Part shown: piece by piece, positions 1 to 64,000 of the stretch | How the letters are laid out: each line of letters opens with the position of its first letter | Numbering within the stretch: position 1 is the first letter of the stretch | NCBI GenBank assembly: GCA_037481875.1 | Contig: JBBFKY010000003.1 | Span: 55,235 to 119,234, forward strand | Direction of reading: 5' to 3' | Source: Desulfosoma sp. | GTDB taxonomy: Bacteria; Desulfobacterota; Syntrophobacteria; Syntrophobacterales; DSM-9756 | Length of the DNA stretch: 64,000 bases | Program-made: the position numbers and the translations under genes | Notes under the pieces: generated by a model | What the model was told of the DNA's origin: nothing | What the model saw: the letters and a program-made list of their open reading frames with translations, nothing else | Database searches by the model: none

Positions 1-338
1 TCTTCACGAACCTTGTCAACCCGGTTGTTGGTCTCATCAATCCGCTGGCTAATATGGTCAATGCGCTTATTGGTTTCATCCAATCGGAAGGTTAGCTCTT
101 CACGAACTTTATCAATCCGATTGTTGGTCTCATCAATGCGCTCACTGTTGTAGTCGATGCGGCGGCCTTGTTCGATAAGCTGTACGTAGATGTTTTCAAG
201 CCGGCTGTTGAAATCATCAAGACGCCTTTCGACGCCGCCGATTCGTGTCCCCAGTTCCCCGATCTGGGCCTTGATCGATCCAATCTCCGGTACGACCAAT
301 TCCTGAATAATCGCCCGAATTGCCTCTTTGATTTCCAA
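1..338 (-). CDS. Coiled-coil repeat protein, partial (C-terminal end off the left edge)
   Basis: The frame reads without a stop from a TTG at 336-338 to the window edge, at least 112 codons. A strong ribosome-binding site (AGGAGGG) lies about 6 bases upstream of the TTG, which is why I chose this start. The first ~30 residues resemble the acidic head of small coiled-coil proteins (EIKEAIRAIIQEL). The rest is built of imperfect repeats of the type R-I/L-D-E-T-N-N/K-R-I/V-D, spaced 14 and 18 residues apart, as expected for a long heptad coiled coil. The repeats are also visible in the DNA. No catalytic domain is visible in the part present. Proteins of this style may carry a C-terminal membrane anchor or nuclease domain, which would lie outside the window. 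Function unknown. Confidence 0.7.
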   Translation of the reverse strand, partial: MEIKEAIRAIIQELVVPEIGSIKAQIGELGTRIGGVERRLDDFNSRLENIYVQLIEQGRRIDYNSERIDETNNRIDKVREELTFRLDETNKRIDHISQRIDETNNRVDKVRE

Positions 339-650
339 GGTTGACCCTCCTATTTTTAAGAACCCAAAGGGTGATTCAGAACCATTCTCCCTGACAAGCA
401 GGAACAAGATTTGTTTCAACCTTATCGAATCCTTTAGCAGGGATCAAGACAAGGACCTTCGTCCTGATAAAGCATCATTCCTTTCTTGCAGGACCTTCTT
501 TGAGAACGTTTTTGCAAGCGGACACATGGTTCGGCCCGCACAAGGCTTTCCGATAACCTTGTTTTTCCTGCGGATTCAAGGCTCTACCCTCATCTCATCG
601 AGAGATACAGACAACCGAGAACCAGGTGGGTTGTCTGAGGACGATTTCAA

Positions 651-673
651 GGGCGCACACATGGGTCCGCCCC
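651..673. repeat. Single copy of dispersed GGGCGNACACATNGGTCCGCCCC palindrome
   Basis: The sequence GGGCGCACACATGGGTCCGCCCC is a divergent copy of the palindromic element found several times at 35.1-35.5 kb and 39.1-39.3 kb. It lies between genes, as the other copies do. Confidence 0.6.
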
Positions 674-885
674 GACAGGGCCGTTCCTCGGTGAGGCGTC
701 GCAAGGACACATGTGGCGTGCCTGTATGTTGGAAATGAATCAGCAAAGAGAGGCACGGATGTTTCTACTGTAGGAAAGAGCGCTTACAGGAACATGAGTG
801 AAGCTTGATTTGGGCATGAAGATGAAAGGCCGATTATCGGGCGCTGCGGGAAGGCATCCGCATGGGCCTGGACCGTCTGAAAGGC

Positions 886-923
886 TTTCCTTTGGACCCC
901 GCCATAGTGAGGTCCAAAGGAAA
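886..923 (-). terminator. 13-bp perfect hairpin downstream of nuoG
   Basis: TTTCCTTTGGACC and its exact complement GGTCCAAAGGAAA are separated by 12 bases. The hairpin starts 8 bases past the nuoG stop codon in the direction of transcription. No clear U-tract follows, so it may be a 3'-end stabilising or processing hairpin as much as a Rho-independent terminator. Confidence 0.5.
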
Positions 924-931
924 CATGCTCA

Positions 932-3247
932 TTAAAGGCGAGCCGCAAAAAACTTGAGGGAAGGTTTGTCTTCGGAAAGACTGAGGCGTTCGGTTCCAGA
1001 CCCATCTTCTCGAATAGGCCAGCACCGTCCCTTTTTCCCCAAGGTATCATAGCGCAACGGAGCCATTTCCTTGACAAGCTGGACAGCCTCATCAAAGGCC
1101 TGGGCTCGATCCGCCGGGGCAAGATCGGCGTTTAAACGGCGAAGCAACCCTTGAATGAGATCGAAGTCCGCTCGTGCTTCGCCGGGAGGCGACATTACTA
1201 CGGACAGTTTTTGGATGCGCCGTTCGCAATTGACGGCGGTGCCTTCCTTTTCCATGAAGGCGGCTCCCGGTAGTACCACATGCGCGTAGTCACTCGCTCG
1301 GGTTTTGGCGCAATCCTGAACGATCAGGAGCTGCAGCTTGGCCAAGGCACTCTCCACGACCCGCTCCGGTAAGCCCAGATCAAAAGGATCTACGCCAACC
1401 AAGTATAAAGCCTTGAGATCTCCTTTCTCGATGGCTTCAAACATCTGGGGCCAGCTGAGGCCAGCCTCACCCGGGGGTTCCACACCCCACAGGTTGCTCA
1501 CCACCTTGCGGGCTGAGGCCTGGTTGACACTGCGGTAACCCGGCAGATACTTGGGCCAGGCCCCAAAATCCGCCGCTCCCTGAGCGTTTCCGGAAACACC
1601 GAGTGCCGCAAAACCCCCTCCCGTAATCCCTATGGAGCCCACGAGCATCTGCAGGGCCGCTCCCATACGATACAAGGCCTCGTTGGCGGGATCCTGGGCC
1701 ATGTCCGCACCGTAGATCAAAAACGCAGGTTTTCTGGAGGCGTAAAGCCGAGCGGCTTCTTGAATGTCCTGTTCCGTAAGGCCTGTGCGTTCCGCCACAT
1801 CCTGCAAACCGATCTTATCCAGGCTTCGTTCCAGTTTCTCGAATTCCAGCGTGTATTTTTCGACAAAAGCGGTATCATAGAGCTTTTCAGAAACAATGAC
1901 CTTTAGGAAACCACAAAGCAGACTGGATTCCGATCCCGGACGAATGGCCAGATGCCGTTCAGCGTTCTTAGTTAATCCAACACGATCCGGATGGGCCACG
2001 ATCATCACAGCGCCGTCACGCACCGCCTTTCTCGCTCGAAGCGCCGCGATGGCATGCTTTTCCAATGTATTGGATCCCAAGACCAGCAAGCTCTTGGCCA
2101 ATGCGATATCGTCCAGCGGATTGGTCATGGCTCCCCACCCAAGACTGCTGCTCAGCCCTTCATAAAGCGGCAGGTGCCATGGTCCGGCCAGATTGTCCAC
2201 ATTGTTGGTGCGCAAGGCTCCACGGGCCAGTTTCTGAAGCAGGTAATACTCCTCGTTGGTGAGCATGCCTCCCGCGAAAACTCCGACAGAGGCTCCTCCG
2301 TGCTTTTCAACAATTTCCGACAGCCTGCCCGCCGCCGCATCCAGAGCCTCGTCAACAGACTTGGGAACCTGCTCTCCGGAAGCTTCGCGCACCCACGCGT
2401 TGGTCAACCGATTGGGTGTGTTCACGAAATTGTAGTTGAAACGCCCTACCTTGCACAGGGCGCCCGTATTGGCCGGAGCCTCAAAGTCTCCGTGGACCGT
2501 AACCACCTTACCCTTGTACGTGTCATACACGGCGCCGCATCCCATGGGACACTGCAAGCAGATGGTCGCTCCCTTGTGCAATTCCCATGAACGCACTTCA
2601 TGACGGCCTGCTCGAAAGCCGATGGCATCGACGGGGCAAAAATCGGCACAATGTCCGCAGAATTCGCAGCCCGCATCCTGCAATGGCAATTCAAAAGCCG
2701 TGGAGATTCGCTGTTCAAAGCCGCGACCTACCTTGGTCCAGATATCGGCCCCTTGCACATCGTGACAGGCTCGAATGCATCGACGACATAAGACGCACTT
2801 GTTCATGTCGATATGCAGGTATGGATTGGGATCCGAATCCACAGGATGCTTGTGACGTTCTCCGGGATAGGCGTCCGGTTTCACACGATGCCGATAGGCC
2901 AGATCTTGCAATTCACACGCCCCTGTCGCCTGGCAGGTCATACAGGCGTTGGGATGATCCGAAAGAAGCAGTTCTAGAATGGTTTTGCGTGATTCCTGGA
3001 CTTTTTCAGAATCGGTTTCAATCACCATACCTTGCCGGGCTGGAAAGACACAGGCGGCCACCAGAGTCGACCATCCTCGCCGCACATCTTCCACGACACA
3101 GATACGGCAAGCCTCTTCCAGAGGCAGATAAGGATGATAACACAAAGTCGGGATATAGACCCCCGCCTTCTTCGCCGCATCCAGAATGGTCGCGCCTTCT
3201 TCCACCTGCACTTCTTGGCCATTGATCTTTAACGTGATCGTCGCCAT
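932..3247 (-). CDS. nuoG: NADH-quinone oxidoreductase subunit G (NuoG), iron-sulfur/molybdopterin-fold subunit
   Basis: This 771-residue subunit carries electrons from the NADH module towards the quinone arm of complex I. The N-terminal [2Fe-2S] ferredoxin domain has cysteines near residues 36-66 (CYHPY...ACRIC...AAC). It is followed by the His-Cys [4Fe-4S] segment HPNACMTC...CELQ and two ferredoxin clusters (CVLCRRCIRAC, CEFCGHCADFC). A fourth site (CLQCPMGC) begins a molybdopterin-oxidoreductase fold of about 500 residues. No Sec or Cys ligand for Mo is visible at the usual position, which fits NuoG rather than a formate dehydrogenase. It is the last gene of the nuo operon, 67 bases after the short NuoF-like gene. 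The ATG at 3247 follows GGGACGGGACAT. Confidence 0.93.
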   Translation of the reverse strand: MATITLKINGQEVQVEEGATILDAAKKAGVYIPTLCYHPYLPLEEACRICVVEDVRRGWSTLVAACVFPARQGMVIETDSEKVQESRKTILELLLSDHPNACMTCQATGACELQDLAYRHRVKPDAYPGERHKHPVDSDPNPYLHIDMNKCVLCRRCIRACHDVQGADIWTKVGRGFEQRISTAFELPLQDAGCEFCGHCADFCPVDAIGFRAGRHEVRSWELHKGATICLQCPMGCGAVYDTYKGKVVTVHGDFEAPANTGALCKVGRFNYNFVNTPNRLTNAWVREASGEQVPKSVDEALDAAAGRLSEIVEKHGGASVGVFAGGMLTNEEYYLLQKLARGALRTNNVDNLAGPWHLPLYEGLSSSLGWGAMTNPLDDIALAKSLLVLGSNTLEKHAIAALRARKAVRDGAVMIVAHPDRVGLTKNAERHLAIRPGSESSLLCGFLKVIVSEKLYDTAFVEKYTLEFEKLERSLDKIGLQDVAERTGLTEQDIQEAARLYASRKPAFLIYGADMAQDPANEALYRMGAALQMLVGSIGITGGGFAALGVSGNAQGAADFGAWPKYLPGYRSVNQASARKVVSNLWGVEPPGEAGLSWPQMFEAIEKGDLKALYLVGVDPFDLGLPERVVESALAKLQLLIVQDCAKTRASDYAHVVLPGAAFMEKEGTAVNCERRIQKLSVVMSPPGEARADFDLIQGLLRRLNADLAPADRAQAFDEAVQLVKEMAPLRYDTLGKKGRCWPIREDGSGTERLSLSEDKPSLKFFAARL

Positions 3248-3314
3248 ATGTCCCGTCCCTCTTCCGGTGCTTTCCTTTCGTTATTCGAATCCGCGCTCCT
3301 CGCGTGCTTTCGAC

Positions 3315-4190
3315 TCACTTCGCTTTCTTCTTCTTTGGAGCCATACGCTCACGGAAAGCCTTCTTCTTTTGAATCTCCACCAACGCTTGGCAGACTCCGG
3401 CGCGGCATTCCTTTTTTTCGATGTGTTCCAAGAACTCGTCCCTGAAATAAGTGATGGCGCTCAGCACAGGCTTGGTGCTGGCCATGGCGAATTGGCAGTG
3501 TGGAGCGTAAATCATGGTCTCACACAGAATGCCTAACTGTTCCAAATCGTCCAAGGTTCCTTGACCGCCCACGATGCGATCCAGGCTTTCTTGCATGCGC
3601 TTGATACCCAAACGGCACGGCACACATTTGCCGCACGAAAGGCCTTCCTCAAAATCGAGGAAGTATTTAGCCACTTCCACCATGCATACCGAATCGTCAA
3701 TGGCGGCTAAAAGGCCGCTGAACCGGTCGTAAAGAAGATCCGTTCGGTAAGAACGATCGGGATTGATCGAAAGGTACGGAAAGAGAAGCCTTCCCTTGAG
3801 CAGCGTTTCTCGAACAACTTCCGATGCGGCCTTGGGAGGCACGCCAAGATAGAAAAACCCCTTTTGAGGAAACCCTAGAAAGGGTCCCTGCCGGCATGTT
3901 CCGGAACAGCCCGTCTTGGCTTCTCCAACCGAGATCTGCAGCCCATGCTCCGCCAGGGCTCTTTCTAAAGCTTCCTTCAACGCGCCGGCATCGCAGGAGC
4001 TTTCCCCTCGCGGAGCACACACGGTCACGCATGCTTTCTTGGATCCAGGATCGCAAAAGAGCCGCTCGCTCGCCGGGGTCTTTCGGTCCGCCTCTTGTGG
4101 CGTCGATACGGCAGGCTTCAGAACCCCTCGCACGCCGCTTCGGACCTTTTCCTGAATATCCTGTGTGAGATCTTTTAACCGTTCCAACAT
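3315..4190 (-). CDS. Short NuoF-like protein without the FMN/NADH domain
   Basis: About 291 residues from ATG 4190, preceded by AAGGATAGG; an in-frame TTG at 4232 abuts the nuoN stop but looks less likely. After a basic N-terminal stretch comes a thioredoxin-like [2Fe-2S] domain with four cysteines. The first pair is spaced CX7C instead of CX4C; the second is CSGTC. The protein then goes directly to the C-terminal NuoF [4Fe-4S] domain (SCGKCVPCRLGIKRM, and a later Cys in APHCQF). The Gly-rich FMN and NADH-binding parts of NuoF are absent; full NuoF in this operon is 617 residues. The tail is lysine-rich (PKKKKAK). It sits between nuoN and nuoG, so it is probably a complex partner, perhaps an electron-entry or docking subunit. 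That role is inference. Confidence 0.85.
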   Translation of the reverse strand: MLERLKDLTQDIQEKVRSGVRGVLKPAVSTPQEADRKTPASERLFCDPGSKKACVTVCAPRGESSCDAGALKEALERALAEHGLQISVGEAKTGCSGTCRQGPFLGFPQKGFFYLGVPPKAASEVVRETLLKGRLLFPYLSINPDRSYRTDLLYDRFSGLLAAIDDSVCMVEVAKYFLDFEEGLSCGKCVPCRLGIKRMQESLDRIVGGQGTLDDLEQLGILCETMIYAPHCQFAMASTKPVLSAITYFRDEFLEHIEKKECRAGVCQALVEIQKKKAFRERMAPKKKKAK

Positions 4191-4232
4191 GGTCCTATCC
4201 TTGTTCCCTTTCAGACGACAGCGGCGCTTCAA

Positions 4233-5654
4233 TTACGGAAGCACCGCGACGGTCGCTTCCGCAAGAGCCACAAAGCGATCGGGAAAGATACCCACATACA
4301 CCATGGCGATCACCAGAGCCGCACTCATCACCCGTGTCCAGGTGTCTACGCGCACCGGCGGGTATTCTCGAACAGGCTCCAACAGATAGGCAGCCTTAAT
4401 GACGATAAGGTAGTAATAAAGGGATATGGTCGCGTTGATCATGCCAATAATGACCAGAAGCAGGTACCCCTTTTCCAGGGCCGCTGCGAAAACCAAGAAC
4501 TTACCGGTAAAACCGAGTGTCGGAGGAATGCCGGCCAACCCAAAGAGCGCCAACATGAGGGTCATGGCCAGCATGGGGGAACGCTTATGCAGTCCTGCCA
4601 ATTCCCTGATCTGCAGGTTATGCCCATCCGGGGCGACTCGAATGATCACCATAAAGCAGGCGAAGTTCATGACGAGATACGCCAAGGCGTAATACACGGC
4701 GCTGGAATACCCGCGCTGCGTCATGCACAAAATACCAATGAGCATGTAGCCGGCATGGGCGATACTGGAATAGGCCAATAGCCGTTTGATGTCCTTTTGA
4801 ACGATAGCGACCAAATTCCCAAAGGTCATGGAAAGAACCGAAAGGACAACGAGAATCTGTACCAGCAGTTCCGATTGTCCCGTGCTCATTCCCACAAACC
4901 GAATGACCATCGCAGCCGCAGCCATCTTGGACGCCGTAGCGATGTAGGTGGTCACCTGATTGGCTGCACCTTGGTACACGTCAGGTGCCCAGATATGGAA
5001 CGGGAATAAGGCCTGTTTGAAGAAAAACCCACCCAGAGCCAGCACCAAGCCCACCAAGGCCGCCGGTTGATGAAAAACACTGGGCAGTTTTTGCACAATA
5101 TCCACCACGTAAGTCGAATGAGTCACACCGAAAAGATAACTCATGCCAAAGATCATCAGCGCCGATGCCGTCGCTCCCACCATGAAATATTTGATCCCCG
5201 TTTCCACGTATTCATCGGCTCGATGGCGCATGGGAACCAGCAGATAGAGGGAATAGGATGAGAGTTCCAAAGCAATGTAGATGGTGAGCAACTCCACGGC
5301 GCTCACCAACATCATCATGGCCAGGGTGCAAATGGAAAGCAGGAAGTAAAATTCGCCGTGCTTTCTCGGCTCAATTCCCTGTAGTTCATTGCACACCAGA
5401 ATCACGAAAAACATTCCCATCGCCAGGAACACTTTGAAGACCTGGCTAAAGAGATCCACCCTGTAGGAGTCGAAAAACAGGAACCCCTCCATGCGGGCGC
5501 ATGCCACAGTCACCGCCAGCCCGATCCCCGCCAGAGGCACCGCCCAGCGGTAGAGACGCCTCGGGTCCGCTTTCTTCTCCAAAGAACAGATGAAAAACAC
5601 GGACGCCATGGCAACATAATACAATTCGGGGGTAAACAGGGTCCATTTCATCAT
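4233..5654 (-). CDS. nuoN: NADH-quinone oxidoreductase subunit N (NuoN)
   Basis: A 473-residue antiporter-like membrane subunit, hydrophobic throughout with about 14 predicted helices. The proton-antiporter core is recognisable in the segments [33 protein letters not shown] and [13 protein letters not shown], which carry the conserved Glu, Lys and His residues of the family. The length matches the family norm (about 470-490). A TTG six bases earlier is possible, but ATG 5654 is preferred. It follows nuoM by 22 bases and precedes the short NuoF-like gene. Confidence 0.95.
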
Positions 5655-5676
5655 GACCAAATCATCCCTCGTCTCG

Positions 5677-7164
5677 CTACAGGCTGTTCACAAAAGGAAT
5701 CACGGCACTTTGAATCACGTCCAGAATGAGCCTTGGGAACAGGCCGAAGAAAATCAGAATGCCCACCAAAATGATGCGCGGAGATGCCAAAAAGAGTGGC
5801 ACATCGGGGATGTATTCCCACTTGGGGTTTTTGTCCCCGTAGAAGGTCTTTTGCACCACCCGAAGCATAAAGAGAGCGCTGACCACGAGTCCGGAAACCG
5901 CCAAAATACCTCGCACGGGATATGTCTTCACGGCGGAAATGAACACCAAAAGCTCCGCCCAGAAGCTGCTCATGCAGGGAACTCCGATACCGCAAAAGGC
6001 CGCCAAGATGAAAAAGGCCGAAGCCTTCGGCATGGTCTTTGACAACCCACCCAGCTCAGGGATCATCTTGGTGTGCGTCTTGTCGTAGATGTAGCCCACG
6101 GCGGAGAAGAAGAGAGCGGTCATAATGCCGTGGGAAAACATTTGAAAAACGGCCCCATTGATCCCATCGACGGTCATGGTGGCCAGTCCGAGCCCCACGA
6201 TGCCCATGTGGGACACACTGGAATACCCGATCACATATTTCAGGTCGGTCTGAGCCAAGCCTACAAAGGCTCCATAAACGATGCCGATGGTGGCCAGCAG
6301 CGCCATGAGATCCGCCCAGTACACCAACCCTTCAGGACACAGGGTCATGCCCACGCGCAAAATACCGTAGGCCCCCAACTTCATGAGAACCCCGGCGTGG
6401 ATCATGCTCACCGCCGTGGGAGCCGCCACATGGCCCACCGGAGACCATGTATGGAACGGCCACACACCCGCTAGAATACCGAAACCGAGATAGAGCAGGA
6501 CAAAGGCGATGCGCTGCACCTGGACATCAAAGCCGAGTCTTTGAAGTTCAAAGAGGTCGAAAGTCGTGCCGCCGGCCACGGCCCATAGATAGAGGATCCC
6601 GGGAAGAATGAAAGCGCTTCCTGCAAGGAGGTACAGAGTCAGCTTCATGGCTCCGTATTCCTTGCGGGTACTGCCCCAGATGGCAATCAGCGGGTACATG
6701 GGAAAGAGCGAAACGTCGTACCAGACGAAGATGAAGAAGAGGTCCATGCTCATGAAGACGCCGTAGACCCCGGCCACCAGCAAGTAGGTGAGAGCGAAGT
6801 ACTCCTTGACGCGTTTGTCCAACTCCCACATGGTCAGAACGCCGGTAAAGAGCACCACAGCCGTGAGCAAGATCATGGGCACATTGATGCCGTCCGCCGC
6901 CAAGAAATAGTAAATCCCCAGGCTCTTGACCCACAGAACCCGTTCCACGAACTGCAACCCGCTTTTTTGAGGGTCGAAGGCCACATAGAGATACAGGCTG
7001 AGCACCAGTCCTACGGCGGCAAATCCTAAACTTACCTGCTTGACCAACGTGGGGCGGTCATCGGGAATGAACAGGATGACCACAAGCGCCAGCAGCGTGG
7101 AAAAGAGGATCGCCGACAGAATCGGAAACTGCGCAAATTCCATAGCTGTCATAAGCATGCCCAC
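5677..7164 (-). CDS. nuoM: NADH-quinone oxidoreductase subunit M (NuoM)
   Basis: A 495-residue proton-pumping membrane subunit. Family landmarks are [17 protein letters not shown] (with YDVSLFPM replacing the usual WEL/SLIPM), [30 protein letters not shown] and [14 protein letters not shown]. The start is uncertain: GTG 7164, ATG 7158 and ATG 7149 are in frame and none has a strong ribosome-binding site. Length is typical. It lies between nuoL and nuoN with short gaps. Confidence 0.95.
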
Positions 7165-7220
7165 TCGTGTCTATACGTTCCTATTCCTAAACATGCCCCC
7201 GTCGCCTTAGGTCGCCATGC

Positions 7221-9173
7221 TTACAAGGCAAACACCAAGACCAGGACACCCACGGCGGCCACCATGAGCACCAAGTTGTATTGAAGCATCCCTGACTGAA
7301 GGAAACTCACTGCACGGCCACCTCCGACCGTAAAGCGGCAAATACCGTCAATGCCCCCATCAATGACGCGACGATCGTTTCGCGTAAAGATGTTGGTGAA
7401 ACCGCAGTACACCAAAAGATCCAAGGCCTTGCGGTAAAAATGGTCCATGTACCAACGATTGGCGAAAAGGTTTTCCACGGCCGGAAATCTACGCAAGAAC
7501 CCCTCTTGAGTGGCCTTTTTCCAGCCGAATTCCAAGTAGGCGAAAAACACGCCACCTACAGCCAGAGTCACCGCCGTGATGAGAAGCATGTAATGACTCA
7601 GGCCGTGACCGCCGTGTTCCGCGGCTTCATGAGCATGGGAGACCGCGTCGTGACCTATGAGATAGGCCTGAAGTTCGTTTTGGAAAAAGCCCAAAACCAG
7701 TGTGATGGCGGCTAAAATCATGCACGGCCAGGCCATAGCCCAAAAAACATGCCCATGATGCCCGCCTCCATGATCGTTGGCATGCCCGTGGCCACCGCCA
7801 TGCCCTTCATGGTGCGAAGCCTCTTCAAAAGTCTGTCGCGGAAAAAGGATGAAGAAAATCAGGCGAAAACTGTAATAGGCGGTCATCAAAGCCCCAAGGA
7901 GGCCGGCTGCCAAAAAGATTTTGTTGGGATAGCCTGCAAGCACGCCAAGGATGGCTTCCTTGCTGAAAAATCCTGAGAAAGGAAAAATACCCGCCAAAGC
8001 CAGAGCCCCAACGGTCATGCAGACCATGGGAATGACCAGCTTGCGGCCACCTCCACGGCCGATTTCCCGCATGTCGTTGGTGTGGTATTCATGGATAAAT
8101 ATACCCGAGCAGAGGAACAATAGAGCCTTAAAACCGGCGTGGGTCGTCAGGTGAAAGACACCGGCAAAATAGCCGCCGGCCGCCAGGCTCATGACCATGA
8201 ACCCTAACTGGCTGACTGTGGAATAAGCCCACACCTGTTTGATATCGTAGGTGACAAATGCCATGGTGGATGCCAAAAGCGTCGTGATGGTACCGATAAC
8301 CAAGGCCACTGCCATGGCATCAGGGGATGCGGCAAAGAACGGAAAAATGCGACTCATGAGATACACACCGGCGGCAACCATGGTGGCCGAATGGAGCAGC
8401 GCACTGACCGGAGTTGGGCCTTCCATGGCATCCGGCAACCAGGTCAAGAGCGGAAACTGTGCGCTTTTTCCGATGACACCGCAAAAGATCAACAGCGCTG
8501 CCAAAGTGACCACCTGAGGATGAATGTCCCCCGCCTGAGCCGCGGCGTTCATGTTCAGAATACCCAGATCCCCAAACCCCAAAAGGACCGCGATAATGCC
8601 CAGGAAAAAGCCGATGTCTCCGAGTCGGGTCATGACAAAGGCCTTTTTGCCGGCCTGCGACGCGCTCCATTTTTCGTAGTAGTACCCAATCAACAAGTAG
8701 GAGGCGAGCCCCACCAATTCCCAGAAGATGTAGAGCTGCAGCATGCCTGGAGCGATGACCATGGTCATCATGGCCCAGGCAAAGAGCGATTGAAAAGCAT
8801 AGTACCGGCTGAAACCCGGATCCCCGTGCATGTAGCCGATGGAGTACACCTGCACCAGGAAGCTGATCACCGCCACAATGGTCAACATGAGAAGACTGAG
8901 GCGATCCAGAAGGAACCCAAAGGGAATGACCATATCGCTGGAAATGATCCATGCCCATTGGTAATCCACGGGCGCCGGTGCGTGACGCAAGGTGAGCAGC
9001 AGATACAGGGCGCTGCCTAAACACACCGTGATGGCGCTCACCGAAATGGCACACGAAACCTTTGGGTAGGCTCGAGTGAAAATCAGAATCACCGCCATGG
9101 ACAAAAACGGTAAGGTGGCACAGGCCAAAGCCGCGGTCAGAATCGGATCATGCGGTAGCCACATCATGGACAT
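7221..9173 (-). CDS. nuoL: NADH-quinone oxidoreductase subunit L (NuoL)
   Basis: A 650-residue antiporter-like subunit, the distal proton pump of complex I. It has the typical segments FWELVGLASYLLIGYYYE, KAFVMTRLGDIGF, PLLTWLPDAMEGPTPVSALLHSATMVAAG, VWAYSTVSQLGFM and HAGFKALLFLCSG. A cytoplasmic/periplasmic loop near residues 445-475 is strikingly rich in His and Gly (HHEGHGGGHGHANDHGGGHHGH), a feature seen in some NuoL homologues and possibly metal binding. ATG 9173 has AAGGA very close; ATG 9167 would have better spacing. Confidence 0.95.
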   Translation of the reverse strand: MSMMWLPHDPILTAALACATLPFLSMAVILIFTRAYPKVSCAISVSAITVCLGSALYLLLTLRHAPAPVDYQWAWIISSDMVIPFGFLLDRLSLLMLTIVAVISFLVQVYSIGYMHGDPGFSRYYAFQSLFAWAMMTMVIAPGMLQLYIFWELVGLASYLLIGYYYEKWSASQAGKKAFVMTRLGDIGFFLGIIAVLLGFGDLGILNMNAAAQAGDIHPQVVTLAALLIFCGVIGKSAQFPLLTWLPDAMEGPTPVSALLHSATMVAAGVYLMSRIFPFFAASPDAMAVALVIGTITTLLASTMAFVTYDIKQVWAYSTVSQLGFMVMSLAAGGYFAGVFHLTTHAGFKALLFLCSGIFIHEYHTNDMREIGRGGGRKLVIPMVCMTVGALALAGIFPFSGFFSKEAILGVLAGYPNKIFLAAGLLGALMTAYYSFRLIFFILFPRQTFEEASHHEGHGGGHGHANDHGGGHHGHVFWAMAWPCMILAAITLVLGFFQNELQAYLIGHDAVSHAHEAAEHGGHGLSHYMLLITAVTLAVGGVFFAYLEFGWKKATQEGFLRRFPAVENLFANRWYMDHFYRKALDLLVYCGFTNIFTRNDRRVIDGGIDGICRFTVGGGRAVSFLQSGMLQYNLVLMVAAVGVLVLVFAL

Positions 9174-9233
9174 CGTCCTTCACACGCTGAAGTTACAGAT
9201 GACAAGCACACCCACACCATGACGCGTCGGCTC

Positions 9234-9542
9234 TCAGCCGCGCAGCCGCTGGGCCCGCTCGATATTGATGGAGCGCAGCCTGCGGAAAAGCGCCAAGATA
9301 ATGCTTAAGCCGATGGCCGCTTCCGCCGCCGCGATGCCCATGACAAACAGGGCCACGATCTGCCCCACAGCCGGCTCCGGTGCCAGGAAGCGGTTAAAGG
9401 CCATAAAATTAAGGTTTGCGCCGTTGAGCATGAGTTCGATGGAAATCAACATGCCGATGAGGTTTCGGCGCATGAGCACTCCGAAGAGTCCCAGGCTGAA
9501 AAGCGCCGCCGCGACGATTAAATAGACGCTGAGCGAATTCAC
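9234..9542 (-). CDS. nuoK: NADH-quinone oxidoreductase subunit K (NuoK)
   Basis: A 102-residue three-helix membrane subunit. The conserved acidic residues are in ISIELMLNGANLNF and the second helix in GIAAAEAAIGLSI, as in the family. Its start overlaps the nuoJ stop by four bases (ATGA), indicating translational coupling. Confidence 0.96.
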   Translation of the reverse strand: MNSLSVYLIVAAALFSLGLFGVLMRRNLIGMLISIELMLNGANLNFMAFNRFLAPEPAVGQIVALFVMGIAAAEAAIGLSIILALFRRLRSINIERAQRLRG

Positions 9543-10066
9543 GAAGACAACCTCCGGCTGAATCCTGTGGTCACAATGGCGCCAATGATGGCCACCAGCA
9601 ATACCAGGGAGATGATTTCAAAAACCAGGGCATAACGCGTCAACAGCAGATGGCCGATGGTGGCGACGGACCAGTCGGCTCCACGTTCCGCCGCCGGTTT
9701 CCACGCCGTTTTCCAAGCCACGGCGCTGACGGCCACAAAAAAGATGGAAGCGGCTCCGATGCCAGCTGCCAATTTGGGCATGCGTCTCTTGGGCACTTCC
9801 AGATGCAGGGGGCGTGAAAGCATAATGGCAAAAACGATGGCGATACAGATGGCCCCCACGTAGATCAGAAGCTGCATCAAAGCGAGGAAGAAACTGCCCA
9901 AATAGAGAAAAAGCGCAGCCACACCCGTTAAGCATAAAATGAGGCCCAAAACATTGTAGACAATGTTTCGAGGAAAAACCGCCAGAGCGGCCCCTCCAAA
10001 GACAAGACCCACGACCACCCAAAAGACGGCTTGGGCTAAGCTCTCAACGACGAAGCTTCCGCTCAT
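9539..10066 (-). CDS. nuoJ: NADH-quinone oxidoreductase subunit J (NuoJ)
   Basis: A 175-residue membrane subunit with five predicted helices. The conserved stretch LLIYVGAICIAIVFAIML is present and gives the pi-bulge helix region. I chose ATG 10066 because it overlaps the nuoI stop (ATGA); the longer frame upstream reads through nuoI in another phase. Confidence 0.93.
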   Translation of the reverse strand: MSGSFVVESLAQAVFWVVVGLVFGGAALAVFPRNIVYNVLGLILCLTGVAALFLYLGSFFLALMQLLIYVGAICIAIVFAIMLSRPLHLEVPKRRMPKLAAGIGAASIFFVAVSAVAWKTAWKPAAERGADWSVATIGHLLLTRYALVFEIISLVLLVAIIGAIVTTGFSRRLSS

Positions 10067-10503
10067 GATCGGCTTTCCTCCATCCTCAGGACCAAGTCCA
10101 CCACGCCGTCCCACCGGGAATCACTCGCAAGCTCATACTCCGTAGAAAACTTAAGGGTCTGGGTGGGGCAGCTTTCCACACATAGCCCGCACAGGCTGCA
10201 GCGCGTGTAGTCAATCACGTAATGGGTGGCGATTTTGCCGCTGCGGGCATGCGCTTTCACCCCCTGGACCTTGATCACGTGTGACGGGCATACCCTCTGG
10301 CATGTTCCACAGGCAATACAGCCGTGGGTTCCCGTTTCCGGAAAAACTTTCAATTCGATATGCCCACGGTAGGCCGGGGACATCTCCAGGTGCCTTCGAG
10401 GGTACTGCACCGTGACCACGGGCTTGAACAAGGCTCGGCCCGTGACCTTCATCCCTTCGATGAGGCTCCAGCCTCCCAGCACGATGTCTTTCCAGTATCC
10501 CAT
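10063..10503 (-). CDS. nuoI: NADH-quinone oxidoreductase subunit I (NuoI), 2[4Fe-4S] protein
   Basis: A 146-residue hydrophilic subunit that binds the two [4Fe-4S] clusters feeding the terminal cluster in NuoB. The motifs are CIACGTCQRVCP and CSLCGLCVESCP. The N-terminus (YWKDIVLGGWSLIEGM) is the amphipathic helix that rests on the membrane arm. It follows nuoH by 61 bases, and its stop overlaps nuoJ. Confidence 0.95.
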   Translation of the reverse strand: MGYWKDIVLGGWSLIEGMKVTGRALFKPVVTVQYPRRHLEMSPAYRGHIELKVFPETGTHGCIACGTCQRVCPSHVIKVQGVKAHARSGKIATHYVIDYTRCSLCGLCVESCPTQTLKFSTEYELASDSRWDGVVDLVLRMEESRS

Positions 10504-10564
10504 AGCCGCCCTTTTACTCCGCTTATGCCTTTAACGTCAGCCGTTCCGAGAGCCGTCGATGCCC

Positions 10565-11554
10565 TTAGACAAACTTGAGCACCAAGGCTGTTATCACCAA
10601 ATTGAGCATGCTGAGGGGAATGAGCACTTTCCAGGAAAAGTTCATGAGCTGATCAAATCGAACGCGTGGAAAAGTCCATCGAAACCACATGAGCACAAAG
10701 AGAAGCACGTAGGTCTTCGCCAGGAACCAGACCACTCCGGGAATCTTGAAACTGAACCCAAAGGGCCCATGCCACCCACCGAAAAAGAGGCTTGTGGCTA
10801 CGGCGCACACGATGAACATGTTGGTGTATTCAGCAAGGAAAAAGAGTCCGAAACGCATGCCGCTGTATTCCGTATGAAACCCGGCCACCAGCTCCGATTC
10901 CGCTTCGGGAATGTCAAAGGGTGCACGGTTGGTTTCGGCTGTGGCGCAGATAAAGTAAATAAGGGCCGCTACCGGCTGTAAGAACACGAACCATACACGT
11001 TGTTGTGCCATGACCAATTCGCTGAATCGAAAAGAATTGACCATGATCACCACACTCATGACCGACAGCAGCAATGGAATCTCATAGGCCACAGCCTGCG
11101 CCACCGAACGAATGGCTCCCAAAAGGGCATACTTATTGTTGGAAGCCCAGCCCCCGACGAGAATCGCCAGAACACTGAAGGTGGAAAAGGCAAAGATGAG
11201 CAGCAATCCCACATTCATGTCGCGAATGATGAGGTCCGGCCCAAAAGGAAGAACAAGAAAGGCCACCAGTACCGGCATGAAAACCAACACCGGCGCGATG
11301 ACAAAGAGTTTTCGGTCCGCCCGCGCCGGCGTGATCAGCTCTTTGCCCACCAGCTTGATGCCGTCCACGATGGTTTGAAGCAAACCGTGTGGGCCCACTT
11401 CCATGGGACCCAACCGAACCTGAATATGACCGGCCACTTTCCGTTCCAGCCAGACGAGAAAGAGGGCATTGAGCTGGCTGAAAATCAGCACGACGACCAG
11501 ACCGATAATGAGTCTCAGCCAGTAGGCACCCGAAGTTGCGGCGGCTTCCATCAT
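10565..11554 (-). CDS. nuoH: NADH-quinone oxidoreductase subunit H (NuoH)
   Basis: A 329-residue membrane subunit that joins the peripheral arm to the membrane arm and forms much of the quinone chamber. Signature segments are [25 protein letters not shown] and the acidic quinone-site loop [21 protein letters not shown] 11554 is preceded by AAGGAG at about 11 bases. An 80-base gap separates it from nuoD. Confidence 0.96.
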
Positions 11555-11633
11555 GACACAACGATCTCCTTCCAGGGGTTGGTGCGGTCCGTCACTTCCT
11601 GAAGACGGGCCTCATTCACGCTCCAGGAGACTT

Positions 11634-12755
11634 TCAACGATCAATTTCCGGGACCACAATGTCGATACTACCCAAAATGGCGATGGCATCGGCCACAAGG
11701 GTTTCCTTTAAAACCGCGGTCAAGCAATGAAGGTTTCCAAAACTGGGCACTCGCACATGCACCCGATAGGGATAAGCGCTGCCATCGCTTACCAGATAAT
11801 AAGCCGTCTGGCCACGGGCACTTTCAAAGGCAAAATACACCTCACCTCGAGGCGGTGTGACTTTCAGTCGAACACGTTCCTGACGATAGGGTCCGTCCGG
11901 AAGTTGGTCCAAAGCCTGCTCAATGATACGGCAGCTCTGTTCCATTTCTTCCAGCCGCACGCGATACCGATCCAGAGCGTCCCCTTTGGTTCCCGTAGGG
12001 ATTTCAAAGTCAAACCTGTCGTAGACTTCGTAGGGTTCCACCTTGCGCATGTCAAAAGGGATCCCGGCCGCTCGAAGGTTGGGACCGGTGACACCGAAAC
12101 GACGGGCGAGATCCTTGTCGATAATGCCCACATCCCGAACACGGTGAATAAAAATGACGTTTTTGCTCACCAGGTTGTGATAATCCGGCCACCGGCTTCG
12201 CAGTCTCTTAATAAAAGCCCGCGTCTGATCGATGAACACCTCATCCACGTCGCGGGCCACTCCACCGAACCGGCAGTAACTGTACGTCAAGCGAGAACCA
12301 CTGACTCGGTCCAAAATGTCCAGAATGTTTTCGCGGTCGTCGAAACAATAGAGAAACGGCGTGAAGGCACCCAAGTCCATAAGAAAGGTGCCGAACCACA
12401 AAAGATGACTGGAAATGCGGTTCAGTTCGGCACAGATCACCCGAATGTACTTGGCCCGTTCCGGAGGCTCGATCCCCGCCAGCTTTTCTACGGCAAGACA
12501 AAAGCCGTGGTTGTAGAGCAGCCCCGAAAGGTAGTCCATGCGGCTGGAGTTGGGCATGAATTGAAGATAGGTGCGGTTTTCTCCCATCTTTTCATGGCCT
12601 CGATGCCCATAGCCGATGATAGGATCCGCCTCCAGAATGTATTCCCCATCCAGGGTAAGAAGCACCCGCAAGACCCCGTGCGTGCTCGGGTGCTGAGGCC
12701 CCAGGTTCAGACTGTAGAGCTGCTGCTGGACCGGTTGAGGAAACTGTTCAGCCAT
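11634..12755 (-). CDS. nuoD: NADH-quinone oxidoreductase subunit D (NuoD)
   Basis: A 373-residue, 49-kDa-type subunit forming the quinone-reduction site with NuoB. Typical motifs are LNLGPQHPSTHGVLRV, GYGHRGHEKM near the N-terminus, and HVRVPSFGNLHCL and the C-terminal GSIDIVVPEIDR. The ATG at 12755 overlaps the end of nuoC by eight bases; the longer upstream frame is nuoC read out of phase. NuoC and NuoD are separate here, not fused as in E. coli. Confidence 0.96.
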   Translation of the reverse strand: MAEQFPQPVQQQLYSLNLGPQHPSTHGVLRVLLTLDGEYILEADPIIGYGHRGHEKMGENRTYLQFMPNSSRMDYLSGLLYNHGFCLAVEKLAGIEPPERAKYIRVICAELNRISSHLLWFGTFLMDLGAFTPFLYCFDDRENILDILDRVSGSRLTYSYCRFGGVARDVDEVFIDQTRAFIKRLRSRWPDYHNLVSKNVIFIHRVRDVGIIDKDLARRFGVTGPNLRAAGIPFDMRKVEPYEVYDRFDFEIPTGTKGDALDRYRVRLEEMEQSCRIIEQALDQLPDGPYRQERVRLKVTPPRGEVYFAFESARGQTAYYLVSDGSAYPYRVHVRVPSFGNLHCLTAVLKETLVADAIAILGSIDIVVPEIDR

Positions 12756-13221
12756 AAACCTCTTCCCGTTTACGGTAAGCGTGAACCTTGCCGAAATTCT
12801 TGCGAAGCGGATAAAAGTCCGCGTCTTCCGGAAGCAGAAGCCGCCTGAGGTCCGGGTGGCCGCTGAAGCGCACACCGAAAAATTCCCAGGCTTCGCGTTC
12901 CTGCCACAACGCCGAATCAAAAAGCCCCGTCACCGAAGGGACTTCACCGTCATGCGGGCACAAAAGCCTAACCGCCATGCGGGACCTCGGCTCGTAAGTG
13001 TTCATGTGGTAAACCAGCTCCAAAGTGTCCTGAAAATCCAACCCGGTCAAAGATTCCATATAAAAGCCGCATTCGTTGAAAATCTTCATGACCGGAACGA
13101 GGGATTCCTTGGCACATGACACGGTCCAGGAAATGCCCGCTCGAAAATCGGGATCCTCCTTGAGGGCCGTTTCCCCCAGAAGTTCTCGAAGGCGCCGCAC
13201 CGCTTCGTCTTTTGCCGCCAT
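12748..13221 (-). CDS. nuoC: NADH-quinone oxidoreductase subunit C (NuoC)
   Basis: A 157-residue, 30-kDa-type subunit of the peripheral arm. The C-terminal signature is clear: WQEREAWEFFGVRFSGHPDLRRLLLPEDA. The start ATG 13221 lies two bases after the nuoB stop. The family usually has an extra basic C-terminal tail; here it ends soon after the signature, so this is a compact version. Confidence 0.94.
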   Translation of the reverse strand: MAAKDEAVRRLRELLGETALKEDPDFRAGISWTVSCAKESLVPVMKIFNECGFYMESLTGLDFQDTLELVYHMNTYEPRSRMAVRLLCPHDGEVPSVTGLFDSALWQEREAWEFFGVRFSGHPDLRRLLLPEDADFYPLRKNFGKVHAYRKREEVYG

Positions 13222-13223
13222 GA

Positions 13224-13739
13224 TCAACTCACCTTTTCCAATCGTCGAAAACGGCGCAACAGATTGCGCTTTTCCCCTTTGGTGATCTTGTCTTCCAAAG
13301 CCAGAATGCCCTGAATAAGCCCTTCGGGTCTGGGCGGGCACCCCGGAACGTGAATGTCTACCGGCACAATGAGGTCCGCTCCGGGCACAATGGCGTACTG
13401 ACCGTCGTATTCAAAGGGACCTCCGGAAATGGCACAGTTCCCCATGGCAATACACCATTTGGGATTCGGCATCTGATCCCAAAGCATCTGGATGGCCGGC
13501 GCCATCTTCTTGGAAATCGTCCCCGCCACGATCATCACATCCGATTGACGCGGCGACGGCCGGAACACACCCGCACCGAATCGGTCCAAGTCAAACCGAG
13601 ACGCCCCCGCCGCCATCATTTCAATGGCACAGCATGCCAACCCGAAGGTCATGGGCCAAAGAGAATTGGCCCGCGCCAGATTAAGAAGGTCGTCCAGCAG
13701 GGCGAACTGGATTACCGGCTCTCCTCTTTGGTTTTCCAC
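13224..13739 (-). CDS. nuoB: NADH-quinone oxidoreductase subunit B (NuoB), terminal [4Fe-4S] cluster N2
   Basis: A 171-residue subunit carrying the last iron-sulfur cluster before quinone. The tandem-cysteine motif [10 protein letters not shown] and the later cysteines in MGNCAISGG and [11 protein letters not shown] are all present. Translation starts at GTG 13739, preceded by AAGGAG seven bases upstream, so the gene overlaps the end of nuoA by 28 bases. Confidence 0.96.
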
Positions 13740-14101
13740 TCAAACACTCCTTTTCGCCACGCGTAGACAATCGCCAGAGACAAAATGCCCAAAAAGATCA
13801 CCACTTCGACGAAATCCCGAAAAGCATACTGGCCGTAGGCCAAAGTCACCGGAAAGAGGTAGAGAACATCCACGTCAAAAGCCAAGAAAATGAGTGCGTA
13901 GATGTAATAGGCTGCTGTGAACTGAATCCAGGCACTTCCAATGGTTTCCATACCGCTTTCATAGGTCTCGTCACGGCGAGGTCCCTTGCTGCGCGGCACG
14001 ATGAGGTGGGAGATGATGATCGGAATAACCGCGAACACCACCCCGACCAGTAGATAAAAGGCGATGGCCAGAAAATCTCCAAGCAGGGCTTTCGGTACCA
14101 T
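13712..14101 (-). CDS. nuoA: NADH-quinone oxidoreductase subunit A (NuoA)
   Basis: A 129-residue membrane subunit with three helices. Conserved stretches are [19 protein letters not shown] and [13 protein letters not shown], which carry the acidic residues of the family. ATG 14101 has GAGGGG five bases upstream; an in-frame GTG lies at 14107. It follows nuoF by 11 bases. Confidence 0.95.
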
Positions 14102-14112
14102 AAACACCCCTC

Positions 14113-15966
14113 TTATTCGATGTAGATCGCCTTGAACTTGCAGGTTTCAATGCAGATTCCGCACCGAACGCACAGTTCCTCATCAATCACGTGGCATTCC
14201 TTATTGACGCCAATAATGGCGTTTTCCGGACACCGACGTCGGCAAGCTCCACATCCGGTGCATTTGTCCATATCGATGATATATTGAATCAAAGGCTTGC
14301 AGATCTTGGCCGAACATTTTTTGTCATAAACGTGGGCTTCGTATTCGTCGCGAAAATATCTCAGCGTGCTGAGCACCGGATTGGGAGCGCTTTTGCCAAG
14401 GCCGCACAAGGCTGTTTCTTCAATAGCATGGCAGAGTTCTTCCAGTTTGGTCAGGTGTTCCGGAGTCCCACGCCCCTCGCACATATCCACGACGAGCTCA
14501 TGCATGCGCTTCACACCCACACGGCACGGAATGCACTTGCCGCACGATTCCTCCACAAGGAAGTTCAAAAAGTATCGGGCCACATCGACCATACACGTGG
14601 CTTCATCCATGACGATCATGCCGCCGGAGCCCATCATGGAACCGGCTTCCTTGAGCCTTTCGAAATCGACGGGAAGATCGATGAGTCGCTCCGGCACACA
14701 GCCTCCCGAGGGCCCCCCCGTCTGAACGGCTTTGAACTTTCGACCCCCTGGAATGCCCCCCCCGATGTCTTCGATAATGGTACGCAGCGGCGTCCCCATG
14801 GCCACTTCCACAAGGCCCGTGTTGTTGATCTTTCCCACCAAAGAAAAAATCTTCGTTCCTTTGCTGCGCTCTGTGCCGATGGAAGCGTACCAGGCCCCAC
14901 CATTGTTGATGATAAGAGGTACATTGGCCCACGTTTCCACGTTGTTGAGGTTGCTCGGGCGATTCCACAGACCCTTTTCGACGGTGTGAATGTGTTTGCC
15001 TCGAGGCTCCCCGATCTTTCCTTCCAAGGAAGCCATGAGCGCCGTCGATTCACCGCAGATGAAGGCTCCGGCCCCTCGGTTCACGTGAATGTCCAGGCTG
15101 AAATCGGTCCCCAAAATATTTTCGCCTAAAAGGCCGTATTCCTTGGCCTGTTGAATGGCCCAAATGGCATTCTCCACGGCCATGGGATATTCAAACCGAA
15201 CGTAGATGTAGCCTTCCCTGGCTCCGATGGCGTAACCCCCAATGATCATACCTTCCAGCACCTGGTGGGGATTGCCTTCGAGAAGGGAACGGTCCATGTA
15301 AGCGCCAGGGTCGCCTTCGTCGGCGTTGCACATCACGTACTTAATGTCTCCATGAGCTCGACGACATGATTCCCATTTCACTCCCGTAGGAAAGCCTCCG
15401 CCACCTCGACCGCGCAAACCGGAAATTTTCACCTCCTCGATGACCTGTTCCGGGGTCATGGAAGAGAGCGCCTTGGCCAAGGCGGAATAGCCGCCCCGAG
15501 AGATGTAGTCCTCAATGTCCCGTGTGAAATTGCTTCCGGTATCCTTGAAGACGATTCGTTGCTGCTTGGCAAAAAAAGGAATTTCGTATTCGTGAACGAT
15601 ACGGTTTCCCGTCGTGGGATCCACGTACAGAAGGTCTTCGATGACCTCGCCGCCAAGAACACTGCGTTCGACGATCTCCAAAACCCGATCGGCCTTGACC
15701 TTCTGGTAAAAAACCTCTTCAGGTTCAATGACCACAATGGGTCCCGCGGCACAAAAGCCGTTGCACCCGGTGGGAACCACCATGTATTCGCGCGTCAGTC
15801 CCTTCTCTGAGAGAACCTTCTCAAAGGCGTCCACCAGTTTCTGGCTTCCTTGAGAATGACACCCCGTGCCATTGCACACGCGAATCCGCTTACGAATGTG
15901 CTTGCGCTTTTCCAGGATCTGCTGCCGCAACGCGTCCAGATCTTGAATGCTTGTGAGCCGCTTCAT
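14113..15966 (-). CDS. nuoF: NADH-binding subunit NuoF, extended HndC/HoxF-type
   Basis: A 617-residue FMN flavoprotein that oxidises NADH. Order of domains: thioredoxin-like [2Fe-2S] domain (CNGTGCHSQG, CNGFCAAGP; residues ~30-100), the FMN/NADH domain (GRGGGGFPTG; CNADEGDPGAYMDRSL; GAGAFICGE; residues ~165-430), the N3-type [4Fe-4S] domain (ESCGKCIPCRVG), and two C-terminal ferredoxin clusters (CTGCGACRRRCP, CVRCGICIETC). The C-terminal ferredoxin and N-terminal thioredoxin-like domains are absent from E. coli NuoF and typical of NADP-reducing and bifurcating hydrogenase subunits. It follows nuoE by 10 bases. Confidence 0.95.
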   Translation of the reverse strand: MKRLTSIQDLDALRQQILEKRKHIRKRIRVCNGTGCHSQGSQKLVDAFEKVLSEKGLTREYMVVPTGCNGFCAAGPIVVIEPEEVFYQKVKADRVLEIVERSVLGGEVIEDLLYVDPTTGNRIVHEYEIPFFAKQQRIVFKDTGSNFTRDIEDYISRGGYSALAKALSSMTPEQVIEEVKISGLRGRGGGGFPTGVKWESCRRAHGDIKYVMCNADEGDPGAYMDRSLLEGNPHQVLEGMIIGGYAIGAREGYIYVRFEYPMAVENAIWAIQQAKEYGLLGENILGTDFSLDIHVNRGAGAFICGESTALMASLEGKIGEPRGKHIHTVEKGLWNRPSNLNNVETWANVPLIINNGGAWYASIGTERSKGTKIFSLVGKINNTGLVEVAMGTPLRTIIEDIGGGIPGGRKFKAVQTGGPSGGCVPERLIDLPVDFERLKEAGSMMGSGGMIVMDEATCMVDVARYFLNFLVEESCGKCIPCRVGVKRMHELVVDMCEGRGTPEHLTKLEELCHAIEETALCGLGKSAPNPVLSTLRYFRDEYEAHVYDKKCSAKICKPLIQYIIDMDKCTGCGACRRRCPENAIIGVNKECHVIDEELCVRCGICIETCKFKAIYIE

Positions 15967-15976
15967 GGTTTGTCAC

Positions 15977-16447
15977 CTACGCGCTCTTGGCTTTGATCTC
16001 TTTAATCAGGGACGCCATCTTGTTCGGGGTTATCTCACTGTGGGTTTCACCATTGACCACCACCACAGGAGCCGAAGCACACGCCCCCACGCAATTGACC
16101 GTTTCCAAAGTCAAGGCCAAATCCTCCGTGGTCTGTCCCGGCTCCAAACCCAAATCCTGCCGGACACGGTCAATAAGCTTCGGAGCCCCTTTCACATGAC
16201 ACGCCGTTCCCGTACATACCTGTACCATGGTGCGGCCACGCGGCGTTAAGCTGAAGACCTTAAAAAAGTTGGCTACGCTATAAATCTGGTTGATGGGCAT
16301 GCGCAACCGCTCAGAAATCCTCAGCAGGCTTTCCTTGGGCAGATAGTTGAACTTGTGGTTCACATCCAACATGATCTGCAAGAGGGATTCCGGCTTGGCG
16401 CCCCACTGATCAATGACCGCATCCACGTCCTGAAGCAACTGTTCCAT
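15977..16447 (-). CDS. nuoE: NADH-quinone oxidoreductase subunit E (NuoE), [2Fe-2S] protein
   Basis: A 156-residue thioredoxin-like subunit carrying the N1a-type cluster. The four ligands are in VCTGTACHVKG and NCVGACASAP, with the expected spacing. A helical N-terminal domain (LLQIMLDVNHKFNYLP) precedes it. ATG 16447 lies nine bases after GGAGG; a longer frame to 16489 is less likely. It is the first gene of the nuo operon. Confidence 0.95.
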   Translation of the reverse strand: MEQLLQDVDAVIDQWGAKPESLLQIMLDVNHKFNYLPKESLLRISERLRMPINQIYSVANFFKVFSLTPRGRTMVQVCTGTACHVKGAPKLIDRVRQDLGLEPGQTTEDLALTLETVNCVGACASAPVVVVNGETHSEITPNKMASLIKEIKAKSA

Positions 16448-16786
16448 ACGAGGAAGCCTCCACACATCCTGTCGCCGGGGCCGATCCATGCGGGAACAAA
16501 AGACAACACCCCCTAAGGGTACGTGATTTTTTGCACAACGTGTCCCTGTAGGTCAAGGAAAAAATTGTGCATGCACAGGAGCGGCCCCCGTTCATAAAAC
16601 TTTCTGTGCTTTGTCTCCTACGGCCCACAGTCTTACCGAAGCCGACACCTTTAGACCTTGCAAGGAAAAGCATGTCCGAGAACGGGTTTTTCCCTGAAAC
16701 CACGCCCCTTACGCCCACTAGACGGGCGCCCCGGAGGTCTTGGGTTTTAGAAAAACCGTGATCCGCTCTCATTGCTCAACAACCTT
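16448..16786 (-). promoter_or_regulatory. Leader/promoter region of the nuo operon
   Basis: 339 bases without a gene between the kinase gene and nuoE, the likely site of the nuo promoter. On the minus strand a TTGACC sits near 16552-16557. A perfect 12-base palindrome TGTGCATGCACA is at 16566-16577, and a related half-site (TTGCACA) lies near 16533. These could be operator sites; I cannot assign a regulator. Confidence 0.35.
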
Positions 16787-17911
16787 CTAAGGGTTCGGGT
16801 TGAATCCATCGCCATCGGCTCGAGCCGCATTGAGCGTCAGAGAAAACACGGAACCTTTCCCCTTTTCGCTGGTAACCGCGAGGGTGCCTCCATGGGCCCG
16901 CACCACCTTCTGTGCGATGGTCAAGCCGAGACCTGTCCCCTGTTGCGCTCGAATCTCCCGATCCTTTCCTCGATAAAACTGGTGAAAAATAAAAGGGATT
17001 TCCTTAGCATCGATGCCGAGTCCCGTATCTTCCACGGTCACCAACACACACGATCCTTGAGGTTTCGCCTCTATGACCACGCGGCCGCCTTCGCGGTTGT
17101 ACTTGATGGCGTTGGCCACCAGGTTGCTGAGAGCTTCGCGCAAAGAGTCGGCATCCGCATGGACCAGGGGAAGATCCTTGGAGAGATTCACCTCCAGAGT
17201 GACCTTCTTTTCTTTGGCCGCCCATTCCAAACCCTTGAGGGCTGAATCCACGCAAGCGGCCAAGGAGGTGGGTTGCAGCCTTTTGACGATTTCCCCTTCG
17301 CTCAAGCGGCTCATGTCGAGCCAATCATTGATGAGCTGCATCAAGGATTCCAGGCGTTCCTTGGCCCGGCTGAGCATTTCCCGTTGAGCTTCACTCAGGT
17401 CACCTCCAATGCCACCTAAAAGCACTTCGAAGTACTGCAGTATGGCCGCCAGCGGAGAACGCAATTGATGTGTGACCATGGTGACGAAATTGCGTTCCAT
17501 GGCCTCTTTTTCTTCACGCAGGGCTCGAGATTCCAGGTCCAGACGACGTTTTTCCAGACCTCGGCGCACCACGATGAGAAGCTCTTCCGGCGTGAAGGGT
17601 TTGGGAAGGTAATCGTACGCTCCTTCTTTGACAGCCGCGACGGCGCTTTCGATGGTGGCGTAACCGGTAATCAGCACCGTTACGATGCTCGGGTCAAATT
17701 CTCGAATGCGACGCACCACCTCGACCCCGTCCATTTCCGGCATCTTCAGATCCACAAGCACAAGGTCGCAGGGATCGCATAAAAGTTTTTCCAGCCCTTC
17801 CCGGCCGCTGGAGGCCAGGCTCACCTGCATGCCTTCTCGAGCCAACACGCGTCGGCATGAGACACGGGCGATTTCCTCATCATCGATGACCAGAATCTTT
17901 GGAGCATCCAC
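16787..17911 (-). CDS. Hybrid response regulator-histidine kinase
   Basis: A 374-residue cytoplasmic signalling protein. An N-terminal receiver domain (ILVIDDEE; phospho-acceptor Asp about 54 in LVDLKMPEMDG; Lys in YLPKPF) is linked by a short helix to HisKA (H-box THQLRSPLAAI, His about 148) and a HATPase_c domain (NLVANAIKYN, DTGLGI, GTGLGL). No membrane segment or input sensor is visible, so the receiver is the likely input. The chosen start is GTG 17911, where homology begins; the frame is open upstream to 18088 without recognisable sequence. It lies 339 bases upstream of nuoE on the same strand and downstream of a lone receiver gene. Confidence 0.9.
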   Translation of the reverse strand: MDAPKILVIDDEEIARVSCRRVLAREGMQVSLASSGREGLEKLLCDPCDLVLVDLKMPEMDGVEVVRRIREFDPSIVTVLITGYATIESAVAAVKEGAYDYLPKPFTPEELLIVVRRGLEKRRLDLESRALREEKEAMERNFVTMVTHQLRSPLAAILQYFEVLLGGIGGDLSEAQREMLSRAKERLESLMQLINDWLDMSRLSEGEIVKRLQPTSLAACVDSALKGLEWAAKEKKVTLEVNLSKDLPLVHADADSLREALSNLVANAIKYNREGGRVVIEAKPQGSCVLVTVEDTGLGIDAKEIPFIFHQFYRGKDREIRAQQGTGLGLTIAQKVVRAHGGTLAVTSEKGKGSVFSLTLNAARADGDGFNPNP

Positions 17912-18091
17912 GAAAGAGCGCCTTTGTCGATGGTCTTTCACGGGCCGGAAAGACCATCGTGAACATGATCCGGTCAACACGTTGCATTGAAGGCTCGGTA
18001 AGCCCCCAAGAGCACCGCCGAAAGGCAAAGACGTCTGTAGCCGTTGCCTCGCGGGGCACTCATAGTCCATCGAAACCCGTCTTCGCAAGTG

Positions 18092-18514
18092 CTAAGAAGA
18101 CCGGCGCCGGGCCAACAGTTCAGCAATACGGTCCAGGAGCTCTTTGGGCTTAAAAGGCTTGTCCAGGTAGTCGTCGGGTTCGGACAGGGATCCCATGTCC
18201 TCCGCGTCGTCAAAAGCGAAACGCGACCCCGTGTCCGCCCGAACACTGGACACCATCAAAATGGGAATGTGCTTGAAGGCCGACAGCTGAGGATCCGAGC
18301 GCAGGCTGCTCACCAGGCTGAAACCTTCAAAGATGCTTTCCATCATGATGTCCAGAATGATCAGATCAGGCTTTTCCTCTTGAACCTTTCGAAGACCTTC
18401 CTTGCCGTCCGAAGCCCAGATGACGTCATAGCCGTCGGCAAGCAAGATCATCTTGGTCGATTTAGCGAAATCCGCATCGTCATCCACAATGAGAATCTTT
18501 GCCTTAGTCGCCAT
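18092..18514 (-). CDS. Single-domain response regulator (receiver only)
   Basis: 140 residues from ATG 18514, preceded by GGAGGAAGAGCTC. It has the receiver hallmarks: acidic pair in ILIVDDDAD, phospho-acceptor Asp about 55 in LIILDIMME, and Lys in YLDKPFKP. A loop of about 12 residues (GSRFAFDDAEDMGS) is inserted before the last strand. No DNA-binding or output domain is present. It probably exchanges phosphate with the adjacent kinase. Confidence 0.9.
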   Translation of the reverse strand: MATKAKILIVDDDADFAKSTKMILLADGYDVIWASDGKEGLRKVQEEKPDLIILDIMMESIFEGFSLVSSLRSDPQLSAFKHIPILMVSSVRADTGSRFAFDDAEDMGSLSEPDDYLDKPFKPKELLDRIAELLARRRSS

Positions 18515-18670
18515 GAGCTCTTCCTCCAGCCTTTCAGGCCTTTCACCTCGGGAAGGGTGGCACACGCACATGTGAAATGATTCGTGAACTTACCGGATCG
18601 CCCCTTGTCTGTCAATGGAATATGGGCTAGTTTGTCCTGGTCTTTACCCTTGGGTTTTTTGAAGCCCACC

Positions 18671-19255
18671 TCAGAAGAGGTAAAAGAAGTCTTCTTCCAA
18701 ATCGAAGCGCAGTCTTTTGAGCATCAGGGCCACGTCCTTGGTTTTGCCGTCCCGGGTCATGAAGTAATCTTCGAGAGTGGCCTTCACTTCAAAACCCAAC
18801 TGGCGAAAGGCTCGCAGGGCCAGTTGGTTTTCTATGAGCACCTTGGCTTTGAGAAAGTAGAGCCCTTGACGCGTGCCGATTTCAATGAGTTCTTTGATAA
18901 GCGATGACCCCAATCCCAATTGGCGATGGTCCGCACCCACCACCACGTAGATTTCGGCCACGTGCCTGTAGGCTCCGGCCATGCGGTTCAAGGACGCCAA
19001 ACCGATAAGGCGGGTCTGGGGTGCGTTCCAAGCTGCCAGCGGGAGGACACGAGCGAGATCGATTTGGCGAATCCACGTTCCCACGGTGCGAGGATCCGGC
19101 ACCTGATCTCGAAACCCTTCGACTTCATGGTCGGGGATGTCATGGAAAAAAGTGCGCACCGCTTCCTCGTCGTCTCGAACCAGCATCTTGAAAAGGACAG
19201 GCTCCCCGTTGTTCAGAAGGCTTTCTTTGGGCTTGGGGGCTTCAAAGCGCATCAT
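18671..19255 (-). CDS. GNAT-family N-acetyltransferase
   Basis: 194 residues. The acetyl-CoA binding motif is seen in EIYVVVGADHRQLGLGSSLIKELIE, matching the Q/R-x-x-G-x-G/A loop, and the later strand in LRAFRQLGFEV. The N-terminal segment is less conserved. ATG 19255 follows GGAGG. Its substrate cannot be told from sequence. It diverges from proC across 264 bases. Confidence 0.85.
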   Translation of the reverse strand: MMRFEAPKPKESLLNNGEPVLFKMLVRDDEEAVRTFFHDIPDHEVEGFRDQVPDPRTVGTWIRQIDLARVLPLAAWNAPQTRLIGLASLNRMAGAYRHVAEIYVVVGADHRQLGLGSSLIKELIEIGTRQGLYFLKAKVLIENQLALRAFRQLGFEVKATLEDYFMTRDGKTKDVALMLKRLRFDLEEDFFYLF

Positions 19256-19519
19256 CCTCTTTATCCTCCGACCGCTTGGGGAAATGTTCCACGGTGCTTT
19301 TGTTCACAAAGGTATGTTGCTATTCCATCTCCCTTTACTGGAAATCGCTGTGGCGCACAAGATCCAAGGATCGCCAAACAGACAGGCTTCTTTCTGCACG
19401 GACAGGGAATGGTTGATGGGGGTGGACACGCAGGTCCCCCCTCACAAAGGATGCGGGTTCCGGTGGCATGGCTATGCCATGGGAAACAGCCTTAGTCAAT
19501 TTCGAGGACGGAGGAGTTC

Positions 19520-20359
19520 ATGGACATCGGATTAATCGGTGGAGGCAACATGGGGGAAGCTTTGGTGCGGGGATTGATTCAGGCCGGCATTGTTTCTTCA
19601 AATCACCTTCACGTTTATGACGTGCTTGAAAAGCGCATGGAGCATCTAGCTCGATCCTACGGCATTCACCAAAAGCCGTCGCTTTCCGAATGCGTACGTG
19701 CCGTGGACACGGTCATCCTGGCGGTCAAACCCCAAAATGTACCCGAAGTTCTTGAGGAATTGGGCCGTTGCGCGCAGCATCGTCCCTTGATCGTAAGTAT
19801 CGTCGCAGGCATGCCTCTCGCCACGCTGGAAGCCGCTTTACCCCCTGGAACCCCTGTGATCCGCGTCATGCCCAACACGCCGGCCTTGGTCCTTTCGGGA
19901 GCCAGTGCTTTGGCCCGAGGCAGGTATGCCGAAAACAACCATATGGAATGGGCTCTCAAGATCTTTCGAGCCGTAGGTATTGCCCATGAAGTGCCGGAAA
20001 AACTTCTCGATGCCGTTACAGGCCTTACGGGAAGCGGCCCGGCCTATGTTTTATGTTTCCTGGAAGCCTTGATCGACGGGGGAGTCCTCATGGGGCTGCC
20101 CCGTCCCATCGCTTCGGACCTTGTGATTCAAACCGTGCTCGGCACAGCCATCATGGCTCAACAGAGCGGAAAACATCCGGCCGCTCTGAAAGACATGGTC
20201 ACCTCGCCTGGAGGCACCACCATTCATGGGCTGGAAATTCTAGAATCACGAGGGTTTCGAGGAGCGGTCATGGGGGCGGTGCGGGCCGCCACGGAGCGGT
20301 CCACGGCCCTGGGAGCCGTCTATGGCACCCCAAAATCGAACACCTGGACAAAAGCTTAG
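19520..20359 (+). CDS. proC: Pyrroline-5-carboxylate reductase
   Basis: A 279-residue enzyme catalysing the last step of proline biosynthesis, NAD(P)H-dependent reduction of 1-pyrroline-5-carboxylate. The Rossmann motif is at the N-terminus (GLIGGGNMGEAL). Family signatures follow: AVKPQ, VSIVAGMPLATLE, RVMPNTPAL, and the C-terminal DAVTGLTGSGPAYV and TSPGGTTIHGLE. ATG 19520 follows GGAGG at the right distance. Length is typical. It starts a run of plus-strand genes. Confidence 0.95.
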   Translation: MDIGLIGGGNMGEALVRGLIQAGIVSSNHLHVYDVLEKRMEHLARSYGIHQKPSLSECVRAVDTVILAVKPQNVPEVLEELGRCAQHRPLIVSIVAGMPLATLEAALPPGTPVIRVMPNTPALVLSGASALARGRYAENNHMEWALKIFRAVGIAHEVPEKLLDAVTGLTGSGPAYVLCFLEALIDGGVLMGLPRPIASDLVIQTVLGTAIMAQQSGKHPAALKDMVTSPGGTTIHGLEILESRGFRGAVMGAVRAATERSTALGAVYGTPKSNTWTKA

Positions 20360-20556
20360 GAGCTTGTCCGAGACCTTGGAATGAGTCGTTCCAGCCCAAA
20401 AAGCAGGGGCGAGACGGCGCCTCGCCCCGACTTAAAAGGCATTCGACGCCATCGTCGCTGGGCGTTCGTGGACTTCCTCGAGGAAGGCTGTCGAACAATA
20501 AGGGCAGGCCATGGTTTTCCTTGGACCGATGGAAAGGGAAAGGCTTAGGAGGCGAC

Positions 20557-22740
20557 ATGGAAAGTTTTCTCAATCCGAAATCGGTGGTGCTGGTGGGAGT
20601 CACGCGCCAGACGGGGGTAGGCGCTTACAACAATCTGGAAATGATGCTGAGATACGGCTACAAAGGAACCATCTATGTGGTCCATCCTTCGGCTTCCGAA
20701 ATCCTTGGTCATCGCTGTTACGCGACGACAGCGCAGCTCCCTGATGTGCCGGAACTGGCTGTAGTGTCCGTAGGGCGAGACCGCGTCTTGCCGGTCGTTG
20801 AAGACTGCCTTCTTAAGGGAATCAAAAACCTTGTGATCATCAGTCAGGGTTTCGCCGATGCGGACCTGAAGGGTCGCAATCTTCAAGAAGAATTGGTCCG
20901 CATGTGTCACCACGCCGGGGCTCGAGTGCTCGGCCCCAATACTATGGGCATCCTGAATGCCTTTGACGGTTTTAGCACGGCTTTTATCGACATTCCACGA
21001 GACCCCGATCCGCCTCCCCTGACCTTGGTGGCCCAATCGGGTGTTCTTCAGGTCGGAATCGAATCCTTTACCGGAAGGCTCGGAAAAGCCATCGACATCG
21101 GCAACGGTTGCGACATTCATTTCGTGGACGCTCTGAAGTACTGCGCTCAAGACCCGCAGACTCAAATCATTGTCCTGCACATGGAAGGGATACGCTACGG
21201 AAGAGAGTTTCTGGAGATCGCCGCCTCCATCAGCCCTCAGAAGCCCATCATCGTTCTGAAAACGGGCCGAAGTGGCGCAGGTGCCCATGCGGCCTTGTCT
21301 CACACGGGGTCTCTTGTTGGAGAAGATGCGGTCTTTGAAGCCGCCTTTCATAAGGCAGGGCTCTTACGAGTGCGCTCTATGGTGGAGTTACGGGCGGTGG
21401 TCAAGGCTTTCCTGCATTTCCGACCGATGATCGGGCCGAATCTTGCGGTGCTCACCGCCACGGGAGCCTGCGGCATCATGACTGCGGACGCCTGTGAAGA
21501 TTTCGGGCTTCAGTTAGCTCCTTTTCCCGAGGAGGCTCGAGAGAGCCTTGAAAACCCCAAAATCGCTTGGCACCACTTGAACAATCCCGTTGATTTGTGG
21601 CCTCTCGGCATGGTCGGCGGCTCTTTCACGGATGTGCTGGAAAAGGCGGCCAAAGCCCTAGTGGCGCAAGACGACACACACGGCATTCTGGCCATTTTTC
21701 CGTGTATGGCTTCGTCCTTGCACGCCAATTTGAGGTTCGAAAAAGCCCTGCGGCGTGTCCAAGAAAACAACACACATCAGAAACCCTTGGCCTGCTGGGT
21801 TTACGGCGATGGAGCTTTCGAGGAATCCCGCATTCTGGACCGGATTCCGGGTGTCGCGTGCTTTTCCAGTATTGACGAAGCTGTCATGGGCTTAGCGGCA
21901 ACCTATCGATTTCACCAATGGAGCCAAAAAATGAGACCCGCCGAAACCAGGCCCAGGTCCGTCGCAGCGACGGCATCGGAACGTGTTTCAAGTCCCCCAT
22001 CAAAGACGTCGAAGTTGGAGAGACTCGAAAACACCACAGAACGGGGGAAAGCCTCTTTACCTCACGGTGTGTTGCTGGGGAACGAAACCCTGGACTGGCT
22101 TCGTCTTCATGGTATCCCTACTGCACCATCCAAGGTGACACTGAATGTGGAAGAAGCTGTTTCCTGGGCCGAAGAGGTGGGGTTTCCTGTGGTGCTTAAA
22201 GTGGTCTCGCCGGAATGGGTCCACAAATCCGATCAAGGAGGTGTCATCACGGGGCTTTCCGGTGCCGAGGCCGTCCGTAGGGCTTTTGACGATCTGGTTC
22301 GACGTTTTCACACAGTGTCCCCGAAAGGAAAACTAGAAGGCCTTCAAGTGCAAAGACAGCTGAGCGGTTGGGAACTGCTTCTCGGTGTCAAAAGGGATCC
22401 ACAGTTCGGCCCTGTTGTTGCCGTTGGTATGGGAGGCATCTATGCGGAAGTGCTTCAGGATGTTCGTCAGGCCATAGCCCCGTTGTCCGTGGACGAGGCA
22501 CGGTCCATGATTGAGTCGTTACGTCTGTTTCCCCTTCTTCGGGGGGTTCGAGGACAACCGTCCGCGGACCTGGACACTCTCGTGGAAGTTCTCAAACGCC
22601 TTTCCCAATTGGCTTGGGATCATGGGGAGATTCGTGAGCTGGACATTAATCCCTTGTTTGTCAACAGCGACGGCTGCTGCGCTGTGGATTGTCGTATCGT
22701 GGCGGACGAAACCATCGGTCCATCGGGCTATGGACCTTGA
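20557..22740 (+). CDS. Fused ADP-forming acyl-CoA synthetase (acetate-CoA ligase type)
   Basis: 727 residues from ATG 20557, preceded by AGGAGG. It is an alpha-beta fusion. A CoA-binding Rossmann domain (residues ~1-130, SVVLVGVTRQTG) and succinyl-CoA-ligase-like domains with SHTGSLVGED (~240-440) are followed by a poorly conserved Ser/Arg-rich linker (~455-500). The C-terminal ATP-grasp domain has GIPTAPSKV, VVLKVVSPE..HKSD and GMGGIYAEVLQD. Such enzymes make ATP from acyl-CoA in acid-forming anaerobes, or run in reverse to activate acids; the substrate is unknown. The frame is open upstream through proC, but those residues are not conserved sequence. The organic-acid pump genes follow. Confidence 0.88.
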   Translation: MESFLNPKSVVLVGVTRQTGVGAYNNLEMMLRYGYKGTIYVVHPSASEILGHRCYATTAQLPDVPELAVVSVGRDRVLPVVEDCLLKGIKNLVIISQGFADADLKGRNLQEELVRMCHHAGARVLGPNTMGILNAFDGFSTAFIDIPRDPDPPPLTLVAQSGVLQVGIESFTGRLGKAIDIGNGCDIHFVDALKYCAQDPQTQIIVLHMEGIRYGREFLEIAASISPQKPIIVLKTGRSGAGAHAALSHTGSLVGEDAVFEAAFHKAGLLRVRSMVELRAVVKAFLHFRPMIGPNLAVLTATGACGIMTADACEDFGLQLAPFPEEARESLENPKIAWHHLNNPVDLWPLGMVGGSFTDVLEKAAKALVAQDDTHGILAIFPCMASSLHANLRFEKALRRVQENNTHQKPLACWVYGDGAFEESRILDRIPGVACFSSIDEAVMGLAATYRFHQWSQKMRPAETRPRSVAATASERVSSPPSKTSKLERLENTTERGKASLPHGVLLGNETLDWLRLHGIPTAPSKVTLNVEEAVSWAEEVGFPVVLKVVSPEWVHKSDQGGVITGLSGAEAVRRAFDDLVRRFHTVSPKGKLEGLQVQRQLSGWELLLGVKRDPQFGPVVAVGMGGIYAEVLQDVRQAIAPLSVDEARSMIESLRLFPLLRGVRGQPSADLDTLVEVLKRLSQLAWDHGEIRELDINPLFVNSDGCCAVDCRIVADETIGPSGYGP

Positions 22741-22884
22741 GTCTTTTGCGGAAACCGGTCTCTTAACAGGAAAACAGTCCACACCTGAGGGGGGCTTTCA
22801 GTGAAATGACTTGACGCTTTCGCTCTGGTTTTATTAGATCGAACCCCGCAAACCGTGTCACCCTAAAGGATTCCCCAAGAGGAA

Positions 22885-23319
22885 ATGTCGATCATGGTGG
22901 AACTTTCCGAACTTAAACAAAGCCCCTTTCTTGCAGATGTTGTCGAATCGGATATTCAGCAACTGGCGCGCATCGCATCCATTGTAAACTTTCGAGAAGG
23001 CGAGATTCTCTTTCAAGCCAACAGCCCGGCACGATATTTGTACATTCTCAAATCAGGATGTGTCCTTCTCTGCTTTCCTAACGGTCGGTCTCTTGTGGTT
23101 GGTCAAAGCGGTCAAGCTTTGGGATGGTCCAGCCTGGTCAGCCCGCTCCATTACACGGCCACAGGCATCTGCCTGACCGATTCCGTGTTTTTTCAATTCA
23201 CTAATGCCGAACTTTTCGACCTTTTTCGAATGGATACCACTCTGGCGACCACGATCATGGCCAAAATAGAGGTGGTTATTCAAGAACGGAAACCCTACCG
23301 CACACCGATGGCGGCGTGA
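22885..23319 (+). CDS. Small Crp-like cyclic-nucleotide-binding-domain protein
   Basis: 144 residues (or 141 from ATG 22894, which has better spacing to AAGAGGA). The whole protein is a cupin-like cNMP-binding domain: FREGEILFQANSPARYLYILKSG, QALGWSSLV, and a helix at the end. The usual phosphate-binding Arg of Crp (RSA) is not obvious in WSSLVSP, so the ligand may not be cAMP. There is no DNA-binding helix-turn-helix. It probably senses a small molecule or redox state and acts on a partner protein. It lies between the acyl-CoA synthetase and the pump genes. Confidence 0.8.
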   Translation: MSIMVELSELKQSPFLADVVESDIQQLARIASIVNFREGEILFQANSPARYLYILKSGCVLLCFPNGRSLVVGQSGQALGWSSLVSPLHYTATGICLTDSVFFQFTNAELFDLFRMDTTLATTIMAKIEVVIQERKPYRTPMAA

Positions 23320-23334
23320 AGAGGGAGGCGATCC

Positions 23335-23829
23335 ATGCGGGGACTGTCAGCTATTGCAGCCGTCGACGGCTGGTCTTTGACGGTTATGGGAGTCGCCATT
23401 GTTCTTGTAGGGCTCTCCGTTTTGTCCCTTGTCCTTGCAAATCTTCACAGAATCTTGAACCTCTGGGACGTAACCGCTCAGGTTTTTAAAGAAAAAACCC
23501 TCCTTCGCGAAAAACCCGTTCCCTCCTCGGGGGTGAAGGTCCCTTCCCAAGGGCCTTCGACGACACCACCTGTTCGCGAGATGTCCCTGTCTCGTGAGGA
23601 TATGGAAGCCTATCAATACTTTCACTGGCTCAGCCAGCGCCAAGGGGATGTGTTTTCGCTGCCGAAGCTCTTGGAGCATGCGGAAAAAAGGGGCATGGAT
23701 CGACCTCACTACCATCTGTACAAAATGTTGGTTTTGGGCCTGATCGAAGAAATGAAAGGGGATCAACGAGGATTTTATCGCTGGAATCCTGAAGTGCTTG
23801 TGAGATCAGACGAGAATTCGGAGTCCTGA
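23335..23829 (+). CDS. OadG-like gamma subunit of a membrane decarboxylase
   Basis: 164 residues. One N-terminal membrane helix (~15-40: LTVMGVAIVLVGLSVLSLVLA) is followed by a Pro/Ser-rich linker and a soluble C-terminal part (~80-160) unlike usual gamma subunits, which are about 80-100 residues. The helix type, size and position just before the beta-subunit gene give the assignment. The C-terminal half (SREDMEAYQYFHWLSQRQGDVF...RGFYRWNP) resembles a small winged-helix-like fold by eye only. Confidence 0.6.
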   Translation: MRGLSAIAAVDGWSLTVMGVAIVLVGLSVLSLVLANLHRILNLWDVTAQVFKEKTLLREKPVPSSGVKVPSQGPSTTPPVREMSLSREDMEAYQYFHWLSQRQGDVFSLPKLLEHAEKRGMDRPHYHLYKMLVLGLIEEMKGDQRGFYRWNPEVLVRSDENSES

Positions 23830-23893
23830 AAGACGACTGTTGAGTGTCCCGAAGGCCGGTTGCTTAAGGAAAGGCCAACGAGGAAGGCGCCGT

Positions 23894-25018
23894 ATGCATT
23901 TAGTCCTGGATTATCTCAACAACACCGGTTTTGCAATTCTGGATTACCGGCACATCCTGATGATCGTGGTAGGTTGTTGTTTTATCTATCTGGGAGTTGT
24001 CAAACACTTCGAACCCCTTCTTTTGGTTCCCATCGGCTTTGGGATTTTGGTCGGAAACATCCCCGTGCTTCACGGGCAAGAGCTGAGCCTCTACGAAGAG
24101 GGAAGCGTCCTTTACTATCTTTATTACGGCGTTCGACAAGGAATCTACCCACCTTTGATCTTCTTAGGCATTGGGGCCATGACCGATTTTTCCACCATGC
24201 TGGGACGGCCCGTGCTGATGCTGTTGGGAGCTGCCGCTCAGGTTGGTGTCTTTGTTACTTTTCTTGCAGCCTTGGCTCTCGGCTTTCCACCCAATGAAGC
24301 CGCATCCATAGGGATTATCGGCGGGGCCGACGGTCCAACCGCTATCTTTCTCACATCTCGACTGGCCCCGGAACTCGTCGGGCCCATCGCTATCGCGGCC
24401 TATTCCTACATGGCCCTTGTGCCAGTCATTCAACCCCCGATCATGAGACTTTTGACCACACAAAAGGAACGACGGATTCACATGAGCGATCCCCGGCCGG
24501 TCAGTCAGCGTGAAAAGATCATTTTCCCCATCTTGGGATTTGTTCTGTGTTGTCTTTTGGCTCCGGCCGCCTTGCCTCTTCTCGGCATGCTTTTCTTTGG
24601 AAATCTTCTCAAGGAATGCATGGCCACAAACAGGCTGGCTCAAACGGCTCGCACCGCCATGATCGATATAGTCACCATCCTATTGGGGGTTACCGTGGGA
24701 GCCTCCACACAAGCCGATGTTTTCCTCACGGCCAAGTCTCTCGGCATTTTCGCCCTTGGTGCGGCGTCCTTCATGGTGGCGACGGCTTCAGGCGTGCTTT
24801 TCGCCAAGTTCATGAACCTTTTCCTCAAAGATAAGATCAACCCTCTTGTGGGGGCCGCCGGTGTTTCGGCGGTGCCCTTGTCGGCCCGGGTTGTTCAAAT
24901 GATGGGTCATCGGGAAGACCCTACCAACTATTTACTGATGCACGCCGCGGCCCCTAACGTTTCCGGAGTGATCGGGTCGGCCATCGCTGCAGGATTTCTT
25001 TGGAGTTTCTTTAGGTAG
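23894..25018 (+). CDS. Na+-translocating decarboxylase beta subunit (OadB/GcdB/MmdB family)
   Basis: 374 residues from ATG 23894, after GAGGAAGG. The integral-membrane beta subunit couples decarboxylation of a biotin-carried carboxyl group to Na+ export. Family motifs are GFGILVGNIP, the gate region GIIGGADGPTAIFLTSRLAPEL, SYMALVPVIQPPI, and the C-terminal GAAGVSAVPLSARVVQ with HAAAPNVSGVIGSAIAAG. About nine to eleven membrane helices are expected. Neither the carboxyltransferase alpha subunit nor a biotin carrier is encoded nearby, so the substrate (malonyl-, methylmalonyl- or glutaconyl-CoA, or oxaloacetate) cannot be fixed here. Confidence 0.92.
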   Translation: MHLVLDYLNNTGFAILDYRHILMIVVGCCFIYLGVVKHFEPLLLVPIGFGILVGNIPVLHGQELSLYEEGSVLYYLYYGVRQGIYPPLIFLGIGAMTDFSTMLGRPVLMLLGAAAQVGVFVTFLAALALGFPPNEAASIGIIGGADGPTAIFLTSRLAPELVGPIAIAAYSYMALVPVIQPPIMRLLTTQKERRIHMSDPRPVSQREKIIFPILGFVLCCLLAPAALPLLGMLFFGNLLKECMATNRLAQTARTAMIDIVTILLGVTVGASTQADVFLTAKSLGIFALGAASFMVATASGVLFAKFMNLFLKDKINPLVGAAGVSAVPLSARVVQMMGHREDPTNYLLMHAAAPNVSGVIGSAIAAGFLWSFFR

Positions 25019-25145
25019 TCAAAGGCCGTCGCTTGTTGTACCGTCACCATTGTATTGAGGCTCTCGAGAAAGGGGGTGATGAAACGCAGCGGGCCATTTA
25101 GTCCTATTTTGGAATCGTGGAAGAACACACACCGGTTTTCCATGC

Positions 25146-25164
25146 GGCTAGGTCTCACCTAGCC
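25146..25164 (+). promoter_or_regulatory. Stem-loop ahead of the TRAP-TAXI operon
   Basis: GGCTAGGT and ACCTAGCC form an eight-base perfect stem around CTC, 43 bases before the TAXI gene. It is followed by an A-run rather than a U-run on this strand, so it may act in the mRNA leader or as an operator. Confidence 0.35.
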
Positions 25165-25207
25165 AAAAATCATGAGTAGATTAACCATGAGAAGGGGGGC
25201 ATCTGTC

Positions 25208-26200
25208 ATGAAAAAGACAATATTGTTGTGCACTTTAGCTTTATTGGTTGTTTTCGCTCTAAGTCCATGTCCGGATGCCGTGGCTAAAAAGTCATTCCTC
25301 GCCATTGGCGGCGGACCCGTGGGAGGAACGTTCAATTACTTTGCCAACGCCATTGCCATCTATATCACAAAGAACGTTCCGGATGTGGAAGTCTCCAGTG
25401 AAGGGTCCGGAGGATCTGTGGAAAACGTTAAACGCGTGCATCGAAACGACGTCAATTTTGGTATTTCCTACTCGGGGGACATTTACCTCGGAGCCAATGG
25501 GCAGCTCACAGGAGACACGGAAAAGTACAATAACGTTCGTTGCGTAGCTTATCTCTACGGCGCTCCTGCTCAGCTCGTCGTGCTCAAAGCCAGCGGCATC
25601 ACTTCAGCCAAAGACCTAGCCGGAAAGAAGGTTGCCGTGGGCAACGCTGGTTCAGGGGCAGCCTTGTCTGCCGAGCGGTTCTTTAAAAAGATCGGCATTT
25701 GGGACAAGATGGAGCCTCAGTTTTTAGGTTACTCCGCAGCCGCAGCCGCTTTTAAGGATCGAAAGATCGACGCCTTTTGGGTGCTGGTGGGATTTCCGAA
25801 CGCTTCCATCATCGAAGCCGCCACGCAAGATGACATCGCACTCGTGGATCTTCACAAAACTGCTGAAGAAGCGGGCTTCTATAACGAATATCCTTTCTAT
25901 AGCAAGGTTGTCATTCCCAAAGGTACCTATCGTGGCCAAGACCAAGACGTGACCACTTTTCAAGACAGCACCCTGTGGATAGCCAATAAGGATGTTTCTG
26001 AGGACGTTGTTTACCAGGCTCTGAAAGCCATTTACTCTTCCGAAGGTCTCGATCATATGCGCAAAGCCCATAAAGCAGCGGAGGAAATGAGCTTGGAAAC
26101 AGCTATCGTAGGATTGGCGGCACCATTGCATAAGGGAGCCTACAAATTCTGGACGGAAAAGGGGCTCAGCATCCCCGCAGCGTATAAGCCGGTCGACTGA
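25208..26200 (+). CDS. TRAP transporter solute-binding protein, TAXI family
   Basis: 330 residues from ATG 25208, which follows AAGGGGGG. A signal peptide (KKTILLCTLALLVVFALSP..AVAKK, cleavage near residue 27) exports it. TAXI-family features: IGGGPVGGTFNYFANAIA near the N-terminus, SEGSGGSVENVKRV, GKKVAVGNAGSGAALSAERF, and a C-terminal helical part. It captures an organic anion in the periplasm and hands it to the fused permease downstream. Substrate unknown; TAXI systems are reported for glutamate and carboxylates. Confidence 0.93.
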   Translation: MKKTILLCTLALLVVFALSPCPDAVAKKSFLAIGGGPVGGTFNYFANAIAIYITKNVPDVEVSSEGSGGSVENVKRVHRNDVNFGISYSGDIYLGANGQLTGDTEKYNNVRCVAYLYGAPAQLVVLKASGITSAKDLAGKKVAVGNAGSGAALSAERFFKKIGIWDKMEPQFLGYSAAAAAFKDRKIDAFWVLVGFPNASIIEAATQDDIALVDLHKTAEEAGFYNEYPFYSKVVIPKGTYRGQDQDVTTFQDSTLWIANKDVSEDVVYQALKAIYSSEGLDHMRKAHKAAEEMSLETAIVGLAAPLHKGAYKFWTEKGLSIPAAYKPVD

Positions 26201-26210
26201 TGGATTCCTT

Positions 26211-26237
26211 CCGGGATGGGGTAGCTCCCCGTCCCGG
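26211..26237 (+). promoter_or_regulatory. Intercistronic stem-loop between TAXI and permease genes
   Basis: CCGGGATGGGG and CCCCGTCCCGG pair around TAGCT with one G-U/mismatch position. It starts 11 bases after the binding-protein stop codon. Such hairpins commonly protect the upstream mRNA and allow more binding protein than permease to be made; that role here is inference. Confidence 0.55.
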
Positions 26238-26319
26238 TTATCCTTTCCAATACCATGGCACGGCCGGGAAGTCCAAAACCTCGTTCCACCCAAGTCTTGC
26301 GTACGAAAGAGAAGGACAC

Positions 26320-28299
26320 ATGATTAAAGAACAAGAACTGGAAAACGCGGCATCAGAGGCCCTCAAAGATGAAAAGCTCAAAAAGCTCGTCGAAAAAGAG
26401 GAAAAAACGGGACGCACGTTGTCCGGGTTTTGGGAATATTTGTCTGCAGCCATAAGTGTGTTCATGGTCCTTTTTTACTTCTATTGCGCGGGCGTCAGAC
26501 CCGTCACTGTCCAATATCATGTGGGCCTTTACGTGATGATCACGTACGTTTTTGTGTTCTTGGCTTACCCCTTTTCCAAGAAATCGCCCCGTCAGCGTCC
26601 ATCTGTGGTGGATGTCGTTTTGGCCGCCTTGTCCGTGGTGGTTGTGGGCTACTGGATTCATGAATTTGAGAGCCTGAACTACCGCATGGGCAGTGAAACA
26701 CGATGGGATTTTTATGTCAGTGTGCTGGGCCTTTTGTTGTCCCTCGAAGTGTGTCGTCGGGTTCTTGGGTGGTCCATGACCATTGTGGGATTGTTGGCGG
26801 CGTGCTACTGCTATTTTGGACCTTACATGCCGGGGCCTTTTGCCCATCGAGGATTTCGCATCGAGCGGATCGCCAACTACCTTTTCCTCACGCAGGATGG
26901 TGTCTTTGGCGTCATGGCCAGCGTTTTGGTCACTTACGTGATTTTGTTCATCTTCTTCGGAGCCTTTCTGAAAAAGTCCGGAGCAGGACAATTCTTCCTT
27001 GATTTCCCTATGGCTTTGGCCGGGCGCACCGTTGGAGGTCCTGCCAAGGTCGCGTGTATCGCTTCCACCTTTTTTGGATCGATCTCCGGGAGTGCCATCG
27101 CCAATACGGTGACGACCGGGGCTTTTACGATTCCTCTGATGAAAAAGGCAGGTTTTAAGCCTCACGTCGCCGGCGCCATTGAGCCCTCCGCTTCCATAGT
27201 GGGTATGTTTATGCCCCCCGTCATGGGCGCCGGTGGTTTTCTCATGGCCGAACTTACGCGAACGCCTTATGTGGAAATCATGAAAATGGCCGTCGGTCCG
27301 GCTCTGCTATACTTTCTCTCGGTGTTCATCATGGTTCATTTCGAAGCCAAGAAATACAACATACAAGGACTGCAAGGGGAGGAACTTCCCAAGGCCATGG
27401 AGATTCTCAAGAGAGAATGGTACATGTCGCTTCCGCTTGTGGTCATTATTGGGGTGATGCTCCTCGGATACAGTCCGGGCTTGGCGGCTTTTTGGGCGAC
27501 TTTAAGCTGCATTGTCGTTAGCTGGGTGCGTCCTGAGACGCGAATGAAATGGAGGGAAATTTACGAAGCCATTTTAGCAGGAGCCCGAAGCACCCTGGTG
27601 ATTGGAGCTACGGTCGGCGTGATCGGGATGATCGTCGGAAGCATTGCGCTTACCGGCATCGGGTTAAAATTCTCCGATATTATTATCTCGCTGTCCGGCG
27701 GTAACCTTGCCATCGCTATCATTCTCATAGGGCTGGCTTCTTTGGTTCTGGGCATGGGTGTGCCTGTCACAGCAGCCTATCTGATCACGGCCGTCCTCGC
27801 TGTCCCCGCGCTGGACAACCTTGGCGTTCATCTCGTTGCCGCCCATATGATCGTTTACTGGTTCAGCCAAGACTCGAACATCACACCGCCTGTGTGTGTC
27901 GCTGCCTACGCCGGAGCTGCCATCGCCGGTTCCGATCCATGGAAAACCGGATGGACCTCTTTCAAGTTTGCCAAGTTCCTCTATGTGGGGCCCTTCCTTT
28001 TCGCCTACACTCCTGGCATTCTCTTGATCGGCGACTGGCATACCATCGTAGTCACCTATATCGCCGCTACCCTTGGCACGATCGCTTTTTCCTCGTGCAC
28101 TCAAGGGTACCTCATTAGAAGAACCTCCCTGGTTGAGTGGATCATCTTTGCTGTTGGAACCTATCTGTGTTTTCATCCAGACTTGTTGACCGATCTCGCA
28201 GGTATCGCTCTGATCGTAGTTGTGTACTTGATTCAAAAGTACAAGAACAAAAAAGAGGCGGCAGCCGCTGCATCACAGGCACATTCAACCGCTTCGTGA
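26320..28299 (+). CDS. TRAP transporter permease, fused 4TM-12TM (TAXI type)
   Basis: 659 residues from ATG 26320 (GAGAAGGA upstream). After a charged N-terminal helix (~1-35), a DctQ-like four-helix part is fused to a DctM-like part. DctM hallmarks include the loop GGPAKVACIASTFFGSISGSAIANTV, IEPSASIVGMFMPPVMGAG, and LGMGVPVTAAYLI. The frame is open back to 26200, but the upstream residues are not conserved and overlap the stem-loop. It forms an operon with the TAXI gene; ion-driven import of organic acids is likely. Confidence 0.93.
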   Translation: MIKEQELENAASEALKDEKLKKLVEKEEKTGRTLSGFWEYLSAAISVFMVLFYFYCAGVRPVTVQYHVGLYVMITYVFVFLAYPFSKKSPRQRPSVVDVVLAALSVVVVGYWIHEFESLNYRMGSETRWDFYVSVLGLLLSLEVCRRVLGWSMTIVGLLAACYCYFGPYMPGPFAHRGFRIERIANYLFLTQDGVFGVMASVLVTYVILFIFFGAFLKKSGAGQFFLDFPMALAGRTVGGPAKVACIASTFFGSISGSAIANTVTTGAFTIPLMKKAGFKPHVAGAIEPSASIVGMFMPPVMGAGGFLMAELTRTPYVEIMKMAVGPALLYFLSVFIMVHFEAKKYNIQGLQGEELPKAMEILKREWYMSLPLVVIIGVMLLGYSPGLAAFWATLSCIVVSWVRPETRMKWREIYEAILAGARSTLVIGATVGVIGMIVGSIALTGIGLKFSDIIISLSGGNLAIAIILIGLASLVLGMGVPVTAAYLITAVLAVPALDNLGVHLVAAHMIVYWFSQDSNITPPVCVAAYAGAAIAGSDPWKTGWTSFKFAKFLYVGPFLFAYTPGILLIGDWHTIVVTYIAATLGTIAFSSCTQGYLIRRTSLVEWIIFAVGTYLCFHPDLLTDLAGIALIVVVYLIQKYKNKKEAAAAASQAHSTAS

Positions 28300-28335
28300 A
28301 ATTCCCCTTTGCACACGCAGGAAAACCGCCTCGTC

Positions 28336-28369
28336 GAAGGGCACTCGCGCACGTCCGGCAGTGCCCTTC
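28336..28369. terminator. Terminator hairpin between the TRAP operon and the Qng1 gene
   Basis: GAAGGGCACT and AGTGCCCTTC form a ten-base stem with a 14-base loop, then AGTCCTTTTC. It lies between two convergent transcription units and could serve both. Confidence 0.6.
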
Positions 28370-28443
28370 AGTCCTTTTCAAAGCATGCAGCGCAAGAGAA
28401 GCTTTTCTGGTTTTCGGTAGCAAAAGTTTCCTTCCAGTTTAGA

Positions 28444-29415
28444 TCAGTAAAAAATCGACCGACACCGATGGTAAGGACGCGTTCGAAAACCATCCAGTTG
28501 CCCCAGAGTCCATAACCAGTGGTCCACCTGAACACTGGTCACCTGGTTCCAGCCACGAAGATGAAAGGCTTCTTTCAGCTTTTCAACAGCGATGAGGGTC
28601 ATGGCTCGAATTTCCACTTCTTCTCGACACCCCGACGTTAAGGGTTTTCGAGCGTCGATGCGCGCGGCCAGATCTTCTCGGTAAACAAGAATCCCCAATT
28701 GGCGAAGCACTTGGGGCAGTTTGTAGTCGGCAAAAGCCGTCAGACGATCCATATCGACAAAACGACCCGGCCCGCGGCCTTCAAACGCGGAAAAGAGATC
28801 GGCGGCAAAAATCTGGGCACGTTTCCAGAAATAAACCTTTATCCCGTCCACACAAAACTCATCACGAAAGCTTGAAAAATCCTCGGCCAACTGAGCCGCC
28901 AGTCGACACGCCGAACCATCGGCCCACTCAATGAGATGCAACACATCTCCATGCCATTTTTCAAGAAGCACTCGACCCGCTTCCTGAAGGTTCTTCAGCC
29001 GCGCCTCAAAGAGCGGAATCTTTCCACGACCGGCAAGGATTTTTTCCAAATCGGCCGATGTGAGCGTCGCAAGAAATTGAGCATCCGTTAAGGGAACGCC
29101 ATAAAGATAGGCTTTTTTCAGCGCTGCCGCGAGACCGCAGTAACCCGAATAAGGTGTGCCGTCGAGATCCACTTCCCACAAAGGCTCACCCGAATCCGGC
29201 CAAAAACAGTGGTTGAGCACATCCAGGACGAAAATCCATCGAGCCGTCTCCTCCGTTTCGTCCCAGTAATGGAAAGGTTGTCGCCACGATGGAAGATCCC
29301 TGAGAAGATCACCCCAGCGCTCGACGGCAGGTGCTACCGCATCTTCCTGCAGCCTCACAAACCGGGCCCGCGCCGCCAGAGATCTTACAGAATCCAAAAC
29401 AGGAAAAAGAACCAT
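28444..29415 (-). CDS. Queuosine salvage protein, Qng1/DUF2419 family
   Basis: About 323 residues. It matches the family of eukaryotic C9orf64/QNG1, queuosine-5'-phosphate N-glycosylases that free queuine from queuosine nucleotides. Recognisable segments: WRQPFHYWDE, the tryptophan-rich WIFVLDVLNHCFWPD, YSGYCGLAAALKKA, EFCVDGIKVYFWKRAQIFAADL, FADYKLPQVLRQLGIL, and the diagnostic C-terminus VDHWLWTLGQ...YHRCRSIFY. There is no signal peptide. ATG 29415 lies 11 bases and GTG 29418 eight bases after AAGGAGG. Assigned from memory of the family pattern. Confidence 0.82.
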   Translation of the reverse strand: MVLFPVLDSVRSLAARARFVRLQEDAVAPAVERWGDLLRDLPSWRQPFHYWDETEETARWIFVLDVLNHCFWPDSGEPLWEVDLDGTPYSGYCGLAAALKKAYLYGVPLTDAQFLATLTSADLEKILAGRGKIPLFEARLKNLQEAGRVLLEKWHGDVLHLIEWADGSACRLAAQLAEDFSSFRDEFCVDGIKVYFWKRAQIFAADLFSAFEGRGPGRFVDMDRLTAFADYKLPQVLRQLGILVYREDLAARIDARKPLTSGCREEVEIRAMTLIAVEKLKEAFHLRGWNQVTSVQVDHWLWTLGQLDGFRTRPYHRCRSIFY

Positions 29416-30330
29416 CACTTTTGAATCCTCCTTGGCTATCCCATGATTGTGCTGCATTTTGTAGCCATTCACTGCAGAAAGATAGAGAACACAGTGGAAA
29501 AGTTGTCAAATCCTCCTTCGACGAGCATCGAGCATCGTGCGATAGATCTGAAAATCTTGATGTCGATGACGTCCGTGGGCCGGGAAAAATGTGCGTGGTT
29601 AACCAACGCCTGCTTAGGGTTTTTAAGGCTTTCCGGCTGCAGTGGAATTCTTTTTTCAGCGAAGCCAAGGAACTTTGCCATTGGTACCTGCTCAGCAGGA
29701 AGCCAAGCCTCATCCGAGCGTACCACGACAGGAAAGCAAAGGCATGGTACCCGTTTCTGCAGCGATTGCTGTGGAAAGCTAGGCGCACAGGAATCATCTC
29801 GATCCAGGTCGATCGGAATCAGCCGGGGTTTGTATCTGGCCGCCCTGTTGTAACCCGCCACATGTTTCAAGAGGTAAGGTTGGCCTTGCTCGCCACATTC
29901 CGAAACAGGCCGGTTTGGATTGTCCGGTCCGTTACCTTGTATTTGGAGAAATGCAATTTCCGGCTGCCTGTCTCCAACAAAGAGGTGCCAGGTGCGATGC
30001 ACTCTGTAGGCATAATTTATGGGTTTGCAACGAGGCATGGCGGGAGTGACCGCACTCATGCAGGTTGCAACTGTCAGCGACAAATCAAGGATCTCGCAGC
30101 AAGCCTCCAGCTGATTCCGGCAATGCTGTTGACTTAACAGTCGGTTGTGAGCGAAAAATCTACACTCCACGCTGAAGAAGATCTGAAGTGAGCACGATTC
30201 CTCAAGCGGTTTCCGTCGTAAAGAACAGGGGCGTGATCCTCGGTGCCTGGGGGCCACGGGTTAGGATGTCTTCCAATGTTTTCCCATTGCCGGAAATCTC
30301 GTCAGCCTTCATAAATCCGAGCGCGAACAG
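29416..30330. other. Non-coding or decayed region open on both strands
   Basis: No gene could be supported. Long frames are open on both strands (minus 29469-30257, plus 29331-30137), but neither has a ribosome-binding site, a known motif or codon use like its neighbours. Since a transposase remnant follows directly, this is probably decayed mobile or horizontally acquired DNA. Confidence 0.5.
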
Positions 30331-30830
30331 GCTTAGGCATGTTACCTTTTATCCCTTTTATCCCTTCGGGCTGCGTGCTGCTGTTGACCCAGGGCTACCA
30401 GAGTTTCGATTTCATCAGCTATCTTAGAGATATCGACAAAGGTCACTTTCTTTTCCGCTGTCCGGCCGAACCGACTTTTCCGGCTGTCGAGGCTTTCGTT
30501 TGCAGCGGCCGACAAGAAAACGAGATTTCGATCCCCCTTCCAGCAACGACCTCAGAAGGCTGAGCGCCGAGCAACGCAAGAAAGCCGCCGACTTTCAACG
30601 GCGCATGATCCGGCTGGGAAGCCCTGAAGGAACGGTCTCGGTGCTTTTCGCCGACTGCTCCACAAGGGTGGCTTCCCCAGAAAGAGGAGATCATCGAGCT
30701 CTGTTTTAGCGTATGAACCAACGTGGAAGATCATTCTTCCAACAGATGGTGCGCCGCTCAAACCACGAGACTCAAAGATCCTTAAGTCAACGGCATTGGA
30801 GGTGTTGGAGAGGGGACGGATGGACTCCAA
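30330..30830 (+). pseudogene. DDE transposase remnant (IS4-like), frameshifted
   Basis: The frame at 30339-30563 reads LLLTQGYQSFDFISYLRD then HFLFRCPAEPTFPAVEAF, the second-Asp region of IS4-type transposases (usually DRGYQSFDF). After a frame change it continues as MIRLGSPEGTVSVLFADC. A third frame gives KEEIIELCFSV-stop-TNVE, matching the EEIIELY..RWEVE stretch with the catalytic Glu. At least two frameshifts and a stop. Neither ends nor target duplications could be placed. Confidence 0.6.
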
Positions 30831-31029
30831 TTCAAAGAAAAGCTACCTTTCGACAGATCCAGCCAAGTAAAGTGGCTCGCATGTTGCTTTTAGGTTTTTA
30901 AAGCCTTGTCAACCGCCATGCCAAGGTAAGGATGCGAAGTGGTTCTTTTGTCGTGGTTTCGGGTGTCTCTTCGAGCCCTTTCGGCCCTTCCCTTCGCTTA
31001 GGTGGCTCTGGTCGGTCCGGTGTGTTCTG

Positions 31030-31916
31030 CATGGGGGCAGTCACCGGTCGGCGCACCGTCCACTCCGCAGGGCGTCCCGGCCAACGGGTAGGAAGCCCCC
31101 AAGCAGCCCCTGCTTTTTCTGCCCAAGGGAAAGGCGACCCCCGTTCAGACCGAAAAGATCGACGAAGCGGCTCAAAAGATCGGAGCGAACTTCGACCGAA
31201 TGAGCAAAAAGGCGTCCCGCCGCCTGGGCAAATGGGTGGACGTGAAGGTCTTCTACGGCGTCAGTTGGTTGAAGCTGATCGTCTGCGCGGGGCACCTTTT
31301 TCTGGTGGTGCTCTTCGAGCGTTTGTGACGAGCGCTGCTTCGCCGAGGGCTCCTGAGGCTGGAAGCAGCCAGGGAAAAGGGAGGCTGGCTCTCCCTGACC
31401 TTGGAGCCCCTCCACAAACCCTTCACCCTCTTCATCCGGGTCTACCGCGTCGATGTGACCCCGTCGCCCCGCTCTTCGGTCATTTCCAATCCCCCGACGG
31501 CACCACCCTGTCCACACGGTGGCGAGTCGGGCCGCCGACGTGGGCGGGACCATCGTACTCATCTGTGTCATCTATCGGCTGGTGGCCGTGGTGGACGTGT
31601 GGTTGAAACAATGGGCTACCACCTCGGAAAGCACCATCGACGACATGCTGGTCCCCCAGGTGGGCAAGACCCTAAGAATCTTCGTGGCGGTGTGGGCGCC
31701 ATCATGGTGCTCCAGACCTTGACGGGTATCGACGTCGGCCCGCTCATCGCCTCCCTGGGTATCGGCGGCTTGGTCTTGGCCCCGGCGGCTAAGGAATCGG
31801 TGGCCAACTTTTTCGACACGCCGACCATCCTCATCGACATGCCCTTCCAAGTGAGAGAACGCATCTTGGTGCACGGCGACGACGGGACTGTGGAATCCGT
31901 ATCCATGCCTGGATGA
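31030..31916 (+). pseudogene. MscS-family mechanosensitive channel, broken by frameshifts and stops
   Basis: Pieces in different frames line up in order with a small-conductance mechanosensitive channel. First comes KIDEAAQKIGANFDRMSKKASRRL, with membrane segment LKLIVCAGHLFLVVLFERL and then an in-frame TGA near 31326. Then VIYRLVAVVDVWLKQWATTSESTIDDMLVPQVGKTLRI, then after another shift VLQTLTGIDVGPLIASLGIGGLVLAPAAKESVANFF and PFQVRERILV. The last is the pore helix and beta domain of MscS. The C-terminal domain is missing. Two to four disabling changes are needed, so it is not functional as it stands. Confidence 0.8.
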
Positions 31917-32152
31917 TCGCCTTCGCTTCGGTAAAGAACGAAAACAGCTGGAGCCGGAAACACTCTGCTTTAAGTTTTTTCTGGGCGAGAGCACGGGCAA
32001 AAACGTCAAAGAGGCGTCCATCAAGAAGTTGATCCATGTTTTCGCTTAGATTATGGAGTGCATCATGATAAGGCACTGGTAGACTCGGGAAGCATTTGTG
32101 CTTGAGAGGGCATTCAGAACGATGTGTTCCACAAATCGATGAGGTTGCTTCC

Positions 32153-32620
32153 ATGAAGACCCGCGCACGAGACATTATGAGCACGGATTACGAAACCCTG
32201 TCCCCGAATCTTCCCATCAGCGAAGCGGTCAAGCGATTCCGTCAGGCCAGTGCCAAGGGCAGGAAGATCTTCGGCATGATGGTCACCGATGAGTCGGGCC
32301 GCTTGGTGGGCATGCTCTCCATGTACGACATTTTGTTGTTCATGCGGCCGAAGCATGTGCACATCTGGGGCCTTATGGAAGACGTTGATTTAGAGGGCAT
32401 GATGGAGATGGCCTGCCAACGGGCCCGGTCCGTCCGCGTCGGTGACATCATGACCACCGAAGTGATCACCGTGAGTCCAGACACCCATTTACTTCGCGTG
32501 ATGGACATCATGATCAAGAAACACATTCGCCGACTTCCCGTCCTGGAAGACGGAAAAATTCGAGGAATTCTCTACATATCCGATCTTTTTTATGAGCTTC
32601 TCGAGGAGCTGTCCCAATAA
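32153..32620 (+). CDS. CBS-domain pair protein
   Basis: 155 residues from ATG 32153, with GAGG upstream. Two CBS motifs make one Bateman module: residues ~3-65 (RARDIMSTDYETLSPNLPISEAV...GMMVTDESGRLVGMLS) and ~95-150 (VGDIMTTEVITVSPDTHLLRVMDIMI...LPVLEDGKIRGILYISDL). Such modules bind adenosyl nucleotides and regulate partners. It starts about 240 bases after the MscS remnant and is followed by a second CBS gene; the two probably form an operon. Confidence 0.88.
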   Translation: MKTRARDIMSTDYETLSPNLPISEAVKRFRQASAKGRKIFGMMVTDESGRLVGMLSMYDILLFMRPKHVHIWGLMEDVDLEGMMEMACQRARSVRVGDIMTTEVITVSPDTHLLRVMDIMIKKHIRRLPVLEDGKIRGILYISDLFYELLEELSQ

Positions 32621-32641
32621 TTTCAACGACAGGGGTGTGCC

Positions 32642-33538
32642 ATGAAAACGGGAAAAATGGACACCTTGAGCCGCCTGTCCGTAGCTGACGCTATGCGCCG
32701 CCAAGTCCTTCAGCGGCCTGAAAGCAGTTCCATCGGCTCCGCCATTAACATCCTTCTGAAATACAAGGTCAATGCGCTTTTGGTGATCGATGGACGCGGG
32801 CAACCCGCGGGCGTCGTTTCCAAGACGGACATCATGGGAGCCTATTACGCCGGGCTACCTTTGGAAGCCCCCGTAGAAATGATCATGAGCGGCCCACCCC
32901 TCTATTGCAGGCCACTGATGCGGTTGTCTGAAGCGCTTGAAATTATGCATGCCAAAGGCGTCTATCGGCTCTACGTCAGGGAAGCTGATGACATGGCGGT
33001 CAGCGGAGTGCTGGCCTACCCGGACATCGTGGGTTTGCTTTACCAGATATGCCGCCACTGCTCGATGAGCCTTCACCAGAGGAAGAGGCGAAGTCAGGCG
33101 GATGCCGTGAAACGGTATACGGTCCGGGAAGTCATGACCCGTGAGGTTCAGAGCGTGGATGCAGACACATCGCTTTTCGGCGTTATGGAAAAGCTGTCGG
33201 CACATCGCTTTGGAGCGCTCCTGATCACCGAAAGGAGCTATCAGCCCGCAGGCGTCATTTCCAAAACGGATCTTTCCCTGGCGTACCGGCACGGTGTGAA
33301 TCCTCAGGTTTCCGCACGAGAAATTATGACTCCGAGAGTGGTGAGGTGCGCCGCCGACGAAGCCCTGGAACTGGCCATCCGTCAACTTATTTATCAGGAT
33401 ATTCACCGGCTTTTTGTGCACGGTACCAATACCCAAGAAATCATCGGAGTCCTCTCTCTCAGTGATGCGGCTCGGGTCCGATCCGGATCGTGTCACGCGT
33501 GCGTCACCAGTCGAATTCGTTTGGAATCGGCCAATTGA
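32642..33538 (+). CDS. Four-CBS-domain protein
   Basis: 298 residues; AGGGGTG precedes ATG 32642. Four CBS repeats are visible as two Bateman modules: VADAMRR.. (~13), VEMIMSGPPLYCRP (~77), VREVMTREVQSVDADT (~160), AREIMTPRVVRCAADE (~222), each followed by the G-V-x-S-K-T-D or G-V-L-x-x-D type ending. No enzymatic or channel domain is attached, so it is a stand-alone sensor or regulatory subunit. It lies 21 bases after the previous CBS gene. Confidence 0.87.
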   Translation: MKTGKMDTLSRLSVADAMRRQVLQRPESSSIGSAINILLKYKVNALLVIDGRGQPAGVVSKTDIMGAYYAGLPLEAPVEMIMSGPPLYCRPLMRLSEALEIMHAKGVYRLYVREADDMAVSGVLAYPDIVGLLYQICRHCSMSLHQRKRRSQADAVKRYTVREVMTREVQSVDADTSLFGVMEKLSAHRFGALLITERSYQPAGVISKTDLSLAYRHGVNPQVSAREIMTPRVVRCAADEALELAIRQLIYQDIHRLFVHGTNTQEIIGVLSLSDAARVRSGSCHACVTSRIRLESAN

Positions 33539-34061
33539 AGCGAGTCTTCGATTCTCGGCCTGCCGCAACATTTACTATCTATGTAAGTGTTTACGGACTT
33601 TCCAATATGGTGGGACATCTTTTCAAGCTTTTGTCCTTCCTCCTGGTTTTCAAGGGTTTGGTTCGCAGCGGCACTCGGAATCCTTTCGTTTTCCTCAATC
33701 AACAACGCAAGAGGGTAAAAAGACCTGGAAATCGCTCTCAAGGAAATCAGAACGCTACGGAGTCTACTTCCCATAGGTTCCTTTTGCAAGAACATCCGGG
33801 ACGATGAAAGCCATTGGCAAGACCTTGAAACTTTGATACCCGAATCAAGTGGTATCGCTCAATTTTCACATGACATCTGACCCGATTGCTTGCGAAAACA
33901 TTATCCGGACCTTGCTGACGATGTCCTAAAGAACCTCGAAGCGAAAGAGCCCGGTTCGGCCCAAAAAGTATAGGCGTGGACAGGGAGAGCTCTGAACAGT
34001 CTTGGCGGTCTGAAACCGAACACAAGCTGGCTTCAATCATGACAAGGGGAGGGTAACTTCC
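33539..34061. other. Intergenic region, nothing recognised
   Basis: 523 bases. Reading all frames I see only short overlapping frames without motifs, and no clear hairpin with a U-tract. It probably holds the promoter of the diguanylate cyclase gene. Confidence 0.5.
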
Positions 34062-34961
34062 ATGGACGAATCCTTCTACAAGGCTCTCTTGGACAATTTG
34101 GCTGATGGGGTTTATTTCATCGACACGAACCGGCGGATCACCTTCTGGAACAAAGCGGCGGAACGTCTCACCGGGTATACGGCCCAAGAGGTGGTAGGGA
34201 AGTCCTGTGCCGACAATGTTCTTCGGCACGTGGACGAATCGGGAAAAGAACTTTGCGTGGAAGGATGTCCGCTGGCTGGCGTCCTTCAAGATGGCCGGAT
34301 GCGTGAAGCCCACGTCTACATGCACCACAAGTTGGGATTCCGAGCACCGGTAGACATTCGGGCTACGGCCTTGAGAAAAAGCGACGGGGAGATCGTCGGC
34401 GCCGTGGAAATCTTTCATACCCCTTCCGAAAGGCTTAATATTTTAGAAGAGATCCAAAAACTTCGAAAGGAAGTTCTAACCGACCCTCTCACCGGTGTGG
34501 GCAATCGCCGTTACGCCGAGATGCGCCTTCAGGAATGCGAAAAAGACGAAAGGGAATACGGTGTTCCCTACGGGATTCTCTTCGTGGACATCGACCACTT
34601 CAAGAGAGTGAATGACACATGGGGGCATGGTGTGGGCGACAGGGTGCTTCGCATGGTGGCGCAGGTCCTGGACAAATCCGTTCGAAGCCTGGACACTCCC
34701 TGCCGTTGGGGCGGAGAGGAATTTGTGGTAATCACCCGGAACGTTACCGCCGAGGGCTTGCAGACGTTGGGGGAGCGGCTGCGCGTCCTCATTGAAAAGA
34801 GTTGGCTCGATCATCAGGGTGAGCGTATCGCCGTGACCGCATCCTTTGGAGGTGCTCTTTCTCGGACCGGTGAAACGGCTGAAGATGTGATGAGCCGGGC
34901 CGATAAGCAACTCTACCGCAGCAAAGCTGAAGGCCGCAACCGGGTAAGGCTGGATACCTGA
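34062..34961 (+). CDS. PAS-GGDEF diguanylate cyclase
   Basis: 299 residues. An N-terminal PAS domain (~5-120, VYFIDTNRRITFWNKAAERLTGYT) contains CVEGCP cysteines (65-69). A helical linker leads to the GGDEF domain: DPLTGVGNRRY, VDIDHFKRVND with metal-binding Asp about 176, and the active-site GGEEF at 217-221. The inhibitory I-site RxxD (RSLD, 208-211) lies exactly five residues before GGEEF, so c-di-GMP feedback is expected. There is no membrane segment. ATG 34062 follows AGGGGAGGG. It makes c-di-GMP in response to an unknown PAS signal. Confidence 0.92.
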   Translation: MDESFYKALLDNLADGVYFIDTNRRITFWNKAAERLTGYTAQEVVGKSCADNVLRHVDESGKELCVEGCPLAGVLQDGRMREAHVYMHHKLGFRAPVDIRATALRKSDGEIVGAVEIFHTPSERLNILEEIQKLRKEVLTDPLTGVGNRRYAEMRLQECEKDEREYGVPYGILFVDIDHFKRVNDTWGHGVGDRVLRMVAQVLDKSVRSLDTPCRWGGEEFVVITRNVTAEGLQTLGERLRVLIEKSWLDHQGERIAVTASFGGALSRTGETAEDVMSRADKQLYRSKAEGRNRVRLDT

Positions 34962-35145
34962 AGGTTGGGATCCGGCTCAAACATTTTTGTATCTTTCGGT
35001 CTGAAAAGCTTATCCTTGCTGTCCCTGAGATAAACCTGACGGTCGATCCCCCTTCAGACCATGGGTTTGCGGAACAGGTGGACCGCTTCCACAAAAACAC
35101 TCATTCGCCTCATGCATCAAGCCTCTCAAATCCGTACAACTTCTG

Positions 35146-35441
35146 TTGGGGCGCACTGGTGTAGGCGCCCCAAAGCTCTGCCACGACCCAGGGGATTTAG
35201 GGGCGGACACATCGGTCCGCCCCTATGGAGCATCCCGGAACTGGACTCACTACGGGCGAAGACATCGGTCGGCCCCTAAGGATGAACACCAGGAACCGAA
35301 CCCATTGAGGGCTGATAAGTCGGTCGGCCCCACACACATCAACAGCCTTAACCCAAACCGATTGTGGGCGGACACATCGGTCCGCCCCTGCGGAGCATTC
35401 CGGAACTGGACTCACTACGGGCAAAACATCGGTCCGCCCCT
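35146..35441. repeat. Cluster of GGGGCGGACACATCGGTCCGCCCC palindromes
   Basis: Six related inverted-repeat units lie here: 35146-35172 (variant TTGGGGCGC...GCGCCCCAA), 35200-35223, 35254-35277, 35309-35331, 35364-35389 and 35419-35441. The stem is GGGGCGGA/TCCGCCCC around CACATCGG, with mutated copies. A longer unit (GGAGCATYCCGGAACTGGACTCACTACGGGC) recurs at 35227-35257 and 35392-35421, so part of the cluster arose by tandem duplication of about 165 bases. It is an intergenic REP-like family. Open frames across it are spurious. Confidence 0.85.
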
Positions 35442-35606
35442 ACGGGTTGGTGGCCTTAGGCGGACACTTGGGTTACCGAGGCTCCAGGATTGAAGAGGCT
35501 TCATTTAAAAAAGGTTCCTCACACGCTGACAAGCGCTTTTTGGCGAGTCTCACGAAATCCCGCCGGGCGATCTCTTGATGGGGGCTTGAAATTCGACGAG
35601 GACCGT

Positions 35607-36944
35607 TTAGGGCATGGGAACCTCTTTGGAGCTTTGTTCCTGAAGCCAGCGCAGCAAAAAAGGACGATTGTTCTTGGCTGGATCTTGAAGGACCATGTGA
35701 AACGCTTTTTTGAGGATGTTACCCACTTCGGGACCTTGGGCCAAACCGGTGATCGACATGACATCTCGACCGTTGATGGCCAGTGCCTTAGGTGTGAGTG
35801 CGTGTTTTTCGTCGAGAATCCGTTGGATCCTAAAAGAAAGTCTTTCCACATCTAAAGGGTCATCCGTGGTTCCGTGAGCTCTTCGATCGGCTCGAAGGAG
35901 ATCCAAAAAATCTTCCATAAGGGATGGCCCCACCCGGTGAATCAGACGTCGTACAGCGCCGTCTTTCCAGGAGTCTGTGGAATGCACCATATGGTTTTCC
36001 ACCAACGTGACGACCTCTTCCACAAGCTTCTTGGACGCCAACCAACGTGCCAGAATTTCCGACGCCATGTGAGCGCTGAGCTTTTCATGGCCGTAAAACC
36101 TAAAGGTACCTCGAACTTTTTGACGCACTCGAGGCTTGCCGATATCATGAAGGAGCGCAGCCAACCGCACGCGGAGACGCGGCGGACTGAAATGCACGCA
36201 CTCCAATGTGTGTCGATAAATATCGTAACGGTGGTACGCGTTCTGCTTTTTCTTCCAGCCTTCGAGAAGTTCCGGAAAAAAGACGGCGGTCAATCCCGTG
36301 CGCCGGCAGAGTTCCAAAGCTTCCACGACATGAGATCCCACAATCATCTTCCAGACTTCGTCCCGAACCCTTTCTACGGCGACGCGAGTCAGCCATGGGG
36401 CGGCACTGCGCATGGCCCCTACGGTCTTGGAACTCACACGGAATCCATAACGGCTCACAAACCGAGCCGCCCTCAGCAGCCGCACCGGATCTTCATCAAA
36501 CCTTTCCAACGGGTTTCCCACGCCACGAAGCCTTCTTGCCGCTAGATCTTTTCTTCCCTGAAAAGGATCCACCAACTTTTCGTCCGGGTAAGTTACGGCC
36601 ATGGCGTTGATGGTAAAATCTCGACGTGCCAGATCCTTGAAAGCATCCCCATAACCGTTGGCCATCCATGATGTGATTTCCACCACACCGTTTGAAGTGA
36701 CGACATGGATCGTGCCATGCCGCAAGCCAAAAGTTACCACCCGGTAGCTTGGGCTGAGGATCTCCTGAAGCCTTTCCGGCGAAGCGTTCGTCGAAAAATC
36801 CCAGTCGGCGGGGTTTTCTCCCAAAAGATAGTCCCGCACAGCCCCCCCTACGAGCCAGAGCTCATAACCCCTGTCCCGCAGGCGACGGGCCACCCCGGCC
36901 ACCGCTTCAGGCATAAAACTGAAAATTTGTGCCACGTTGATCAT
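35607..36944 (-). CDS. cca: CCA tRNA nucleotidyltransferase / poly(A) polymerase family with HD domain
   Basis: About 445 residues; ATG 36944 or an in-frame TTG at 36953. The class II nucleotidyltransferase head has LVGGAVRDYLLG, the metal-binding DWDFSTNA, RRDFTINAMA, DPFQGRKDL, and the RNA-binding FDEDPVRLLRAARF. An HD phosphohydrolase domain follows (LAALLHDIGKPRV..., HEKLSAHMA, VENHMVHS). The set fits a CCA-adding enzyme; poly(A) polymerase is a possible alternative. Divergent from the small gene at 37038. Confidence 0.9.
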   Translation of the reverse strand: MINVAQIFSFMPEAVAGVARRLRDRGYELWLVGGAVRDYLLGENPADWDFSTNASPERLQEILSPSYRVVTFGLRHGTIHVVTSNGVVEITSWMANGYGDAFKDLARRDFTINAMAVTYPDEKLVDPFQGRKDLAARRLRGVGNPLERFDEDPVRLLRAARFVSRYGFRVSSKTVGAMRSAAPWLTRVAVERVRDEVWKMIVGSHVVEALELCRRTGLTAVFFPELLEGWKKKQNAYHRYDIYRHTLECVHFSPPRLRVRLAALLHDIGKPRVRQKVRGTFRFYGHEKLSAHMASEILARWLASKKLVEEVVTLVENHMVHSTDSWKDGAVRRLIHRVGPSLMEDFLDLLRADRRAHGTTDDPLDVERLSFRIQRILDEKHALTPKALAINGRDVMSITGLAQGPEVGNILKKAFHMVLQDPAKNNRPFLLRWLQEQSSKEVPMP

Positions 36945-37037
36945 ACTCTTCAAAATTTCCTTGATCTCCTCCTTTTTTGCCTATATTAAAAGGACTGTTC
37001 GTGAGGCACAAGGGCAGCCACCATGAAGGAGGAAGCA

Positions 37038-37169
37038 GTGGACGCCACTCAGGTGATGGAAGAGGCCAATCGGATCATCGAGGATTTTCCTCTGCACAAA
37101 TACGTGCTTTACGTCATGCTGTTCTTTCTTGAGATCGCCATCGCCTTTTGGATCGGTCTCAGTTTGTAA
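37038..37169 (+). CDS. Small single-helix membrane peptide
   Basis: 43 residues from GTG 37038, which follows AAGGAGG at six bases; an ATG at 37023 in the same frame would include that site in the coding region. An amphipathic, acidic N-terminus (DATQVMEEANRIIEDF) leads into one membrane helix (YVLYVMLFFLEIAIAFWIGL). No family recognised. It sits between cca and the leucine leader, 62 bases upstream of the leader peptide start. Confidence 0.6.
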   Translation: MDATQVMEEANRIIEDFPLHKYVLYVMLFFLEIAIAFWIGLSL

Positions 37170-37231
37170 GGGTCGGCTCGCTAGTGTCTGAAAAACCGGC
37201 AAAAGCTTTTAAAGGTAGAAGGGAAAGTTTC

Positions 37232-37330
37232 ATGTTACAAAATCTTTTGCGCACGCTAGACCTTCTTTTGTTGCTTAGCGGCGGGGCCCAGGTGGGGGAA
37301 CCCTTCGTCTTCCGTGTGCGCAAAAGGTGA
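37232..37330 (+). CDS. Leucine-operon leader peptide
   Basis: A 32-residue peptide with nine leucines, five of them consecutive (CTT CTT TTG TTG CTT at 37262-37276), plus TTA, CTT, TTG and CTA earlier. AAGGGAAAG lies eight bases upstream of ATG 37232. It is followed by a Rho-independent terminator and leuA. The arrangement is that of a classic transcription-attenuation leader: ribosome stalling on Leu codons when charged tRNA-Leu is scarce lets the RNA escape the terminator. Confidence 0.8.
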   Translation: MLQNLLRTLDLLLLLSGGAQVGEPFVFRVRKR

Positions 37331-37386
37331 CACAAAGCGCAGAATGAGGATGTGAAGGCCATGGGTTCCACCCCATGGCCTTTTTT
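37244..37386 (+). promoter_or_regulatory. Leucine attenuator: competing RNA hairpins
   Basis: Three alternative pairings are visible. An 11-bp perfect stem CTTTTGCGCAC (37244-37254) / GTGCGCAAAAG (37316-37326) encloses the Leu codons. A candidate antiterminator pairs GGTGGGGGAACCC (37291-37303) with GGGTTCCACCCC (37363-37374), one bulge. The terminator is AAGGCCATGGG / CCCATGGCCTT then TTTT (37355-37386). A ribosome stalled on the five-Leu run would leave 37291 onward free to form the antiterminator; one that reaches the stop at 37328 would cover it. Pairings were read by eye. Confidence 0.75.
37355..37386 (+). terminator. Rho-independent terminator of the leu attenuator
   Basis: An 11-bp stem AAGGCCATGGG/CCCATGGCCTT with a short loop and a run of six T, 25 bases after the leader peptide stop and 136 bases before leuA. 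Confidence 0.85.
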
Positions 37387-37521
37387 ATTTGCCACGAAAG
37401 GAGGTGATGGACATGGGACTTGGCGGTCCAGTGGATTTGGGTGACGACGTCGGCCCGCTTAAGGACTTGGTCAAGACTGAAAATTTTCCACAGAAACTTG
37501 TAACCAAGAAAGGATCCTTTT

Positions 37522-39036
37522 ATGAGTCGCAAAATCTATGTTTTCGACACCACACTGCGGGACGGCGAACAGGTCCCCGGAGCGAAACTCAACAGACGTC
37601 AGAAACTGGAAATCGCCGAGCAACTGGCTCGACTGGGCGTCGATATCATCGAGGCCGGCTTTCCCTGTTCTTCACCGGAAGATCTCAAGGCCGTCCAAAC
37701 CGTTGCCGAACAAGTCAAAGGCCCAGTGATTGCTGGTTTGGCTCGAGCCATTCCGGCGGATATCGATATTGCTTGGGAAGCCGTTAAGAAAGCGGAACGC
37801 CCCAGGATTCACGTTTTTCTAGGGTCCTCGGATATTCATCTTCAAAAGAAACTCCGACGTGATCGAGAAACCGCTTTGCAACAGGCGGTGGAAGCCGTTA
37901 AATATGCTAAAAAATATTGCGAGGATGTGGAATATTCCACGGAAGATGCTTCGAGAAGTGATGTGGAATACCTGTGTCGAGTGATCGACGCCTGCATCAA
38001 AGCGGGAGCGACCGTCATCAATGTGCCGGACACGGTCGGTTACGCTATTCCGGAACAGTATGGCGAACTCATTCGCACCCTACGCGAACGTGTGCCGGCT
38101 CTGGACAAAGTCATTCTCAGTGTCCATTGCCACAACGATCTCGGGTTGGCGGTCGCCAACAGTTTGGCTGCGATTCGAAACGGAGCCCAACAGGTGGAAT
38201 GCACCATCAATGGTGTGGGGGAACGTGCCGGAAACGCTTCCCTGGAAGAAATCGTCATGGCCCTTCGTATCCGCGAATCCTTCTATGATGCCCATACGGA
38301 CATTGTTACCACGGAAATCTATCGCACCAGCCGCATGGTAAGTCGGCTCATGAATATTCCTGTGCAACCCAACAAGGCCATCGTGGGTGCCAATGCTTTT
38401 GCCCATTCTTCGGGGATTCATCAGGACGGCATTCTGAAGGATCGCTCCACATACGAAATCATTCGCCCTGAGGATGTGGGCGTGAAAGCCCACAGTTTGG
38501 TGCTCACGGCTCGTTCAGGACGGGCAGCTCTTCGGCACCGCCTCAAGGAACTGGGATACAACCTCACTGACGAAGAATTCGAACGGGTTCACAAACGCTT
38601 TCTCAACGTCGCCGATCGCAAAAAAGAAATTTCAGGCCAGGATCTCACCAGCATTGTGGAAATCGAGCTCACCAAGGTGCCGGAAACCTATACGTTCCAC
38701 AGTCTGCAAATCATGAGCGGCAACACCATGCAGCCTTTGGCCTCCGTGACCCTCATGAAAGACGGACAACTCCTCACAGACGCTGCCACAGGAAACGGCC
38801 CGGTAAACGCTGTTTTCAATTGCATTGAACGGATTGTGGGAGAGGAAGGTAAACTTCGAGACTATGACCTCAAGGCGGTCACCATGGGAAAAGACGCTCT
38901 AGGGGAGGCTATGGTGCGGGTGGAAATCAAAGGGACGCTGTATTCAGGCGTCGGGACCAGCCCGGATGTTATCGAAGCCAGTGCTCGAGCATATGTGGAC
39001 GCTTTCAACCGCTTTTTTGCCAACGGAAACCTTTAG
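37522..39036 (+). CDS. leuA: 2-isopropylmalate synthase
   Basis: A 504-residue enzyme condensing acetyl-CoA with 2-ketoisovalerate, the first committed step of leucine synthesis. The catalytic TIM barrel (~1-270) has DTTLRDGEQVPG, EAGFPCSSPED, SVHCHNDLGLAVAN and GVGERAGNASLEE. The subdomain FAHSSGIHQDGILK and the C-terminal LeuA allosteric domain (~380-500) are complete, so feedback by leucine is expected. ATG 37522 has AAAGGA upstream. No other leu gene is in the window; leuA stands alone after the attenuator. Confidence 0.95.
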   Translation: MSRKIYVFDTTLRDGEQVPGAKLNRRQKLEIAEQLARLGVDIIEAGFPCSSPEDLKAVQTVAEQVKGPVIAGLARAIPADIDIAWEAVKKAERPRIHVFLGSSDIHLQKKLRRDRETALQQAVEAVKYAKKYCEDVEYSTEDASRSDVEYLCRVIDACIKAGATVINVPDTVGYAIPEQYGELIRTLRERVPALDKVILSVHCHNDLGLAVANSLAAIRNGAQQVECTINGVGERAGNASLEEIVMALRIRESFYDAHTDIVTTEIYRTSRMVSRLMNIPVQPNKAIVGANAFAHSSGIHQDGILKDRSTYEIIRPEDVGVKAHSLVLTARSGRAALRHRLKELGYNLTDEEFERVHKRFLNVADRKKEISGQDLTSIVEIELTKVPETYTFHSLQIMSGNTMQPLASVTLMKDGQLLTDAATGNGPVNAVFNCIERIVGEEGKLRDYDLKAVTMGKDALGEAMVRVEIKGTLYSGVGTSPDVIEASARAYVDAFNRFFANGNL

Positions 39037-39136
39037 TGGCTTGTGTGGCACGGCTTCTTTCTAGGGAGCGTGGGCGTCTCGCTTGGATGAGGGTCTGAGG
39101 GGGAAGGCCGCGCTTCCAGGCAAAGCGAAAACTTTT

Positions 39137-39290
39137 GTAGGGCGCACTGGTGTGTGCGCCCCGAAAACGTGCCCATGCCAGGTTTTGGGGCGGACACATC
39201 GGTCCGCCCCACCGGATTGGGTCGACATATGGGTGGTGTGGGCACGTGGATTCACCTCAGAATCCTTGAGCGGAAACATCGGTCCACCCC
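39137..39290. repeat. Three copies of the dispersed palindrome
   Basis: Units at 39137-39162 (GTAGGGCGCACTGGTGTGTGCGCCCC variant), 39185-39211 (exact GGGGCGGACACATCGGTCCGCCCC) and 39268-39290 (degenerate). They lie between the convergent ends of leuA and the AI-2E permease gene and belong to the same family as the 35-kb cluster. Confidence 0.8.
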
Positions 39291-39323
39291 TTCAAGGTGG
39301 CCGAGAAGCGTGCAGGGCCGCGT

Positions 39324-40448
39324 TTACGCTTCTTTGGTCAAGCTTTCGGGACGTTCGGGGTCAACAACACGACTGTACTCGACTTCGTAGATGTAGAGCA
39401 TGACCATGGCAAAGGCAAGAATCAGCGGGCCGTAAACAATACCGGCCAGCCCGAACCATTGAATTCCTCCCAAAATAGCCAGAAAGATATAAAATGTGGA
39501 CATGCCAGCCTGCCCTTTCATGAAAAAGGGCCTTAGAAAATTGTCGATGGACCCTACAAGGATTACACACCACAGGGTCAAAAAGACAGCTGAGCCTACT
39601 TTGCCGAGAAGGAAGAGATACACGACGGCGGGAACCCATACCAGGGCTGTCCCCACCACGGGAATAAAGGAGGTAAAGCCCATGAGTGTTCCCCAAAAGA
39701 GACCAGGGATACCCACGATTTTGAGGCCGATCCCTCCGGCTAGACCTTGCGCGACGGCCGTAAGAAAACTACCCAAAAGAGCCGAACGCGCTACGGCACG
39801 CATCTTTTGCAGAATACGGTCCTCTTGTTCTTCTCGAAGGGGAGACAGGTCCTTGACAGCGCGAATCATGGCCTCGCCGTCTCTTAGCAGATAAAAAAGA
39901 AAAAAGATGAGAAGAAAGAAACGAGTCAGGACCGTAGCCGCATCGCCAATGAGGGCGGCTCCTCGATTGATGAGAAACTGCCCCACCTTTCTACTCACGG
40001 TTAAAAGATGCTCCTCAAGCTTCAGCTGGGAAAAATCCACAAACGTCACATAAGACTCAAGCCATTCGGTTAGGTGAAGCACCTTCGGATGATCGGCGAG
40101 TTTCTGGAGGTTTCCCTGGCGAATCCATTCCGTCACCCGCCCGATGGAATCGATTCCTTGCGCCACCAGGCTGGAGACAAAAAAGATGAAGGGGATAGCG
40201 ATGAGAAATGTGACTAAGGTCACCGTGAGCAGAGCCGCCACCGTGCGTCGGCCTCGCACCCAAGAAAGTAAGCGCATGTTGAGGGGATGGAAAAGGCTTG
40301 CCAGAAGAATGGAAAACACGAGGGTATGAAGAAAAGGCTTCACCACCCCAAAAACCATGTAAAAGGAAAAAAACAAAAGCCCTAGCAAAAACCAGTGATA
40401 TCCGGCTTTCTGACCTTCCTTGCTCTGCCCTGATTTTTCTATCTGCAT
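39324..40448 (-). CDS. AI-2E/PerM-family membrane permease
   Basis: 374 residues from ATG 40448, eight bases after GAGG. Seven or eight membrane helices surround a long soluble segment (~75-160). Family features: paired N-terminal helices around RGRRTVAALLTV, GIPGLFWGTLMGFTSFIPVVGTALVWVPA, and the C-terminal GSIDNFLRPFFMKGQAGMSTFYIFLAILGGI-type segment. Members transport varied small molecules or Na+/H+; the function here is unknown. Last gene of the rlmD-pbp-lipoprotein run. Confidence 0.88.
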   Translation of the reverse strand: MQIEKSGQSKEGQKAGYHWFLLGLLFFSFYMVFGVVKPFLHTLVFSILLASLFHPLNMRLLSWVRGRRTVAALLTVTLVTFLIAIPFIFFVSSLVAQGIDSIGRVTEWIRQGNLQKLADHPKVLHLTEWLESYVTFVDFSQLKLEEHLLTVSRKVGQFLINRGAALIGDAATVLTRFFLLIFFLFYLLRDGEAMIRAVKDLSPLREEQEDRILQKMRAVARSALLGSFLTAVAQGLAGGIGLKIVGIPGLFWGTLMGFTSFIPVVGTALVWVPAVVYLFLLGKVGSAVFLTLWCVILVGSIDNFLRPFFMKGQAGMSTFYIFLAILGGIQWFGLAGIVYGPLILAFAMVMLYIYEVEYSRVVDPERPESLTKEA

Positions 40449-40522
40449 CCAGACCGCCTCATGCCATTTGACGAAGCCACCCCACGCCGGTCTCCTCTCG
40501 ATCGAAATGCACCCACCGCTTG

Positions 40523-41116
40523 TCATGGCAGCCGCTGGGCTTTTTCCTTATAGGACTTGGCGTTCTCAGGCTGATTGAGCATCTCGTAAAGGAAAGACTG
40601 CAAAAGATAGGTTTCCCGAAGATCCTTGGGCTTATCCGCCAGGAGAATTTCCGCTTTTTTGGCAAACTCCAGGGAACGTTTTGGAGCGTTTTTCTGCAAC
40701 CACACTTTGGCCAAACCCAAAAAGGCCAAGCCGTTATATCCATCCACCTGGACGGCCTGTTCGTAAAATCCCAAGGCTTTGTCCAGCTCCCCTTTACTCA
40801 AGGCCCGATCCCCTTCTTGAGTAAGCTGCACCGAGGCGAGGTACTGGGGAGAGGGTTCCTTTGGCGGTTTTACGACAGGAGTCGGGCTAAGGGGTTGTTC
40901 TTGAACCTGAGGCAATGGTTTCTCCTTGATAGGTGTCGAAGGGGAAGTCGCAGGCTTTGGGGTGGGCTCAGGGGACGGGGGTGTTTCCGTTTTCGGAGTC
41001 GGACCGGCCCACGGTCCCGGAAGAACCACGGGTTTCTTGGGCGTGCACCCCAAAAGGAACACCAATCCAACACAGGTCCAAAGAATACCTACGCCGATTG
41101 CTCGTAAAGTGCTCAT
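40523..41116 (-). CDS. TPR-containing lipoprotein
   Basis: 197 residues from ATG 41116. A lipoprotein signal ends in the lipobox LLGC (Cys about 23). A Pro/Thr/Ser/Lys-rich spacer (~25-85) would cross the periplasm. A small TPR-like helical domain (~95-195; LTQEGDRALSKGELDKALGFYEQAVQ) ends the protein. It follows the penicillin-binding protein gene by 71 bases, so it may be an activator-like or envelope partner; that is inference only. Confidence 0.8.
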   Translation of the reverse strand: MSTLRAIGVGILWTCVGLVFLLGCTPKKPVVLPGPWAGPTPKTETPPSPEPTPKPATSPSTPIKEKPLPQVQEQPLSPTPVVKPPKEPSPQYLASVQLTQEGDRALSKGELDKALGFYEQAVQVDGYNGLAFLGLAKVWLQKNAPKRSLEFAKKAEILLADKPKDLRETYLLQSFLYEMLNQPENAKSYKEKAQRLP

Positions 41117-41187
41117 GAACAATTCCTTCAAGTTCTCACCGGCTTGCCCGAGAAAATGCCTTAGGGTACGGAAGGAGCTTCTTTTCG

Positions 41188-43458
41188 TCAACGGCCATGA
41201 AGAGGACACACACTCACTGGAACCCGTTCTTCCAGAAAAAAAACCGATCTTGTGTTCGGACACCCTTCGGTGGCCGGTTCACCCGATTCGATGCACACCA
41301 AACGCTCCACGACGCCGGGAGGCACGGCAAAAGGTTGTGGAGCGATCCAGGGGCGAATATTCTTCATGAAACGAGCCCAGAGACGCAGAGCTCCCGTCGC
41401 CCCGCTCAGCCCCGTGGATCGATTGTCATCAAAACCCACCCACACCAAAGCCAGCAGATCACTGGTATAGCCCACAAACCATGAATCCCTGTAATCGCTT
41501 GTGGTCCCGGTCTTTCCTGCACATGGAAAAGTAATCCCCAGGGAAGCCAATCCTCGGGCCGTGCCCTCTTCCACCACATTCTGAAGCATCTGTGTGATAA
41601 GATAAGCTTTTGAAGCACTTGTGACGGTGGTCATTTCCATATGACGTCGTTCCAAAACGGTTCCCTTGGGCGTGACCACCTTGCGGATCGTCACAAGTTC
41701 CGGTCTTTGCCCTTCGTTGGCCAATGCGGTATAGGCTCCTGCCAGCTCCAGCGGTGTCACTTCAAAGGCCCCCAGGGCCAAAGACGGATAAGGATCGAGC
41801 CTGGATCGAAACCCCAACCTTCTTGCCGTCTTCACCACCTGCTCGAAACCGATCTGAGATGCCAAGTTCACGGTAGCGGCGTTCAAAGAATACGTGAGGG
41901 CTTCCTGTATCGTCACCAAGCCACGATATCGTCCGTCATAGTTTCTCGGTGTCCATACCGTGTCCCCCACCTTGTAGACTTTGGGTGCGTCTTCGATACG
42001 GCTGATGGGAGTCCACTGATCCAGGGCGCTGAGGTAAACAAAGGGTTTAAAGGCGGAACCTGGTTGTCGATGCGCCTGAAGGGCTCGATTAAAAGTACTG
42101 ACGGCATAATCCCTGCCACCCACAAGAGCGGTCAGCGCTCCGGTCTTGGGATGCACCACCACCAAAGCGGCTTGCAACACTTCTGTGGGATCTTCCGCAC
42201 GCAGCCGAGGATGACGCGCTTCCAGCTCGGCCATGCCTTCTCGAACAGCCTTTTCCGCTTCCCAGGCTATTTCCGGATGATAGGCGGTGTAGACGGCAAG
42301 ACCTTCCGAAGCCAGGGTCTCCTTGGAATAAAGAGCTTCCATTTGGGCCTTGACAAGGTCGATGTAATAGGGGGCGGCTGTACTAAAAACCGGGCGTGGC
42401 GCTGTTCGTAGAGGTTCCGATAAAGCCTTCTCGTAGTCTTCCGCCGTGATGAACCCAAGCTCCCGCATGCGCTGCAACACCACGTTGCGCCTCTCGCGGC
42501 ACAACTCAAGATTCCTGTAAGGCGAATACCGATTGGGAGCCTGAATCATGCCGGCCAGCACCGCCGACTCCCCAAGGCTTAAGTCTTCCACATTGCGCCC
42601 GAAATAAACTTGGGCGGCTTCTCCGATACCGTGAATGGCCATGGAACGCCATTGTCCCAGGTAGATTTCGTTGAGGTACATTTCCAAAATATTTTCTTTG
42701 GAATACCGAGCTTCCAGCACCAAGGCCATAGCGGCTTCCAGCAACTTTCTTTTGAGCGTCCTTTCCGGTTCCAGAAAGTAATTTTTCACCAGTTGCTGGG
42801 TGATGGTGGAACCTCCCTGAACAATGCGGCGAGCCATAATATCCGCCCATAAAGCACGAGCGATGCCCCACCAGTCGATCCCTCTGTGTTCGAAAAACCT
42901 GCGGTCTTCAATGGCGACCACGGCCTTGATCAAATGATCCGGCACCTCTTTGAGTCGTATCAGCAGTCGGCTTTCTCGATTTTCACCGAAAAGACGAGCG
43001 AGCACCACAGGCTCCACTTCCACGTAAGGGCGACTCGTGCCCGATTCCTCAAGACCCGCTACACGGTCCCCCTGAAATCGAAGGACCACTTCTCGGGATT
43101 TGAGCTCGGTGCCCGGATAAGAAAACTCCCGAAAAAAGACGCGAATTTCATCCTTTGTGCGCGAATATTCGCCGGGTCCAGGCTTTGGTGCCGCCGTCAA
43201 TCGGTATCCTCGAGCGGCCAAAACATCTTCGAACCGGGCTAAACCCACCGGCATGCCGGGGTAGATCATGATGGAATCACTCAAGACCACAGCCGGAACA
43301 CTCCACAAACGTCCGGCAAAACGTTTTTCAATGGCGTGTGCCAGATAAACATAGCCGGCAAAGATTCCCGCACCGCAAAGAATCCCCAAGGCCGCGAAGA
43401 TTCCCAACAGACGGCGACTCCAAGATTTTTGCTTTTTTAAAGAAAACTTGAAGGTCAT
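41188..43458 (-). CDS. Bifunctional penicillin-binding protein 1 (PBP1b type)
   Basis: 756 residues from ATG 43458, which overlaps the rlmD stop (ATGA). One membrane helix (~17-45) anchors it. A UB2H-like region (~75-150) is followed by the glycosyltransferase domain with catalytic Glu about 184 (EDRRFFEHRGID) and QGGSTITQQLVKN. The transpeptidase domain has SAFK (Ser about 468), SLN (524-526) and KTG (649-651), all intact. It polymerises and cross-links peptidoglycan. The C-terminal tail has cysteines (CIESGEPATEGCP, CPLHGR). Confidence 0.93.
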   Translation of the reverse strand: MTFKFSLKKQKSWSRRLLGIFAALGILCGAGIFAGYVYLAHAIEKRFAGRLWSVPAVVLSDSIMIYPGMPVGLARFEDVLAARGYRLTAAPKPGPGEYSRTKDEIRVFFREFSYPGTELKSREVVLRFQGDRVAGLEESGTSRPYVEVEPVVLARLFGENRESRLLIRLKEVPDHLIKAVVAIEDRRFFEHRGIDWWGIARALWADIMARRIVQGGSTITQQLVKNYFLEPERTLKRKLLEAAMALVLEARYSKENILEMYLNEIYLGQWRSMAIHGIGEAAQVYFGRNVEDLSLGESAVLAGMIQAPNRYSPYRNLELCRERRNVVLQRMRELGFITAEDYEKALSEPLRTAPRPVFSTAAPYYIDLVKAQMEALYSKETLASEGLAVYTAYHPEIAWEAEKAVREGMAELEARHPRLRAEDPTEVLQAALVVVHPKTGALTALVGGRDYAVSTFNRALQAHRQPGSAFKPFVYLSALDQWTPISRIEDAPKVYKVGDTVWTPRNYDGRYRGLVTIQEALTYSLNAATVNLASQIGFEQVVKTARRLGFRSRLDPYPSLALGAFEVTPLELAGAYTALANEGQRPELVTIRKVVTPKGTVLERRHMEMTTVTSASKAYLITQMLQNVVEEGTARGLASLGITFPCAGKTGTTSDYRDSWFVGYTSDLLALVWVGFDDNRSTGLSGATGALRLWARFMKNIRPWIAPQPFAVPPGVVERLVCIESGEPATEGCPNTRSVFFLEERVPVSVCPLHGR

Positions 43459-44873
43459 TTGAGATCCAACCGTACGACACATTCAATGTGCGGTGTATGG
43501 GGAAAAAGATCAAAAGGACGCACAAAGTGAACCTTGTACCCTTCCGATAGTGCGGTCAGATCCCGAGCCAAAGTCGATGGGTTGCAGGACACGGCCACAA
43601 TGCGCCGAGGTCTTAGTTCAAGAAGGGCTTTGACCACCTTGGGATGCATGCCGGAACGTGGGGGATCGGTGATGATCACATCAGGTTTTCCACCAAAAGC
43701 ATCAAGAGACGAGTGCCGAAGCACGTCTTTAAGATCCCCGACAAAAAACCGGCAGTTCTCCACGCCGTTCAGCGCGGCGTTTCGGTAAGCGTCCGAGACG
43801 GCCTCTGGCACCAACTCAAACCCCGTGACCCGACGTGCTTGGCCCGCTACGGTCAAGGCAATGCTTCCCGTGCCACAATACAGGTCCCACACCGTTTCCG
43901 TCCCCGTCAGCTCAGCGCTTTCGACAATCGCCGCATAGAGCCGCTCCGCTCCCAGCGTGTTTGTCTGAAAAAAGGACTGGGCGGAAATATGAAATCGAAG
44001 GGAGCCCACATGCTCTTCAATGGCTCCCGATCCCCAAAGCACTCGAGGCTCCTCACCCTGAGCCACCTGGGCTCGCGTTCGGTTCACGGAATGCACAAAG
44101 GTGGTCACAGAGGGCCCTTGAGATTCCAACACTCGAGCCATGCGCTCCACGGCGCGCTCCACCTCGGAACCCTCCGCCGTAATGAGATGCACAAGGCGTT
44201 GCCCTGTCTTCTTGCCTTCCCGCACCACCACAAAGCGCCAAACCCCTTGATGCGTCCGAATATGGTAGGGCGGCAGGCCGCTTTCCTTGGCCGCACGCCG
44301 CACAATCTCCACCACCGTCATGGCTTCCGAGGATTCCAGACGGCAGTCGTGAACATCAAACACTCGGTCGTAACGGCCTCGCACATGCAACCCCAAAGCG
44401 AAACCGCGGTCGTAGAAAACTTCATTGCACGCCATTTCGTTCGAGGACAGCCATCGATACGCCGAAAAGGTGAATTCCATCTTGTTGCGGTACTCATACA
44501 GGGCCGGAGACGGTGTCACCTCAACGATGGGAAAATCCTGCGTTCTTGAAAGTGAAGCCAGAGACTCACACACATGGCGGTGTTTCCAGGCCAGTTGCTG
44601 TGCATAATCCAAATCCTGCCACAGGCAGCCGCCGCACACACCGAAATGAGCACACACAGGTTGCACCTGATGTGGAGAGGGCTGCAGCACTTCAAGCACA
44701 TAGCCTTCGGCGTAATTGGCTTTCTTTTTGGTGATCCGCACGCGGACCTTTTGCCCGGGCAGTGCCCGCTCCATAAAAACCACAAAGCCGTCCAGACGGC
44801 TGATGGCTTTCCCTCCGAACACAAGCTTGTCCACAAGGAGCTCCAGTTCAACGCCCTTGCGAAGAGACTCCAT
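43455..44873 (-). CDS. rlmD: 23S rRNA (uracil-5-)-methyltransferase, RlmD/RumA family
   Basis: About 472 residues. An N-terminal TRAM domain (~5-65) is followed by the [4Fe-4S] motif CAHFGVCGGCLWQDLDYAQQ. The SAM-binding domain has WDLYCGTGSIAL and TDPPRSGMHP, and the catalytic VSCNPSTLARDL carries the nucleophilic Cys. The 23S U1939 target is typical but not proven; related enzymes act at U747 or on tRNA. ATG 44873 is preferred; a TTG lies at 44900. First gene of this operon. Confidence 0.88.
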   Translation of the reverse strand: MESLRKGVELELLVDKLVFGGKAISRLDGFVVFMERALPGQKVRVRITKKKANYAEGYVLEVLQPSPHQVQPVCAHFGVCGGCLWQDLDYAQQLAWKHRHVCESLASLSRTQDFPIVEVTPSPALYEYRNKMEFTFSAYRWLSSNEMACNEVFYDRGFALGLHVRGRYDRVFDVHDCRLESSEAMTVVEIVRRAAKESGLPPYHIRTHQGVWRFVVVREGKKTGQRLVHLITAEGSEVERAVERMARVLESQGPSVTTFVHSVNRTRAQVAQGEEPRVLWGSGAIEEHVGSLRFHISAQSFFQTNTLGAERLYAAIVESAELTGTETVWDLYCGTGSIALTVAGQARRVTGFELVPEAVSDAYRNAALNGVENCRFFVGDLKDVLRHSSLDAFGGKPDVIITDPPRSGMHPKVVKALLELRPRRIVAVSCNPSTLARDLTALSEGYKVHFVRPFDLFPHTPHIECVVRLDLK

Positions 44874-45009
44874 CACTTCCCGTTCCTTTCCCGTCGTCAA
44901 AGGTCTGGTGCAAAATAAGTGTTCTATGCTAATAGATACGCCCTCGGAACACCAGAGCCTTTGTTCCGAAATCTTTGCATGCTTCTAAAAGGTGACGGAG
45001 CCGGCGCCC

Positions 45010-45864
45010 ATGCGATCCCTTCAAACCTATGGAAGACTCATCAAGTTCAGCCACACCGTGTTCGCTCTGCCCTTTGCTCTGGCCGCCGTCACACTCGCTC
45101 ACCAGGAAAAACCGCTCACCTTGGCTTCTCTTGTCTGGATTCTCTTGGCTATGGTTGGAGCCCGTTCGGCGGCCATGGGATTCAACCGCTTGGTGGACGC
45201 GCGCTTTGATCGCCTCAACCCGAGAACAGCCGATCGCCCTTCGGTGACTGGAGAAATTTCCACGCGAGCCATGGTTTTCTTTATTGCGGGATCATCCCTA
45301 CTTTTCATTTTCAGCGCCGCAATGCTTGGACCTCTCTGCCTAAAACTTTCCGTCCCCTGCCTGGCTGTGCTCTTTGGGTATTCGTACACCAAGCGCTTCA
45401 CGGCAGCTTCGCATCTGTACTTAGGAGCCGCCATCGGGTTGGCTCCCATCGGAGCCTGGATCGCTGTCACCGGATCCCTGAACCCGCGCATTCTTCTGCT
45501 TTCAGCCGCTCTCATGACCTACATCGCCGGTTTTGATATTCTCTATGCTTGTCAGGACGTGGATTTTGACCGGACCATGGGCCTGTACAGTTTGCCTTCT
45601 CGATGGGGTATTCCTCAGGCTTTGCGCCTTGCCGCAGCCCTGCACGGAATAACCGTGGTTTGTCTTTTCGGCTTCGGTCTCGCTTTTCAAAGAGGTCGCA
45701 TCTTTTATCTCTTTCTTTGTGCCATTGTGGGACTCCTTTTTTTGGAACACCGGCTTGTACGCCCTCATCGGCTCGATCGAATTCCCATAGCGTTTTTCCA
45801 TGTGAACAGTGTGGTGTCCATCCTCTTGCTTGCCGCCGTATGGCTGGATGTCACTTTGATGTAG
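45010..45864 (+). CDS. UbiA-family prenyltransferase, menaquinone (MqnP-like)
   Basis: About 284 residues from ATG 45010; an in-frame GTG lies at 44992. The two Asp-rich motifs that bind the prenyl diphosphate are NRLVDARFDRLNPRT (~61-75) and YACQDVDFDRTMGL (~178-191), within about eight membrane helices. It attaches a polyprenyl chain to an aromatic acid. With the downstream UbiE and large UbiD genes, it fits the prenyltransferase of the futalosine menaquinone route; 4-hydroxybenzoate polyprenyltransferase is the alternative name for the same fold. Confidence 0.88.
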   Translation: MRSLQTYGRLIKFSHTVFALPFALAAVTLAHQEKPLTLASLVWILLAMVGARSAAMGFNRLVDARFDRLNPRTADRPSVTGEISTRAMVFFIAGSSLLFIFSAAMLGPLCLKLSVPCLAVLFGYSYTKRFTAASHLYLGAAIGLAPIGAWIAVTGSLNPRILLLSAALMTYIAGFDILYACQDVDFDRTMGLYSLPSRWGIPQALRLAAALHGITVVCLFGFGLAFQRGRIFYLFLCAIVGLLFLEHRLVRPHRLDRIPIAFFHVNSVVSILLLAAVWLDVTLM

Positions 45865-45909
45865 AGACCGCAGTGCCGACGTTCTGACGTGTTCTTGAGG
45901 AGCTTTTCC

Positions 45910-46647
45910 GTGTCGAATGTGTCTTTGGAAAAAAGTCCGCACCGCATGGGATCCATGTTTGATCGGATTGCGGCGACCTATGATTTCTTGAATCACTTTC
46001 TTTCCATGGGTTTGGACCTGTGGTGGCGACGTCAAGCGGTGCAAGCCCTGTGGCGTTTGACACCGCAGGCTCATAGGGTGCTGGATGTGGCTACGGGAAC
46101 GGGTGATCTGGCTTTCGCCATGCTTCGAGGCCGACCCCATGTTCACCTTGTAGGTCTTGATGTGGCTCGAAACATGCTTCGCAGGGCCGCCGAAAAACGC
46201 CGCGCCTCCTCCATTTCCGCGTCCCGATACAGCCTCGTGGCGGCGGATGCCCTTAACATGCCGTTTCCCGACCATTGTTTTGATGCCCTCATGATCGCCT
46301 ACGGGATTCGAAATCTGCCGGATATTTCTCAGGCCTTTCGAGAATTTCGACGTGTGCTTCGTCCCGGGGCTCATGTGCTCATTTTGGAATTCACCCTGCC
46401 TCGTCAGCCCGTCCTGAGAAACGCTTACAGGTTTTACTTTGAAAACATCCTTCCACGCCTTGGAGGCTGGGTGTCACGGGACCGTGAAGCTTACCAGTAT
46501 CTTCCGGCATCCGTAGGAGCCTTTATCAGTCCGGAAGCCATGAGCGATCTCGGGGCGTCGGAAGGCTTTGAAACACGCTGCATACGGCTTCTCACCGCAG
46601 GGATCACCTATTACTGGATCGGCCGATGCTCAAAGGATGAACCATGA
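45910..46647 (+). CDS. ubiE: Demethylmenaquinone methyltransferase (UbiE/MenG)
   Basis: 245 residues; GTG 45910 follows GAGGA at eight bases. SAM-dependent C-methylation of the prenylated naphthoquinol. Family signatures: MFDRIAATYDFLNHFLSMG, VLDVATGTGDLA, GLDVARNMLRRA, AYGIRNLPDISQAFREFRRVLRPG and YQYLPASVGAF. Its stop overlaps the start of the UbiD-like gene (ATGA), so the two are translationally coupled. Confidence 0.94.
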   Translation: MSNVSLEKSPHRMGSMFDRIAATYDFLNHFLSMGLDLWWRRQAVQALWRLTPQAHRVLDVATGTGDLAFAMLRGRPHVHLVGLDVARNMLRRAAEKRRASSISASRYSLVAADALNMPFPDHCFDALMIAYGIRNLPDISQAFREFRRVLRPGAHVLILEFTLPRQPVLRNAYRFYFENILPRLGGWVSRDREAYQYLPASVGAFISPEAMSDLGASEGFETRCIRLLTAGITYYWIGRCSKDEP

Positions 46648-48485
46648 AAACCGCCTATAAGAATCTTCGAGATTTCGTCCGGGCTTTGGAAAAGGAAGGG
46701 GAACTGCTTCGGATTCAGGCGCCTGTGTCCCGGGAACTGGAGATCACCCAAATCACGGATATCATGTGCAAGAGTCCCAAAGGCAGTAAAGCGCTTTTAT
46801 TTGAAAATGTCGTGGAATCGCCTTTCCCTGTGCTGACCAATGCCTTTGGAAGCGAAAAGCGTATCTGCATGGCCTTAGGGGTGCGTCATCTGGATGAACT
46901 GGCGGTTCGCGTGCGTCGATTCATAGAAATCGAACCCCCCAAGTCCCTGGCCCAAGCCCTTCGTCTGGTACCTTTAGGTCTGGATCTGTTGCGGTTTGTG
47001 CCTCGAAAGGTGCGTCACGCCCCATGTCAGGAAGTGGTTCGACGAGGATCCGACGTGAACCTGAACCAGCTTCCCGTGCTCAAATGCTGGCCCAAAGACG
47101 GTGGTCCCTTCGTCACTCTGCCCGTAGTCATCACACGCAGCCTGAGAACAGGTAAACGCAATGCGGGCATGTACCGCCTTCAGGTCTATGACGCCAAAAC
47201 AACAGGCATGCATTGGCATATCCACAAGGATGGATCCCATTACTTTCAGGAATATCGAACCGCCCGAAAGCCCATGCCTGTCGCTGTGGCCGTGGGAACC
47301 GACCCGGCCACCACCTATGCCGCCACAGCCCCGTTGCCTCGCGGTGTGGATGAAATGATCCTTTCCGGTTTTATTCGTCGGGCTCCCGTACCCATGACGC
47401 GGGCTGTGACCGTGCCTTTGGATGTGCCCGCCGAAGCGGAATTTATCCTGGAAGGTTACGTGGATCCCGAAGAACTTCGCCTGGAAGGCCCCTTTGGAGA
47501 TCATACGGGTTACTATTCCCTGACAGATTTTTATCCAGTGTTTCATGTGACGGCCATCACCCATCGAAAAAACCCCATTTACCCGGCAACCATCGTAGGT
47601 CGTCCTCCCATGGAAGACTGTTATTTGGCCAAAGCCACGGAACGGCTTTTTCTTCCATTGCTTCAGGCAGTGCTTCCGGAAATCAAGGACTACTGGCTTC
47701 CTTGGGAAGGTGTTTTTCACAACATAACGGTGGTGGCTTTGGAAAAAGAATATCCAGGCCATGCCCGCAAAGTCATGAGCGCTCTATGGGGGCAGGGGCA
47801 AATGAGTTTCTGCAAGGCTTTGGTGATGGTCGATGCCCAGGTGGACCTCAACCGTCCTGAAAAGGTCCTGGAAACCGTGCTGAATACCGTGGACTTGGAA
47901 CGGGATCTTTACATCACGGAAGGGGTCCTGGATGTGCTGGACCACAGCGCTCCTGAACCGCTCTTTGGAGGTAAGGTAGGACTGGACGCCACCGCCCGCC
48001 TGGCCATGGAACCGCAAAGACCTCAAAGGCCCCGCCCTGCTTCCTGGCCTGAAGATACGCACATTCTGCAGGATCTTCACCGAATCAGTGAAAAATTCAG
48101 CCGGTGTCGACGCCTGAAACTGGACGTGGCTAATCCCGTTCTTTTGGTCAACATGATCAAAGACGGTTCAGTCTCCGCTCGTTCCCTGGCACCGGCTTTG
48201 TTGGATGCCGAAGCCCTGCAGCCCTTCAGCGTCTTTGTCATTTATGATCAGGACATCGTTTTACAGGACGGCTCTCTCGTGCTCTGGAAACTTTTCAACA
48301 ATGTCGATCCTCATCGGGATATGGTCCGTAAGGGGTCCCGGCTCGTCATCGACGCCACCAAGAAAGGCCCTGAAGATGGTCATACAAGGCCCTGGCCCGA
48401 CGATATCGTCATGGACCCGAACGTGGTCGAACGCGTCAGGGAGCGAGCTCGAGAACTGGGCATCAGCGCCTTTCTGGAAAGCTGA
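46644..48485 (+). CDS. UbiD-family decarboxylase, menaquinone (MqnL-like)
   Basis: 613 residues. UbiD enzymes use prenylated FMN to decarboxylate aromatic acids. Seen here: NLRDFVRALEKEGELLRI at the start, KCWPKDGGPFVTLPVV, RLQVYDAKTTGMHWHIHKDG, EGPFGDHTGYYSL and the catalytic-loop Glu-rich LEGYVDPEELRLEGPFG. The length (over 600) matches menaquinone-type decarboxylases better than E. coli UbiD (about 490). It follows ubiE in the same operon, supporting a role in menaquinone synthesis. The matching UbiX flavin prenyltransferase is not in the window. Confidence 0.88.
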   Translation: MKTAYKNLRDFVRALEKEGELLRIQAPVSRELEITQITDIMCKSPKGSKALLFENVVESPFPVLTNAFGSEKRICMALGVRHLDELAVRVRRFIEIEPPKSLAQALRLVPLGLDLLRFVPRKVRHAPCQEVVRRGSDVNLNQLPVLKCWPKDGGPFVTLPVVITRSLRTGKRNAGMYRLQVYDAKTTGMHWHIHKDGSHYFQEYRTARKPMPVAVAVGTDPATTYAATAPLPRGVDEMILSGFIRRAPVPMTRAVTVPLDVPAEAEFILEGYVDPEELRLEGPFGDHTGYYSLTDFYPVFHVTAITHRKNPIYPATIVGRPPMEDCYLAKATERLFLPLLQAVLPEIKDYWLPWEGVFHNITVVALEKEYPGHARKVMSALWGQGQMSFCKALVMVDAQVDLNRPEKVLETVLNTVDLERDLYITEGVLDVLDHSAPEPLFGGKVGLDATARLAMEPQRPQRPRPASWPEDTHILQDLHRISEKFSRCRRLKLDVANPVLLVNMIKDGSVSARSLAPALLDAEALQPFSVFVIYDQDIVLQDGSLVLWKLFNNVDPHRDMVRKGSRLVIDATKKGPEDGHTRPWPDDIVMDPNVVERVRERARELGISAFLES

Positions 48486-48491
48486 AAAAAC

Positions 48492-49442
48492 CTAACGTTC
48501 CAAAAGCTGGTTGGCCCAGACAGGGTTTTCTATCTTTTTGTTTTCCAAATGCATGACGGCATAGATGATGCTATTGTAAGGCACAGGAACGCCGTGTTCC
48601 CTGCCGAGGCGGACCACCATGCCGTTAAGGGCTTCCACTTCCGTTTTGCGATGCCATTCTAGATCGCGCAGCATGGAACACTTGAACTTGCGGTTGTAGG
48701 AATACGCCAGTGCCATGGCTTCTTCCACGGCATTGTCCGGTAAACCGATGCCGCATTTCTTGGAAAGCTCCAACACTTCCTTCATGGTCCCTTCCAGGAC
48801 TTCGCGGGTTTCCGGGCAATCCAAAATGAGACCCAAAGCCGCCCGTCCCAGGGTGCTCACCCCATGGACGCCGCAAATGAAAAGAAATTTGGCCCACAGG
48901 ACTTTTTGAATGTTGTCGGAAACTTCAGCATCAATGCCTGCCTGGTGAAAGACATCTAGAATTTTCTGAACCCGCTCCGTGCGTTCCCCGGATAGTTCCC
49001 CGAAGATAATTTTTCCGGGCTTTCCCGTGTGCGCAATGACACCGGGAGACGCAATGGTGGATTCAATAAAGACGGTTCCGGGCAGTATTTTTTCTTCACC
49101 GAAAACCTCACTCAGTTTCTCGGCGTTATCGATCCCGTTTTGAAGTGTGAGGATGGTGGTGTCCGTTTCTACCATGGGAGCTGCAAAACGAGCCGCCTTT
49201 TCTGTATCATGGGATTTGACGCAAAAGAGCAGGAGATCCACCGGGCCGATCTCTTCCGGCTCCGATGTGGCGTGAATACGTACACGAAAATTCTCGTTGT
49301 TGGTCACCACTTCCAAGCCTTCTTCTTGCAAGGCTTCCAAATGCTTTCCTCGAGCCACAAAGTGGATATCCACGCCGGCGCGCGCCAGAAAACCTCCGAA
49401 ATAGCCCCCAACCCCTCCGGTACCCAAGACCCCGATCTTCAT
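48492..49442 (-). CDS. 2-dehydropantoate 2-reductase (PanE/ApbA family)
   Basis: 316 residues; ATG 49442 follows AAGGAGC. The N-terminal NADP-binding motif is GVLGTGGVGGYFGGFLARAG; other features are FCVKSHDTE, LTLQNGIDN, the catalytic-Lys helix KVLWAKFLFICGVHGVSTL, and the C-terminal EVEALNGMVVRLGREHGVPVP. It would reduce ketopantoate in coenzyme A synthesis, though the family also includes other 2-keto acid reductases. It converges on the ubiD-like gene, seven bases apart, and diverges from the cysteine synthase fusion. Confidence 0.88.
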   Translation of the reverse strand: MKIGVLGTGGVGGYFGGFLARAGVDIHFVARGKHLEALQEEGLEVVTNNENFRVRIHATSEPEEIGPVDLLLFCVKSHDTEKAARFAAPMVETDTTILTLQNGIDNAEKLSEVFGEEKILPGTVFIESTIASPGVIAHTGKPGKIIFGELSGERTERVQKILDVFHQAGIDAEVSDNIQKVLWAKFLFICGVHGVSTLGRAALGLILDCPETREVLEGTMKEVLELSKKCGIGLPDNAVEEAMALAYSYNRKFKCSMLRDLEWHRKTEVEALNGMVVRLGREHGVPVPYNSIIYAVMHLENKKIENPVWANQLLER

Positions 49443-49590
49443 TGACCGCTCCTTGTCACTCCAGATCTCGACCTGCCCATGTTCAATCCCCAGCCAAGCC
49501 CCCTTTGGACCACGCCGGAAGTCCCCTTTCCGGGCGAATCCCCGTCTATATAGCGCCTTGCTTGAATCTCGTCAAACCTTGCTGTTGGCT

Positions 49591-49619
49591 TTGACAAAGC
49601 CATGTAAACCATTCACTAT
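49591..49619 (+). promoter_or_regulatory. Candidate sigma-70-type promoter of the cysteine synthase fusion
   Basis: TTGACA at 49591-49596 and CACTAT at 49614-49619 are 17 bases apart; an overlapping TATATC lies at 49617-49622. It is about 70 bases upstream of the first start codon. Confidence 0.35.
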
Positions 49620-49688
49620 ATCTACCGATGTTCGGGCCGGGTTTTCTTAGAACATTTCAAGACGTCGGCGCCATGGATATGAAGGCGC

Positions 49689-52037
49689 ATGGGAGAGTTC
49701 ATGGTCATGAAAAACGTCTATGACAATGTGCTTCAAGTGATCGGCAACACTCCGTTGGTTCGCATCAACCGCCTTAACCCGAACCCTCGAACCACCATTT
49801 ACGCCAAGCTGGAATCCAAAAATCCCGGAGGATCCATCAAGGATCGTACGGCCCTGTTCATGATCGAAGCCGCGGAACGCAGCGGGGAATTAACCCCGAA
49901 CAAAACCATCATCGAAGCCACCAGCGGCAACACGGGTATCGGGCTGGCTGTGGTCGCCGCCGTCAAAGGCTACCGCCTCATCTTGGCCATGCCGGAAACA
50001 GCCAGCAGCGAACGGCAAAAGATCCTCAAGGCCCTAGGCGCCGAATTGCTGCTCACTCCAGGCGCTCTTGGCACCGATGGCGCTATTGAAGAAGTCTATC
50101 GCATGGTGCGGGAACAGCCGGATAAGTATTTTCTGGCGGATCAATTCAATAACCCGGCTAATCCTGAAGCCCATTATCGGGGGACAGGCCCGGAAATCTA
50201 TGAGCAGACCGAAGGGAAAGTCAACGTGGTGGTGGCCAGCCTGGGAACCAGTGGCACGGCCATGGGTATCCTTCGAGCCATGAAGGAACGAAACCCTTCT
50301 ATTGAAGTTGTGGCTGTGGAGCCCTATCCGGGCCATAAAATTCAAGGGCTCAAGAACATGAAAGAATCTTACGTGCCGGGTATCTTTGAAAGACACAAGC
50401 TGGATCGCATTGTTCATGTAAAGGACGAAGATGCTTTTGAAATGGCGCGGCGTTTGGCCAGGGAAGAAGGGCTGTTTGTGGGCATGAGTTCCGGAGCCTG
50501 CATGGCGGCGGCCGTGGAAATCGCCAAGGAAAGAGAAAGCGGCGTGATTGTGGCGGTCCTTCCCGATGGAGGTGACCGCTATCTCAGTACCAACCTTTTC
50601 ACCACCATGTTGGAACCTGATTTTCGCTTCTTTGATTTTCTTCAACGCCGTAAGGTGGACTTTAAACCCGCCGTGGAAGGCAAAATCCGCATCGCGGTCA
50701 CGGGCCCTCCCCTGGATTCCTGCCTTTCCCTGGAAACGGCTCGAAGACTCATGCTGGCCGATATTCTCACTCGATTCGTGCAATCCAAAGGTTTTCGCAC
50801 GGAAACCTTTGTCCTGCTTCCTGATCTGGACAGCCGATCCATTCAGTGCGCCATCGAAAAAAACACAAGTCTTGAAGACTATGTTCAGGATCGCATCGCC
50901 GTCTTTTCCTCGGAATTACAAAAGCTGGGTATGGCCTCTCAGGTGGCCCTGACCAAGACCAGCGAGCACCTGGAAGCAATCGTCCAATTGGTTCGATCCT
51001 TGCTAAAAAAAGGAGTGGCTTACGAAAAGTTACGTTCCGTTTATTTCAATGTCGCCCAAGTCGACGACTACGGCCGACTTTCACGGGTTGATCCCCAAAA
51101 GGTTCGGTCCGGCTCCTCCGTGGACCTGAGTGCCTACGAAAAATTGAACCCTCGCGATTTCGCCTTGCTCAAGCGTGCAACCCTCGCCGAACTGAAACGC
51201 GGCCATTACCTCAAGACCGAATGGGGCAACGTGGTGCCCACATGGCACATCGCCTCCGCCGCCATGGTCATGGATCATTTCGGATTTCCTTTGGACATTT
51301 ACGTCAGTGGCATGGACTTTTTGTTTCCTCACTTGGAAAACCTTAGGACCATCGCCTGGGCCCTTACCGGAAAGGCCTATGCCAACACATGGCTTCTGTG
51401 CGAAAGGATTCAAAACGCGGAAGGAGAAACCACGAAATCGACAGAACCCGAAGCATGCCCAAGGTCCCTAACCCTCGAAGACCTTTATGCCGAAGGGATG
51501 ACTCCCGCCGAAGTGCGTTTCTGGCTCATTGCATCCCATTACCGCAAGCCCATGACAATATCCCGACAAAGCCTTCGAAGTGCCGCACGGGGACTCAAAC
51601 GCGTTCGAGAATTCATCCATCGATTGCACCATGCGTCGGTGCATGAGGGTGCCGTAAACGGGGTGGAAGAAGAAGTGTTTTCCTTGGAACGCGGCTTTTT
51701 CGACGCCCTGGCCGATGATATGAACACGCCCAAGGCTTTGGCGGCCCTTTTCGATTTCGTGCGCACCATGAATCTTCGACTGGAACAGGGACCTCTGGCA
51801 CCACGAGCCAAGGAAACCGCCCTCAAGGCGGTGCAAAACGTGGATCGTATTTTGGGTCTTTTTGCCTTGGATCTTCGGCCCTTGTCCGCCGAAGAAAAGG
51901 CCCTCATGGAACAAAGGGAAGCCGCCCGCGCTGCAAAGGATTGGGCTCGAGCCGACGCCCTTCGAGAAGAACTGCGCCGCTTGGGCATCGTGGTTCGAGA
52001 CGCCGCTCACGGCACCCTGTGGGAACGCGTCTCCTGA
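49689..52037 (+). CDS. Cysteine synthase fused to an inactive-looking cysteinyl-tRNA synthetase module
   Basis: 782 residues in one uninterrupted frame; ATG 49701 (GGGAG five bases upstream) is an alternative start. Residues ~7-310 are an O-acetylserine sulfhydrylase/CBS-like PLP enzyme, with PLP lysine 51 in GGSIKDR, SGNTG 79-83, GTSGT 186-190 and SSGA 267-270 all intact. Residues ~330-782 align throughout with class I CysRS, including WHI..AM (519-526), FPH.EN (546-551), the DALR domain (ALADDMNTPKAL) and the tail DWARADALREEL. The zinc ligands are lost (Cys to Thr 338, Cys to Ala 522, and the HHENE site reads HLENL). HIGH reads CLSLE (345-349), and KMSKS is replaced near 579-591 by ETTKSTEPEACP. 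Cysteine synthesis is likely; tRNA charging is not. The second module may bind tRNA-Cys or cysteine, or regulate; unknown. Confidence 0.9.
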   Translation: MGEFMVMKNVYDNVLQVIGNTPLVRINRLNPNPRTTIYAKLESKNPGGSIKDRTALFMIEAAERSGELTPNKTIIEATSGNTGIGLAVVAAVKGYRLILAMPETASSERQKILKALGAELLLTPGALGTDGAIEEVYRMVREQPDKYFLADQFNNPANPEAHYRGTGPEIYEQTEGKVNVVVASLGTSGTAMGILRAMKERNPSIEVVAVEPYPGHKIQGLKNMKESYVPGIFERHKLDRIVHVKDEDAFEMARRLAREEGLFVGMSSGACMAAAVEIAKERESGVIVAVLPDGGDRYLSTNLFTTMLEPDFRFFDFLQRRKVDFKPAVEGKIRIAVTGPPLDSCLSLETARRLMLADILTRFVQSKGFRTETFVLLPDLDSRSIQCAIEKNTSLEDYVQDRIAVFSSELQKLGMASQVALTKTSEHLEAIVQLVRSLLKKGVAYEKLRSVYFNVAQVDDYGRLSRVDPQKVRSGSSVDLSAYEKLNPRDFALLKRATLAELKRGHYLKTEWGNVVPTWHIASAAMVMDHFGFPLDIYVSGMDFLFPHLENLRTIAWALTGKAYANTWLLCERIQNAEGETTKSTEPEACPRSLTLEDLYAEGMTPAEVRFWLIASHYRKPMTISRQSLRSAARGLKRVREFIHRLHHASVHEGAVNGVEEEVFSLERGFFDALADDMNTPKALAALFDFVRTMNLRLEQGPLAPRAKETALKAVQNVDRILGLFALDLRPLSAEEKALMEQREAARAAKDWARADALREELRRLGIVVRDAAHGTLWERVS

Positions 52038-52105
52038 CCCGAGCCGAGCCCGACAAGGTGTTCGTGCTTCACCGTACGAGCGAGAGCTGGTTCAAGGCTT
52101 GGGGC

Positions 52106-53158
52106 TCAGCTCAGTCCTAACACACGACGCAACCGCTCCGCCTCGCAAGGCTCCAAAGGATAGGCTGACGAAGACCCGGCAAAATTTTCAAGCACCACAC
52201 ATTTGGAATCCATGTGGACCACCGCCGAAGCCGTCATGGGCACTTTTCCTAAACCTCCGGGAAGATCCACGACAAAATGGGGAAGAGCCAGACCTGAGAT
52301 GCGATGACGCAAGGTCGCCAGGAGTTCCATTCCCGCCGAAAGGGGTGTGCGAAAATGGGCCGTGCCTTGCATAAGGTCCATCTGCAGAAGGTAGTAGGGA
52401 CGAACTCTTAGCGTCAAAAGCTCCGTGAAAAGCGTACCCAAAACGGCGGCATGGTCGTTAATGCCTTTGAGAAGCACGGTTTGACTACCCAGGGGAATGC
52501 CGGCATCGGCTAAAAGACCACAGGCTTCACGGCTTTCCTTGGAAATTTCCGATGGATGATTGACGTGAATGTTTATGTACAAGGGAGCATAGGCCGCCAG
52601 ACACCGCACCAAGGCGGGTGTGATGCGTGCTGGATCGGCAAAAGGGACCCGGGTGCCAAGGCGAATGAGGCGAACATGAGGAATTTCCCGCACCCTGGCG
52701 ACCAGGCTTTCCAGAAAATCCACAGGCAGCATGAGAGGATCTCCGCCGGAAAGAAGGACGTCATGAATGGCGGGGGTTTTTCGTATATAGTCCAAAGCCT
52801 CGTGAACAAGATCGTCGGTGAGAGGTACCGGGTGAGTCCAGCGTCTTTTTCGTGTGCAAAAACGGCAATGCACCGCACACAGATCGCTGACGATCCAAAG
52901 CACTCGGTCGGGATAGCGATGCACCAGATTGGGAACAGGGGATCGGCTTTCTTCTCCCAAAGGATCCGTCAGACCAAAAGGGTCGCTGATATCCAGTTCT
53001 CTTGGATCCGGCACCACTTGTCGCCATACAGGGTCCTCAGGAGCGGTGATAAGGTTTGCAAAATGTCGGCTGAGAACGAAAGGGTAAACCTGATGCACGG
53101 CCTTCAAGGGGTCTAGAGGGATTTTCCAGTGGTTTGCAAACTGCTCGAGAGAGATCAC
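52106..53158 (-). CDS. KamA-family radical SAM aminomutase (lysine 2,3-aminomutase-like)
   Basis: 350 residues, starting at GTG 53158. The radical-SAM cluster motif is CAVHCRFC (Cys 94, 98, 101). PLP-site Lys about 305 is in DLPGGLGKVPM, and the two Asp that bind the substrate amino group in KamA have counterparts (about 261 in QMDLMQGTAHFRTP and 298 in VVDLPGG). SGGDPLML is present. It could be lysine 2,3-aminomutase or the EF-P modifying EpmB; EpmB is usually of similar length and no epmA or efp is nearby, so the choice is open. It diverges from the MFS gene by 28 bases. Confidence 0.85.
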   Translation of the reverse strand: MISLEQFANHWKIPLDPLKAVHQVYPFVLSRHFANLITAPEDPVWRQVVPDPRELDISDPFGLTDPLGEESRSPVPNLVHRYPDRVLWIVSDLCAVHCRFCTRKRRWTHPVPLTDDLVHEALDYIRKTPAIHDVLLSGGDPLMLPVDFLESLVARVREIPHVRLIRLGTRVPFADPARITPALVRCLAAYAPLYINIHVNHPSEISKESREACGLLADAGIPLGSQTVLLKGINDHAAVLGTLFTELLTLRVRPYYLLQMDLMQGTAHFRTPLSAGMELLATLRHRISGLALPHFVVDLPGGLGKVPMTASAVVHMDSKCVVLENFAGSSSAYPLEPCEAERLRRVLGLS

Positions 53159-53186
53159 GGCTGACTCGCTTCGGTGCTTTGATTCC

Positions 53187-54443
53187 GTGTGTGGAGGAAA
53201 AGTGTTTCCTTCCTGGTTACGTGTCTACGGCCGACGTCATGTTCTGGGCATGCTGGGTCTCGGATTTTCTTCCGGGTTGCCTTTGGCCCTTACGGGAAGC
53301 ACGCTTCAGGCCTGGATGATGTCCGAAAAGGTGGACATTCGCCTGATCGGCCTTTTCTCCCTGGTAGGACTCCCTTACACCCTCAAGGTGGCCTGGGCTC
53401 CTCTCATGGACCGCTTTCCTGCCCCGTGGCTTGGCAGACGTCGGGGTTGGATCCTTACCACTCAGATTCTTCTCTGTGCAAGTCTTCTGATTCTGGGATC
53501 CCTCACACCGGCACGAGATCTTCAGATCATGGCCGCTTTGGCTTTGCTTATCGCCTTCTGGAGTGCAAGTCAGGATATCGTCATAGACGCTTACCGCACA
53601 GAAGTGCTTCCGGACACGGACAAGGGGGCCGGTGCGGCCATGAGCGTCGTGGGATATCGATTGGCCATGCTCACTTCAGGAGCCATGGCTCTGATCCTTT
53701 CCGATCATTTTCCTTGGCAGACCGTGTATGTCACGATGGGCCTGATCATGGGAGGATGTGTCCTATGGACCTTGGTGTGTCCGGAACCTGGGGAAGACAC
53801 CAAAGCCGCCAATGCCGTTCATCAGACAATCAAGGAAACTTTATGGGCTCCCTTGCAGAACTATTTTGCTCGACCCGGCGCCATGGCCATGCTGGCTTTT
53901 ATCATGGTCTTTAAGCTCAGTGATGCCCTGGCGGGTGCTTTGACTACGCCTTTTCTGCTGGATCTGGGATTTACCCGAACCGATGTAGGTACCGTCAACA
54001 AGGCCTTTGGTCTGGTGAGCACCATTGTGGGCACTTTGATCGGGGGCGCCCTGGTGCATCGCCTGGGAATCTCACGATCCCTTTGGGTGGCCACATTCCT
54101 TCAGGCCTTTTCCAATTTGGCTTTTACAGGGCTGGCTGTGGTAGGAAGCCATTATGGGTTCATGGTCGGAGCGGTCGCTTTGGAGAACCTGTGTGGAGGG
54201 TTGGGAACCGCGGCGTTCTTGGCGTTCCTGATGAGCTTGTGTGATAGACGCTACGCCGCCACTCAATATGCTTTGCTTTCCAGCCTGATGGCGGTTTCCA
54301 GAGTCTTGGCCGGCATGCCAACCGGATTCCTGGTCGCCGCCCTGGGTTGGCCTTGGTTTTACACAGTGAGCGTCCTGGGCGCCCTTCCCGGTATTGTGCT
54401 CCTTCCTCGATTCGCCCCTTGGCGCCGCCACCCCGCCCTCTGA
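53187..54443 (+). CDS. AmpG-like MFS transporter
   Basis: About 418 residues; GTG 53202 has GGAGG four bases upstream and is an alternative start. Twelve membrane helices. The AmpG/acetyl-CoA-transporter group is shown by GFSSGLPLALTGSTLQAWM, LPYTLKVAWAPLMDRF, RRRGWILTTQ, SASQDIVIDAYRTEVL and GAGAAMSVVGYRLAML. AmpG imports anhydro-muropeptides into the cytoplasm for recycling; substrate here is inferred. No ampD or nagZ is nearby. Confidence 0.88.
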   Translation: MCGGKVFPSWLRVYGRRHVLGMLGLGFSSGLPLALTGSTLQAWMMSEKVDIRLIGLFSLVGLPYTLKVAWAPLMDRFPAPWLGRRRGWILTTQILLCASLLILGSLTPARDLQIMAALALLIAFWSASQDIVIDAYRTEVLPDTDKGAGAAMSVVGYRLAMLTSGAMALILSDHFPWQTVYVTMGLIMGGCVLWTLVCPEPGEDTKAANAVHQTIKETLWAPLQNYFARPGAMAMLAFIMVFKLSDALAGALTTPFLLDLGFTRTDVGTVNKAFGLVSTIVGTLIGGALVHRLGISRSLWVATFLQAFSNLAFTGLAVVGSHYGFMVGAVALENLCGGLGTAAFLAFLMSLCDRRYAATQYALLSSLMAVSRVLAGMPTGFLVAALGWPWFYTVSVLGALPGIVLLPRFAPWRRHPAL

Positions 54444-54523
54444 TCCATGCTCCGCTCCGCCATACAACCAAACAAACCCACCAAGGTTTTTACCCGCCGG
54501 GAAGAGTTCTTCCACGATAAAGC

Positions 54524-54640
54524 GTGGTCGTATCCATTGTGGATCGCCTGATTCATTACCGACATATTCTCTTGTTCGAAGGACAAAGCTATCACCTGCG
54601 GCAGAATTTGAGACGTGATCTCTATGTCCCAGGTGAGACC
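54524..54640 (+). pseudogene. Possible IstB (IS21 helper ATPase) C-terminal fragment
   Basis: The stretch VDRLIHYRHILLFEGQSYHLRQ resembles the last helix and strand of IstB proteins (DRL.HH...IEG.SYRL). A stop codon lies directly upstream and no other IS21 sequence was found, so this is a short relic at best. Confidence 0.35.
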
Positions 54641-54694
54641 ATTTTATCGTTCACATTGGGTCAGGCTTTTCGGCCGTTGACAGCCAAGAAAAAA

Positions 54695-55264
54695 CTAACC
54701 GGCAAAATTTAGCGCGCTCATAAATGCAACAATGAGCGTAAAGCCAATGCCCATCGTCCATTGCAGCTGCCTAAAACGTTTGTCCATCACTTCAAAGCGG
54801 ATGCTCGTTTCTCGCTGCTGGGCTTCAAAGCGTTTGTCCATCGCTTCAAACCGCGCGGTCATTTCCCGTTGGAGGGCCTCGAAGCGCCTGTCAACAGTCT
54901 CAAAGCGGGCATTCATTGCATTCTGCAAGGTTTCAAAGCGTTTATCCATCGCCTCGAAGCGTTTTTCCATGGCTTCGAAACGTTTGTCCATGGCTTCAAA
55001 CCGCACGATCATTTCCCGCTGCAGGGCCTCGAAGCGTTTTTCCATCGCGCTCAATTGTGCAATCTGCACTTCTCGCAGCGTTTTGAGCTCTTCTTCCACG
55101 CGCACTGTGCGCTCCAGAAGTGAAAGCTCACGAGCTTTCAGTTCGTTTTGCTGCACAAAAGCAGCCACCTGCTCGGCCACGAGAGTGCTTACCTGCCCAC
55201 GCACGACCGTTTCGATCAGCGCTTTGACTTGTTCGGTATCCATCATGACAGCTTCTTCAGGCAT
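54695..55264 (-). CDS. Coiled-coil protein with C-terminal membrane anchor
   Basis: 189 residues. The middle (~70-165) consists of repeated heptads of the type RFEAMDKRFEAMEKRFE, interrupted by LQREM segments. A C-terminal hydrophobic helix (~168-188, WTMGIGFTLIVAFMSALNFAG) would anchor it in the membrane. The N-terminal ~60 residues are helical and Gln/Glu-rich. ATG 55264 follows GGGAGCAGG. It is like the edge gene at 1-338 in style but not in repeat sequence. Function unknown. Confidence 0.75.
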   Translation of the reverse strand: MPEEAVMMDTEQVKALIETVVRGQVSTLVAEQVAAFVQQNELKARELSLLERTVRVEEELKTLREVQIAQLSAMEKRFEALQREMIVRFEAMDKRFEAMEKRFEAMDKRFETLQNAMNARFETVDRRFEALQREMTARFEAMDKRFEAQQRETSIRFEVMDKRFRQLQWTMGIGFTLIVAFMSALNFAG

Positions 55265-56207
55265 CGGACCTGCTCCCTAGGGATTTAATGAAAGCTACCA
55301 TAGCACAAGACCTAGAGGCAAGCATCACTCGGGGCCATATCCTAGTTCCCCGTCCTTCATCCGCTCTAGCCGCAATCTCTGAACGAGGACGGTGACGCCG
55401 ACAGTGACACCAATGATCTCCCTTAAAACCCTTTAAGGCAACCGGCACTGCCTGCTGGACACAAGCAAGCTCGCTTTCATCACGACTTTACCATCAGGGT
55501 CCGACAACGCCACCCTGCACAGGTAAAAGGCCATGGATGAGGCCGTTTTTCGTTGTTTCGATCAGGAGACGTTCTACGATCTACCCAACATAATGCTCAA
55601 AGTGCCAAAGTACGCAGATTCCGTGATCGACGACCTCAAGAAAAACCGGGCTGGAAACTGATCGTTCTGGTTGATTGGCCGGCTGAACGTGCGAATTGAT
55701 CGTATTTTGGAAGGGGTGAGCATAGCCTATGAGCGCGCGTCGGCTCACGGATTTGGCGTCGACAATACCAAGTCCCAAGATATGGAGCCGGTTGGTGCGG
55801 TTAAAATGGTGATTTGGATGTTCGATACGGATTGTGACGGGCACAGCCTTAACCCTTGAAGGTGTTCTTCCCCACGGTGAACGAGAACCAAGGCTGGGCG
55901 CCTTGCGAAAAAACTGCGACCGCAAATTGAGCGGGAGTTTATCGAAGCCTATCGAGGTACAATGTCTTTGCCCTTCCAGCTGGGGGACCACACGTGAACT
56001 GCCGTGAAAATCGAGGACGACCGGGCAATCGAGAGCCTGTAGGCGATGGACAAGAAGAGGGGGCCGAAGACCCGTAGTGAAGCGACTCTCCGGTCACCGT
56101 GCCGGCTTTTTTGAGAGACTACGGAACTGAGCATCCAGGGATCTCTGCCATCCCAGCCTCTCGATCACCTTGCGTATCTTGCTTCCGAACGTCCTCAGGG
56201 ACCATTG
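55265..56207. other. Region without an intact gene; possibly decayed coding DNA
   Basis: 943 bases. A fragment at 55532-55660 (plus) reads MDEAVFRCFDQETFYDLPNIMLKVPKYADSV-like sequence and stops after about 42 codons. Further short pieces follow in other frames. The region looks like a decayed gene, but I could not identify the parent. No ribosome-binding site supports any of the pieces. Confidence 0.4.
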
Positions 56208-56709
56208 TCACTGGCGCCAGCGCTCCTTACCCGCTTCCACCGCCACCTTGGTGAGCTTCAGCCGCTCCCACAGCCTGAGGACATCCTCTACCTTCGGGCT
56301 CACACCAGCAGCCCGCATCGCAGGTTCCACTTTCTTTATCAGGTAGTCAGCGAGCAAGCAGACGAGAACGTGAGTTCGGATACGCCTGTCCAGCCGGTGG
56401 TGGACCAGCCGGATCTTCATGTAGATCTTGATATGGCGGAAGGTCCTCTCGGCAACCTGAAGGCGGCGATACTCCTTATCCACCTCTTTGCCCTCATGCC
56501 GACACGCAGCCGGAGAGGGGCGCAACACGTACAAGCCTTCCAGGAGAGCGCGGGCCACGGCGTCCATACCGTGGCAGGGAAACAGGGTAAGGTTGAGCAG
56601 GTAGGCGGTGGCGGACGGTGCCGGTTTGGGGATCGCGATAGGATTCCGCCAGGTGGAAGCACTGGTAGCGTTTCGCCTTGGAAGTGTTCCAGACGGACTT
56701 GACGAACAT
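56208..56709 (-). pseudogene. IS1634-like transposase remnant, frameshifted and internally deleted
   Basis: The N-terminus, MFVKSVWNTSKAKRYQCFHLAESYRDPQTG with a start at 56709, matches the opening of IS1634-type transposases. After a frameshift near 56590 the sequence continues only as the C-terminal part: VDKEYRRLQVAERTFRHIKIYMKIRLVHHRLDRRIRTHVLVCLLADYL, which contains the R..K..L..RPV.H....I..H segment. Most of the catalytic core is missing. A relic of about 500 bases where a full gene would be about 1.5 kb. Confidence 0.75.
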
Positions 56710-56829
56710 GGCGGCACCCCCTTGCGAGTCCACCACATACCAAATCATACCCTTTTCCCAGGCTCTTTTTGCCCTCCCTACGACACCATCTTAGCATCCA
56801 GAACTCGGCCGAAACATGTCAGAAACTGG

Positions 56830-58053
56830 CTTTCTTATGAACGTTTCACCGCTCGCCAGAGGGGTGAAGATCAGTTAATCAGTGCAAAGTGAGGGAGATC
56901 ACAGGCACGCATACATCTTCTTCGAAGCATTGGTAAAAGGGAAAAGCGTTTTGAATGGTGTCGTAGAACATCGCGGCAAGTCGGAAGATCTTAAAACCGC
57001 ATGCGATTGAAGGCGAAATCTTTCAGAGCTCGACGAATCAGTTCGCCCGCCCCGTGACCGTAGGGGCTCGCCATGACAAACTTACAGGTGAGGTGGAAGT
57101 CGAGGCTTGCCTTTTTGAATGATTCGTCATGAGCTGCCCCCCACTCCGAGATTCGTGGAAGGAACCCTTTCCAGGCTAACGAATGGCAACCATAATTGTT
57201 TGTTAGCCCCAACGGAAAGACAATAGATGGCCTTTCGAAACTGAGACTAAGAGTCTCTGCGACTCCCGAATTCCGTGTACTCCCATGCCTCTTTATCTCG
57301 CACGAATCGCTTCCGATGAAGGCGGTGCGCGCCCGGAGCATACTCCAAGGCGTCTTTCTTGACGCGGCCCGAACAGGTGTAGTCCCCATCCAGTTCCTCA
57401 AAGACCTCGAAGAGTTTCGAATCAAAGAATCCCTGATCGACCTGCACCACATTCGGCACGTCCTTTCGACAGCCCCTGTGGGTTCTTTGCACCATATGGC
57501 GAACCATCTTCTCAGCCATGTACGAGTGGTTGCTGTGCTTGCCGGCTCCTCGAAACACGGAATCCAAAATGAAACAAACTCATGTCACCCAAAAAGGTTG
57601 GGAAGCACGAACGTTCTTCTAGGTCGGCTCCACGCCCTGACGATTGAGCGCCTCGTCGTCATCCATCACCGTGGTGTCAATGCCCAGCTCAATTGCTTTC
57701 CGCTGAGCCAAACGCGGACGCCAAAGAAAGAGTCTTTGAAGCAGCCAGAGAAACAGCCAGATGCAAATCCACGAAAACTTGCTTATTAACGTGAGAGCGA
57801 GGTCCGGGAAAGCAGATTTTGCTTGCCACTCTCGATGGCCGCGCCGTAACCATGGTCCTCTTTCAAATCGTCGAACTAGGACAAGCCGGGGCTTGTGCCA
57901 TCCAAGAAAAAGCAAAACAGCTATTTGAAAACCTCTTCAACCGGAAGACCCTGTCGGCTCTTTCGCGCACCGCCAAAAAGCCTCACCAGATAGGCCAAAA
58001 CGCCTATGTTTTCCAGGTAACGAACGAAAAGGCTCAGACCAGCCTGAGAGGTC
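56830..58053 (-). pseudogene. IS1380-like transposase remnant with several frameshifts
   Basis: Reading the minus strand from ATG 58053: MTSQAGLSLFVRYLENIGV...LVRLFGGARKS...FCFFLDGTSPGL-stop-FDDLKEDHGYGAAIESG, an IS1380-type N-terminus. Then LAQRKAIELGIDTTVMDDDEALNRQGVEPT with the first catalytic Asp region. Then QVDQGFFDSKLFEVFEELDGDYTCSGR with the second Asp. Then GAGELIRRALKDFAFNRM near the Glu region, and finally CFEEDVCVPVI. At least three frameshifts and a stop separate them. Order and spacing fit one degraded gene. The family name is from memory of these motifs. Confidence 0.72.
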
Positions 58054-58125
58054 ATGGTATCCGACGTGGTTTAAGCTGATCGATTTTGCACTTATCAGCT
58101 TGTTTCTTTTGTGGCATGATCAAGT

Positions 58126-58206
58126 CCTACCCTTTGGGTTTGCGTTGAATCTGAATTGGATTCAGGAAATCTCTTCTAGATTCAAAAATATAGCCCAAAG
58201 GGTAGG
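58126..58206. repeat. 13-bp inverted repeat flanking 55 bases, upstream of the M14 peptidase gene
   Basis: CCTACCCTTTGGG (58126-58138) and its exact complement CCCAAAGGGTAGG (58194-58206). The spacer contains a nested TGAATC/GATTCA inverted repeat. A further short palindrome GGTTAAAAATAACC is at 58236-58249. The stretch is AT-rich and non-coding. It could be an operator pair, an mRNA leader structure, or an insertion relic. Confidence 0.5.
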
Positions 58207-58302
58207 TTATTTCCAGCATTAAATTGCACAATTTAGGTTAAAAATAACCAAAGTATAGACAACTAACATTCAACTCCGTCACTAGTACCCATGGAGATGC
58301 TC

Positions 58303-61300
58303 ATGAGCTTGGATGAACCGATGACTATGCTGCCACAGCTTTTTTCGGGACAAAGTCTTTATAAGGATACAGACGGGGATGGCCTGATCGACCAAATCCT
58401 TGTGAGCCTTGTTGTCCCTCGTGGTCTCAGCTGGAGCGTGGTCTGGGCGGAGGCGGTGCATTTGGCATGTCGTCTGGCTTTTGAGACGGTGCGCCTGCAA
58501 GCTCCCTTGGTTCGTTTTCGCCCTCCTTCAGACAACCACCCTCACATGTTGATACGGCTGCCAACAGGTCAGACAAGGAAAACAGAATCGCTCGGCTCGA
58601 GGGTCCATGTTGCTCGCAAAAATCCTTATCGACTAGAAGCCACCGCCGAATCGCCGGAAGCCATCGCTTCCTTTTTCCGCCTCTTAGCCATATCCGATGT
58701 GCTTGAACTGCCTCCTCTACCCAAGGACTGGTCTATTCTAGAATGGATTCATGGTGATCAGCCCCTCCTTAGGGTCTGGAAAGGCAACCGACGACATGAT
58801 CCATTCTTCTCGCATAGCATATCTTCCGCCAAGGCCACCCTTTTGAATTTGGGAACACCTGGGGCAACAGGCTCAAAGGCCTCAAACGACAAAAGCGCAC
58901 CAGATCTTTTGGATCTTTCCGGACACAATGGCGTTTTCCAGACCTCGGCCCAAGACCCTAGACAGCGATCCCTTCATCTTGCCGTCCTTTTGCCTTCTCC
59001 CAAAGTATCTTCTCGAATCGGCCTAAGTCTTTGCCATACCCTGTCTCAGGTGACCCTCGAAGCAACCCAAATCCACATACCTTTTGTCTTTTCAGGCCCT
59101 GTTCCCCATGAAGGAATCGTCTTGGAACTCAAGGAAGAGAGTGCATGCTGCGAAGCCTTGATTCACACCGTCGATGGAAAGGCTTCACACCTCATGGTCC
59201 GTGGATCAGTACCGGCTCTGCAAAGGGCGCTTCAGCACTGGCTCCTTTGGGTCATTCGACGCCCGGGTCCAGGAGCAGAGCCCATGACGGCCCTTCGGGA
59301 AAAAGCCCGACGGGTGGCAAGGCCCGTAGGCGGTGGCATGGCTGATCCCCATGCGACGAATTTTCCATGCCTCGTCAGAGAGTGCCGATGGAAACCTGAA
59401 GATCTTCGGACGGAAAAACTGGTCATGAGAGTTCCTCCGGGGCATGGGGCTGTTTCTGCGACAATCTTTGTCAGTAAACCTTCGTCGGTGCGCCGCCGCC
59501 TTAAGGAACGACTGGAGAAAATCCTCAAAGCCAAGGGCTACAAACCTTCCGTAGAAGTTTTCAATGCTTACAAACCCGGCCTCTGTTGGCTTTTAGAAAA
59601 GGTTCTTCCGGCGGCCGCTGCAGCCCACAAGGAAAACGGTGTCGGTGCCGTGGAAGTCTCTTTTGCACCCTTTGAAGGCACCCAAGGATCTCGCTTGACC
59701 ACGAAAACACCCAATGGTTGTCCCGGAAGCGTAGGTTCACAGCGCGCCTCTCTTGAAGGCGAGGCGCACGTACTGCAAGGGAAAAACGCAATTACTGAGA
59801 AGCTTCCATATGCCATGGAAACAAGAAGCCGTTGGCTTCAAGAACTCTACCCAGGACCTGATCTATTGGCACGGCACCTGGGTCTTGATCTTTCGAAAGT
59901 GCATCTTCGAATGGACCCAAACCTCCAAAGTGTCTACCGCGTTCGGGTTTGGGATCGGGAAGGCTGTCTGCTTTTCGAAGAGACATGGTCTCCTCGCTGG
60001 AAGACACTTTCGTATTTCGGAAGCCTCGCCACGGTGCATCCCACCACGGCAGGCGTCCATATCGTTCAAGCATCGCACGTCTTGATAGACCGTTCCATCC
60101 CCACAGATCGGGAAGTCTTCTGGAGAATCTTTAGCACAAGGTGGGTGCCGGCCCTGTTCAGGGCCATGGAACAGCGCTTGGACTACGCCCGTAGAGCTCA
60201 GTTGCCCGCCTTTTGGGAAGAGATTCGCGTAACGGCAACGATCGATGAAACCGAGCTTCCTTTGGGTCTGGATCAGGAGAGGCTTTCACCCATGGAAGCC
60301 CTGCACGAAGATGTGTACTTTGCTCTTCTCAACGCATTCAAAGACTTTGCCGCACGTCATAACCTTTCCGATTTCCTTCAGTTGGGACAGGTCATGCCAG
60401 TTATGGCCTGGACAAGCCGCGATAGAAAAGCACGGGCCCGCCTCGTGGCTAAACCTTTTCCTGAGATCAGCCGCAGTCAACAGGTATATTCTTCAAACTC
60501 ACCCCAAAGCTCCGCCTACCCTGAGCAGAACGTCTCGATTGCCTGGTTGCGTCTTCATCAAAGACACTGGGACATTGGGTTCACTCTTTCACCCTCAATG
60601 GGTGCCGCCATTGAACCGGCAGCGGCGAAGGTTTCTGCCGTCTTAGGCCAAGGGGCTATTCCGTCGAGCACGGACCAGATCGTTCTTCGATGTCCTGCAC
60701 CACGGCACAAGCCTCCTTCCGCAAAGATCCTTGAGCCTCAAACGATGGTAGCTCCGCCAACGCAAAGAATTTTGAGTTCTCGAGACCTCGCTCAATGGGT
60801 TCATAGACTGGCGAGCTTGCCAGCGCTCGAGGTGTGGCAGCCGTCAAAGACCTTTCGAGGGAGACCCATTTGGGCGCTGGAAGCCACGCTGCCGTATCCT
60901 TCCCCAAATGTCTCCCAGGCTCGATTGCGTTTGTTCAAGCCAACCCTTTTTTTTAACGCCCGGCATCACGCCAACGAAGTCTCCAGCACCGAAGCGGCTC
61001 TGTTTTCCGCCTGGAAAGCAGGAACCACGGAAAAAGGCCTAAAACTCCTTCGAAAGGTCAACCTTGTTTGGATCCCTCTGGAAAACGCGGACGGCGTCGC
61101 TGCCTTTGAACGGCTTTATCGCATCAATCCAGGTCATAAACTACACGCTGCCCGCTACAACGCTTTAGGTTGTGAGTTTTATGAAGACTATTTTAAAGAT
61201 AACCCCCGCTTTCCCGAAGCTTTGGCCAAGCGACACGTTTGGGACAGGTGGCTTCCGGAAATGATCTTGGACGGCCACGGGGTTCCAAGCCATGAATGGG

Positions 61301-61818
61301 AACAGCCTTTCTCGGGTTATCTTCCGGGCCTTTTTGCCGAGCACTGGATTCCTCGTGCTTTTCTTTATGCTTATCTGCCTTACCTCGATGAACCCACAAA
61401 TCCCCGGTACTCACAGGCCATCGAGCTGGCTCGAATCATTCAAAAACATGTTCAACAAGATCAAGAACTTGTGCAAAGGAATGAAGAGATACGCGAGCGC
61501 TACCATCGTTATGCCCAGATGTGGGAGCCTCAGATTTTCCCTTCCGTAACCCCTGGTTCCGTGGCCCTGCTGCCTCCGGTGGCTCGAGTCGCTCGGCTCA
61601 ACTACTGTGCGCAGCAACCCCAAGTCACCCGTTTTGAAGTCATCACGGAAGTCGTGGATGAGGTCGCAGAAGGGTCCTGGCTCAACCTTTGCGTAAGAGG
61701 TCACCTGGCAGTGTATGAGGCTATGATCGAAATGTTGCAGACTAACGCTAAAAAGGCTATCAAAACAGCCACGATTTTTGGTCGTAGGGTGTGCTTTACA
61801 TGGGGATGTGAGTCTTAA
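58303..61818 (+). CDS. Very large M14-family metallopeptidase
   Basis: 1171 residues from ATG 58303 (GGAG five bases upstream; ATG 58291 and 58297 also in frame). Only the last third is clearly a zinc carboxypeptidase. HHANE (zinc-site HxxE, around residue 889-892) is followed by PLENADGV and LDGHGVPSHEWEQPF, which carries the likely third zinc ligand. The first ~780 residues have no recognised domain; an early DTDGDGLID segment looks calcium-binding-like, but is single. There is no signal peptide or membrane helix, so it is probably cytoplasmic. It lies 26 bases before a peptide ABC transporter operon, suggesting hydrolysis of the imported peptide or amide. Confidence 0.8.
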   Translation: MSLDEPMTMLPQLFSGQSLYKDTDGDGLIDQILVSLVVPRGLSWSVVWAEAVHLACRLAFETVRLQAPLVRFRPPSDNHPHMLIRLPTGQTRKTESLGSRVHVARKNPYRLEATAESPEAIASFFRLLAISDVLELPPLPKDWSILEWIHGDQPLLRVWKGNRRHDPFFSHSISSAKATLLNLGTPGATGSKASNDKSAPDLLDLSGHNGVFQTSAQDPRQRSLHLAVLLPSPKVSSRIGLSLCHTLSQVTLEATQIHIPFVFSGPVPHEGIVLELKEESACCEALIHTVDGKASHLMVRGSVPALQRALQHWLLWVIRRPGPGAEPMTALREKARRVARPVGGGMADPHATNFPCLVRECRWKPEDLRTEKLVMRVPPGHGAVSATIFVSKPSSVRRRLKERLEKILKAKGYKPSVEVFNAYKPGLCWLLEKVLPAAAAAHKENGVGAVEVSFAPFEGTQGSRLTTKTPNGCPGSVGSQRASLEGEAHVLQGKNAITEKLPYAMETRSRWLQELYPGPDLLARHLGLDLSKVHLRMDPNLQSVYRVRVWDREGCLLFEETWSPRWKTLSYFGSLATVHPTTAGVHIVQASHVLIDRSIPTDREVFWRIFSTRWVPALFRAMEQRLDYARRAQLPAFWEEIRVTATIDETELPLGLDQERLSPMEALHEDVYFALLNAFKDFAARHNLSDFLQLGQVMPVMAWTSRDRKARARLVAKPFPEISRSQQVYSSNSPQSSAYPEQNVSIAWLRLHQRHWDIGFTLSPSMGAAIEPAAAKVSAVLGQGAIPSSTDQIVLRCPAPRHKPPSAKILEPQTMVAPPTQRILSSRDLAQWVHRLASLPALEVWQPSKTFRGRPIWALEATLPYPSPNVSQARLRLFKPTLFFNARHHANEVSSTEAALFSAWKAGTTEKGLKLLRKVNLVWIPLENADGVAAFERLYRINPGHKLHAARYNALGCEFYEDYFKDNPRFPEALAKRHVWDRWLPEMILDGHGVPSHEWEQPFSGYLPGLFAEHWIPRAFLYAYLPYLDEPTNPRYSQAIELARIIQKHVQQDQELVQRNEEIRERYHRYAQMWEPQIFPSVTPGSVALLPPVARVARLNYCAQQPQVTRFEVITEVVDEVAEGSWLNLCVRGHLAVYEAMIEMLQTNAKKAIKTATIFGRRVCFTWGCES

Positions 61819-61844
61819 GGCGGCATCAAATCAAGGAGGACACA

Positions 61845-63413
61845 ATGCGAAAATGCTTGGTGGTTTTGTTTCTTTTGGCAAGTTTCTGGCCGGGTCTTGG
61901 AACGGCGGCGGAACAACCCGTCGTCGGGGGAACTCTCATTTGGGGACGAGGCGGGGATTCGGTCTCCCTGGATTTGGCTCAGGCAACCGACGGAGAATCC
62001 ATCAAGGCAGGCATCCAGATTTATGAAAACCTGGTGAAATTTGGGGACAATTCCATGGATATCGAACCTCAGCTGGCCACCTCTTGGGAAGTCAGCGAGG
62101 ACGGTCTCACTTGGACATTTCACCTGCGTAAAGGAGTCACGTTTCACGACGGCACACCCTTCAATGCGCAAGCTGTCTATGATTCCTTTGCACGGGTGAT
62201 CGACAAAAACCATCCCTTTTATGGCTACGGCAAATGGGCTTACCTGAACCTTTCGTTGGGCATGGTGGACCAGGTCAAGGTGGTCGATGAATACACCGTG
62301 CAACTGGTGACCAAGAAACCTTACGCTCCGCTCCTTAACAACCTGGCCCTTTGGCTCTGCCCTATCGTGTCCCCCAAGGCTTTGGCTGAATACAAGGACC
62401 AAATCGGTATGCATCCGGTGGGAACGGGTCCCTTTAAATTTGTCAGCTGGGTCAAAGATGATCAAATCATTTTGGAGCGAAACGAAAATTATTGGGGTGA
62501 CAAGGCCAAGGTGGATCGTATTATCTTGAAGTCGATTCCCGAACCTTCGGCACGCCTTATGGCCCTTCAGTCGGGGACCGTGGATATCGCCGACGATCTG
62601 GATCCCGATTCCATTTCTTTGGTCAAAAAGGATTCGAACCTGAAAGTGATCGAGCGGCCGAGCATCAATGTAGGCTATCTGGCGTTCAACACCGAAAAGC
62701 CAGCCCTCAAAGACCCTCGTGTGCGCCAAGCTATCAGCCATGCCATCGATAAGGACACCTTGATCAAGGCCATCTTTCAAGGCTTAGCGATTCCGGCCAA
62801 GAACCCTTTTCCGCCCACTATTTGGAGCTATAACGACAGCATTCAACCTTATGAATACAATCCTGAAAAGGCCACAAAGCTTTTGAAAGAAGCCGGTTTT
62901 GATTTCAACACGGAACTGGAACTGTGGGCCATGCCCGTTTCACGGGCTTATATGCCGGAGCCGATCAAGACGGCTGAGCTGATTCAAGCGTATCTCGCAG
63001 CCGTTGGAGTGAAAGCCAAGATCGTTCGCTACGACTGGGGCACCTACCTCAAAAACACCAGTAACGGTGAGCACGATATGTGCATGCTTGGCTGGCTTGG
63101 AGGGAACGCGGATCCTGACAACTTCCTTTACGGTCTCCTTTCGGCGGATACAGCCGTCACTCCCGGTGCCGCCAATGTAGCCCTTTGGAAAAACAGCGAA
63201 TTCACGGAGCTGGTCACGAAAGCTCAAAAAATCTTTAACAAAGACGAGCGTGCCAAGCTCTACATGAAAGCGCAAGAAATCTTTCATCGGGATGCCCCGT
63301 GGGTGCCTCTGGCCCATTCCACCATCGTGCGCTGCTATAGCAAGAAACTACACGATGTTCCGCTTCGACCCAACGGCTTGAATTCCTTTCAAATGGTCTG
63401 GAAGGAAAAATAG
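61845..63413 (+). CDS. Peptide ABC transporter substrate-binding protein (SBP_bac_5/DppA family)
   Basis: 522 residues; AAGGAGG precedes ATG 61845. A signal peptide (RKCLVVLFLLASFWPGLGTAAEQ, cleaved near residue 22) exports it. Family features: GGTLIWGRGGDSVSLD, YENLVKFGDNSMDIEPQLATSWE, the signature TFHLRKGVTFHDGTPFNAQAV, and HPVGTGPFKFVSWVKDDQI, RVRQAISHAIDKD. It binds di- or oligopeptides, or related molecules, in the periplasm. First transporter gene after the peptidase. Confidence 0.94.
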   Translation: MRKCLVVLFLLASFWPGLGTAAEQPVVGGTLIWGRGGDSVSLDLAQATDGESIKAGIQIYENLVKFGDNSMDIEPQLATSWEVSEDGLTWTFHLRKGVTFHDGTPFNAQAVYDSFARVIDKNHPFYGYGKWAYLNLSLGMVDQVKVVDEYTVQLVTKKPYAPLLNNLALWLCPIVSPKALAEYKDQIGMHPVGTGPFKFVSWVKDDQIILERNENYWGDKAKVDRIILKSIPEPSARLMALQSGTVDIADDLDPDSISLVKKDSNLKVIERPSINVGYLAFNTEKPALKDPRVRQAISHAIDKDTLIKAIFQGLAIPAKNPFPPTIWSYNDSIQPYEYNPEKATKLLKEAGFDFNTELELWAMPVSRAYMPEPIKTAELIQAYLAAVGVKAKIVRYDWGTYLKNTSNGEHDMCMLGWLGGNADPDNFLYGLLSADTAVTPGAANVALWKNSEFTELVTKAQKIFNKDERAKLYMKAQEIFHRDAPWVPLAHSTIVRCYSKKLHDVPLRPNGLNSFQMVWKEK

Positions 63414-63428
63414 AAGGATTCTCCAAAG

Positions 63429-64000
63429 ATGCCTTGGAGCTACGTGGGACGCCGTTTCGGACAACTGGTCTTGATCTTGTTCGGAGTTTCCCTTCTGGTC
63501 TTTCTCATGCTGCGCCTCATTCCGGGCGATCCTGCGCAGCTCCTGATCGGTGAATATGCGTCACCCGAAGAATTGGCACGGCTTCGCCACAAGCTGGGCC
63601 TGGATCGCTCTGTGGCGGTCCAATACTGGCTCTATTTGAAGTCCATCCTTCAAGGTGATTTGGGCATCTCCGCACGCACAGGCACACCGGTTCTCAAGGA
63701 AATCCTTCCTCGGCTGCTTGCCACCGCGGAACTGTCCCTGGCCGCCATGTTCCTTGCCACCTTTTTTGGAATGGCCGCCGGCGTCGTCTCGGCTGTACGA
63801 CAGTACTCTTTGTGGGATTACGCCGCCATGTTTCTGGCGTTGGTTGGAGTCTCGATGCCCATCTTTTGGTTAGGCCTGATGCTCATATACCTGTTTTCCG
63901 TCAAATACCCTCTCTTTCCCATGATGGGCAGGCTTGATATGGGCATGAACGCTCCCTTTCTAACGGGGTTTGTTCTCGTAGACGCCTTGCTTGTCATGCG
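63429..64000 (+). CDS. Peptide ABC transporter permease (DppB/OppB-like), partial
   Basis: At least 190 residues from ATG 63429 to the window edge, 15 bases after the binding-protein stop. The N-terminus MPWSYVGRRFGQLVLILFGV, the following LRLIPGDPA, and the segment ELARLRHKLGLD..VAVQYW match DppB-type permeases. The conserved periplasmic/cytoplasmic stretch GDLGIS and helices LAATFFGMAAG and GVSMPIFWLGL follow. The EAA loop and C-terminus are outside the window. Confidence 0.92.
   Translation, partial: MPWSYVGRRFGQLVLILFGVSLLVFLMLRLIPGDPAQLLIGEYASPEELARLRHKLGLDRSVAVQYWLYLKSILQGDLGISARTGTPVLKEILPRLLATAELSLAAMFLATFFGMAAGVVSAVRQYSLWDYAAMFLALVGVSMPIFWLGLMLIYLFSVKYPLFPMMGRLDMGMNAPFLTGFVLVDALLVM

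Follow-up and report, generated by a model that had tools for sequence, protein, structure and literature searches.

The closest described relatives of the gene analyzed here are NuoF proteins of the HydB/BfuB type. BfuB of A. mobile is described as containing FMN, a [4Fe-4S] center B1, a [2Fe-2S] center B2 (C438, C476 or Thr, H525, C531, and C536), the C-terminal centers B3 and B4, and B5 in a thioredoxin-like domain (PMC9304861). This thioredoxin-like domain marks the HydB/BfuB type, and E. coli NuoF is without the motif (PMC11238625). Nuo-Bfu, a complex I predicted to use BfuABC as its input module, has been described with 14 subunits, and the available part of that description makes no mention of an extra flavin-less subunit (Schut et al. 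2022, PMC9304861). For 11-subunit complex I-like enzymes of strict anaerobes such as D. hafniense, additional unknown subunits have been raised as a possibility (PMC11238625).

We analyzed a complex I operon in a 64,000-nucleotide stretch of Desulfosoma sp. DNA (the window). It reads nuoE-F-A-B-C-D-H-I-J-K-L-M-N-SHORT-G from position 16489 down to 932 on the minus strand, with SHORT denoting a flavin-less gene related to NuoF and BfuB. A first-pass annotation had placed such a gene between nuoN and nuoG, and an open reading frame of 291 aa is indeed found there. The operon contains the following features.

932-3247, minus strand: nuoG, BfuA-like, with a molybdopterin-type fold in which the formate dehydrogenase catalytic Cys/Sec is replaced by Trp
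3315-4190, minus strand: SHORT, flavin-less NuoF/BfuB-like gene, 291 aa (open reading frame, Pfam, phmmer to HydB, orthologs, purifying selection)
3390-3686, minus strand: putative B2 site of SHORT, residues C169, H256, C262, and C267 (alignment to 7t2r_B and conservation; HydB ligands from PMC9304861)
3423-3677, minus strand: NADH_4Fe-4S domain of SHORT, N3/B1-type [4Fe-4S], ligands C186, C189, C192, and C232 (Pfam, AlphaFold2, Foldseek)
3720-3755, minus strand: short linker of about 12 residues (146-157), where HydB has its FMN/NADH and SLBB domains
3756-4034, minus strand: thioredoxin-like [2Fe-2S] domain of SHORT, residues 53-145, ligand candidates C58, C66, C95, and C99 (phmmer, hhalign, AlphaFold2, Foldseek)
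4233-5660, minus strand: nuoN (open reading frame, relatives)
5677-14107, minus strand: nuoA-D and nuoH-M, between nuoF and nuoN (open reading frames, order conserved in relatives)
14113-15966, minus strand: nuoF, full HydB/BfuB type, with FMN domain, two C-terminal [4Fe-4S] motifs, and the B2 motif residues
15977-16489, minus strand: nuoE, BfuC-like (Pfam)

The same operon had been said to encode a complete NuoF with C-terminal ferredoxin clusters, in agreement with the Pfam matches of nuoF (Complex1_51K, SLBB, NADH_4Fe-4S, 2Fe-2S_thioredx, and two C-terminal Fer4). With an FMN domain, B1, B2, B5, and two C-terminal [4Fe-4S] motifs in NuoF, together with NuoE and a BfuA-like NuoG, the window complex would by its motifs be of the Nuo-Bfu kind, with NuoEFG of BfuCBA type. 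Directly upstream of nuoE (16787-18571, minus strand) are a receiver-histidine kinase hybrid and a receiver-only gene. A hybrid kinase is also found upstream of nuoE in two relatives (G001 and G027), and a receiver gene lies near the nuoE-F-SHORT-G cluster of a third (G036). The window's genome contains a second nuoL/M/N-like cluster (L065:222-7838), which adjoins a formate dehydrogenase with an in-frame TGA and resembles a formate hydrogenlyase-type complex.

SHORT starts with an ATG at 4190, preceded by an AAGGA ribosome site, and its stop codon occupies 3315-3317. Its sole Pfam match is NADH_4Fe-4S (PF10589, residues 172-256, E 2.3e-24), with no match to Complex1_51K or SLBB, and TIGR01959 reaches 71 bits against a cut-off of 558, so that SHORT does not classify as an FMN/NADH-type NuoF/Nqo1. 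Among solved structures, its top phmmer match is HydB of A. mobile (7t2r_B, E 3.9e-40), which aligns in two stretches (residues 52-145 and 158-272) on either side of the absent flavin part. The Pfam result and these flanking stretches bear out the earlier description of a protein that keeps the NuoF [4Fe-4S] domain and misses the FMN/NADH domain. SHORT thus shares with canonical NuoF/Nqo1 an N3-type [4Fe-4S] domain with four cysteines but has no FMN or NADH domain and carries an added thioredoxin-like domain. Its likeness to HydB/BfuB (A. mobile HydABCSL, 7t2r; BfuABC family, PMC9304861) extends to the B5 and B1 domains and to four of the five B2 ligand positions, the fifth being V207 in the alignment to 7t2r_B, with about 40-54% identity over residues 158-272. 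Unlike HydB/BfuB, it is without the FMN/NADH, SLBB, and B3/B4 parts, and in the window it accompanies a full NuoF rather than replacing it.

The N-terminal domain and the C-terminal half of SHORT were modeled from separate alignments. The AlphaFold2 model of the N-terminal domain (pLDDT 80) matches HydB chains, FeSI, and the A. aeolicus (Aquifex) thioredoxin-like ferredoxin in Foldseek, and hhalign relates this domain to the HydB N-terminal domains with 99.4% probability. The C-terminal half is predicted with a pLDDT of about 90-98 and superposes on HydB at 1.1-1.6 A (Foldseek); the N-terminal part of this second model rests on no alignment and was left uninterpreted. Six cysteines are found in the N-terminal part of the window protein (46, 54, 58, 66, 95, and 99), with 46 and 54 conserved in the nearer families only. 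The other four correspond to the previously noted four-cysteine thioredoxin-like motif with CX7C spacing. This spacing is real in the window protein, where position 64 is Ser, whereas most relatives have an extra Cys there. Most simply, SHORT would represent a HydB/BfuB-type NuoF that has lost its FMN/NADH, SLBB, and C-terminal ferredoxin domains.

A derivation by domain loss would also fit a second NuoF in decay, from which the middle domain was recently lost. We found SHORT orthologs in 36 of the 60 nearest genomes, counting the window's own; the others show 38-81% identity. A phylum-wide sample of 395 genomes yielded orthologs in 19, with two further families (f15 and f21) represented. The orthologs are spread over several Desulfobacterota families at the same locus. 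None of those found in the 60 nearest and 395 phylum-sampled genomes has a flavin domain in place, and a full-length second NuoF at the position of SHORT, which the first-pass annotation had named as a sign of decay, is seen in no relative. In an unrooted tree of 35 SHORT and 56 full-length HydB/NuoF rows (217 shared columns), all 35 SHORT rows lie on one side of a branch with 100/99 support and a length of 0.62. SHORT is under purifying selection, with a dN/dS of 0.05-0.08 against two congeners, at saturated dS. The architecture common to all orthologs, the long single branch, and the low dN/dS rule out a recent NuoF duplicate in decay for practical purposes, leaving it a negligible probability.

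Within the SHORT side of the tree, rows from the window's order that have nuoE, nuoF, and nuoG (EFG) are nested, with 96/91 support, inside EFG-less rows; branching here is less sure because the four f21 rows are long and of odd composition. The nesting suggests that SHORT was present in an 11-subunit operon first, with E, F, and G added around it later. On this unrooted tree, SHORT most likely belonged to the 11-subunit operon before E, F, and G came, and the reverse order, with SHORT joining a complete 14-subunit complex, is improbable.

Outside Desulfobacterota, searches run without a positive control returned no SHORT ortholog in 251 genomes around Dehalococcoidia, 237 around Myxococcales, and 6 around a KSB1 record, and the single match in 198 genomes around a Nitrospirae record, again without a positive control, was a full-length 609-aa frame. 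No SHORT relative was found in viral contigs. A pattern scan of genome contigs gave full-length HydB/NuoF only, the patterns matching the common NuoF [4Fe-4S] motif. Several orthologs (L040:4134-5777, L042:8241-10205, L043:4548-6065, L044:1539-2966, and L049:9463-10968), all in operons without nuoEFG, have long low-complexity Glu/Ala/Pro-rich tails ending in lysines.

We inspected gene order at about 37 SHORT loci, a comparison across Desulfobacterota that had been suggested at the outset. SHORT directly follows nuoN at every locus with visible neighbors, except in G036 and G193, where the order is nuoE-nuoF-SHORT-nuoG. The window's arrangement, E-F-[A-N]-SHORT-G, is found in its family and in G011, G027, and G037, and G022, G029, and G033 agree with it as far as their contigs extend. 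In about 19 genomes, SHORT follows an 11-subunit nuoA-N operon lacking nuoEFG. This [A-N]-SHORT order is present in G013, G015, G017, G031, the inspected f5 and f6 members, f15 (G064, G101, and G136), and G399, with partial agreement in G035, G039, and G053. Three genomes (G142, G170, and G222) have [A-N]-SHORT followed by a NuoG-GltD fusion of 1171-1255 aa. G193 has the order N-E-F-SHORT-G and a NuoF that carries a fused GltD-like part of its own, and in G036 an E-F-SHORT-G cluster stands apart from A-N. A rearrangement has split the operon of G046, with SHORT still beside nuoN. Close relatives in genus g13 have [A-N] with neither SHORT nor EFG. Wherever the contig includes the upstream side of a nuoG of the window's type (at least 58% identity), SHORT adjoins that nuoG. 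A single in-frame TGA near residue 170 interrupts the nuoG of G006 (L032:2156-4486) and may reflect an assembly error, recoding, or gene breakage.

The hybrid histidine kinase and receiver gene upstream of nuoE could point to a soluble redox protein, a sensor, or a maturation factor that is merely co-transcribed with nuo. Such a role is very unlikely given the constant place of SHORT by nuoN or between nuoF and nuoG, across several families and rearrangements. This constancy, together with the lack of a flavin domain in any ortholog, upholds the earlier view of a specialized subunit, and the accompanying idea of a docking subunit fits the gene-order survey well. The roughly 19 SHORT-carrying relatives with a nuoA-N core and no nuoEFG resemble the D. 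hafniense-type 11-subunit enzymes (PMC11238625) and differ from them in one added cluster-motif gene directly after nuoN.

The NuoG-GltD fusions (about 1170-1255 aa) combine 2Fe-2S, FAD/NAD(P)H, 4Fe-4S, and molybdopterin-type domains (Pfam Fer2_4, Fer4_20, Pyr_redox_2, Fer4, and Molybdopterin), and in some families they are encoded divergently from or directly after complex I operons. Examples are L051:6161-9871, L172:14616-18335, and L186:8462-12091, the last of which lies in the same genome as the window. In f5, a related 1236-aa gene is divergent from and adjoins nuoA (L051, L052, L053, and L195). The formate dehydrogenase Cys/Sec is absent from the f5 proteins and from the fusions that follow [A-N]-SHORT. 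In the f15 version an in-frame TGA occupies the catalytic position, and this protein may be no more than a formate dehydrogenase. Fusions occur in many SHORT carriers and in 0 of 6 SHORT-less g13 relatives tested. A strict link was not found, the fusion not always being near SHORT or present.

We compared the putative metal ligands among SHORT orthologs. In the G031 protein (L049:9463-10968), precisely the four B1 [4Fe-4S] cysteines are gone and those of the thioredoxin domain are kept. The G039 protein (L060:1041-1940) shows the reverse, with precisely the four thioredoxin-domain cysteines gone and those of the [4Fe-4S] site kept, and the proteins of G013 and G015 are missing precisely the four B2 residues and retain the other ligands. 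Loss of one entire ligand set at a time is evidence for three distinct metal sites, and as each set is lost in some lineage, no single cluster appears to be needed everywhere. All losses are confined to EFG-less operons. Every EFG-bearing row retains all three sites, suggesting that the metal sites of SHORT probably matter most where a BfuABC-type NuoEFG is present. Persistence of the gene after loss of whole ligand sets would be expected from a structural docking or assembly subunit, in which clusters, or zinc in the case of the B2 site, would serve just to stabilize the fold. The long low-complexity tails of some orthologs are in line with such a function, as is the faster evolution of SHORT compared with NuoF and NuoN (81% versus 95-97% identity to the same relative). 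A purely structural function would, however, not require every ligand set to be complete in all nuoEFG-bearing operons, and we regard it as unlikely, though worth retaining.

Cyanobacterial NDH-1 has ferredoxin-docking subunits such as NdhS. SHORT may resemble them in role, as an extra subunit that opens an 11-subunit core to a further electron donor, and differs in having cluster motifs and a NuoF-type fold. Ferredoxin, or another low-potential carrier, might reduce the [2Fe-2S] site of SHORT, with electrons moving via the [4Fe-4S] site to the core; in the window this port would complement the NADH route, and in nuoEFG-less operons it would be the sole one. In the approximately 19 genomes, no candidate input subunit other than SHORT is encoded beside the 11-subunit complex, and 11-subunit complexes of strict anaerobes have been proposed to take electrons from ferredoxin, possibly via unknown extra subunits (PMC11238625). 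However, SHORT is without the HydB C-terminal clusters B3/B4, the ferredoxin path proposed in PMC9304861; the [4Fe-4S] ligands are lost in G031 and the [2Fe-2S] ligands in G039, both in EFG-less operons; and related 11-subunit operons manage without SHORT. The extra electron port suggested in the first-pass annotation is conceivable mainly in the many operons without nuoEFG. A ferredoxin port is a rather improbable function for SHORT, on a par with the structural one.

We favor, at a probability of about 0.45, the interpretation that SHORT is a conserved, putatively cluster-bearing adaptor subunit of the Desulfobacterota complex I peripheral arm, which derives from a HydB/BfuB-type NuoF and couples interchangeable input modules to the core. 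SHORT would sit where the A-N core meets the cell's own input module, that is, the BfuABC-type NuoEFG in the window, the NuoG-GltD flavoprotein in others, and possibly ferredoxin. Electrons would pass via its [4Fe-4S] and [2Fe-2S] sites. Membership of SHORT in the complex, cluster binding, the electron-transfer partner, and the direction of transfer are predicted here from sequence. An adaptor accounts for most of our data, given that the input genes vary around an unchanging core with SHORT and that in G036 SHORT has remained with E-F-G. Against it stand the loss of each ligand set in some lineage, the nuo operons without SHORT in the close relatives of genus g13, and the NuoG-GltD fusion, which is not always near or present and whose f15 version may be a formate dehydrogenase.

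In a full-text search restricted to open-licence papers, and hence weak evidence of absence, we found no description of a SHORT-like complex I subunit. A Nuo complex without nuoG has been reported from a genome of Desulfobacterota (PMC13101534) and is perhaps a similar case. SHORT is apparently a complex I subunit not described before, with different input modules swapped around it. More tentatively, complex I may here have a fifteenth, cluster-bearing subunit that was in the 11-subunit complex ahead of the NADH module and forms a socket into which different input modules can fit. If this holds, SHORT would record an intermediate step in the gain of the NADH module by complex I in this lineage. 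How electrons enter an 11-subunit complex I without an NADH module in strict anaerobes is an open question, for which SHORT represents a concrete candidate for the missing link, as a conserved cluster-motif subunit beside the core in lineages with and without NuoEFG. The gene-order series, from core plus SHORT to the addition of either NuoG-GltD or NuoEFG, offers a comparative view of input-module exchange.

Follow-up and report, generated by a model that had tools for sequence, protein, structure and literature searches.

Proteins are already known in which a dead aminoacyl-tRNA synthetase senses the supply of an amino acid. In HisZ and in the HisRS-like domain of GCN2, a dead aminoacyl-tRNA synthetase fold is tied to the supply of an amino acid. 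Both belong to class II and concern an amino acid other than cysteine, and neither is joined to the only synthase of its amino acid. We know of no case in which a dead aminoacyl-tRNA synthetase is fused to the only synthase for its own amino acid. A search of the literature, largely outside subscription papers and with preprints excluded, also found none, and a first-pass annotation of the DNA discussed here had likewise been aware of no characterized example. Most bacteria restrain their cysteine output at the CysE step. MshC, the mycothiol ligase (TIGR03447), illustrates that a CysRS homolog can have a non-translational role. CysRS* of Desulfobacterales, an extra CysRS homolog in related bacteria, is catalytic and has no anticodon domain (PMC9437257).

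We analyzed a 64,000-nucleotide stretch of Desulfosoma sp. DNA (the window), in which a 782-aa frame at 49689-52037 (+) runs without an internal stop. As the first-pass annotation had claimed, this one frame joins an intact cysteine synthase to a full-length CysRS homolog; both parts are recognized by Pfam. The features of the locus are as follows.

48492..49442, minus strand: ketopantoate reductase-like gene (by sequence), upstream neighbor, outside the system
49689..52037, plus strand: fusion gene, CysM/CysK-type cysteine synthase plus apparent pseudo-CysRS, 782 aa (ORF, Pfam)
49731..50567, plus strand: PLP-dependent cysteine synthase domain (PALP), residues 15-293 (Pfam), catalytic motifs all intact
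49839..49841, plus strand: PLP-binding Lys51 in PGGSIKDR, column invariant in a 98-sequence alignment
50352..50354, plus strand: Lys222, invariant in 98/98 fusions, aligned to Arg220 of M. tuberculosis CysM
50604..50660, plus strand: junction of the two halves, residues ~306-324, continuous in all relatives
50661..51584, plus strand: catalytic (Rossmann) domain of the apparent pseudo-CysRS (tRNA-synt_1e), residues 325-632 (Pfam)
50700..50702, plus strand: Thr338 in place of the first zinc Cys (motif alignment)
50727..50738, plus strand: SLET (347-350) in place of HIGH (motif alignment)
51255..51257, plus strand: Ser523 in place of the second zinc Cys (motif alignment)
51324..51344, plus strand: FPHLENL (546-552) versus FPHHENE, with zinc His548 kept and Leu552 in place of the zinc Glu
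51405..51458, plus strand: stretch aligned to the KMSKS loop, motif absent (motif alignment)
51696..51863, plus strand: DALR domain (DALR_2), residues 670-725 (Pfam)
51882..52013, plus strand: CysS_C anticodon-binding domain, residues 732-775 (Pfam)
52106..53158, minus strand: lysine 2,3-aminomutase-like gene (by sequence), downstream neighbor

The true start of the protein is probably Met7 (ATG at nt 49707), because residues 1-7 have pLDDT values below 50 in an AlphaFold2 model and homologs begin at Met7. The model of the fusion protein has a mean pLDDT of 91.8 and a pTM of 0.70; at this pTM, the predicted placement of the two halves relative to each other is uncertain. The best fold match in the PDB is 1u0b, CysRS with tRNA-Cys. 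Given that both neighboring genes lie on the opposite strand, the fusion gene is probably monocistronic.

We tentatively propose, at somewhat less than an even chance, that the gene encodes a CysE-independent, probably phosphoserine-using cysteine synthase joined to a pseudo-CysRS that probably senses tRNA-Cys. The synthase half would combine sulfide with an acceptor that is not O-acetylserine from CysE, and that most likely is O-phosphoserine, to yield cysteine. The pseudo-synthetase would use its anticodon domain to bind tRNA-Cys, which it would not charge, and would report cysteine demand, for example as uncharged tRNA-Cys, to the synthase half. It would take over the control exerted by CysE in other bacteria, in the manner of HisZ or the HisRS-like domain of GCN2. 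The features of a regulatory pseudo-synthetase are present, namely a synthetase fold, the loss of catalytic residues, a tie to amino-acid metabolism and a working synthetase elsewhere.

The PLP-site motifs of the synthase half are complete (PGGSIKDR with K51, TSGNTG, GTSGT and SSGA), and among the 108 distinct fusion proteins that we extracted, the synthase motifs show conservative variation at most. This half passes the cut-off of TIGR01136 (cysKM; 385 bits vs 344) and scores below the cut-offs of both the cysK and cysM equivalogs. Its likeness to CysK/CysM covers the full domain and all PLP-site motifs, but the fusion differs by the C-terminal 460-residue CysRS homolog and by having no CysE partner in its genome. 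Arg220 of M. tuberculosis CysM is the phosphate-binding residue of an O-phosphoserine sulfhydrylase. Lys222 of the fusion aligns to it without gaps, in an LKNM/LRNM loop; the M. tuberculosis enzyme (PDB 3dki, 3dwg) resembles the fusion in having a basic residue here, although it is Arg in the former and Lys in the latter. Phosphoserine use by the synthase half is weakly supported by this position, and Lys222 is a lead only, because E. coli CysM, an OAS enzyme, carries Arg there as well.

The genome that contains the window (3.40 Mb in 19 contigs, 99.6% complete) has no second cysK, so the fusion is its only cysteine synthase. It also has no CysE at E ≤ 1e-20, and the usual O-acetylserine route therefore appears to be absent. 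Among 69 fusion genomes checked, a standalone second CysK occurs in 39, while in 30, this one included, the fusion is the sole cysteine synthase (CysK/M). CysE (TIGR01172) follows the same division: of the 39 genomes that have a standalone CysK, 38 gave a match, as opposed to a single, doubtful match among the 30 genomes whose sole synthase is the fusion (Fisher p = 4e-17, uncorrected for shared ancestry). The thresholds for CysE were E ≤ 1e-20 in one search and 1e-35 in another, and most matches are under the curated cut-off. With CysE missing from 29 of the 30 fusion-only genomes, it seems that the fused synthase can do without this enzyme. CysE usually adjoins the standalone CysK, e.g., at G026:C1:3508517-3510053, so that genomes with the fusion have a classical OAS module as well.

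Other routes to cysteine were considered for the 30 fusion-only genomes. Synthesis on tRNA by SepRS/SepCysS was rejected, as SepRS was found in none of them. A MetX-type serine acetyltransferase was rejected as the source of O-acetylserine, with one weak match in the 30 genomes. A diverged acetyltransferase scoring under the cut-off could supply O-acetylserine. Many near-complete genomes of the phylum seemingly make cysteine via the fusion and have no recognizable CysE. In this respect, the known biochemistry of the phylum is incomplete, both for the acceptor substrate and for the feedback control of CysE-less fusion genomes. Cells that lack CysE must restrain cysteine synthesis at some other point, which a tRNA-Cys sensor on the synthase would provide.

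That CysE is absent from genomes with no synthase besides the fusion would also be expected if the synthase half were a cystathionine beta-synthase or a serine sulfhydrylase that acts on free serine, and so did not need CysE. This half does match TIGR01137 with 316 bits, and the window's own genome has one PF01053 enzyme. However, that match is far under the TIGR01137 cut-off of 510, whereas the cysKM model scores higher and is over its cut-off. Moreover, a PF01053 enzyme that could act as the partner for reverse transsulfuration is missing from 24 of the 30 fusion-only genomes, which removes this pathway for those 24. We consider a free-serine enzyme improbable.

Judging from its motifs, the CysRS half of the window's protein is apparently repurposed and catalytically dead. 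We take the zinc ligands of E. coli CysRS to be C28, C209, H234 and E238. The corresponding residues of the fusion are Thr338, Ser523, His548 and Leu552, i.e., three of the four ligands are lost and only the His is kept. The first-pass annotation had reported replaced zinc ligands (Thr338, Ala522 and HLENL for HHENE), but the residue opposite the second zinc Cys is Ser523 rather than Ala522, and His548 is retained. It had also recognized that HIGH is gone, although the position reads S347-L-E-T350 and not CLSLE; like the second zinc Cys, this motif had been placed one or two residues away from its true position. The absence of KMSKS, which it had noted as well, is confirmed, and an unrelated acidic stretch near residues 573-590 occupies this place. 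With the zinc, HIGH and KMSKS sites gone, its suggestion of a cysteinyl-adenylate-like ligand is unlikely for the window's clade.

Canonical CysRS (TIGR00435; E. coli 1u0b) resembles this half in its whole fold, its DALR and anticodon domains and its G34-contact residues, but the HIGH, KMSKS and three of the four zinc ligands of the canonical enzyme are absent from the fusion. The CysRS half fails the TIGR00435 cut-off (232 bits vs 340) and that of TIGR03447 (96 bits vs 485). Identity with MshC is ruled out by score and by architecture: MshC is a working cysteine-activating ligase without an anticodon domain, and the fusion is the reverse. The possibility that the fusion serves as a working CysRS for lack of another is also ruled out, given that a CysRS sequence apart from the fusion is present in 69 of 69 fusion genomes, and that the window's genome has a canonical cysS at C1:327823-329283.

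The separate CysRS is mostly a single frame over the TIGR00435 cut-off, and is partial or split in G009, G014 and G094. In G094, the canonical cysS lies in two overlapping frames of 318 and 247 aa (G094:C2:129281-130649), which is either a frameshift or a split gene; the CysRS half of the fusion in this genome is among the most eroded. The canonical CysRS of G014 is in two pieces (residues 1-104 and 103-465) located far apart on one contig (C1:4276118-4277278 and C1:4550729-4551040), representing a split gene or an assembly problem.

Of 56 genomes of the class, 52 carry the fusion (G017 being counted among the 52 by fragments only), so it is no artifact. Across the phylum, it was detected in about 160 of 395 sampled genomes, with junction matches at ~1e-15 or better and CysRS-only matches at ~1e-10 to 1e-14. 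Relatives that are 41-87% identical have the same fusion. A scan of genome contigs with the window's module found fusions only in Syntrophobacteraceae/Deltaproteobacteria. A sequencing error or chimera was rejected on account of the identical junction across the phylum. A quick tree, from which the motif columns were left out, comprised 81 fused modules and 34 sequences of canonical CysRS. One branch with an SH-aLRT value of 99 parts the fused modules from canonical CysRS; the deep branches within the fused group are poorly resolved. This topology is consistent with the fused form having arisen once.

Present in many bacteria of the sulfate-reducer type, the fusion constitutes an old family that extends across the phylum and whose members have lost the motifs to differing degrees. 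All four zinc ligands are kept in 35 of the 108 fusion proteins, and the His alone in 38. Only one protein (L078, from genome G059) has the zinc ligands, HIGH and KMSKS together. In the window's order, every CysRS catalytic motif is lost save the zinc His, and lineage f45 (L120, L122, L123) has lost the same sites elsewhere in the tree. The simplest reading is that the ancestral fusion had an intact synthetase and that catalysis was then lost repeatedly. The natural series from the apparently intact synthetase of L078 to fully erased ones makes the transition from enzyme to sensor testable. The locus L171/L078, with all zinc ligands, a HIGH-type motif and KMSKS, could represent the ancestral state, in which the protein may have been bifunctional.

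The less eroded members bear on whether the CysRS half might still activate cysteine, either as a tRNA ligase or as an MshC-like ligase, and be fed directly by the synthase half. Some fusions outside the class keep the zinc ligands and KMSRS, many are above the TIGR00435 cut-off, and L078 has every motif. Against this, the window's clade has lost the three catalytic sites, the window's protein scores below the cut-offs of both the CysRS and MshC models, and a canonical cysS is present. We regard an active CysRS half as very unlikely indeed, the least probable of the explanations discussed here.

Between congeners, dN/dS is 0.03-0.04 for the synthase half and ~0.1 for the CysRS half, at a dS near 1. 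The value for the CysRS half indicates that this half is maintained. Together with the confidence of the predicted fold, it bears out the view of the first-pass annotation that this is a repurposed synthetase whose fold is kept under purifying selection. These data also address whether the CysRS half could be a leftover of the fusion event that is tolerated and has no function of its own, as the repeated decay of the catalytic site might suggest. A leftover would not be expected to show such a dN/dS across the CysRS half, to stay at full length in all 108 proteins or to be modeled with a mean pLDDT above 90, and we consider it highly improbable.

Within the CysRS half, the catalytic domain is relaxed and the anticodon domain is conserved as in canonical CysRS. 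In nine genomes of the window's class that hold both proteins, the mean identity of the Rossmann parts is 0.48 and 0.57 among fused proteins versus 0.75 and 0.87 among canonical ones, while for the anticodon domain it is 0.544 versus 0.564. In E. coli CysRS, the contacts to G34 of tRNA-Cys are made by R423, R427, W432 and D436 (PMC12684709). These residues are matched by R743, R747, W752 and D756 of the window's protein. Among the 108 fusions, R423 is kept in 108, R427 in 106, an aromatic residue at 432 in 108 and D436 in 108. The kept anticodon domain and G34 contacts suggest, rather than prove, binding of tRNA-Cys. The first-pass annotation had raised this possibility, which is plausible given the conserved anticodon domain alongside the relaxed catalytic domain. 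In other words, the pseudo-CysRS may have kept its tRNA-recognizing part and may sense the cell's need for cysteine.

A cyanophycinase-like (S51) peptidase in related genomes, presumably so from its sequence, ends in a CysS_C hairpin (L164:551-1930, L165:484-1851 and L166:1697-3025), which has the same Arg/Trp/Asp residues as the CysS_C domain of the fusion. CysS_C is thus a mobile domain used outside synthetases, and the Arg/Trp/Asp residues of the fusion may be structural or of wider role, because the peptidase hairpin shares them.

This hairpin is one of the observations that would accord with a structural or allosteric pseudo-synthetase that does not bind tRNA, and that instead sets the oligomeric state, stabilizes the synthase or replaces the CysE partner. 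Others are the erasure of catalytic and ligand sites in the window's clade and the absence of CysE, the usual partner of CysK. From a pure scaffold, however, one would not expect an anticodon domain conserved at the canonical level beside a relaxed Rossmann domain, nor G34-contact residues that all outlast motif losses which apparently occurred several times independently. We consider a tRNA-independent role rather unlikely.

The proposal of a tRNA-Cys-sensing fusion can be extended to the whole phylum. In this form, a phylum-wide, CysE-independent, O-phosphoserine-using cysteine synthase would be gated by tRNA-Cys through the fused pseudo-CysRS, its output would be set by the charging state of tRNA-Cys, and its members would form a staged enzyme-to-sensor series with several apparently independent losses of catalysis. 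This extended version is doubtful.

There is no conserved neighborhood or operon among 61 loci, and the neighbors vary by lineage. No riboswitch or T-box was matched by Rfam 5′ of the fusion gene, its leader RNA folds no better than shuffled sequences, and promoter and terminator scans were at chance level.

Some of these genomes have a third CysRS-like paralog of ~420 aa, at L167:4038-5318, L168:4058-5485, L169:4032-5294, L170:4027-5295 and L172:3755-5257. No tRNA gene was found within ~4 kb of it. The paralog has KMSKS and a HIGN-like motif, together with an altered zinc site (WNIQDPA, RHHDYN). It has no anticodon domain and resembles CysRS* of Desulfobacterales.
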